Below are positions 1-32,455 of a stretch of 32,455 nucleotides of DNA, piece by piece; within the stretch, counting starts at the first letter, position 1; every line of letters starts with the position of its first letter. Location: the NCBI GenBank assembly GCA_013297765.1, contig JAAFID010000019.1:1-32455 (forward strand), in the 5' to 3' direction. Position numbers and translations under genes: made by a program. Source of the stretch: Cytophagales bacterium. GTDB taxonomy: Bacteria; Bacteroidota; Bacteroidia; Cytophagales; Cytophagaceae. The notes under the pieces are model-generated. The model did not search any database. It was not told the origin of the DNA and worked only from the letters and a program-made list of their open reading frames with translations.

Positions 1-233
1 GCTTTTAAATTCTCCAAAGCTAGCTTTTCGATTTATAGCTTTTAAGAGACAAGCTTTACAGCTTGAAATTTTGATTGCTATACTCCCCCAATCTCTTTTA
101 CCCTTTTCGTACAATTTCATCCAACGATTGGCTTTGCGAAGTGTTTCGCAAATATCCAATATAATTGCGTTGGTTGTTATTTTATTTATTACTTATACAT
201 CATTAAGTTAAGTACATAAGTACAGTATTTAAT
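1..233. other. Left-edge non-annotated stretch
   Basis: No gene can be supported here. On the minus strand a frame without stops runs from about 192 to the left edge; its translation includes RKANRWMKLYEKGKRDW and its first ATG is at 118-120. The plus strand is also open in one frame over much of the same stretch, so openness alone is weak evidence. The segment lies just downstream of the decayed recombinase and may belong to the same degraded accessory region. I do not recognise the translation. Confidence 0.3.
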
Positions 234-510
234 TTATATATCCAATTTATCCAACGGACTTTTTATTTGATCAAATCCTTTGGTGGTAATATGGGTGTAT
301 ATTTCGGTAGTTTTGCTCGATTCGTGGCCTAGCAAACTTTGAATATATCTCAAATCTGTACCGTTTTCTAGCAAATGGGTGCAAAACTATGACGCAACTA
401 TGTATACTTATTTTCTTCTTTATCCGAGCCTTCGTTGCCGATTGGTGCAATACTATTTGCAATCTACTAGCTATGAACACATAGCGTTTCGCTTCTTTAT
501 ATTAGCATCA
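234..510 (-). pseudogene. Decayed tyrosine recombinase (XerC/XerD-type integrase) C-terminal remnant
   Basis: Reading the minus strand across two frame changes restores a typical tyrosine recombinase C-terminus. In order there is KKKISIHS, then LRHSFA, then [20 protein letters not shown], then [11 protein letters not shown], ending at a stop at 234-236. These match the catalytic R-H-x-x-R region ([16 protein letters not shown]), the box [17 protein letters not shown] and the catalytic Tyr of the phage-integrase family. One base appears to be missing near 396 (between HS and LRHS) and another near 380 (between A and TH), so no single frame encodes the domain. Upstream similarity (KRYVF, SRLQIVLHQSA) fades before 510 and an in-frame stop interrupts it. 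No N-terminal DNA-binding domain is seen. It is best read as a dead integrase relic, not a working gene. Confidence 0.75.
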
Positions 511-563
511 ATTTGTTTCTCAAACATCGTAAAATACGAGTGGTTTGCGAAACAAATATCATA

Positions 564-2108
564 TTAAAATGGTGCTGAATCATCGGTATTACCCTTGCCC
601 AAATCGTTGATTTTGCTGCCTAGGGTATGGCCTGTGTTAAAGGTATTCCCGTAGGGGTTATCGCTAGAAAAGCTGCCTTCGCCAGAGAAACTACGGTCCA
701 AATCTGCAAATTTGGTGTATTTGCCTATAAATTTAAGTTGCACGGTATCTAGGCTACCATTTCTGTGTTTCGCAATAATTACTTCTCCTACTCCTTTCAA
801 TGGATTGCCCATTTCGTCTTGCTCTATTTTATAGTATTCAGGGCGATAAAGGAATATTACCATATCGGCATCTTGCTCTATAGCACCAGATTCTCTAAGG
901 TCAGATAGCTGCGGACGTTTGTCGCCACCACGGGTCTCCACACTTCTACTCAACTGTGAAAGTGCAATTACTGGTACTTGTAGTTCTTTTGCCAAGTTTT
1001 TCAACGCCCTTGAAATAGAAGCAATTTCCTGCTCTCTATTACCCATTGCTCCTTTGCTATTGCCCTCGCCCGACATTAGTTGCAGGTAATCTATGATAAT
1101 CATTTGAATATCGTTTTTGGCTTTTAGTCGGCGACATTTTGTACGCAATTCTCTAATAGATAGGGCAGGGGTGTCGTCAATAAATATAGGAGCATTGGTC
1201 AGTTTGCTTATTTTATGGTGCAACTGAGCCCACTCGTATTCTTCCAAATTACCTTTTTTAATCTTCTCACTGTCAAGCTCTGCCTCTGCCGATAGCAATC
1301 TGTTTACCAATTGTATGGACGACATTTCCAAAGAAAAAATAGCCACTGGTTTTTTAAAATCTACCGCAGCATTGCGCATGGCTGAAACCACAAAGGCAGT
1401 TTTACCCATACCAGGGCGTGCAGCCAAAATAATCAAGTCATTTTTTTGCCAGCCCGAGGTAAGTCTATCCAAATCGGTAAAGCCTGTAGGTACACCAGTT
1501 AGGCTATTGTCATGGTCTTTTTTCGATTGCAATTCTTTCAATGCCTGCCCCATCAACGAGCGCATATCGGCATAGTTTTTCCGAATGTTGGATTCTGAAA
1601 CTTGATACAGCGATTGCTCTGTTTTATTCAGCAAATCAAATACATCGGTGGTATCTTCGTAGGCATCTTTATGAATTTCAGTTGCTATAGAAATTAAATC
1701 TCTTTTAATGGCTTGCTCTGCCACCACCCTAGCATGGTACTCAATATTGGCCGCCGAGGTAACGCGTGCAGTAAGGCTGGTGATATAATAGGCTCCGCCC
1801 GCAAATTCCAAATTTCCATTGATTCGTAAATGGTTGGTAACGGTGAGAATATCTACAGGTTCAGAGCGGTCAAATAGTTCAACAACTGCTTTAAAAATAT
1901 GCTGATTGGATTCTTTGTAAAAACTTTCTGGCTTCAGTATGTCTATCACCATGGTGAGGGCATCTTTTTCCAGCATCAATGCACCCAGTACAGCTTCTTC
2001 CAAATCAATGGCTTGAGGGGGCAGCTTGCTTACACCACTCATTAATGTATTACTTTGCGGTCTTGGCTTTAATAAATTTTTGCGTTCTGTTTTTTTTTCT
2101 GCGTCCAT
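564..2108 (-). CDS. dnaB: Replicative DNA helicase DnaB
   Basis: Hexameric 5'-3' replicative helicase that unwinds the fork and recruits primase. At 514 residues it is the usual Bacteroidota size. The N-terminal DnaB domain covers roughly residues 30-135 (starting QAIDLEEAVLGALML), followed by a linker and the RecA-like ATPase domain from about 205. The Walker A motif ARPGMGKTA is near 230-238, Walker B IIIDYLQLM near 337-345, and the conserved RPQLSDLRESGAIEQDAD stretch near 398-415. There is no intein, although inteins are common in dnaB. The ATG start gives a short basic leader (MDAEKKTERK) before the conserved domain. It stands alone, divergent from mpl across a 169-base intergenic region. 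The C-terminal Gly/Ser/Asn-rich tail ending in DDSAPF is typical of the phylum. Confidence 0.97.
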   Translation of the reverse strand: MDAEKKTERKNLLKPRPQSNTLMSGVSKLPPQAIDLEEAVLGALMLEKDALTMVIDILKPESFYKESNQHIFKAVVELFDRSEPVDILTVTNHLRINGNLEFAGGAYYITSLTARVTSAANIEYHARVVAEQAIKRDLISIATEIHKDAYEDTTDVFDLLNKTEQSLYQVSESNIRKNYADMRSLMGQALKELQSKKDHDNSLTGVPTGFTDLDRLTSGWQKNDLIILAARPGMGKTAFVVSAMRNAAVDFKKPVAIFSLEMSSIQLVNRLLSAEAELDSEKIKKGNLEEYEWAQLHHKISKLTNAPIFIDDTPALSIRELRTKCRRLKAKNDIQMIIIDYLQLMSGEGNSKGAMGNREQEIASISRALKNLAKELQVPVIALSQLSRSVETRGGDKRPQLSDLRESGAIEQDADMVIFLYRPEYYKIEQDEMGNPLKGVGEVIIAKHRNGSLDTVQLKFIGKYTKFADLDRSFSGEGSFSSDNPYGNTFNTGHTLGSKINDLGKGNTDDSAPF

Positions 2109-2224
2109 TTTACAAAAATACTTGCTCGAGGCCAGTTTCAGTCATACAGAGGCCAAATTCTTTGTACACACAAAAAATGGGTTTCCCACATTCGATAAAC
2201 ATTTCCCAACATCGGTAAAATAGG

Positions 2225-2255
2225 TTTGCTACAAAGCCAAATTATTCTATTTTTG
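2225..2255 (+). promoter_or_regulatory. Bacteroidota-type promoter for mpl operon
   Basis: TTTG at 2225-2228 is followed after exactly 19 bases by TATTTTTG at 2248-2255. This fits the published Bacteroidota sigma-A consensus TTTG / TAnnTTTG with 19-21 base spacing. It lies 22 bases before the mpl ATG, giving a short leader. No Shine-Dalgarno sequence is evident, as is usual in this phylum. Confidence 0.7.
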
Positions 2256-2277
2256 TTTTATTAAATAAAAAAGTTAG

Positions 2278-3648
2278 ATGCCTAATATTGACAAAGTACA
2301 TTTTATAGCCATAGGCGGTAGTGCTATGCACAACCTAGCACTTGCCCTACACCACAAAGGATACATCGTTTCAGGATCTGACGATGAGATATTTGAACCA
2401 TCACGCACACGATTAGCAAAAGAGGGCATATTGCCAAAGGAACTTGGATGGTATCCCGAAAAAATAGATACAAGCATTGATGCAGTAATCTTGGGCATGC
2501 ACGCACGTATAGACAATCCCGAGCTATTGAAGGCACAGCAGTTGGGCTTAAAAATATATTCCTATCCTGAATATATTTATTCTCAAAGTGTAGATAAACA
2601 ACGTATTGTAATAGCTGGTAGTCATGGTAAAACCACTATTACGTCTATGATACTGCATGTATTGAAATTTCACAATAAAAAATGTGATTATTTGGTAGGT
2701 GCACAGCTAGAAGGGTTTGACACCATGGTAAAACTATCAGACGATGCCCCAATTATCATCATTGAAGGCGACGAATATTTAAGTTCTCCTACAGACCGTA
2801 CACCTAAATTTCTTCATTATCATCATCATATAGGTTTGGTAAGCGGTATTTCTTGGGACCATATCAACGTGTTTCCTACCTTTGATGAATATGTAAGGCA
2901 GTTCGATGCCTTTGCCGATGCTACACCCAAAGGTGGAATTTTGATTTATTCAGAGAAAGATGCTGCTGCCTCTGTAATATGTGGGAAGGAAAGAGAAGAC
3001 GTACAACGCATAGAATACGAAGCCCATAAGAATGAAATAAAAGACGGCATTACCTATTTAATCAATGGAAATGAGAAATATGCCCTAGAAATATTTGGCA
3101 AGCACAATATGAAAAATATAAGTGGTGCTAAAAAAGTATTGGAGAAATTAGGCATTAACGATAGTAAATTTTATGAAGCCATCCAATCTTTTAAAGGAGC
3201 CGCTAACCGATTGGAAGTACTGCAAAAGAACCATAGTACCACCGTGTATAAAGATTTTGCCCATGCACCATCAAAATTGAAAGCCACCACCAATGCAGTA
3301 AAAAAACAGTTTTCGGATAGAGAGCTTACCGCTGTGCTAGAGTTACATACCTTTAGTAGCCTCAATAAACAATTTCTATCAGAATATAAAGATACCTTCA
3401 AAGCTGCCGATGAGCCCATTGTGTATTTTAACCCTCATACCGTAGCCCATAAAAAATTAGAAATGATAACGGCCGAAGAGGTAAAAAAAGCATTCAACAA
3501 CGACCGCTTAAAAGTATATACCAATAGCACAGAACTACAACATGATTTGCTAGCCAAAACGTGGGCAAAAAGAAACCTATTGCTGATGAGTTCGGGCAAT
3601 TTTGATGGGCTCAATTTGAAAGAATTAGCCACCAACATTACACAATAA
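2278..3648 (+). CDS. mpl: UDP-N-acetylmuramate:L-alanyl-gamma-D-glutamyl-meso-diaminopimelate ligase (Mpl)
   Basis: Mur-ligase family enzyme that re-attaches the recycled murein tripeptide to UDP-MurNAc in the cytoplasm, using ATP. The N-terminal nucleotide-sugar binding domain carries HFIAIGGSAMHNLALAL (residues 8-24), which has the Mpl-type GGSAM rather than the MurC-type GIGGxGM. The ATP-binding P-loop AGSHGKTT is at 113-120. The central domain has IEGDEYLSSPTD and SGISWDHINVFPTFDEY, and the C-terminal domain includes FKGAANRLEVL and YKDFAHAPSKL, both typical of Mpl. The length of 456 residues is normal. MurC is the nearest alternative, but those motifs favour Mpl. It heads a likely operon with the exonuclease 26 bases downstream and pfkB. 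Confidence 0.92.
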   Translation: MPNIDKVHFIAIGGSAMHNLALALHHKGYIVSGSDDEIFEPSRTRLAKEGILPKELGWYPEKIDTSIDAVILGMHARIDNPELLKAQQLGLKIYSYPEYIYSQSVDKQRIVIAGSHGKTTITSMILHVLKFHNKKCDYLVGAQLEGFDTMVKLSDDAPIIIIEGDEYLSSPTDRTPKFLHYHHHIGLVSGISWDHINVFPTFDEYVRQFDAFADATPKGGILIYSEKDAAASVICGKEREDVQRIEYEAHKNEIKDGITYLINGNEKYALEIFGKHNMKNISGAKKVLEKLGINDSKFYEAIQSFKGAANRLEVLQKNHSTTVYKDFAHAPSKLKATTNAVKKQFSDRELTAVLELHTFSSLNKQFLSEYKDTFKAADEPIVYFNPHTVAHKKLEMITAEEVKKAFNNDRLKVYTNSTELQHDLLAKTWAKRNLLLMSSGNFDGLNLKELATNITQ

Positions 3649-3674
3649 TCATTTCATTTATCAATCCTTATATT

Positions 3675-4496
3675 TTGAATATTTCAACCTTTAAACTTAA
3701 CCTTAAAAAACCCCTAGCTTTCTTTGACCTTGAAACCACGGGAGTAAATATTACTACAGATAGAATCGTAGAAATATGCGTAGTAAAGCTAATGCCCGAT
3801 GGCGAGAAAATAGTAAAAACTCACCGCATTAACCCCACCATACCTATCCCTATAGAATCTAGTTTAATACATGGCATATACGACGAAGATGTAAAAGACA
3901 AGCCAACTTTTTCACAATTGGCACAAGGTCTCAATCAATTTTTGGTAGGTTGCGATTTGGGTGGGTTCAACATTATACGTTTCGATGTGCCAGTGTTGGT
4001 AGAAGAATTTTTGAGAATCAATATTGATTTTGATATTTCCAATAGAAAATTGATAGACGCCCAACGGATCTTTCACATGATGGAACCAAGGAATCTATCT
4101 GCTGCGTACAAATTCTATTGCGACAAAAAACTGGAAGGAGCACATGGTGCCGAGGCCGACACCTTAGCCACGTGCGACGTTTTCATAGCTCAAATACAAA
4201 GATACGAAGGCAAAGTATTGACCGATGACAATGGCGTAGAAACCACACCTATCGTAAATGATATGGCAGCCATACATGAACTTACCGCATTCCAATTTGC
4301 CGACCTAGCTGGTCGCATAGGCTTTAACGACAAAGGCGAAGAAATTTTCAATTTTGGAAAATATAAAAACATGACTGTAAAAGACGTTTTCGCCAAAGAC
4401 CCATCGTACTACGATTGGATGATGAAAGGTGATTTTGCACTCAACACCAAAAAGAAAATCACAGAAATAAAACTAAGAAATTTCAACCTCAAATAA
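3675..4496 (+). CDS. DnaQ-like 3'-5' exonuclease with ExoX-type C-terminal domain
   Basis: DEDD-family exonuclease. Exo I is FFDLETTG (residues 16-23), with catalytic Asp and Glu. Exo II lies around LGGFNIIRFDVPVL, and exo III around HGAEADTLATCDVF, giving the DEDDh arrangement. After the nuclease fold a C-terminal segment (FNFGKYKNMTVKDVFAKD, then YYDWMMKGDF) resembles the small domain found at the end of ExoX-like exonucleases (DUF3820-like). It is a free-standing proofreading or repair nuclease rather than a polymerase domain. The start must be near the TTG at 3675, because exo I begins only 16 residues in and no ATG lies before it. It is probably co-transcribed with mpl and pfkB. Exact substrate is unknown. 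Confidence 0.85.
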   Translation: MNISTFKLNLKKPLAFFDLETTGVNITTDRIVEICVVKLMPDGEKIVKTHRINPTIPIPIESSLIHGIYDEDVKDKPTFSQLAQGLNQFLVGCDLGGFNIIRFDVPVLVEEFLRINIDFDISNRKLIDAQRIFHMMEPRNLSAAYKFYCDKKLEGAHGAEADTLATCDVFIAQIQRYEGKVLTDDNGVETTPIVNDMAAIHELTAFQFADLAGRIGFNDKGEEIFNFGKYKNMTVKDVFAKDPSYYDWMMKGDFALNTKKKITEIKLRNFNLK

Positions 4497-4515
4497 CCCC
4501 CAAATATCACTAAAA

Positions 4516-5460
4516 ATGGCTGGTATATTTACCCTCACCCTCAATCCCGCAGTTGACAAAAGTACTACCGTAGAGCGTGTAATGGCAGAAAATAAAATGC
4601 GTTGCATAGCACCTAAGTTTGAACCAGGCGGCGGCGGTATTAACGTAAGCAGGGCCATAAAAAAACTTGGGGGCAACGCCACAGCCCTTTATGCAAAAGG
4701 AGGTCCTACTGGAAACCAGCTTAATGCCTTGCTAGACAAAGAGAACATTCATCAAATACCAATAGAAACAGAAAGCTGGACTAGGGAAAATTTTATAGTA
4801 GTAGAAACCAGTTCTAATAGACAATTTAGGTTCGGGATGCCAGGGCAGCTAATTACTATGGCAGAGGCCAATGCAATGCTGGACGAGCTAAAAGCAGACA
4901 AAAATAAATACGAATACCTAGTAGTTAGCGGCAGCACACCATCCAGTATCAGCAGTAGTTTTTATTATGAAATATCTTCCATTGCAAAATCAAAAAAAGC
5001 CAAACTCATTCTCGATACCTCTGGCGAACCACTCAAAGAAGCATTGAAGGTGGGTATTTATTTGCTGAAACCCAATTTGGCTGAATTGGGCGAATTGCTA
5101 GGCGCAACAGATGATGACCTAGACACTATTGAAGAGCAAGAGCAAGCCGCCAAAAGAGTGATAGCAGAGTATAAAATAGAAGTACTTACCGTTTCCCTTG
5201 GAGCATTTGGTGCTATGGCGGCCACGGCCAATAACGTAACGCACATACCAGCCCCATCGGTAAAAAAACAAAGTACAGTAGGTGCTGGCGACAGCATGGT
5301 AGGAGGGATGGTACTGAGCCTTTCTAGGGGAGAATCGGTATTGAACGCTGTTAGATATGGAGTTGCAGCAGGCACCGCAGCTACTATGAATACTGGTACC
5401 GAACTATGTAAAAAAACAGATGTAGAACGTCTGTACAAATGGATTTTAGAGAAAAGCTAG
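4516..5460 (+). CDS. pfkB: 6-phosphofructokinase II / PfkB-family sugar kinase
   Basis: Ribokinase-fold (PfkB family) kinase that phosphorylates fructose-6-phosphate or a related hexose phosphate at C1. The N-terminal FTLTLNPAVDKSTTVERV and the substrate/nucleotide motif FEPGGGGINVSRAIKKLGG (residues about 34-52) resemble E. coli PfkB more than FruK. The C-terminal family signature STVGAGDSMVGGM holds the catalytic Asp of GAGD, and GVAAGTAATMNTGTELC follows. The 314-residue length is standard. It starts 19 bases after the exonuclease stop, so it is probably the last gene of the mpl operon. A 1-phosphofructokinase or tagatose-6-phosphate kinase role cannot be excluded from sequence alone, but no fructose PTS or tagatose genes are nearby. 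Confidence 0.85.
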   Translation: MAGIFTLTLNPAVDKSTTVERVMAENKMRCIAPKFEPGGGGINVSRAIKKLGGNATALYAKGGPTGNQLNALLDKENIHQIPIETESWTRENFIVVETSSNRQFRFGMPGQLITMAEANAMLDELKADKNKYEYLVVSGSTPSSISSSFYYEISSIAKSKKAKLILDTSGEPLKEALKVGIYLLKPNLAELGELLGATDDDLDTIEEQEQAAKRVIAEYKIEVLTVSLGAFGAMAATANNVTHIPAPSVKKQSTVGAGDSMVGGMVLSLSRGESVLNAVRYGVAAGTAATMNTGTELCKKTDVERLYKWILEKS

Positions 5461-5616
5461 ATCACTTACCAACCCCATTCTTATCTATACAGCACACCAA
5501 GCTCGGTTATTTTTAATTGGTACAAGATGTTGATTATATCTCCTCTTAAATTTTATAGTCAAACAATTGCTTCATAAAATTGTTCAATACATCAATCGTA
5601 TATAAAACAATTTAAA

Positions 5617-6084
5617 ATGCTACATACCCTCAAAACAACTCAATTTTTAAAAAGTGATTTGCCTACAGTTTGGCAATTTATGAGTTCGCCCCATAATCTA
5701 GCACGCATCACCCCTAAGTATATGGGCTTTGATATAATCTCTGATCCTAATGATACCAAGACAATGTATGCAGGGCAAATTATAGAATATTATGTTTCGC
5801 CAGTATTGGGTTTAAAAATGCACTGGGTTACAGAAATAACTCATGTAGTAGAAAATCAATACTTTGTAGATGAACAAAGATTTGGGCCATACCAACTATG
5901 GCACCACAAACATTTTTTAAAAGAAGTAGCTGGAGGGGTGGAAATGACAGATATACTTCACTATAAAGCTCCATTTGGCATCATAGGTAAAATAGCCAAT
6001 GCACTATTTATCAAAAATAAAATAAACGAAATTTTTCAATATAGATTTCAAAAATTAGAATCAATCTTCAACCATGGCAAATAA
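5617..6084 (+). CDS. SRPBCC (START/Bet v1-like) ligand-binding protein
   Basis: A 155-residue single-domain protein of the SRPBCC superfamily, in which an antiparallel sheet wraps a long C-terminal helix to form a hydrophobic pocket. Recognisable elements are the N-terminal strand and helix TTQFLKSDLPTVWQFMSSPHNLARITP (given here only as the start of the fold), the central MHWVTEITHVVENQYF and RFGPYQLWHHKHF, and the C-terminal PFGIIGKIANALFIKN helix region. Proteins of this subgroup sit next to photolyase or epimerase genes in many bacteria (my recollection). No signal peptide, so cytoplasmic. It begins the 5617-7289 cluster and overlaps the next gene by 11 bases. Ligand unknown. Confidence 0.8.
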   Translation: MLHTLKTTQFLKSDLPTVWQFMSSPHNLARITPKYMGFDIISDPNDTKTMYAGQIIEYYVSPVLGLKMHWVTEITHVVENQYFVDEQRFGPYQLWHHKHFLKEVAGGVEMTDILHYKAPFGIIGKIANALFIKNKINEIFQYRFQKLESIFNHGK

Positions 6085-6430
6085 AGTAGAAAATTATTGC
6101 CATTACAGCGATTTGCCATCGCCAAATGCTTATATCCCAAACAAGTATCCACCAACTGTAATCAGCAATGCAGATATTGACCGCATTATTGGCATGGCGT
6201 GGGAAGATAGAACACCGTTTGAAGCCATAGAAGTTCAATTTGGATTGAAAGAATCGGCTGTAAAACAACTGATGAAAAATCGCTTAAAATTCAGCAGTTA
6301 TAAATTATGGCGTACACGTGTGGAAAAATGTTTCACAAAGCATTTAAGCAAAAGAGCAGCTAATATAGACAGGTTTAAAAGTAAGTTGCAACGAAATATT
6401 TCAAACAATAAAATATCAAAAAGAAGATGA
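6074..6430 (+). CDS. DUF2805 / TIGR03643 family protein
   Basis: Small protein of unknown function, 118 residues. The core is ISNADIDRIIGMAWEDRTPF followed by EAIEVQFGLKESAVKQLMK and SSYKLWRTRV, the hallmark of the DUF2805/TIGR03643 family. This looks like a helix-turn-helix-like fold (DIDRIIxMAWEDRTPFEAI then a second helical unit), so nucleic-acid binding is possible but unproven. The C-terminal tail is basic (KRAANIDRFKSKLQRN, ending SKRR), compatible with DNA or RNA contact. The gene overlaps the SRPBCC gene by 11 bases and the SDR gene by four (ATGA), implying translational coupling. I assign the family with good confidence but not a role. Confidence 0.85.
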   Translation: MANKVENYCHYSDLPSPNAYIPNKYPPTVISNADIDRIIGMAWEDRTPFEAIEVQFGLKESAVKQLMKNRLKFSSYKLWRTRVEKCFTKHLSKRAANIDRFKSKLQRNISNNKISKRR

Positions 6431-7125
6431 CGCATATCAAAACTTTTATATTTGCTGGGGCATCAAGTGCTATTGCCAAAGAAACAGCTAAATTGTTGCA
6501 AAATAAAGGCCATAAAGTAGTTGGCATAAGTACCAAACCAAAAGATGATACTTTCGACAATTGGTATCAAATAGACCAATATGATTTTGGCAAATTTCCA
6601 GATATTGCTGATGCTATAGATGGTTTGGTGTATTTCCCTGGAACTATTAATCTGAAACCATTTGCTAGATTAACTGCGGCAGAATTTACGACCGATTGGC
6701 AAGTGAATAGCCTTGGTGCTGTTGCTTTTGTACAATCGTATTTGAATAATTTAAAAAAAGCAGAAGAGCATGCTTCCATTGTATTTATTAGTTCTGTAGC
6801 GGTACAAACGGGGCTTACTTTTCACTCATCTATTGCTATGGCAAAAGGTGCATTAGAAGGGCTTACAAAAGCATTGGCAGCAGAATTTGCCCCCGCCATT
6901 AGGGTCAATGCAGTAGCTCCTTCATTGGTAAATACACCTTTGGGAAACAAATTTTTAAATACACCAGAAAAAGTAGAGCAAATGCAAAAAAGAAATCCAT
7001 TAAGAAAAGTAGGAGAACCCAAAGACATAGCTCAGGCAATCACCTATCTTTTGCTTGAAGAATCGGCATGGGTAACAGGGCAGATTTTGGCTGTAGATGG
7101 AGGAATGAATGTTATTAAAAATTAA
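6427..7125 (+). CDS. SDR-fold protein lacking the catalytic tyrosine
   Basis: Short-chain dehydrogenase/reductase fold, 232 residues. The Rossmann start FIFAGASSAIAKETAKLL (residues 7-24) replaces the usual GxxxGxG glycines with GASSAIA. The later SDR landmarks are intact: the VNSLGAVAF region (N94), catalytic-Ser strand IVFISSVA (S122/S123), the NAVAPSLVNTPL loop and the terminal VTGQILAVDGGMN. At the active site the YxxxK motif is changed: HSSIAMAKGALEG keeps Lys140 but Ile136 stands where Tyr is required. I know of SDR relatives with this same substitution, so it is probably a family trait rather than a mutation. It may be a binding or regulatory protein, or use other chemistry. It overlaps the DUF2805 gene by four bases. 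Confidence 0.85.
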   Translation: MTHIKTFIFAGASSAIAKETAKLLQNKGHKVVGISTKPKDDTFDNWYQIDQYDFGKFPDIADAIDGLVYFPGTINLKPFARLTAAEFTTDWQVNSLGAVAFVQSYLNNLKKAEEHASIVFISSVAVQTGLTFHSSIAMAKGALEGLTKALAAEFAPAIRVNAVAPSLVNTPLGNKFLNTPEKVEQMQKRNPLRKVGEPKDIAQAITYLLLEESAWVTGQILAVDGGMNVIKN

Positions 7126-7151
7126 TTAAAAAATATTGAACATAAAGAATT

Positions 7152-7289
7152 ATGAAAGGCGTGAAAAAACAAGACCTTCCCTATAAAATATGTGCGGAAT
7201 GTGGGTTTCCTTTTGTATGGCGTAAGAAATGGGAAAAGAATTGGGCAGAAGTAAAATACTGTAGCGACAAATGTAGAGGTCGCAAATAA
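7152..7289 (+). CDS. DUF2256 small zinc-ribbon protein
   Basis: A 45-residue protein beginning [20 protein letters not shown] and ending [12 protein letters not shown]. Four cysteines, C14-x2-C17 and C37-x3-C41, would form a zinc ribbon. WRKKWEKNW lies between them. This pattern is the DUF2256 family, whose members I recall next to cryptochrome/photolyase and DUF2805 genes. It begins 26 bases after the SDR gene and ends seven bases before the convergent rnc stop. Codon frame and the full family motif make it a convincing gene despite its size. Function unknown; the basic character and zinc ribbon suggest nucleic-acid or protein contact. Confidence 0.85.
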
Positions 7290-7296
7290 AAAGCTG

Positions 7297-8037
7297 CTAT
7301 AATATTTTTAATACCTCACAGGCTTTTTCTGCCGCAGCTTGTTCTGCTTTCTTTTTACTAAATCCATTGCCAGTACTTATAGCAACATCGTCTATTTCCA
7401 CCTGTGATACAAAATGCTTGATATGATTATGTCCATTTTCATTGATAATCACAAATTTTACCTGCTTATTTTCCCTCTGAGCATATTCTATAAGCACACT
7501 TTTAAAATTTTTGTGATTGTTTACAATGTCTTCTAAATCAAAATTGGGAAGCAATGTATTGAGAATAAAAAATCTACACTTTTCAAATCCTCTATCCAAA
7601 TAAATAGCACCCACCAATGCCTCTAAAGCGTCGCCATATAAAGATTTGTGGTTACCCCTGCCTTGCTTAGAACCTGAAAATTCTACTATTTTATTTAATC
7701 CTATTATTTTACCTAGCTCATTTAAGCTTTCTCTATTCACTATTCGAGAGCGTATTTCGGTGAGAAAACCTTCATCTTTGAAAGGAAATTTTTTAAATAA
7801 AAAATCTGCCACGATGGCTCCCAAAATGGCATCACCTAGATATTCTAGTCTTTCATTAGAATATTTTACACCTTCTTCATTTTCTTTTGCAATGGAAGTA
7901 TGACTTATAGCAAGCCTGTACAGTTGTAAATTGATAGGCCTAATATTGGCGATATTGCAAATAGAATGAAATAAATAGGCATCTTGTGCAGATGCCTTAT
8001 AAAAAAATCGTAGCGTTTTTCTAAATAAATATGGCAC
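7297..8037 (-). CDS. rnc: Ribonuclease III
   Basis: Double-strand-specific endoribonuclease that processes rRNA precursors and structured mRNAs. The 246-residue protein has the RNase III signature NERLEYLGDAILG at 61-73, with metal-binding Glu and Asp. The second acidic cluster is YGDALEALVGAIYLDRG (about 134-150). The C-terminal double-stranded RNA-binding domain runs from about 175 and ends GFSKKKAEQAAAEKACEVL. The start ATG at 8037 lies two bases beyond the fabF stop, indicating co-transcription and probable translational coupling. The acpP-fabF-rnc order is common in Bacteroidota. The gene converges on the DUF2256 gene with almost no spacer. Confidence 0.97.
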   Translation of the reverse strand: MPYLFRKTLRFFYKASAQDAYLFHSICNIANIRPINLQLYRLAISHTSIAKENEEGVKYSNERLEYLGDAILGAIVADFLFKKFPFKDEGFLTEIRSRIVNRESLNELGKIIGLNKIVEFSGSKQGRGNHKSLYGDALEALVGAIYLDRGFEKCRFFILNTLLPNFDLEDIVNNHKNFKSVLIEYAQRENKQVKFVIINENGHNHIKHFVSQVEIDDVAISTGNGFSKKKAEQAAAEKACEVLKIL

Positions 8038-8039
8038 TA

Positions 8040-9293
8040 CTAGCCCTCAAATTTTTTGAAAATAATAGAACAATTGTGCCCCCCAAAGCCAAAAGTATTG
8101 CTTAATGCATAATTGATTACTCTTTTTTCAGGTTTGTGAAAGGTAAGTTTTAGTCTATTGTCAATTTCCTCATCATCGGTAAAGTGGTTGATGGTGGGTG
8201 GAACAATTTGGTTTACAATGGCAAGAATGGAGGCAATAGCCTCTATAGCTCCCGCTGCACCTAACAAATGCCCCGTCATAGATTTTGTAGAACTAATATT
8301 GAGATTGAAAGCATGATCGCCAAATATATTGATGATTGCATTTAACTCGGCAACATCACCTAGGGGCGTGGAAGTACCATGAACGTTTATATAATCAATT
8401 TTATCGGGCGAAATTTGGGCATCGCTTAATACGTTTTTCATTACATTTTTTACCCCCAAACCATCGGGACGTGGTGCAGTCAAATGGTAGGCATCGGCCG
8501 ATAGCCCGCCTCCTATCATTTCTGCATATATTTTAGCACCTCTAGCGATTGCATGTTCGTATTCTTCTAGTATCAATGCACCTGCTCCTTCTCCTAGTAC
8601 AAAACCATCACGATCTTTGTCAAATGGACGTGAGGCAGTCGATGGGTCATCGTTTCTTTCAGAAAGAGCTTTGCATGCGTTGAAACCCCCTATTCCAGAT
8701 TCTACTACAGCCGCCTCTGAACCGCCAGTTACAATGGCATCTGCCTTTCCTAAACGGATGAAATTAAAAGCATCTATAATCGCATTGGTCGAAGACGCAC
8801 ATGCCGAAACAGTAACAAAATTAGGACCTCTAAGACCATGTCGCATAGAAATGTGTCCTGCACTAATATCTGCAATCATTTTGGGAATAAAAAATGGGTT
8901 GTACCTAGGCGTACCATCGCCATTGGCAAAACCTACCACTTCCTCATGAAAAGTTTTTAATCCACCAATTCCTGAACCCCAAATAACGCCTATTCTATCC
9001 AAGTCAATTTTTTCTAAATCCATGCCACTGTCTTTAATGGCTTGATCGGCACTTACCACAGCATATTGGGTAAAAGGATCCATTTTTCTAGCTTCTTTTT
9101 TTTCAATAAAATCTTCTATATTGAAATTTTTAAGCTCGCAGGCAAATCTTGTTTTAAATTTTTCTGCATTAAATCTGGTAATGGGTGCGGCACCACTTAC
9201 ACCTGCCAACAACGAATTCCAATAAGTGGGTACGTCGTTGCCTATAGCGGTCAGTGCACCTAATCCTGTAACTACTACTCTTTTTAATTCCAT
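8040..9293 (-). CDS. fabF: 3-oxoacyl-[acyl-carrier-protein] synthase II
   Basis: Condensing enzyme of type II fatty acid elongation, using malonyl-ACP and acyl-ACP. The 417-residue thiolase-fold protein has the nucleophile Cys165 in TVSACASSTNAI, His305 in NVHGTSTPLGD and His342 in KSMTGHLLGAAG, which together make the Cys-His-His triad. The N-terminal RRVVVTGLGxxT equivalent is KRVVVTGLGALTAIG, and the C-terminal SNTFGFGGHNCSIIF is typical. FabF rather than FabB is favoured by the size and the KSMTGHLLGAAG context. It lies between acpP and rnc in a probable operon, although an intrinsic-terminator-like hairpin separates it from acpP. Confidence 0.97.
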   Translation of the reverse strand: MELKRVVVTGLGALTAIGNDVPTYWNSLLAGVSGAAPITRFNAEKFKTRFACELKNFNIEDFIEKKEARKMDPFTQYAVVSADQAIKDSGMDLEKIDLDRIGVIWGSGIGGLKTFHEEVVGFANGDGTPRYNPFFIPKMIADISAGHISMRHGLRGPNFVTVSACASSTNAIIDAFNFIRLGKADAIVTGGSEAAVVESGIGGFNACKALSERNDDPSTASRPFDKDRDGFVLGEGAGALILEEYEHAIARGAKIYAEMIGGGLSADAYHLTAPRPDGLGVKNVMKNVLSDAQISPDKIDYINVHGTSTPLGDVAELNAIINIFGDHAFNLNISSTKSMTGHLLGAAGAIEAIASILAIVNQIVPPTINHFTDDEEIDNRLKLTFHKPEKRVINYALSNTFGFGGHNCSIIFKKFEG

Positions 9294-9624
9294 TTGATTT
9301 TTTTGAATGTCACACTTGGTTTATATATGCTCTTAATTTTAGATAGCATTTTTTGTACAAATCAAGTGGTAAATTATAATATTTTTATATAATGAGCAAA
9401 TGTAATCTACAGACACACCATATCCTTAGGCAAAATGCAAAATACACATTATCTTGATAGACACTTATATATTTACAAATACAAATCGAATTCGGCATGT
9501 ATATGATTATCGTTGCAACCCTTTAATCAATAATTTAAAATAAAAATAACTGCAAAATTGAATTTTAAAAAGTTCAATTTTGCAGTTACTTACATTCTTA
9601 AGATAGTAAGAACGATTAAAATCC
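9294..9624. other. fabF-acpP intergenic region (331 bases)
   Basis: No coding sequence is supported. The right part holds the acpP terminator hairpin (9547-9588). The rest, 9294-9546, is AT-rich and presumably contains a separate fabF leader and promoter. A minus-strand match to the Bacteroidota -7 element lies at 9397-9404 (TACATTTG on the minus strand), but no TTTG sits at the expected upstream spacing, so I do not annotate it as a promoter. Confidence 0.5.
9547..9588 (-). terminator. Intrinsic terminator after acpP
   Basis: A perfect 16-bp inverted repeat (arms 9547-9562 and 9573-9588, TAACTGCAAAATTGAA and its complement) encloses a 10-base loop. On the minus strand it lies 36 bases beyond the acpP stop and is followed by a U-rich run (ATTTTTATT). 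It would separate the very abundant acpP message from fabF or attenuate read-through. Confidence 0.8.
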
Positions 9625-9861
9625 TTATTTTACGTTTTGCTCAAGATAAGCAATCGCCTGACCAACAGTTGCGATATTCTCAGCTTGTTCATCAGGAATA
9701 GAGATGTTAAATTCTTTCTCAAATTCCATAATTAACTCAACTGTATCTAGAGAATCAGCTCCCAAATCGTTGGTAAAACTCGCTTCAGGAGTCACTTCAG
9801 ATTCTTCAACACCAAGTTTGTCAATAATAATACTCTTTACTTTTTGTGCTATTTCAGACAT
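9625..9861 (-). CDS. acpP: Acyl carrier protein
   Basis: Carrier of growing acyl chains in fatty acid synthesis, 78 residues. The phosphopantetheine attachment site is Ser37 in [15 protein letters not shown]. The acidic helix [18 protein letters not shown] follows and the C-terminal [13 protein letters not shown] matches the family. The ATG at 9861 gives the standard length. It is upstream of fabF and divergent from the IPExxxVDY-pyk pair. A hairpin terminator immediately after it suggests that high-level acpP transcription is partly uncoupled from fabF and rnc. Confidence 0.97.
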
Positions 9862-10160
9862 TGTTAAGATAATTTAGTAAAACACTGTGCAAAGAAATAC
9901 ATATTATTCATGATTGTCAAAATATATTTTTCAACATTCCATATTATTTCCTTACAAAGGTGCGAAATTAAATCAAAAATTTACATTTCACAACAAAGTA
10001 ATGTTAATATGAATAAAGTATTATTTAATATATTGATAATCAAAATTATAAAGTTGTAATTTTTTAATTTTTTACTAAAAAAATGGATTATGTATTAATT
10101 TTTTTCTATTTATTTCTAATTAATGATATATTTACAACTCTTAATTGGGTATAGAAACTG
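9862..10160. other. Divergent acpP / IPExxxVDY intergenic region
   Basis: About 299 very AT-rich bases between divergently transcribed genes, so both promoters should be here. On the plus strand TATATTTA at 10127-10134 is one base off the Bacteroidota -7 consensus and lies 26 bases before the IPExxxVDY start. I see no matching -33 element at 19-21 bases, nor a convincing acpP promoter. No coding sequence or clear RNA structure is visible. Confidence 0.4.
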
Positions 10161-10589
10161 ATGAAAACTTCTAAATTAATAGTACAACATGACTATGATT
10201 TTGAATTGTACGCCATCATTTCTTCAGTGAAAACCTATAAACTTGCTTGGGAATTAAATCAGGTATTGAATATTGTGTTATCAAAGAAACAAGATGTCTT
10301 GTTTGAATTTCTAAAAGAGAAAAGCAAACTTTATTTTATCAATTATAAGTTTGAGACTGAATATTCTTGTTTTCGATTCATCAAAAATAAAGCTTGCGAA
10401 TTTTACAACACTTCCAAGCCTTATTTAATTCCTGAATTAAAAGAATATGATTACTTATTATTACTAGCTAATTCGTCTGTTTTTGATGAAAAGAAAATAC
10501 TAGAACAATTGAAGAAAATATCCAATATAGAATATATTAATTTAGTGGAAATAAATACTTTAAAATCAAAGGAAAATTTAATTTTTTAA
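10161..10589 (+). CDS. IPExxxVDY family protein
   Basis: A 142-residue Bacteroidota-specific protein of unknown function, named for a motif that appears here as LIPELKEYDYLLLL (residues 89-102; the Val of the name is Tyr96 here). The rest is hydrophobic-alternating with KLAWELNQVLNIVL and a basic FRFIKNKACEFYN stretch. No signal peptide or membrane segment, so cytoplasmic. Only one base separates its stop from the pyk ATG, a tight coupling that is conserved in the phylum. A link to pyruvate kinase control or assembly is a guess from position only. Confidence 0.85.
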   Translation: MKTSKLIVQHDYDFELYAIISSVKTYKLAWELNQVLNIVLSKKQDVLFEFLKEKSKLYFINYKFETEYSCFRFIKNKACEFYNTSKPYLIPELKEYDYLLLLANSSVFDEKKILEQLKKISNIEYINLVEINTLKSKENLIF

Positions 10590-10590
10590 A

Positions 10591-12009
10591 ATGGAATATT
10601 TGAACAAAAAAACAAAAATTATTGCAACTGTAGGTCCTGCGAGTAATTCAAAAGAAAAACTATTAGAGCTTGCCCATGCTGGTGCCAATGTATTTAGATT
10701 AAACTTTTCTCATGGCACGCACGACGGTCATTTGCAAGTGATTAAAAATATAAGACAACTTAATGCAGAACATGGTTTTAATTTATCTATTCTGCAAGAT
10801 TTACAAGGTCCCAAAATAAGAACTAACGAAGTAGAAAATAACGGAGTATCCTTAGTAGAAGGCGAGGAGCTAATCATTTCTAGAGAATACTGCTTAGGAA
10901 CAAGCAAAAAAATCAGTACTTCTTACCAACAATTAACATCGGATGTAAAACCTGGTGATGCCATATTAATAGATGATGGCAATTTAGAATTAAGAGTAAT
11001 AGAAGCAATCAATGGCGAGGTACGCACACAAATTGTGTATGGAGGATTATTGAAATCTAAAAAAGGAATAAATTTACCCCATACAGATGTTTCAGAGCCA
11101 TCGCTTACCATCAAAGATAGAGAAGATTTGGAATTTGGTCTTGCAAATGATGTCGATTGGATCGCCCTTTCTTTTGTGAGAAAGGCAGAGGATTTGACAG
11201 ATTTAAAAACTATTATTGCTGCATCAGGTAAAGACATTAAGGTAATCGCAAAAATAGAAAAACCACAAGCCATAGAAGACATAGACGCAATCATTGCAGA
11301 AACTGATGCCATCATGGTAGCAAGGGGCGATTTGGGTGTAGAAATGCCATTTGAAGAAGTACCTATGTTGCAAAAAATGATTATTAGTAAATGCAATGCG
11401 GCAGGTAAACCAGTAATCGTGGCTACCCAAATGATGGAAAGTATGATTAGCAATCCTCGCCCTACTAGAGCAGAGGCCAATGACGTAGCCAATGCTATCA
11501 CAGATGGTGCAGATACGGTAATGCTAAGTGCAGAATCGGCCTCTGGGCAATATCCAGTATTGGCAGTACAAAGCATGTCTAAAATATGTTTGAGAGTAGA
11601 AAGAGATGCTGATATATACCACCGTTGGGTAGATGACGACGATTCTACCTTTAGCGATAGTGTTATTGCCAATGCTTGCGACCTTGCGAGCAATGTAAAC
11701 GCAAAAGCAATAATTGGGCTTACGCAATCTGGGTACACAGCCTATAGAATTGCAGCACACAGACCAGAAGCACAAATCATTATTGTGACCCCAAACAAAG
11801 CTTTGCTTACTAGATTAAATTTAGTGTGGGGTGTAAAAGCTGTTTATTACAATAATTTTGTATCTACAGACGAAACCATTGAAGGTATCAAAGACATGTT
11901 GGTAAGCCAAGGCTTATTGGAAAAAGGAGATGTTTATGTAACCACCGCTGGTATGCCATTCACCAAAAATAAAGGTACAAATACTTTAAAATTGAGTATT
12001 GTAGAGTAA
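10591..12009 (+). CDS. pyk: Pyruvate kinase
   Basis: Last step of glycolysis: phosphoenolpyruvate plus ADP to pyruvate plus ATP. The 472-residue protein has the N-terminal KTKIIATVGPASNS, RLNFSHGTHDGH, the B-domain (about 70-160), the active-site region AKIEKPQAIEDID and MVARGDLGVEMPFEEVP, and the ATQMMESMISNPRPTRAEAN stretch. The C-terminal allosteric-type domain (about 345-472) is present. The start is fixed by the one-base spacing from the preceding IPExxxVDY gene. A hairpin terminator lies downstream at 12030-12068. With pfkB in the same window this gives two glycolytic kinases. Confidence 0.97.
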   Translation: MEYLNKKTKIIATVGPASNSKEKLLELAHAGANVFRLNFSHGTHDGHLQVIKNIRQLNAEHGFNLSILQDLQGPKIRTNEVENNGVSLVEGEELIISREYCLGTSKKISTSYQQLTSDVKPGDAILIDDGNLELRVIEAINGEVRTQIVYGGLLKSKKGINLPHTDVSEPSLTIKDREDLEFGLANDVDWIALSFVRKAEDLTDLKTIIAASGKDIKVIAKIEKPQAIEDIDAIIAETDAIMVARGDLGVEMPFEEVPMLQKMIISKCNAAGKPVIVATQMMESMISNPRPTRAEANDVANAITDGADTVMLSAESASGQYPVLAVQSMSKICLRVERDADIYHRWVDDDDSTFSDSVIANACDLASNVNAKAIIGLTQSGYTAYRIAAHRPEAQIIIVTPNKALLTRLNLVWGVKAVYYNNFVSTDETIEGIKDMLVSQGLLEKGDVYVTTAGMPFTKNKGTNTLKLSIVE

Positions 12010-12029
12010 TAAATTAAATACAATGTTAA

Positions 12030-12068
12030 TAATGGCTACAAGAAATACTTAAAATCTTGTAGCCATTA
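12030..12068 (+). terminator. Hairpin terminator after pyk
   Basis: A perfect 14-bp inverted repeat (TAATGGCTACAAGA at 12030-12043 and its complement at 12055-12068) with an 11-base loop, 21 bases after the pyk stop. The following sequence (CTATTATATA) is AT-rich but not a long T run, so termination strength is uncertain. Confidence 0.65.
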
Positions 12069-12101
12069 CTATTATATACCCACAACAAGCCAATAATTAC
12101 C

Positions 12102-13151
12102 ATGATTGACATCAATCTATTATCTAAAATATGTGAAATACCTGGTGCACCGGGATTTGAAAAAGACATCAGAAACTACATAATGGAACTAGTAGCCCCA
12201 TTAGTAGATGAGATGAGTATTGATAATATAGGCAACTTGATTGCCCTGAAAAAAGGGAAGAACAATCCTCATCATAAAAAAATAATGGTGGCGGCACATA
12301 TCGATGAAATTGGGTTTATGGTAACCCATATCGACGACAAGGGGTTTGTGTGGTTTCACACGCTAGGTGGTTTTGACCCAAAAACACTTACTGCACAACG
12401 GGTCATCATTCATGGCAGTGAAGATGTGATAGGTGTGATGGGTAGCAAACCTATACATGTAATGTCGCCAGAGGAAAAAAATAAAGTAGCCAAAATAGAA
12501 GATTATTTTATCGACCTAGGGCGAAGCAAAGAAGAAGTAGAAAAAATAGTGAGCGTTGGCAACCCCATTACTAGAGAGCGGTCGCTGATAGAAATGGGCA
12601 ATTGTATCAATTGCAAATCTCTTGATAACCGTATTTCTGTGTTTGTGCTGATAGAGACCTTGAAACAATTGCAGAATCAAGACTATGATGTTTATGCGGT
12701 ATTTACCGTACAAGAAGAAGTAGGGCTAAGAGGTGCACAAGTAGCTGCGCACAGCATCAATCCTGATTTTGGAATAGCACTAGATACCACCATTGCTTAC
12801 GATGTACCCAATGCTAAGCCGCAAGAGCGGGTTACAGAATTGGGAAAAGGAACGGCCATAAAATTAATGGACTCTTCTGCCATTGCCGACTATAGAATGA
12901 TTGATTTTTTAAAGAAAACAGCAATAGAATATCAAATACCGTGGCAGCCAGAAATACTCACAGCTGGTGGCACTGATACTGCCCCTGTGCAAAAAATGGG
13001 TAAAAATGGAGCTATAGCTGGAGCCATCTCTATACCTACCCGACATATACATCAAGTAATAGAAATGGTGCATAAACAAGACGTTTTCCACACTATACAA
13101 TTATTGACGAAAGCTTTGGAATCTGTTTCTAAATATGATTGGAGCCACTAG
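12102..13151 (+). CDS. M42 family metallo-aminopeptidase
   Basis: Zinc- or cobalt-dependent, usually dodecameric, cytoplasmic aminopeptidase. The 349-residue sequence shows the co-catalytic metal ligands in order: His66 and Asp68 in VAAHIDEIGFM, the bridging Asp175 in KSLDNRISVF, the catalytic and metal Glu pair E205-E206 in VQEEVGLRGA, Asp228 in ALDTTIA, and a late His in TRHIHQVIE. The N-terminal CEIPGAPGFEKDIRNYI is typical of the family. No signal peptide. The family also includes proteins labelled endoglucanase or glutamyl aminopeptidase; peptide trimming is the safest role. It follows pyk after a terminator, so it is probably transcribed separately. Confidence 0.9.
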   Translation: MIDINLLSKICEIPGAPGFEKDIRNYIMELVAPLVDEMSIDNIGNLIALKKGKNNPHHKKIMVAAHIDEIGFMVTHIDDKGFVWFHTLGGFDPKTLTAQRVIIHGSEDVIGVMGSKPIHVMSPEEKNKVAKIEDYFIDLGRSKEEVEKIVSVGNPITRERSLIEMGNCINCKSLDNRISVFVLIETLKQLQNQDYDVYAVFTVQEEVGLRGAQVAAHSINPDFGIALDTTIAYDVPNAKPQERVTELGKGTAIKLMDSSAIADYRMIDFLKKTAIEYQIPWQPEILTAGGTDTAPVQKMGKNGAIAGAISIPTRHIHQVIEMVHKQDVFHTIQLLTKALESVSKYDWSH

Positions 13152-13258
13152 TAGCGGGATATGTTGAAAGAAAATCTTACTTGTGGGTAAAGTGTGAACA
13201 ACCTTGAATTTATGTTGTCTATTTTTAGTCCATATTTTCAACAATATCGCCTAAGTAT

Positions 13259-13597
13259 ATGAAGTTTTACAAAGTAAGAATATTGAAAGCTGGTGCATTG
13301 CAATTCATAGAAAAAAATGTGTGTGCCGAAAATATAGAAGTGGCAAAAGACATTGTGATAGGCTATGTAATAAAGTTATGTGCTGGTGAGGAAAAGCATT
13401 CACAATTGGGTATTGTTTATCACTATAAATCAGCAAATGAAGACGAAATTAGTTTTAAAGCCAATTTTTCTATACCCACCAAAGGCAACGAATTTGAGTT
13501 TAAAATAGAAGTATTAAGAGATACCAAACTTGAAAAGTTTCCCGAAGAAATAGATATTTTTAATTTTATCAATTTTCCTGCATTAGCACATAGATAA
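13259..13597 (+). CDS. Hypothetical 112-residue protein
   Basis: I do not recognise a family. The start ATG at 13259 gives MKFYKVRILKAGALQFIEKN. The protein mixes alternating beta-like segments (KFYKVRILKAGALQF, EISFKANFSIP, FEFKIEVLRD) with charged loops, suggesting a small beta or alpha+beta fold. It has two cysteines, no signal peptide and no membrane segment. It lies alone between the M42 peptidase and the HtrA protease, 33 bases before the latter, so the pair may share a transcript. Its AT content matches the neighbours, so there is no sign of recent transfer. Confidence 0.6.
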   Translation: MKFYKVRILKAGALQFIEKNVCAENIEVAKDIVIGYVIKLCAGEEKHSQLGIVYHYKSANEDEISFKANFSIPTKGNEFEFKIEVLRDTKLEKFPEEIDIFNFINFPALAHR

Positions 13598-13630
13598 TCT
13601 GAAGAAATATATCCATACTCATTTATCATT

Positions 13631-15058
13631 ATGAAAAAACTTCACGTTATACTCATCGCTGTGGTATCAGGGTTTACAGGTGGCTTTTTGAATCATTTTA
13701 TATTCCCCAATAAAACCACTACTTATATACAAAACAAAGATGAGTATATGCCGCAATCGGCAGCTTATTTTTCTCCAATAAATAATCTATCTACACACGA
13801 AGATTTTTCACAAGCATCTGCAATAGGTACGCCTAGCGTGGTATTTATACAATCAGTATCTACCACATCCAACTATGGCTCTAGCATGTACGATTGGATT
13901 TTTGGTGGCAATACCAATACCAATCAAGTAGCTAGTTCTGGCTCTGGTGTTATATACGCTGCTGATGGTTACATTATTACCAATAATCACGTCATAGAAA
14001 ATGCCGATAAAATAGAAGTGGTAATTGACAAAAAAAATTACCCCGCAACAGTTGTGGGTCGCGACCCAAACACCGATTTGGCTGTATTAAAAGTAAATGA
14101 AAAAAATTTAACAGCAGCTAAAATTGGGTCGTCAAAAAATCTAAAAGTAGGAGAGTGGGTGTTAGCAATCGGGAATCCATTCAACCTATATTCTACCGCT
14201 ACAGCGGGCATAGTAAGTGCTAAGGCAAGAAATCTTAACATAGTAAACAGCCAATTTCCTATTGAATCTTTTATTCAAACTGATGCTGCTATCAATCCTG
14301 GTAATAGTGGTGGGGCATTGGTAAATATAAAAGGCGAATTAATTGGTATAAATACTGCCATCCTATCTCGTACAGGTTCGTACGCTGGCTATGGCTTTGC
14401 TGTACCCATAGACATAGTAAAAAAAGTAGTAAATGATATTATAGCCTATGGCGAGGTACAGAAAGCATTCGGCGGACTAGAAGTAGCCGAAATAACCAAT
14501 GCTGTTGCAGAAAAAATGCAACTCAAAGACTTAAATGGGGTGCTCATTACTTACTTGCAAAAAGACGGTGCCGCAGAAAAATCAGGATTAAAAAAAGGCT
14601 ACATTATTACTAAAATCAATGAGCAAGCTATAGACGGCAAAAGTACATTTGATGAACAAATGAGCTATTTCAATCCAGGAGATAAAATAAAAATTACAGC
14701 AAAGTACAATGAACAAATAATAGAGGTATCACTGGTACTGAGCAATAGAGAAGGCAACAACGAAATACTAAAAAGGCAGATTGTAAATTCTGCCTCGCTG
14801 GGCTCAGAATTAGAAAAAGTATCTAAAGTAGAAAAAGACAAAAGAAGTATAGCTAGTGGTGTAAGGCTTAGCCGAATAAGAGCCGGAATATTTGCACAGC
14901 TAAATATACAAGAAGGATTTATCATAACCTCTATCAATCGCTACCCAGTAAACACCCCAGAAGAAGTAGTAGAAATTTTAGAAAAAATCAAAGGCAGGGT
15001 GATAATAGAAGGAATCAATACTAACAATACAAGGGCACAATATAACTTCTATTTATAA
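13631..15058 (+). CDS. htrA: HtrA/Deg family serine protease with two PDZ domains
   Basis: Periplasmic quality-control protease that degrades or refolds damaged envelope proteins. Of 475 residues, a single hydrophobic segment at about 5-25 (VILIAVVSGFTGGFL) gives a membrane anchor or uncleaved signal. The trypsin-like domain has the catalytic triad His120 (ITNNHVIENAD), Asp149 (NTDLAVLKV) and Ser226 (NPGNSGGALV). Two PDZ domains follow: the first from about 280 (GGLEVAEITNAVAEKMQ) and a second, shorter one near 395-465 (GVRLSRIRAGIF, EGFIITSINRYPV). It is the only obvious proteostasis gene among the envelope genes that follow it. The Q-linker is short compared with DegP. DegQ-like is equally possible. 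Confidence 0.93.
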   Translation: MKKLHVILIAVVSGFTGGFLNHFIFPNKTTTYIQNKDEYMPQSAAYFSPINNLSTHEDFSQASAIGTPSVVFIQSVSTTSNYGSSMYDWIFGGNTNTNQVASSGSGVIYAADGYIITNNHVIENADKIEVVIDKKNYPATVVGRDPNTDLAVLKVNEKNLTAAKIGSSKNLKVGEWVLAIGNPFNLYSTATAGIVSAKARNLNIVNSQFPIESFIQTDAAINPGNSGGALVNIKGELIGINTAILSRTGSYAGYGFAVPIDIVKKVVNDIIAYGEVQKAFGGLEVAEITNAVAEKMQLKDLNGVLITYLQKDGAAEKSGLKKGYIITKINEQAIDGKSTFDEQMSYFNPGDKIKITAKYNEQIIEVSLVLSNREGNNEILKRQIVNSASLGSELEKVSKVEKDKRSIASGVRLSRIRAGIFAQLNIQEGFIITSINRYPVNTPEEVVEILEKIKGRVIIEGINTNNTRAQYNFYL

Positions 15059-15194
15059 CAGATTGTTAAAAAAATAATGATTTAAAAACAGTTGAATTAT
15101 TCTATTTTAATAAAAAAATACTATCTTGAAATTTGATATTGATGTTGATGTCAGTATTTTGAATTTAAGTATAAAAAGGACAAATATTTTTCAC

Positions 15195-17039
15195 ATGAAA
15201 AGAATAAAATACTTACCAATTATTGCCTTTGGTTTTCTGATTTTTTTTAATCAAAATTTGCTGAATGCTCAAGACCAATCAGCAATCAAAAAACTAAAGA
15301 AGAAGGCGGAAGAGTATTTTATTGATGAAATATTTAAAAGTGCTTTGCCACTATATATTCAGCTAGACCAAGTACGCTCGGGTAACCCTGAAACCAACTA
15401 TAAAATTGGTGTTTGCTACTTACACTCCGAATTTAAAAACAAAGCCATTCCTTATTTTGAAAAGGCAAAAGCAAAAGATAAAGAAAATCAATATTCTGAT
15501 GTAGATTATTACTTAGGAGTAGCCTATCACTATGGGCATGAATTTGATAAAGCATCAGATTTTTATACTAAATACAAGTCCACACTAGATACTACTAGCG
15601 ACTATGGCAAGCAAGTATTGCCTACAATTAACAAATACTTGCAAAATTGTAAAGTAGGAAAAATACTGGTTTCTAATCCAATCAAAGCCAAAATTGAACA
15701 TTTGAATACCAATGTCAATTCAGTTTACACCGAGGCTTGGCCTATCATTACCAATGATGGAAATACCATGTATTTTGCCTCTCAACGCCATGAAACTACT
15801 GGTGGGCAAATAGATGACGACATGGATGAATATTATGAAGATATGTATGTATCTACCAAGCATAATAATAGATGGAGTAAAGCCAAGCACATTGGTCCAA
15901 TCAATACCTTCAAACACGATGCACCTTTAGCAGTGAGTGCAGATGGTAAAAGATTGTATTTCTACACATCAGATGCAAATGGCTCTACCGATTTGTTTTT
16001 CACCGACCATAACGGCACTGATTGGTCGCAGCCAATGAATATGGGGCCTAATATTAATTCTACTAGCTTAGAAAGTGGCTGTGCCATATCATCAGATAAC
16101 AAAACATTCTATTTCTCTAGCGACCGTCCAGGTGGTTACGGAGGAATGGATATTTATATTTCAAAACTACAAGCAGATGGTACTTGGGGCAAAGCCACCA
16201 ATATGGGAGCGGCTGTAAATAGTGCCTTTGACGAAGAGTCACCCTGTATATTACCCAATGAAAATGTATTGTTTTTTAGTTCTGATGGCCCCAGTTCTAT
16301 TGGTGGTTTAGATATATTTAAAACCCAATATAATTCGGCCGATTCTACTTGGTCAAAGCCTTTAAACATGGGCTATCCATTGAATACTGCTGACCATGAA
16401 TTTCACCTTTCGTTTTTGCCCGATGGCAAACATGGCTATTTTTCTACCTATAGAAAAGATACCTATGGAGAGGAGGATATTTATCAATTTGAGATATTTG
16501 AAGCAGAACCAGAGAAAAAAATATTTGCAACAGTCGATACTTCAATGAAATCCCCACTAGAAAAAACACAAATGGAAAGACCTAGAGTGGGAAAAGTATT
16601 GGATGGAATCGCCTATTTTGATTTTAACATGTATAGCGAACCCTCTGAAATATCGTCACAAAAAATGCAGATTTTACTCGCATTCCTAGGTAAATTCCCA
16701 GATATGAAAATTGAGATTGGTGGTCATACCGACAATAAAGGCAGTATAGAAATAAATCAGGAAATATCAGAACGTCGTGCACATACCATGTATAAATACC
16801 TTCTTAGTCATGGAATTAGTCAGAATAGATTAAAACAGAAAGGATATAATTTTTCAAAACTATTGGTCAATGGAAGCTCTACCAGCGAAAATTCACCCAA
16901 TAGACGGGTAGAATTTAAAGTAATATCTGATGAAGACTTTTCCGCATTTGTAGAGTCGCCCACCATCAATACTACTATGCAGTTTCATAAATCTACAGCT
17001 GTAAAAACAGCTTCTGCTAAATCGACAAAGAAAAAATAA
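15195..17039 (+). CDS. PorE-like protein: TPR, PD40 beta-propeller and OmpA C-terminal domain
   Basis: Envelope protein of 614 residues from the ATG at 15195, which puts a clean signal peptide (MKRIKYLPIIAFGFLIFFN, cleavage near NAQ) at the N-terminus; a longer TTG start at 15126 would bury it. Residues about 30-150 are TPR-like (FKSALPLYIQLDQ, YFEKAKAKDKENQYS). Five PD40 propeller blades follow, for example NDGNTMYFASQR, ADGKRLYFYTSD, DNKTFYFSSDRPGGYGG and DGKHGYFSTYRKD. The C-terminal OmpA peptidoglycan-binding domain has IEIGGHTDNKGS, NQEISERRAHTMY and SPNRRVEFKV. This order matches the T9SS component PorE, minus an obvious carboxypeptidase-regulatory-like domain. Many Bacteroidota encode several such paralogues, so a T9SS role is inference. 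Confidence 0.85.
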   Translation: MKRIKYLPIIAFGFLIFFNQNLLNAQDQSAIKKLKKKAEEYFIDEIFKSALPLYIQLDQVRSGNPETNYKIGVCYLHSEFKNKAIPYFEKAKAKDKENQYSDVDYYLGVAYHYGHEFDKASDFYTKYKSTLDTTSDYGKQVLPTINKYLQNCKVGKILVSNPIKAKIEHLNTNVNSVYTEAWPIITNDGNTMYFASQRHETTGGQIDDDMDEYYEDMYVSTKHNNRWSKAKHIGPINTFKHDAPLAVSADGKRLYFYTSDANGSTDLFFTDHNGTDWSQPMNMGPNINSTSLESGCAISSDNKTFYFSSDRPGGYGGMDIYISKLQADGTWGKATNMGAAVNSAFDEESPCILPNENVLFFSSDGPSSIGGLDIFKTQYNSADSTWSKPLNMGYPLNTADHEFHLSFLPDGKHGYFSTYRKDTYGEEDIYQFEIFEAEPEKKIFATVDTSMKSPLEKTQMERPRVGKVLDGIAYFDFNMYSEPSEISSQKMQILLAFLGKFPDMKIEIGGHTDNKGSIEINQEISERRAHTMYKYLLSHGISQNRLKQKGYNFSKLLVNGSSTSENSPNRRVEFKVISDEDFSAFVESPTINTTMQFHKSTAVKTASAKSTKKK

Positions 17040-17060
17040 TAACACCTCAATACCCATTTT

Positions 17061-17097
17061 ACAAAGCGACTGTAATCATTGATTATAGCCGCTTTGT
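17061..17097 (+). terminator. Hairpin terminator after the PorE-like gene
   Basis: Inverted repeat with outer arms ACAAAGCG (17061-17068) and CGCTTTGT (17090-17097), extended inward by further pairs with one mismatch and a G-U pair, followed by TTATTAAT. It lies 21 bases after the stop and 15 bases before the acyltransferase ATG. Confidence 0.65.
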
Positions 17098-17112
17098 TTA
17101 TTAATAGCAATT

Positions 17113-17985
17113 ATGATACAAGCTCTTTCTTATTATATATTACTGCCATTTTTATATTTTATATCACTATTGCCATTTAGGCTACTTTATCTAGTATCTG
17201 ATTTTATTTTTGGGATTATATATCATCTAATTGGGTATAGAAAAAATGTAGTTTTGAATAATTTACGAAAATCATTTCCCCAAAAAACAGAAATCGAAAT
17301 AGAGCAAATGTGTAGAAAATACTACCACTACCTGTGCGATTTAATTGTGGAAGTATTCAAGAAAATAACGATGAATTCGCATACTACTTTAAAGCATTGC
17401 CAATTTATGAATGCAGAATTATTAGATGGTATTTTTGAAAAAAATAAGAGCATTATTTTATTAATGGGACACTATGGAAACTGGGAATGGGCTGGCTCTT
17501 CTTTTAGCCTTGCATGCAAACATCAATTGCATGTAGTGTATAAGCCACTTTCTAATCAATATTTTGAAGCCCTAATGGTTAAAACTCGCACAATGTTTGG
17601 CACCAAATTAATAAAAATGCAAAACACGTTTAAGGATGTATTGACCTACAAAGACACCAAGGCTGCCTTTGCTTTTATTGCCGACCAAATGCCTTCACCT
17701 CAAACGGCCTATTGGACACAGTTTTTGAATCAAGATACCGGTCTATTTACTGGAGCAGAAAAAATTGCAAAAAAATACGATTTGCCTGTTGTTTTTATCA
17801 ATATAGTAAGGATTAAGAGAGGGTACTATCAAATATTTGCCGAGCTACTAACCGACACACCCAAGGTTACTTCTGATAACGAAATTATTCAAAAATATGC
17901 AGAGCGGCTGGAGCAAGAAATCATCAGAATGCCTGAAACTTGGCTATGGTCTCATAGACGTTGGAAATACCCTAGGCCAATTTAA
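17113..17985 (+). CDS. LpxL/HtrB-like lysophospholipid acyltransferase
   Basis: Inner-membrane acyltransferase of the LpxL/HtrB family, which adds secondary acyl chains to lipid A or acylates lysophospholipids or ornithine lipids. The 290-residue protein opens with hydrophobic segments (ILLPFLYFISLLPFRLLYL, then FIFGIIYHLIG). The catalytic HX4E is H120-E125 in LLMGHYGNWEWAG. Further conserved marks are ADQMPSP with the downstream F(T)GAEKIAKKYDLPVV, and the C-terminal RLEQEIIRMPETWLWSHRRWK. It is followed by a fatty acid desaturase, which could supply or remodel acyl chains. No lpx core genes are nearby, so the acceptor is not determined. Confidence 0.9.
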   Translation: MIQALSYYILLPFLYFISLLPFRLLYLVSDFIFGIIYHLIGYRKNVVLNNLRKSFPQKTEIEIEQMCRKYYHYLCDLIVEVFKKITMNSHTTLKHCQFMNAELLDGIFEKNKSIILLMGHYGNWEWAGSSFSLACKHQLHVVYKPLSNQYFEALMVKTRTMFGTKLIKMQNTFKDVLTYKDTKAAFAFIADQMPSPQTAYWTQFLNQDTGLFTGAEKIAKKYDLPVVFINIVRIKRGYYQIFAELLTDTPKVTSDNEIIQKYAERLEQEIIRMPETWLWSHRRWKYPRPI

Positions 17986-18021
17986 TTTCAAACAACTTAT
18001 ACTTTTATGTGTTTATTAAGT

Positions 18022-18029
18022 TAAATTTG
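18022..18029 (+). promoter_or_regulatory. Possible -7 promoter element for the desaturase gene
   Basis: TAAATTTG fits TAnnTTTG and lies 20 bases before the ATG at 18050, a spacing like that at mpl. No TTTG or TTG is found 19-21 bases upstream, so only half of the consensus is present. Confidence 0.35.
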
Positions 18030-18049
18030 TTTCTCAAATATCCTTATTG

Positions 18050-19027
18050 ATGCGTACAGGAAAAGAATTAATTCTTGCCACCAAGATTTTTGCAACTGAA
18101 GACCGCACCAAAAGCTGGTATTATATGTTGAGTACCCTAATTTTAATGGTGTTTTCTTTAGGTCTTACCTTTTGGAATATAAATTTCGGATTTAAGATAG
18201 CTGCCAGTATTGTTTCTGGATTGTTGCTAGTACGTATGTTTGTCATCTACCACGACCACCAACACAATGCCATCTTGAATCAGTCCAAAGCAGCAAATTT
18301 TATCATGCATAGCTTTAGTATTTACATCTTAGCTCCATCAAGTATATGGAAACGCTCGCACGACTTTCACCACAAGCACAATTCCAAACTGCATGTAAGC
18401 GACATTGGTTCTTTCCCCACAGTTACTAAAGAACAATACATTAATTTCACTAACAAACAAAAGTTATATTATCTAGCCCTACGCCATCCTTTGAATATAT
18501 TTTTTGGCTATATAACCGTTTTTATGCTGTCATTTTGCATTAATTCTGCTGTAAAAAGTACACGTAAACACTGGGATTGTTTAGTAGCTTTGATACTTCA
18601 TTTTTCATTTGGGGCAATTCTATTTTATTATGGTGGTGTTTTGGCATTGTTACTTACCCTTGTTATTCCCCATACAATTGCATGTGGTTTAGGTTCTTAT
18701 TTGTTTTATGTGCAGCACAATTTTCCAAAAGTCAAATTTAGATTGATGCAAGCATGGCGCTATGAGCATGCTGCAATAGAATCGACTAGCTTTTTTCTTA
18801 TGCACCCTATAATGAATTGGTTTACAGGAAATATAGGATACCATCATGTGCACCACATGAATTCTAGAATACCATTTTACAGATTGCAAGAGGCCATGGA
18901 AAAAATACCTGAACTGCAACAAGTATATACCACAACGTTTAGTATCAAGGATATTGTTGCTTGCCTGGAGCTAAAACTTTGGGATTCTGAACAAAACAGA
19001 ATGATTACATTGAAGGAATTAGATTAA
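18050..19027 (+). CDS. Membrane fatty acid desaturase
   Basis: Integral-membrane di-iron enzyme that introduces double bonds into acyl chains. From the ATG at 18050 (325 residues; a TTG one codon upstream is possible) it carries the three histidine boxes: HDHQHNA at 68-74, SHDFHHKHNS around 103-112, and YHHVHHMN near 268-274, plus a histidine in VQHNFPKV. At least four hydrophobic segments are visible, including YMLSTLILMVFSLGLTFW and IAASIVSGLLLVRMFV. The histidine box pattern is that of the acyl-lipid or beta-carotene-type FA_desaturase family. It follows the LpxL-like gene by about 64 bases. Regiospecificity cannot be read from sequence. Confidence 0.92.
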   Translation: MRTGKELILATKIFATEDRTKSWYYMLSTLILMVFSLGLTFWNINFGFKIAASIVSGLLLVRMFVIYHDHQHNAILNQSKAANFIMHSFSIYILAPSSIWKRSHDFHHKHNSKLHVSDIGSFPTVTKEQYINFTNKQKLYYLALRHPLNIFFGYITVFMLSFCINSAVKSTRKHWDCLVALILHFSFGAILFYYGGVLALLLTLVIPHTIACGLGSYLFYVQHNFPKVKFRLMQAWRYEHAAIESTSFFLMHPIMNWFTGNIGYHHVHHMNSRIPFYRLQEAMEKIPELQQVYTTTFSIKDIVACLELKLWDSEQNRMITLKELD

Positions 19028-19037
19028 AAAAAATATT

Positions 19038-19943
19038 TTGAATAATATACTAGCCTTAAGAATTTTTTTTTTATCTATTCACATTTCCTGCCTAATACCC
19101 TCGTCCCTACTATTTGCACAAAAAGATTCCTTAATAGTAAATTCCAAACGCTTATACCCAGTAATTGGCGCTACCGCAGTAGGCTACACTGCCACAATCA
19201 TAGCACTTAGCAAAGTATGGTACAATCAAAATAGTAGAGCTAATTTTCATCTATTTAACGATGTGACGGAATGGAAGCAAATGGACAAAGCAGGTCATTT
19301 TTTTACAACTTTTCACGAAAGTATGTTTTTTTTCGAAACATATCACTGGTGTGGGGTAAATCATCGTTCTTCTTTATGGTGGGGTGCAGCCACAGGTTTT
19401 GCTATTCAAAGTTCTATAGAAATATTTGATGGCTATGCGGCAAACTACGGCGCATCCATAAGCGATATTGTGGCTAACGGCATTGGAAGTTTAGGATTTG
19501 CCTGTCAGCAAACGACTTGGCAGCAAGTTCGCATCATTCCCAAATATAGTTTTCACACTTCGCCTTTTGCAGCAAAAAGACCCAACGTGCTAGGTAGTAC
19601 CCTAGCGGAACAAATTATAAAAGATTATAATGGGCAAACCTATTGGTTGTCTTTTAATGTGAACAGTTTTTTTAAAAATAGAAACAAAATACCTAGCTGG
19701 ATAGCCATTTCCATAGGATATGGAGCAGAAAACATGATTTATGCCGAAGACAATATCAATATACAACTGGGAATGAAGCCATATAGAAAATACCTCATAG
19801 CCTTAGACGTAGATTTGAGCAGAATTAAAACAAAATCAAAATCGCTAAACTATATATTAAAAAGGTTAAACATGATTCACCTACCAGGTCCAGCAATAGA
19901 ATTTAATAAGAATGGTACAAGTTTTCATGGTTGGTATTTTTAG
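19038..19943 (+). CDS. DUF2279 family envelope protein
   Basis: A 301-residue exported protein of unknown function. The TTG start at 19038 is needed to retain the signal peptide (LRIFFLSIHISCLIPSSLLF, cleavage after FAQ), since no suitable ATG precedes the domain. A conserved core reads WKQMDKAGHFFTTFHES, followed by WWGAATGFAIQSSIEIFDG and SISDIVANGIGSL, which I recognise as DUF2279 (YfiM-like). Two hydrophobic or amphipathic stretches could contact the membrane. The C-terminal half (WLSFNVNSFFKN, WIAISIGYGAENM) has alternating beta-like segments, hinting at a small barrel or sheet. It lies only 10 bases after the desaturase and is probably co-transcribed with it. Confidence 0.75.
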   Translation: MNNILALRIFFLSIHISCLIPSSLLFAQKDSLIVNSKRLYPVIGATAVGYTATIIALSKVWYNQNSRANFHLFNDVTEWKQMDKAGHFFTTFHESMFFFETYHWCGVNHRSSLWWGAATGFAIQSSIEIFDGYAANYGASISDIVANGIGSLGFACQQTTWQQVRIIPKYSFHTSPFAAKRPNVLGSTLAEQIIKDYNGQTYWLSFNVNSFFKNRNKIPSWIAISIGYGAENMIYAEDNINIQLGMKPYRKYLIALDVDLSRIKTKSKSLNYILKRLNMIHLPGPAIEFNKNGTSFHGWYF

Positions 19944-19956
19944 TCGTTTGTGGGTA

Positions 19957-20052
19957 TTGAATATAAGCACACCGCCCATTTCAAATTGCTATATCATTAT
20001 TATATCTATCTCTTATACAAATAGATGAAAGTGAAATAATGCTTATATTCAA
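19957..20052. repeat. 13-bp inverted repeat with 70-base spacer
   Basis: TTGAATATAAGCA at 19957-19969 is matched exactly by its reverse complement at 20040-20052. Inside the spacer ATCTAT (20004-20009) and ATAGAT (20021-20026) can pair. It may fold as a branched hairpin downstream of the DUF2279 gene and act as a terminator or a leader structure. It could also be chance in AT-rich DNA. Confidence 0.4.
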
Positions 20053-20294
20053 GTAGTTGATTGACTATTTTTTTAATTGAAATAAAATTGAAATAAAAAG
20101 ATAAAATATTTCATGAATATTTTGTCCTTTAACAAACACATGAATAAAAAATGGTTTCGACTTTTTGAAACACAAATCATGATTTAAACGTTACACTCGC
20201 TGTAAGTTCCATAAATTTAATTTTTATAAAAAAACGATTAGTTGATGTGAACAAATTTCCTTTTAAATTCATATAAATTATTCAAATTATTCTT

Positions 20295-20302
20295 TATATT
20301 TG
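20295..20302 (+). promoter_or_regulatory. Possible -7 promoter element for the PorP/SprF-like gene
   Basis: TATATTTG is an exact match to TAnnTTTG, 31 bases before the TTG start codon. No TTTG is visible 19-21 bases further upstream, so support is partial. Confidence 0.4.
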
Positions 20303-20333
20303 AACAATTAGGTAACTCTTAGTATTTCTGCTT

Positions 20334-21386
20334 TTGAAAAAAACATTACTTATTTCATTTTTATTACTAATTATCTTGAAATCTATTGGTCAAGATATTC
20401 AATATTCGCAATTTTATGCGAATGTATTGTATTTAAGTCCAGCATTTGCAGGTTCAAATCAAACTTCTCGTGCCATATTGCACTCTCGTCTTCAGTGGCC
20501 GGGATTGTCATCTACCTACATTGGTAGTACACTTTCTTTCGATCATTATTTTCCTAGGTATAAAAGTGGAGTAGGGGTACTCGTAAATTCTGATTTTCAA
20601 ATGGCTTATGGAGGTAACACCTACCGTACACTAGACTTAGGGCTTCAATATGCATATCAAATAGACCTTTCTGAAGAGTGGACTTTTAGACCAGGTTTAC
20701 AAGTAACTGTAGCTAATAGACGTTTTCAGCCCCTTGCACCGTATGGTGATCAAATGAACAATCAAGTAGGTCAAATTCCTGGTCAGTCTACTTCGGATCC
20801 AACGTCTATTGGTGCGCCTTCTTTTACATTTCCTGATATTAGTGCAGGAGGATTGTTGTTTTCTAAAAAAATGTGGGTTGGTATTTCTGCACATCACTTG
20901 AACATGCCTACACAAAATTTTTATAATGGTGCTGACCGTTTAGCTATTAAATCATCACTTCATGCAGGTATGAAATTTATGCTTAATCAATCTGGTACTA
21001 GCAGGCGTAGATACGGCATGAATGATGGAGAAAACGAAGTAAGTTTTTCACCCGTTTTAAATTACAAAATGCAGGGTAGGTTTGATCAATTAGATTTAGG
21101 TGGATATTTACGTTATAACATGTTTGTAGTAGGGTCTTGGTATAGAGGTATTCCATTTAAAGTTTTTCCTAATGAAACTACGAATAATGAATCTATTATA
21201 CTTCTTGCAGGCATTATGTTTAGAGGATTTAATGTTGGCTACAGTTATGATATAACGGCTTCAAAATTGGTGCGTGCTGGTACTGGTGGAGCACATGAGC
21301 TATCTATCACATACAATTTTTTGCTAGAACCTGTAAACAAGAAAAGACCGCCCAAAAACAGAAAACCAGTTTGTCCTAAGTTCTAA
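20334..21386 (+). CDS. PorP/SprF family type IX secretion outer-membrane protein
   Basis: Outer-membrane beta-barrel protein of the PorP/SprF family (350 residues), which cooperates with T9SS to attach or secrete specific cargo such as gliding adhesins. The TTG start gives a signal peptide (MKKTLLISFLLLIILKSIGQ). Family landmarks follow: DIQYSQFYANVLYLSPAFAG, the repeated barrel strands, and the C-terminal FRGFNVGYSYDITASKL followed by GGAHELSITYNF, ending in a basic tail. The usual partner, a giant SprB-like adhesin, is not adjacent. A PorE-like protein lies three genes upstream. The T9SS-sorted proteins at 25795-31729 are possible clients, but that is inference. Confidence 0.92.
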   Translation: MKKTLLISFLLLIILKSIGQDIQYSQFYANVLYLSPAFAGSNQTSRAILHSRLQWPGLSSTYIGSTLSFDHYFPRYKSGVGVLVNSDFQMAYGGNTYRTLDLGLQYAYQIDLSEEWTFRPGLQVTVANRRFQPLAPYGDQMNNQVGQIPGQSTSDPTSIGAPSFTFPDISAGGLLFSKKMWVGISAHHLNMPTQNFYNGADRLAIKSSLHAGMKFMLNQSGTSRRRYGMNDGENEVSFSPVLNYKMQGRFDQLDLGGYLRYNMFVVGSWYRGIPFKVFPNETTNNESIILLAGIMFRGFNVGYSYDITASKLVRAGTGGAHELSITYNFLLEPVNKKRPPKNRKPVCPKF

Positions 21387-21442
21387 TTCAAATATAACCA
21401 ATAAATTAAGGTTTATAAGAAATTGGTTTAAATCTTTATTAC

Positions 21443-21500
21443 ATTGAATTAAAGAAGGGCTATGGAATATAAATATTCCATAGCCCTTCTTTAATTCAAT
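21443..21500. terminator. Perfect 28-bp bidirectional terminator hairpin
   Basis: Arms 21443-21470 and 21473-21500 are perfect reverse complements with a two-base centre. The core is AAGAAGGGCTATGGAATAT. It lies between the convergent PorP/SprF-like gene and pdhB, 56 bases after the first stop and 17 bases after the second on the other strand. AT-rich ends (ATTGAATTAAAG and its complement) supply U-rich tails in both directions. Confidence 0.85.
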
Positions 21501-21517
21501 AGATATTCAAGTATTAT

Positions 21518-22495
21518 CTATCTATACATGACAGAATTCACGGCCTCTATGGTTCTTTTCACACTGGGCAGAATAACATCTATCAAAGTGGGAGCATAAG
21601 GCAAAGGCAAGTCACGACTGGTAACACGTGCCACAGGAGCATCTAAGTAGTCGAATGCGTAACGTTGAACATGATAGGCTATCTCTGAAGAAATAGAAGC
21701 CAATGGCCAAGCTTCTTCTACTACTACTAGACGATTGGTTTTCTTTACAGAGTTTACAATTGCCTCAAAATCTATAGGACGTACAGAACGCAAATCTATA
21801 ACCTCGGCAGATATTCCATCTTTAGCAAGTTCTTCGGCTGCGGCTAGAGCTACTTTCATTATTTTTCCAAAAGACACAATAGTTACATCTGTACCTACTC
21901 TTTTAATATCGGCTATACCTATTGGCAACAAATATTCTCCTTCGGGTACTTCGCCTTTATCACCATACATTAACTCGGATTCCATAAAAATAACAGGATC
22001 GTTGTCACGAATAGAAGATTTTAATAATCCTTTAGCATCGTAAGGGTTTGAAGGTATTACTACTTTTAGACCAGGGCAATTGGCAAACCAGTTTTCAAAA
22101 TTTTGAGAATGTTGCGAACTCAACTGACCAGCATTTCCAGTGGGGCCACGAAACACCATTGGAACATTTAATTGACCTCCAGACATTGACATCATTTTTG
22201 CCGCACTGTTGATTACTTGGTCTATCGCTACAAGGGAAAAATTAAAAGTCATAAATTCTACAATAGGCCTCAACCCATTAGTAGCAGCACCTACTGCTAT
22301 GCCAGCAAAACCAAGTTCTGCAATCGGGGTATCTATCACTCTCTTGGCACCAAATTCGTCGAGCATTCCTTGACTTACTTTGTATGCTCCGTTATAGTCG
22401 GCAACTTCTTCTCCTATTAGAAACACTTTCTCATCTCGGCGCATCTCTTCGTTCAACGCTTCTCTTAATGCTTCTCTGAATTGAATTTCTCTCAT
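21518..22495 (-). CDS. pdhB: Pyruvate dehydrogenase E1 component, beta subunit
   Basis: Beta subunit of the heterotetrameric thiamine-diphosphate E1 of pyruvate (or branched 2-oxoacid) dehydrogenase. The 325-residue protein starts MREIQFREALREALNEEM and has the conserved LIGEEVADYNGAYKVSQGM (around 26-44), with the ThDP-contacting Glu. It continues with DTPIAELGFAGIAVGAA, the EFMTFNFSLVAIDQVINSAA stretch, and RGPTGNAGQLSSQHSQ with its conserved His. The C-terminal transketolase domain has VEEAWPLASISSEIAYHV. No pdhA or E2 gene is adjacent, which is common in Bacteroidota where they are dispersed. Pyruvate as substrate is the likeliest choice but not proven. It is followed by a strong hairpin terminator. 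Confidence 0.93.
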   Translation of the reverse strand: MREIQFREALREALNEEMRRDEKVFLIGEEVADYNGAYKVSQGMLDEFGAKRVIDTPIAELGFAGIAVGAATNGLRPIVEFMTFNFSLVAIDQVINSAAKMMSMSGGQLNVPMVFRGPTGNAGQLSSQHSQNFENWFANCPGLKVVIPSNPYDAKGLLKSSIRDNDPVIFMESELMYGDKGEVPEGEYLLPIGIADIKRVGTDVTIVSFGKIMKVALAAAEELAKDGISAEVIDLRSVRPIDFEAIVNSVKKTNRLVVVEEAWPLASISSEIAYHVQRYAFDYLDAPVARVTSRDLPLPYAPTLIDVILPSVKRTIEAVNSVMYR

Positions 22496-22590
22496 TGGTG
22501 TTTTTTTTGTGCGTAAAAATATGAATAGTATTTCAACAATAAAAGTAGAATATACTTTTGGTTGATAAATTCATTAACAAAATTTCAAAA

Positions 22591-22633
22591 AAAAACCTCT
22601 GATAAAATACACATTATTTCGTCAGAGGTTTTT
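22591..22633 (-). terminator. Intrinsic terminator after the histone H1-like gene
   Basis: AAAAACCTCTGA at 22591-22602 pairs perfectly with 22622-22633 around a 19-base loop. On the minus strand the stem is followed by a run of U residues (complement of the A run at 22587-22595). It lies 16 bases beyond the stop of the small gene at 22649. Confidence 0.75.
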
Positions 22634-22648
22634 CACGAAAAAGAATCT

Positions 22649-22828
22649 TTATTCGGCTGTATTTTTTTTGTCTTGAACTTCTATTCTTATTTCTTGTGCT
22701 AGTGTTTTTAGGTCTTGCATACCTTTTCTAACACGTGTACCTGCTGCAGAATTTCCTTTTTCGTAAAATTTTGTAAAGTCGTCTTCAAGCGACATTACTA
22801 GAGATTTTATTGTTTCAAATTTGCTCAT
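22649..22828 (-). CDS. Histone H1-like (Hc1-type) small basic protein
   Basis: A 59-residue protein starting MSKFETIKSLVMSLEDDFTK and containing FYEKGNSAAGTRVRKGMQDL then KTLAQEIRIEVQDKKN. This matches the small histone H1/Hc1-like proteins common in Bacteroidota, where GNSAAGTRVRKxMQxLKxLAQEIRxEVQ is the conserved core. They are thought to help compact or organise the nucleoid. The fold is likely one or two helices, with basic residues spaced along the second. It stands as a single gene between pdhB and the oxoamine synthase, with its own terminator (22591-22633). The ATG start is supported by the conserved N-terminus. Confidence 0.85.
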   Translation of the reverse strand: MSKFETIKSLVMSLEDDFTKFYEKGNSAAGTRVRKGMQDLKTLAQEIRIEVQDKKNTAE

Positions 22829-22936
22829 TGTAATAAATTTTTAGTTGTGGTAAATAAATTGGAAAAGTTAAGTTAATATTTTTTTTACAAACTTCTAAAT
22901 ATAAGATTTTTAAAATGCTTCTTTTTCTATAAAATA

Positions 22937-24181
22937 TTACACAGATATATTGGATAGGCTTTTCACATACATTTTATTTTTTAACTTGTAAGCTATTTCC
23001 TCAAATGCCTTCAATGTATAGTTTACATCATCTATGGTGTGTACGGCGGTAGGTATGATACGGAGCATTAATATATCCTTAGGTACTACAGGATACACTA
23101 CTATAGAGCAGAATATGCCATAATTTTCACGAAGATCGATGGTCAATTGAGCTGCTTCACTTTCGTTTCCGCTTAATATCACAGGTGTAACAACAGACTC
23201 TGTTCGGCCTATATTAAAGCCTCTATCTCTTAAACCTTTTTGAAATGCAGTAGCTACTTTCCAGAGGTTTTCTTTCATTTCTGGGTGTTTTTTTAACAAC
23301 TCTAGTCGCTTGCGCAACCCTACCACAAAAGGCATGGGAAGCGTTTTGGCAAATATTTGAGAGCGAGTGTTGTACCTCAAATATTCTATTACTTGCTCTT
23401 TACTAGAAATAAATGCACCTATACAAGCCATTGATTTGGCAAAAGTAGAAAAATAAATATCTATCTCATCTTGTACCCCTTGTTCTTCGCCAGCACCAGC
23501 ACCAGTTTTGCCCATCGTGCCAAAGCCGTGGGCATCATCTATCATGAGGCGAAAATTAAATTCTTTTTTCAATGCAACTATTTCTTTCAGCTTGCCCATA
23601 TCGCCAGCCATACCAAACACGCCTTCTGTGATTACTAAAATAGAACCTTGACTTTCACCTACTAGCTTAGTGGCTCGTTCTAGTTGCTTGCGTAGCCCAT
23701 TCATGTCATTGTGTGCAAACACAAATCGCTTACCTTGGTGCAACCTTACACCATCTACTATGCAAGCGTGAGATTCAGAATCATAAATTGCAACATCGTG
23801 ACGGGTAAGTAGTGCGTCTATTACAGACATGATACCTTGGTAGCCATAGTTTAGCAACATGGTATCTTCCTTGCCTACAAATTCAGAAAGTTCATCCTCC
23901 AATTGTTCTATTAAATTAGAATTGCCAGACATCATGCGTGCCCCCATTGGGTAAGCAAGTCCGTATTCTTTAGTACCTTCTTCATCTGCTTGTCTTACTT
24001 CAGGGTGGTTTGCCAAGCCTAAATAATTATTCAAGCTCCAAACTAACATTTCCTTACCTCTAAATTTCATACGAGGGGCAATCTCGCCTTCCAGTTTTGG
24101 AAAAGCAAAATAACCATGAGCGATGGAAGAGTGTTTGCCCAGTGGGCCACGATCAGAAAGTAATTTTTCAAAAAGATCCAA
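22937..24181 (-). CDS. PLP-dependent alpha-oxoamine synthase family enzyme
   Basis: Fold-type I aminotransferase-like enzyme of the alpha-oxoamine synthase family (8-amino-7-oxononanoate synthase, 2-amino-3-ketobutyrate ligase, serine palmitoyltransferase, CqsA-like), joining an acyl thioester to an amino acid. Landmarks include WSLNNYLGLANHPEVRQ, the glycine-rich GARMMSGNSNLIEQLE, LNYGYQGIMSVIDAL, DSESHACIVDGVRLH, the PLP Asp/His motif MIDDAHGFGTMGKTG and the Schiff-base Lys in FSTFAKSMACIGAF. Relatives begin with MDLFEKL, so I prefer the TTG at 24181 over the ATG at 24211, which would add a hydrophobic tag. Serine palmitoyltransferase for sphingolipids is attractive in Bacteroidota, but specificity cannot be settled here. 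Confidence 0.85.
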   Translation of the reverse strand: MDLFEKLLSDRGPLGKHSSIAHGYFAFPKLEGEIAPRMKFRGKEMLVWSLNNYLGLANHPEVRQADEEGTKEYGLAYPMGARMMSGNSNLIEQLEDELSEFVGKEDTMLLNYGYQGIMSVIDALLTRHDVAIYDSESHACIVDGVRLHQGKRFVFAHNDMNGLRKQLERATKLVGESQGSILVITEGVFGMAGDMGKLKEIVALKKEFNFRLMIDDAHGFGTMGKTGAGAGEEQGVQDEIDIYFSTFAKSMACIGAFISSKEQVIEYLRYNTRSQIFAKTLPMPFVVGLRKRLELLKKHPEMKENLWKVATAFQKGLRDRGFNIGRTESVVTPVILSGNESEAAQLTIDLRENYGIFCSIVVYPVVPKDILMLRIIPTAVHTIDDVNYTLKAFEEIAYKLKNKMYVKSLSNISV

Positions 24182-24284
24182 GGTAATTAAAATTATGAGG
24201 TGATTAAACAAACATTAAACTATTCAATTTGCAAATTTAAAAATAATAAAGTAATAAAAAATAGAGAAGAATGTATTTGGTTGG

Positions 24285-25553
24285 TTAATATTGATATTTA
24301 TCTTTCCACAACTTTTTCAGACGTTGCCTTAACTCATTTTCTCGTGCATTATCGGCTGGGTCGTATAGTTTAAGACCTGCTATTTTATCGGGTAAATATT
24401 CTTGATGTATAAAATTTTCTTGAAAATTGTGGGCATATTGGTATTCTTTGCCATAGCCTTGGGCTTTCATTAGTTTTGTAGGTGCGTTGCGAAGGTGCAT
24501 AGGCACTGGCAAATCACTTTCTTTGTGTACTAAATCTTTTGCCTGTTTTATGGCTACATACGCTGCATTGCTCTTGGGAGATGCAGCTAAGTAGGTGACG
24601 CATTGAGATAATATAATATCTGATTCAGGGTAGCCTATTACCTTTACAGCTTGAAAACAAGTGGTTGCCATTACTATTGCTGTAGGGTTGGCATTGCCTA
24701 TATCTTCCGAAGCCAGTATTACCAGTCTGCGGGCTATAAATGCTACATCTTCGCCCCCTTCTATCATGCGTGCTAGCCAGTACACAGCGGCATTGGGGTC
24801 GCTACCACGAATAGATTTGATAAATGCGGAAATAATATCGTAGTGCATTTCTCCTTTTTTATCATACATAGCCACTTTTTGCTGTGCTATATCTATAAGC
24901 AATTGGTCGGTAATGATTATATCGGTTTTTTCAGAAGAATTAATGGCTAGTTCAAACAAATTGAGCAGTTTTCTGGCATCGCCACCAGAAAGATTGATGA
25001 GTACCTCTGTTTCTTTTATTTGGATATTTTTTGTGGCCAAAAACTCGTCATGTTTCACTGTATATTGTACTAAAGCCTCTAATTCTGCTCGTTGGAGTGG
25101 TTTAAGGGTGTACACTTGGCATCGTGACAGTAAGGCTGATATTACTTCAAAAGATGGGTTTTCGGTGGTTGCCCCTATAAGTGTTATGATTCCTTTTTCT
25201 ACCGCACCTAGTAAAGCATCTTGTTGAGATTTGCTAAAGCGATGAATTTCATCTATAAATAACACTGTTTTATTTTGTTCCTTTGCTTTATCTATGGCCT
25301 CTCGCACTTCTTTTACCCCTGCACTAATGGCACTTAATTCTATAAAAGGTAACCCCAATTCACTGGCTAGTATTTTGGCTATCGTGGTTTTGCCTACCCC
25401 TGGAGGGCCCCACAAAATAATAGAAGGCAGTATTCCGCCATTCACTATTTTTTTGATTGCACCATGCTCACCTAGCAAATGTTTTTGACCATACATTGCT
25501 GCAATTGTTCTTGGTCGCATACGTTCGGCAAGTGGTATGTCGATATTTTTCAT
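24285..25553 (-). CDS. rarA: Replication-associated recombination protein A (RarA/MgsA)
   Basis: AAA+ ATPase related to clamp-loader subunits and eukaryotic WRNIP1, acting at stalled replication forks. The 422-residue protein starts MKNIDIPLAERMRPRTIAAM, with the Walker A GPPGVGKTT, Walker B VLFIDEIHRFSK and the sensor IGATTENPSFEV. The Arg-finger type SRCQVYTLKPL follows. The C-terminal MgsA domain has KSIRGSDPNAAVYWLARMIE and EDIGNANPTAIVMAT, ending near HLRNAPTKLMKAQGYGKEYQ. It is divergent from the secreted module at 25795. Length and motif order are standard. Confidence 0.95.
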   Translation of the reverse strand: MKNIDIPLAERMRPRTIAAMYGQKHLLGEHGAIKKIVNGGILPSIILWGPPGVGKTTIAKILASELGLPFIELSAISAGVKEVREAIDKAKEQNKTVLFIDEIHRFSKSQQDALLGAVEKGIITLIGATTENPSFEVISALLSRCQVYTLKPLQRAELEALVQYTVKHDEFLATKNIQIKETEVLINLSGGDARKLLNLFELAINSSEKTDIIITDQLLIDIAQQKVAMYDKKGEMHYDIISAFIKSIRGSDPNAAVYWLARMIEGGEDVAFIARRLVILASEDIGNANPTAIVMATTCFQAVKVIGYPESDIILSQCVTYLAASPKSNAAYVAIKQAKDLVHKESDLPVPMHLRNAPTKLMKAQGYGKEYQYAHNFQENFIHQEYLPDKIAGLKLYDPADNARENELRQRLKKLWKDKYQY

Positions 25554-25794
25554 TTGTTAATAATTCTCATTTTAAAAAATATAATACAACACTTCAAGAT
25601 TGAGAAATTTGAGTGAATTATTTTGAAGTTTTATAAACCAACTTTACAAGCTATAGCAATAAAATAGGAATGGGCAATTTAAACAATAGCTGTACAAAAT
25701 TTTGTTTTTTGCATTTTTTAATAAAAATATTGATTAAATTTAATATAATAATTGTTAGAAATTATTGCACCTAAACATTAATTTAAAATTCGGT

Positions 25795-27156
25795 ATGATG
25801 ATAAAGAACTTGGTCAAAGCAAAACTTATTTCGCTTTCAACCACAATACTATTTCAATTCCATACATTTGCACAAAATAATATAGATAATTATTTATCTA
25901 TTAATCCTATACAAACCATCATTGCCAATGCAAATAATGGTGTAAAAGCACCTAGAGATATCGACTTTAATCCCCAAATTGCCAATCAAGTATGGGTGCC
26001 CAACTTTGGTACTTTAACTCAGGCAGGAAGCATGGTTATTATTTCCAATGCTGGTGCTGCCAACCAAGCTGTAGAGGTAAAAACAGATCCAGACGAATTT
26101 ATCAACCACTTTTTTAACTCTCCGTCGGCCATTTCTTTTAGCAACAATGGCAATTTTGCTACCTGTGGAGAGCTAGAAAATTCGCCAGGAGATACTAAGT
26201 ATTATATGGGCCCAGTGTTATGGCCTTCTAGCACCTTTGGCAAAGAATCGCCCAATGGCAGTAGCCATATAGATATGTTACATGAAAGTCCTTATGCAAT
26301 GGGTATAGAAGCAGAAAAAGATAATATATTTTGGCTTTTTGATGGGTTTAATGGTATGATTTGCAAATATAATTTTCACAATCCACACGCCCCAGGCGAG
26401 TTTGATCACAGCGATGGGGAACTGGTCAGATATTCAGAAATAAAAGTTCTTCGAAAAAATGGAGTACCTAGTCATTTGGTCAGGGATAAAGCCACCAATT
26501 GGCTATACATAGTAGATGGAGGCAACAAAAGAATATTGAGAATGGACATTGCCTCGGGGCAGAAAGATGCCACACTTAAATGCAACGAACCATATCAAAA
26601 TGGTTGCTATAGTATGAAAAATGTAAAGTGGGAAGTAGTAGTATCTTCAGGCTTGATAGACCCATCGGGCATAGAAGTAAAAAATAACCGTATGATGGTA
26701 AGCGATAATAGCAGTGGCGACATTATTGTTTATAATATCTCTACAGGCAAAGGGGTAGAAATGGGCAGAATAAAAACTCAATCAGGCATTATGGGAATTA
26801 AGCTATCTGGCGATAATAAGATATGGTATGTAAATAATAAGTTGAACCAAGTGGTAAGGCTAGATTATGGTGTTGTAGCAGGCAATAGCGGCTCAGAAAT
26901 ACAACAAGTTTTTTTTAATTTATTCCCCAATCCAGCGACAAATATTTGCACCATCAAATATACTGCTGCTGATGCAGCCCAAGTAAGAATAGTATTGTAC
27001 AACATCATGGGCAAAGAAATAAAAACCATGAAAGAAGGCAATTTTTCTACTATTGACGAATCTGTGGATATTGCTGATATGCCCACTGGGCTATATATTG
27101 TAGGCTTAGTGTTGAATGGTGTACCTACAACTACTAGAAAACTTGAAGTAAAATAA
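25795..27156 (+). CDS. Secreted beta-propeller-like protein with T9SS type A sorting domain
   Basis: Exported protein of about 453 residues. I choose the ATG at 25795 (or 25798), since it starts a signal peptide (KLISLSTTILFQFHTFAQ) that a TTG at 25765 would bury. The middle has NHL/SMP-30-like repeats, for example ANNGVKAPRDIDFNPQIANQ, NWLYIVDGGNKRILRMD, SGLIDPSGIEVKNNRMMVSD and GIMGIKLSGDNKIWYV, consistent with a six-bladed propeller. The C-terminal sorting domain starts FFNLFPNPATNICTIKY and ends PTTTRKLEVK, so it is secreted or surface-attached by T9SS. It lies 14 bases before the first cupredoxin gene and is probably co-transcribed. Substrate or electron-transfer role unknown. Confidence 0.8.
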   Translation: MMIKNLVKAKLISLSTTILFQFHTFAQNNIDNYLSINPIQTIIANANNGVKAPRDIDFNPQIANQVWVPNFGTLTQAGSMVIISNAGAANQAVEVKTDPDEFINHFFNSPSAISFSNNGNFATCGELENSPGDTKYYMGPVLWPSSTFGKESPNGSSHIDMLHESPYAMGIEAEKDNIFWLFDGFNGMICKYNFHNPHAPGEFDHSDGELVRYSEIKVLRKNGVPSHLVRDKATNWLYIVDGGNKRILRMDIASGQKDATLKCNEPYQNGCYSMKNVKWEVVVSSGLIDPSGIEVKNNRMMVSDNSSGDIIVYNISTGKGVEMGRIKTQSGIMGIKLSGDNKIWYVNNKLNQVVRLDYGVVAGNSGSEIQQVFFNLFPNPATNICTIKYTAADAAQVRIVLYNIMGKEIKTMKEGNFSTIDESVDIADMPTGLYIVGLVLNGVPTTTRKLEVK

Positions 27157-27170
27157 TTGAAATAGTACTC

Positions 27171-28046
27171 ATGAGAAAAATATACATTGCTTTTTGTGCA
27201 GCAGTAGTTTGCAATATATTATTTTATAATACTTTATTTGGCAATACTGTAAACAAAACTATTTATATCAACAGAGGTAAGCTGGAAACATTTCTGAAAA
27301 TTTCAATTCCTTATTTGGCCTTCAACGATAGCAAAGATTTTGTAGTAAATAGCAGTATTATAAACCTACAGCCCAGCCAAAAGTTGGTATTGAAAGTTAT
27401 AAATAATGATACAGTTGCTCACCAATTTGCCATCAAAGACATTGATGGAAAGGCAACCATCAACCCCAAGGATAGTATAATTCGTACCATCGTGTTTGGC
27501 GACGAACTGAAAAACTATATATTTTTCGACCCTTCGATGTTTCCTACCAATGTTTATATGGGTTTAGGTGGCATGATTTGTATTTCAAAATCTAAAAACA
27601 ACAAAAATTTTTTTTGGAATTTAAAAGAACATCAATTGGAGTTCAACAATGCTATCGGGAGGGGTAAAGGAGTAGATTGGACAAATTTTAATCCTGATTT
27701 GTTTACTATCAATGGTTTTACATTTCCATTTAATATTGATGATACTTCTGCCAATGTAATAGCTAATATACATGATACCATTCACATCTATATTGCAAAC
27801 ACAGGCTTGGGTATTCATGCCATACATTTTCATGGTTTTCACTGTAGGGTTATTTGGGCAAGTAATGCTCGATTGATAGATACATCCAAAGATTCATTTC
27901 CCATAAAAAGTATGGAAACGATGTTGCTAGAAATGATACCCGACAAAATAGGTGAATATACTGTTCATGATCATAATCTTATAGCCACTACTACACTGCT
28001 AAGACACCCTTCAGGAATGATGCAAATAATGAAAATACTACCATGA
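27171..28046 (+). CDS. Cupredoxin/multicopper-oxidase-like exported protein without type 1 copper Cys
   Basis: A 291-residue protein with a signal peptide (MRKIYIAFCAAVVCNILFYN) and apparently two cupredoxin domains: residues about 30-140, with no obvious copper ligands, and about 165-291. The second holds HAIHFHGFH (H216, H219, H221, H224) and TVHDHN (H266, H268), which match the HxH motifs of trinuclear copper sites. In the usual HCHxxxH the Cys is Asp267 and the third His is replaced by Ala (HDHNLIA), so a type 1 copper site is unlikely. MM at 283-284 keeps the position of the axial Met. It has no T9SS sorting domain, unlike its neighbours. The last four bases overlap the next start (ATGA). 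Confidence 0.75.
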   Translation: MRKIYIAFCAAVVCNILFYNTLFGNTVNKTIYINRGKLETFLKISIPYLAFNDSKDFVVNSSIINLQPSQKLVLKVINNDTVAHQFAIKDIDGKATINPKDSIIRTIVFGDELKNYIFFDPSMFPTNVYMGLGGMICISKSKNNKNFFWNLKEHQLEFNNAIGRGKGVDWTNFNPDLFTINGFTFPFNIDDTSANVIANIHDTIHIYIANTGLGIHAIHFHGFHCRVIWASNARLIDTSKDSFPIKSMETMLLEMIPDKIGEYTVHDHNLIATTTLLRHPSGMMQIMKILP

Positions 28047-29269
28047 AAAAATTTTATTCTTCAGTATTTATTTTATTTATTCTATATTCCTTCTCTAACA
28101 TAGAAGTTTATGGACAAAAAAAGGTAAAACAAATGGTTGTATTTCGTACTACAAACACACATACTCTATGGGATGGAGTGGCTGTACCCATCTATGCTTT
28201 TGCCTCTAGTCCATTTGTCAATTCCATACTGCCAGGTGTAACTATATATGCTACAGAGGGAGATACTGTAGAGATAAATGCCAAAAATTTATCTCAAGGT
28301 GTACCTCATACCATTCACTTGCATGGATTGGATGTAGATACCAGAAATGATGGCGACCCAATGACTTCATTTGCATTGAACCATCAAGAAGATACAACCT
28401 ATACTTTTGTAGCTGCACATGCTGGTACCTATTTATACCACTGTCATTTTATGGATGTGGTACATTTGCAAATGGGTATGTATGGTTTGGTAGTAGTGAA
28501 ACCAAAAGATGTGATGACCCCATTTAAAGGAGGTCCGGTTTTTCAAAAAGAATATTCATGGCTGATGTCGGAATTGGATAAAAATTGGCACGATTCATTG
28601 CCTAAACTTCCAGAACACACCTCGGGTATTGCACTGCCTCCATATAAACCCTCTTATTTTTTAATCAATGGCAAATCGAAGCAAATGTTGGCCGACCCAA
28701 CTATAGCAATAGCAGCAAACGTTGGCGATAAGGTGTATCTGCGTACTGCAAATATTGGTTATTATTACAACAAAATTATTTTCCCAAAAAATATCATTCC
28801 TACAGTTATAGACTCTGATGGCCGACCACTCAAAAAACCTTATACAAACGATACCATAGAAATAGTATCGGGCGAAAGATATGGAATTTTATTTTCATCT
28901 GATATGGTATTGAAAGACAATATTCTAATACAATATTATGATATGAACAATCATCAATTAAAAGGAGAGGAAAAAGTACAAGTATTGTTTGACGAGAATA
29001 CAAATAGCATAGAAGAAAAGAATGTTTATCCAATAAGAATTAGCCCAAATCCTGTGCAAAATTACTGCAACATAGAATATTCTGATCAATCGCAATGGGG
29101 TAAAATAATGGTATATAATACACAAGGGCAGTTGATAAAAATATTTAAATTGGAACAAATAGCCACACATCACCAATTAGATTTTTCTGAGTTTAGAGAT
29201 GGATTGTATTGTGTAAAATTTATTGATAATGAACATAGTACACAAGTTAATATTGTAGTAAGGCATTAG
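28043..29269 (+). CDS. Multicopper-oxidase-like protein with T9SS sorting domain
   Basis: A 408-residue exported protein (signal peptide KKFYSSVFILFILYSFSNI, cleavage near VYGQ). The first cupredoxin domain has HTIHLHGLD (H89, H92, H94) and the type 1 copper and T3 site YHCHFMDVVHLQMGMYG (H133, C134, H135, H141, M146), with the H-x4-M spacing seen in nitrite reductase and two-domain oxidases. A second cupredoxin-like domain (about 195-310) shows no copper ligands. A C-terminal T9SS sorting domain starts IRISPNPVQNYCNIEY. It overlaps the upstream gene by four bases, implying coupled expression. Oxidase, nitrite-reductase-like and metal-oxidising roles are all possible; which one is not decided here. 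Confidence 0.85.
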   Translation: MKKFYSSVFILFILYSFSNIEVYGQKKVKQMVVFRTTNTHTLWDGVAVPIYAFASSPFVNSILPGVTIYATEGDTVEINAKNLSQGVPHTIHLHGLDVDTRNDGDPMTSFALNHQEDTTYTFVAAHAGTYLYHCHFMDVVHLQMGMYGLVVVKPKDVMTPFKGGPVFQKEYSWLMSELDKNWHDSLPKLPEHTSGIALPPYKPSYFLINGKSKQMLADPTIAIAANVGDKVYLRTANIGYYYNKIIFPKNIIPTVIDSDGRPLKKPYTNDTIEIVSGERYGILFSSDMVLKDNILIQYYDMNNHQLKGEEKVQVLFDENTNSIEEKNVYPIRISPNPVQNYCNIEYSDQSQWGKIMVYNTQGQLIKIFKLEQIATHHQLDFSEFRDGLYCVKFIDNEHSTQVNIVVRH

Positions 29270-29417
29270 TTATTATTTGATAGGGATAAAAAATGATAAA
29301 GTAAAGCACCCATCGAATTAACTACCTAACTACTATCTATTTGGTAATTATATTTCTAACATTTTTTTTAGTAGGAGAGATGTTAAAAATTTAAACACTC
29401 GTTGTATAGACACTAAA

Positions 29418-29455
29418 CAAAAAGGCTTCAACTATATAAAGTTAAAGCCTTTTTG
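29418..29455. terminator. Bidirectional hairpin terminator
   Basis: CAAAAAGGCTT at 29418-29428 pairs with AAGCCTTTTTG at 29445-29455, with three more pairs inside a mismatch. The T and A tracts flank the stem on both sides. It lies between the convergent copper-protein gene and the FN3/PA14 surface protein. Confidence 0.75.
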
Positions 29456-29482
29456 CTTGGTGAAAATGATTAGATTTTGAAA

Positions 29483-31729
29483 CTATTTTTTCAAAAAATG
29501 CTGAATAGCTTTTTTCTGATTTTGTTCTATTATCATCAAATAGCTGCCTTCGGAAAGACTTTCTATATTGATGGTATTGCCAGTTGCCACCAATATCGTT
29601 TTCCCTAACAGGTTTTGAATAACAACGGTAGTTGGTATATTTTCATTTAACCCATTTATAAATATTATATTTTCAGATGGATTTGGAAATATGGTAATTG
29701 AATGAAGTGTATTATTGGCATCTGCTACACTATTTGCTCCAGTAGTAGTTAAAGTAAGTGGTTCGCTGAATGCAGATTTATTTCCTGCTGCGTCTTTCGC
29801 CAATACTTTGAAATTATAGGTAGTGCCGGGTAGTAAGTTGGTAATGGTTGCACTTTCTTCATCCGCTGTAGCAATAGGCGTAGCCTCGTCATTAATATAA
29901 ATCTCATAATTTAAGACAGCTACGTTATCTGTAGATTTTTGCCAGAAAAGTCCTATTTCTGTATTTTCTATAAACAAATCTGTAAGTAAACTAGGTACTG
30001 TAGGCGAGGTTACATCTGCTAGTGTTTTTGCTACTACCACATTCGATGCTAGAGACTTATTGCCTGCTGCATCTTCAGCTACTATTTTTACATTATAGGC
30101 TGTGTTAGGTGTTAATTTTGAAATTAAAAATTCAAAATTATTGCCAATACCAATGGTTTCTCCTACTTCTACATCATTGAGAAAAACAATGTACTTGATT
30201 ACGCCAAAGTTGTCTGTGGCCTTGTCAAAAGTAATGGTTGCTGTAGTTACCGTAGTTGCTTTTACAGCTACATTGCCAACTGTGGTAGGTATGGTAGTAT
30301 CTAGCATGGTAGTTTTAGCGGTCAGTTCATTACTACTTTGCGATTTGTTTCCATCTAGGTCTATTGCTTTCACGGTTATTTTGTAATCTGTATTTGGGGC
30401 AAGTCCTGTAGCAACGTACATATTGGTAGCAGCACCCATAGTAGTACCTACAGTTTTACCATTTACCAATATTTCATATCCTTTAACAGATTTGTTGTCG
30501 GTAGATGCGTTCCAAGTTACAGCAATATAGGTACTTCCTGCACTTACAAAAGCAAGGTTGGTGGGGGAGCTAGGAGGAGTTACATCGTCTAAAATAATGG
30601 GAGCAACACAATCGGCACCTGAGTAGCTACTCAACAGATTTTTAGAAGGAATAGTGATGGTATCGCTACTGCCTGGTTTAATCCAAGTGATTTGAATAAA
30701 ATCTTCATATCTACCATCTACTTGAAGAGCTTCAAGATAGTAAACTTTTCCTGCTTGCAAGGTTACCCCAGCCGATACTTGATTGGGTGTAGCGGTAAAT
30801 AATCCTTTTTTAACACTGGTACTGCACGAAGCAATTTTTACTTTGTTTGCAGCTTTACAATCGGTACTTAGATACAATTCGCCCTGATCGTCAGAGGCAA
30901 GTGCAAATTTATATGTACCCGTAACAGGGGCTATCAAGTAGCCAAATAAGCGAGAACCATAATTATCTGACCAGTAATTACTCGTTTCAGATTGTGACAA
31001 TAATTCTATCGCATTGGGCGATGCAGGATAGTTGGCATTGGTAAGCAAGCCATCTATACTGCCGCTGGTAATACCAGTATAATACTCACGAATCATCCCA
31101 TTGTATTGACCTTCTGGTGCTATGTATATTGCTAATTTTTTGGTTTCGCTGCCATTGGCATTGGTCACTAAAATTGAGAAATTAAAATTACCAGCTTTGG
31201 TCGGCTTTCCTTTTATTTCGCCAGTATTGGCTGCAAGTGTAAGACCATCGGGCAATGCACCACTAGAAACACTATAAGTAAAGCGAGGGCCAAAAGATTT
31301 ACCATACAATGTTTTGCTGTAATTTACATTTACCTGCCCTATAGGCATTTCTTGTGTAAATAGTGTAGGTACACTTCCATAAACATAAATTAGGGAAGAA
31401 TCTTTTTTTACCAAGTTCCCTTTCTTTACGGTCAATTTTATCCAATGAACACCATTTGACAATATGTTTCCCGCAGTAAAGATTAGCTTATTGCTTAAAA
31501 ATCCATTGAGTGACGACTCCCAAGTGATTTCTGCATTTTCAATTAAAGTAGGTTCCGTTGCCGTAACTATACCCTTAAATGTGGTAATTACTTCTCTATT
31601 AACTTCGCTATTGGTCAGGGGCGTTTCTATGCCTAGAGTCACTGTTTGTGCATTCGTAGCTAAAGCAATATTTGCAAGGGCAAAAACACCACACAGCTTC
31701 ATCAAGTGGGTAAATGTTCGTTTTTTCAT
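29483..31729 (-). CDS. Large secreted PA14/FN3 surface protein with T9SS sorting domain
   Basis: Modular extracellular protein of 748 residues. A signal peptide (to NAQ, about residue 28) is followed by an Ig-like segment (30-117) and a putative-Ig (He_PIG) domain with FTYSVSSGALPDGLTLAANT and GEIKGKPTKAGNFNFSI (118-203). A PA14 domain follows (208-372; REYYTGITSG, RLFGYLIAPVTGTYKFALAS and DDQGELYLSTD). Three FN3 domains come next at about 387-474, 480-569 and 577-663, with the repeated WNASTDN / FDKATDN / WQKSTDN and LAPNTDYKITVKAID type strands. The C-terminus is a T9SS type A sorting domain (TIFPNPSENIIFINGL). PA14 domains often bind carbohydrate, so adhesion to or processing of a polysaccharide is plausible. 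No catalytic domain is seen. Confidence 0.88.
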   Translation of the reverse strand: MKKRTFTHLMKLCGVFALANIALATNAQTVTLGIETPLTNSEVNREVITTFKGIVTATEPTLIENAEITWESSLNGFLSNKLIFTAGNILSNGVHWIKLTVKKGNLVKKDSSLIYVYGSVPTLFTQEMPIGQVNVNYSKTLYGKSFGPRFTYSVSSGALPDGLTLAANTGEIKGKPTKAGNFNFSILVTNANGSETKKLAIYIAPEGQYNGMIREYYTGITSGSIDGLLTNANYPASPNAIELLSQSETSNYWSDNYGSRLFGYLIAPVTGTYKFALASDDQGELYLSTDCKAANKVKIASCSTSVKKGLFTATPNQVSAGVTLQAGKVYYLEALQVDGRYEDFIQITWIKPGSSDTITIPSKNLLSSYSGADCVAPIILDDVTPPSSPTNLAFVSAGSTYIAVTWNASTDNKSVKGYEILVNGKTVGTTMGAATNMYVATGLAPNTDYKITVKAIDLDGNKSQSSNELTAKTTMLDTTIPTTVGNVAVKATTVTTATITFDKATDNFGVIKYIVFLNDVEVGETIGIGNNFEFLISKLTPNTAYNVKIVAEDAAGNKSLASNVVVAKTLADVTSPTVPSLLTDLFIENTEIGLFWQKSTDNVAVLNYEIYINDEATPIATADEESATITNLLPGTTYNFKVLAKDAAGNKSAFSEPLTLTTTGANSVADANNTLHSITIFPNPSENIIFINGLNENIPTTVVIQNLLGKTILVATGNTINIESLSEGSYLMIIEQNQKKAIQHFLKK

Positions 31730-31848
31730 AATAAGGTTTTGATAAAATGAGGTTAAATTGTATTTAAAATATTAATATTCTAATTGTTGAATATATTGCT
31801 TTTTTAGAATATTAAAAAATCCTTGCTCTTGATTGAATAATATATATA

Positions 31849-31860
31849 TCCACTAGTGGA
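31849..31860. repeat. 12-bp palindrome TCCACTAGTGGA
   Basis: A perfect palindrome in the 142-base gap between the FN3/PA14 gene and the small gene downstream of arfB. It is 119 bases upstream of the FN3 start on the minus strand. It could be an operator-like site, but a single copy is weak evidence. Confidence 0.25.
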
Positions 31861-31871
31861 GTCAAAGATTT

Positions 31872-32135
31872 TTAAAATATCATTTCTTTTAAATCTCTTC
31901 TGCATATTGCCAATTGATTTACAAAGTCTTTTTCATCAATCGCTATTGCTGTTTTCAATACATCTTCTATATATATTCGTTCAGAAAATTGCACAATACG
32001 AATGGTGGAGAACATGTATTTTTTACCCATAATTTTCAATTCTTCAAAAGCAGTTTTATCAATAATCTTAAAATAGCAGCCATCGTTCAACTTTCGATAT
32101 TGGGGAAATAGAGGTTTGTAAAATTTCGTTTCCAT
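31872..32135 (-). CDS. Hypothetical 87-residue protein coupled to the ArfB-like gene
   Basis: Starts METKFYKPLFPQYRKLNDGC and ends LAICRRDLKEMIF. I do not recognise a family. The protein is basic and mixed alpha/beta, with SERIYIEDVLKTAIAIDE in the second half. The ATG shares one base with the upstream TAA stop (TAATG), so it is almost certainly translated with the ArfB-like gene. No signal peptide or membrane segment. The coupling is the best evidence that it is real. A role in ribosome rescue or RNA metabolism is only a guess. Confidence 0.6.
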   Translation of the reverse strand: METKFYKPLFPQYRKLNDGCYFKIIDKTAFEELKIMGKKYMFSTIRIVQFSERIYIEDVLKTAIAIDEKDFVNQLAICRRDLKEMIF

Positions 32136-32455
32136 TATTCTTCGGTAGTATCAGGTCGTTTTCGATTGATTTTTGTTGTTTTTCTAATGGTTTTGGTAGT
32201 TAATCTTTTCACCACAGAAGTGTAGGTTGCCTTTGTAGAAGTGCGTCTTTTCTGCACTATAAAGCAACTAGCAATCAACTTATAAAATTTTTCCAATGCC
32301 AATGTTTTATTGGCCAATTGTCCTCTTGCTTCCTCGCACACCACCCGAAGCTGCCCGTCGGCATTGAGTTTTGAACCTAGTTTGCGTATGATAATTTCTT
32401 TCTGCACCTCATCTACACAATAGGACACTGCTGGCGACCAGTACAGCTCTACTTT
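32135..32455 (-). CDS. arfB: ArfB-like (YaeJ/ICT1) peptidyl-tRNA hydrolase, 5' end outside the window
   Basis: Only the C-terminal 106 residues are inside the window; the frame is open to the right edge. The visible sequence begins KVELYWSP, then IIIRKLGSKLNADGQLRVVC, EEARGQLANKTLALEKFYKL and a basic tail (QKRRTSTKATYTSVVKRLTT and following). This is the RF-1-like domain and positively charged tail of ArfB/YaeJ, which enters the empty mRNA channel to release stalled ribosomes. The GGQ motif is expected just upstream, outside the window. A GTG within the window should not be taken as the start, since the homology runs to the edge. It is followed by the coupled small gene. Confidence 0.85.
   Translation of the reverse strand, partial: KVELYWSPAVSYCVDEVQKEIIIRKLGSKLNADGQLRVVCEEARGQLANKTLALEKFYKLIASCFIVQKRRTSTKATYTSVVKRLTTKTIRKTTKINRKRPDTTEE

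Follow-up and report, generated by a model that had tools for sequence, protein, structure and literature searches.

Overlapping Bacteroidota genes for two cupredoxin proteins that divide a predicted multicopper oxidase ligand set between them

Two-domain multicopper oxidases (2dMCOs) carry their trinuclear site between protomers; the class is described as trimeric and is divided into types A, B and C by the place of the type 1 copper, at least in the portion of the account available to us (PMC13151041). Two-domain laccases are presented as homotrimers with an active site between each two monomers in a survey of 2011, which stated, in the accessible part of its text, that Bacteroidetes seemed to be without two-domain multicopper oxidases (PMC3192119). 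Among fungal laccases, POXA3 of Pleurotus ostreatus is a heterodimer of a laccase and another small protein, as far as the available excerpt of the source tells (PMC3129051). The solved structures nearest by sequence to the two proteins studied here, and to the profile of the first, are two-domain enzymes, namely 3g5w from Nitrosomonas europaea and the metagenomic laccase 2zwn, which are both type C by alignment, with HCH in domain 1 and HDH in domain 2. In the established mechanism of multicopper oxidases, electrons pass from the type 1 copper through a His-Cys-His bridge to the trinuclear cluster, where O2 is reduced.

The window analysed here, a 32,455-nucleotide stretch of DNA from a Cytophagales bacterium, contains two genes, referred to as A and B, whose features are collected in Table 1. 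A preliminary description of this DNA had reported two overlapping reading frames, HxH motifs in both products and a complete type 1 copper site only in the second. The frames with their coordinates and lengths, the ATGA overlap, the motifs and the complete site of B are all present, and A has no type 1 Cys: an Asp occupies the place expected for it in the HDH motif. The HCH motif of B stands in the context Y-H133-C134-H135...H141....M146. The signal peptides of A and B were judged by eye.

Table 1. Features of the A-B locus in the window; all assignments to copper sites are predictions.
Feature	Positions	Strand	Remarks
Upstream gene with T9SS tail	25798..27156	+	Ends 14 bases 5' of A
Gene A	27171..28046	+	291 aa; two cupredoxin domains; only the domain-2 half of the trinuclear copper site
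A motif HAIHFHGFH (H216, H219, H221, H224)	27816..27842	+	H219 and H221, predicted type 2/type 3 copper ligands
A motif HDH (H266-D267-H268)	27966..27974	+	Predicted type 3 copper ligands
ATGA overlap, A stop / B start	28043..28046	+	
Gene B	28043..29269	+	408 aa; two cupredoxin domains; domain-1 half-site and type 1 copper site
B motif HTIHLHG	28307..28327	+	H89, predicted type 1; H92 and H94, predicted trinuclear ligands
B motif HCHxxxxxHxxxxM	28439..28480	+	H133 and H135, predicted trinuclear; C134, H141 and M146, predicted type 1
Por_Secre_tail (T9SS C-terminal sorting domain) of B	29039..29257	+	Residues 333-405, E 2.3e-11

Pfam searches placed Cu-oxidase_2 on the C-terminal half of A (E 3.4e-7) and both Cu-oxidase_3 (E 1.6e-18) and Cu-oxidase (E 6.5e-6) on B. 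Against 3g5w, the A profile was matched over positions 26-283 of 286 (E 2.7e-19) and B over residues 60-287 (E 2.8e-22). The A and B profiles were collinear across both domains in hhalign (258 columns, E 1e-27), which, together with the full-length match to 3g5w, indicates that A and B are full-length paralogues and not pieces of one cut gene. As judged from its sequence, A is a two-domain protein rather than a one-domain fragment, with a domain 1 devoid of cluster ligands, and B also possesses a second cupredoxin domain without them. The B clade was supported at 0.997 in the tree, and a single A clade was supported weakly, at 0.70 (with two outgroup rows). This genome has four B genes, three of which were listed by a PF07732 search and the fourth of which (C10) was reached via A.

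The copper ligands were compared with those of two single-chain relatives from the same phylum, L130 (G470) and L131 (G733), in which the same ligand motifs occupy both domains of one chain, so that the complete set lies on one gene without a split. In the resulting table of 112 A and 110 B rows, which still included duplicates, the domain-1 cluster ligands sit in B and the domain-2 ones in A. B retains the four cluster His of domain 1 along with the Cys, second His and Met of the type 1 site, and A mostly has other residues in these columns. For the four cluster His of domain 2 the pattern is reversed, A retaining them and B having other residues. A search for the same gene pair elsewhere, as the preliminary description had proposed, yielded 92 distinct pairs (110 minus 18 duplicates found by two routes), leaving out L070 (frameshift) and L036 and L065 (in which B runs off the contig). 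In 91 of the 92 the set is complementary and complete: each protein contributes four cluster His, and B also has the His, Cys and His of the type 1 site. This recurrence and the Pfam E-values place the features of A and B far from chance. The window pair itself meets the multicopper oxidase set, i.e., eight His in four HxH motifs plus the type 1 Cys and two His. The preliminary description had assigned the trinuclear ligands to A and the type 1 copper to B; both assignments hold and are conserved on both sides, but B provides half of the trinuclear ligands as well.

Of the four domain-1 cluster His, A keeps none in 67/92 pairs, one in 24/92 and two in 1/92; of the four domain-2 cluster His, B keeps none in 78/92 and one in 14/92. 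Domain 1 of A is incompletely stripped, as the first type 1 His column is still His in 79/92 distinct A, and one A (L097) has a Cys in the type 1 Cys column. Because the named loci were picked by patterns containing the histidines of A, the conservation of A in them is partly by construction, but that of B is not. Loci found by a profile, for which no histidine pattern was required, had complete pairs in 26/26 cases; 16 of these 26 repeat the first set, from which the profile itself was built. In mean-field coevolution analysis (DCA) on 91 pairs, A domain 2 was not enriched for couplings to B domain 1: 12 of the top 50 pairs linked them, where 12.5 would be expected. Control pairs within A appeared random as well, which leaves the test without power. 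The distance matrices of A and B correlated (r 0.85; best of 200 shuffles, 0.13), which could arise from common species history alone.

Like 3g5w and 2zwn, A and B have two cupredoxin domains each, with a type 1 copper site in domain 1 (of B) and HDH for HCH in domain 2 (of A). Unlike the 2dMCO homotrimers, which have all ligands in each chain, A and B have their ligands divided, with one domain stripped in each. When the type C criteria were applied to each protein, that of two cupredoxin domains was met by A and by B. B has the type 1 ligands in its N-terminal domain (H89, C134, H141, M146); A does not, with no more than the first His of this set left in its domain 1. The criterion of a self-sufficient chain, with both trinuclear halves, was not met, as the domain-1 set is present in 0/92 A and the domain-2 set in 0/92 B. 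The pair should work like a type C 2dMCO, but by this ligand test neither protein alone qualifies as a member. POXA3 resembles A-B in being a laccase with two different subunits, but its small partner is not described as half a copper site in the available part of the source (PMC3129051). A literature search on titles and abstracts, with most subscription journals outside its scope, found no A-B-like pair in work on heteromeric two-domain or trinuclear-site oxidases or on type C 2dMCOs, and none for multicopper oxidases with T9SS in Bacteroidetes, Crocinitomicaceae, or MbnP/MbnH. No description of a trinuclear site common to two gene products was found in the literature searched.

We consider it likely that A and B are diverged duplicates of a type C 2dMCO which have undergone complementary half-site loss and now form an obligate heteromeric, surface-anchored oxidase, with copper binding and activity being inferred. 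The copper centre appears to be divided between the two proteins, neither of which should manage the chemistry alone. With less assurance, we lean towards a class of multicopper oxidases whose trinuclear cluster came to be built from two gene products through duplication of an interface-site homotrimer and reciprocal half-site loss, with the T9SS signal on one subunit only and the tail-less subunit being exported to the Bacteroidota cell surface as a passenger of the folded complex. It is also conceivable that A and B assemble as separate homotrimers with incomplete sites, in which B would be a type 1 electron-transfer cupredoxin and A a copper-binding protein or chaperone delivering copper to B. 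The parent family forms homotrimers in the portions of the descriptions at hand (PMC3192119, PMC13151041), and there are no data on A-B binding or shared copper. However, the four ligands of A lie in the same HxH and HDH motifs as in the single-chain enzymes and are conserved jointly with those of B in all but one of the 92 pairs, the sole exception being broken in both genes, and a plain chaperone needs no exact complement of what B has lost; we regard separate homotrimers as unlikely.

The exceptional pair is L014, a paralogue on contig 64 of the same genome (G000), with A at 317-1249 and B at 1242-2450. Its A has lost H268 (HNQ replaces HDH), and its B has lost H94 (HLY replaces HLH) and the type 1 H141, with an Asn in the second type 1 His place. 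L014 is a matched pseudo-enzyme pair of the same genome, and such double-sided loss is what a shared site would predict, though this is a single case. Ligand loss in both genes of this paralogue, together with the occurrence of B-like proteins without HxH in two other genomes, one of them beside a tyrosinase gene, could also be taken as signs of a surface complex that is decaying or without catalysis, its fold preserved and its copper chemistry gone. Every ligand counted is nevertheless present in 91 distinct pairs, that of the window among them, and we find this explanation hardly credible.

A heteromeric oxidase had been said in the preliminary description to be refuted if A occurred alone in many genomes, and this did not happen. 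B lies directly 3' of A on the same strand in 80/80 named loci (the best 80 of 158 relatives), in 26/26 profile-found loci (one with a spacer of about 200 bases) and in six further pairs, namely three paralogues of this genome and those of G001, G027 and G045; no A without an adjoining B was seen among these three groups. Taking the start nearest the A stop, the spacing was -8 to +6 bases in 79/79 pairs examined, and a four-base overlap was found in 39/79. One of the 80 loci, L070 (4935-7010), reads A and B in a single frame of 692 residues and was considered as a natural A-B fusion. It was rejected because, from eight consecutive G near the end of A, the usual C-terminus of A continues in another frame, and because the B signal peptide lies inside the frame; it is treated as a probable one-base shift, either real or due to an assembly or sequencing error, and does not count as evidence here.

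Among 395 sampled genomes of the class, A (>250 bits) was detected in 16 and B (>350 bits) in the same 16, with two extra B-like matches in G445 (199 bits, no HxH) and G887 (150 bits, a fragment containing a stop). When 395 genomes were sampled across the phylum, A was found at E 1e-12 in this genome only; the remaining matches were two oxidases of the single-chain type and a B-like protein lacking HxH. Within the family of G1013, A was present in 18/35 genomes. The named carriers (from the best 80 of 158) include many Flavobacteriales and Crocinitomicaceae MAGs, unclassified Bacteroidota MAGs, one record labelled Ignavibacteriae, and the strain Lishizhenia tianjinensis CGMCC 1.7005. No A homologue was found in plasmid records or viral contigs at the limits used.

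Some loci depart from the usual layout. An A with an N-terminal extension of about 800 residues is encoded at L183:5800-9075 (G1080), and the neighbouring B is also longer, at 680 residues. L180:4591-4977 (G887) encodes a C-terminal B fragment, whose genome-wide match spans a stop, and there is no A-like open reading frame in the 10 kb fetched. At L178:2278-5169 (G445) and L179:2115-5011 (G582), a B-like protein without HxH is followed by a short beta-sandwich protein and then by another gene, which in L178, the one locus where this gene was scanned, is a tyrosinase (PF00264); no A-like open reading frame was seen in the 10 kb fetched for either.

To view the arrangement of the two proteins, an AlphaFold model was made of the pair on contig 10 of the same genome (L013) as one chain, with the A stop codon read through, based on an alignment in which seven rows spanned both halves and 65 were rows of A. 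Five models were made, with mean pLDDT of 83.3-90.1; the best reached 90.1, with a pTM of 0.90. The first 25 Foldseek ranks went to chains of factor V/VIII, ceruloplasmin and Mnx, whose TM by query length was 0.57-0.67 (ceruloplasmin 4ejx, 0.66; Mnx 9bxa, 0.67); the 612-residue factor VIII chain 4bdv_A gave 0.60 by query and by target, and a single 3g5w subunit only 0.39. The match to the ring proteins is coarse, given an rmsd of 7 to 12 Å over 700-830 columns. The factor VIII heavy chain is made of two consecutive two-domain units, so that A and then B are placed roughly like ring neighbours, the two chains together occupying four of the six positions in the known ring. In ceruloplasmin, an interface of this kind holds the cluster. 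According to the model, A domain 2 would face B domain 1, at what is the cluster-bearing interface in the superfamily. Ceruloplasmin, factors V/VIII and MnxG, whose consecutive two-domain units the model coarsely resembles, are long single chains, cleaved later in the case of factors V and VIII, whereas the four domains of the pair are divided between two genes. Because the chains were tethered and only seven rows spanned them, the predicted packing may have been helped by the tether and by the predictor's familiarity with multicopper oxidase rings. It agrees with the heteromeric proposal in overall arrangement only, no His-His distances were obtained from it, and the stoichiometry of the complex remains an inference.

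A second structural search, VIA-align 2, returned 50 rows that mostly matched one model half at a time. Two-domain chains aligned to the B half came first (3g5w, Z 28.4), and the 50 rows shown contained none of the six-domain ring proteins heading the Foldseek ranking. The A half aligned to NirK chains with Z of about 25, and B scores 61.4 bits on the NCBIfam CuNIR model TIGR02376. Both matches would suit a different use of the shared histidines, i.e., other copper chemistry such as CuNIR-like nitrite reduction at a type 2 site in place of O2 reduction. However, the score of B is far under the cut-off of that model (296.3), A is unmatched by it, and the pair keeps eight cluster His, while a CuNIR needs three His per type 2 copper. 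Such chemistry seems to us very unlikely.

For a heteromeric oxidase of A and B, we propose that substrate electrons would enter at the cell surface at the type 1 copper of B, held by H89, C134, H141 and M146. From there they would pass via the H133-C134-H135 bridge to the trinuclear cluster, to which B domain 1 would supply H92, H94, H133 and H135 and which A domain 2 would complete with H219, H221, H266 and H268. O2 would be reduced to water at this cluster shared by A and B, and the remaining domain of each partner would be structural. B had been suggested in the preliminary description as the surface anchor, which fits the distribution of the T9SS sorting tail, found in 78/81 B homologues and 0/83 A. 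The T9SS cargo criterion PF18962/TIGR04183 was met by the window B and not by A. With the tail in B and none in A, an enzyme that acts outside the cell requires export of A, either together with B or by a separate route. The tail of B may thus bring the complex to the cell surface, and A, with its signal peptide and no sorting tail, would need either to accompany B or to be retained by it; co-export of this kind is inferred.

If the heteromeric proposal is true, a Bacteroidota lineage appears to have made an obligate heteromer from a homotrimer by opposite half-site loss in gene copies. The pair would make this textbook route to obligate complexes testable, with copper that can be counted and single-chain relatives that still exist. 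It also offers a testable case of a type IX passenger, in which a tail-less subunit completes the active site of a tailed one.

The neighbouring genes were also surveyed. MbnP-type and MbnH-like genes were both present in 18/80 named loci (the best 80 of 158), each family being named from one representative: that of MbnP has PF20243 above the cut-off, and that of MbnH is a CCP_MauG di-haem protein below the NCBIfam MbnH cut-off. The MbnP gene stands right behind B on the same strand in 10/79 loci (L028, L031, L043, L053, L058, L059, L060, L061, L076 and L082). In these ten, it starts at most 15 bases from the B end or overlaps it, and an MbnH-like di-haem gene occurs in each. These neighbours in some genomes point to copper handling, and the substrate is unknown.

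Directly upstream of A, a small beta-sandwich gene with a T9SS tail is found in 55/79 loci (e.g., L024:4295-4978), and W69, C74 and C79 of its product are invariant in 24 aligned members. None of the members scanned has a Pfam domain above the cut-off except the tail. This protein was considered as the missing ring domain and rejected, as its model, outside the sorting tail, best matches the PorA N-terminal domain (Z 10.0), with no cupredoxin among the structural-match rows shown.

The upstream gene of Table 1 takes the place of the beta-sandwich gene in the window. Its product has relatives in the sequence fetched around four other A-B loci, in two cases on the opposite strand (L027:1356-3341, L051:1482-3518, L076:2918-4285 and L078:7063-8172). 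A stretch SHxDMxHxxP recurs, by eye, in those relatives whose inspected sequence extends that far, and the relative in L076 has a sub-threshold NHL repeat match. This gene is possibly an operon partner of A-B, with an unknown role. On the other side, facing the pair from the minus strand, 29483-31729 encodes a 748-residue protein in which repeated fibronectin-like segments and a C-terminus resembling a T9SS tail were recognised by eye.
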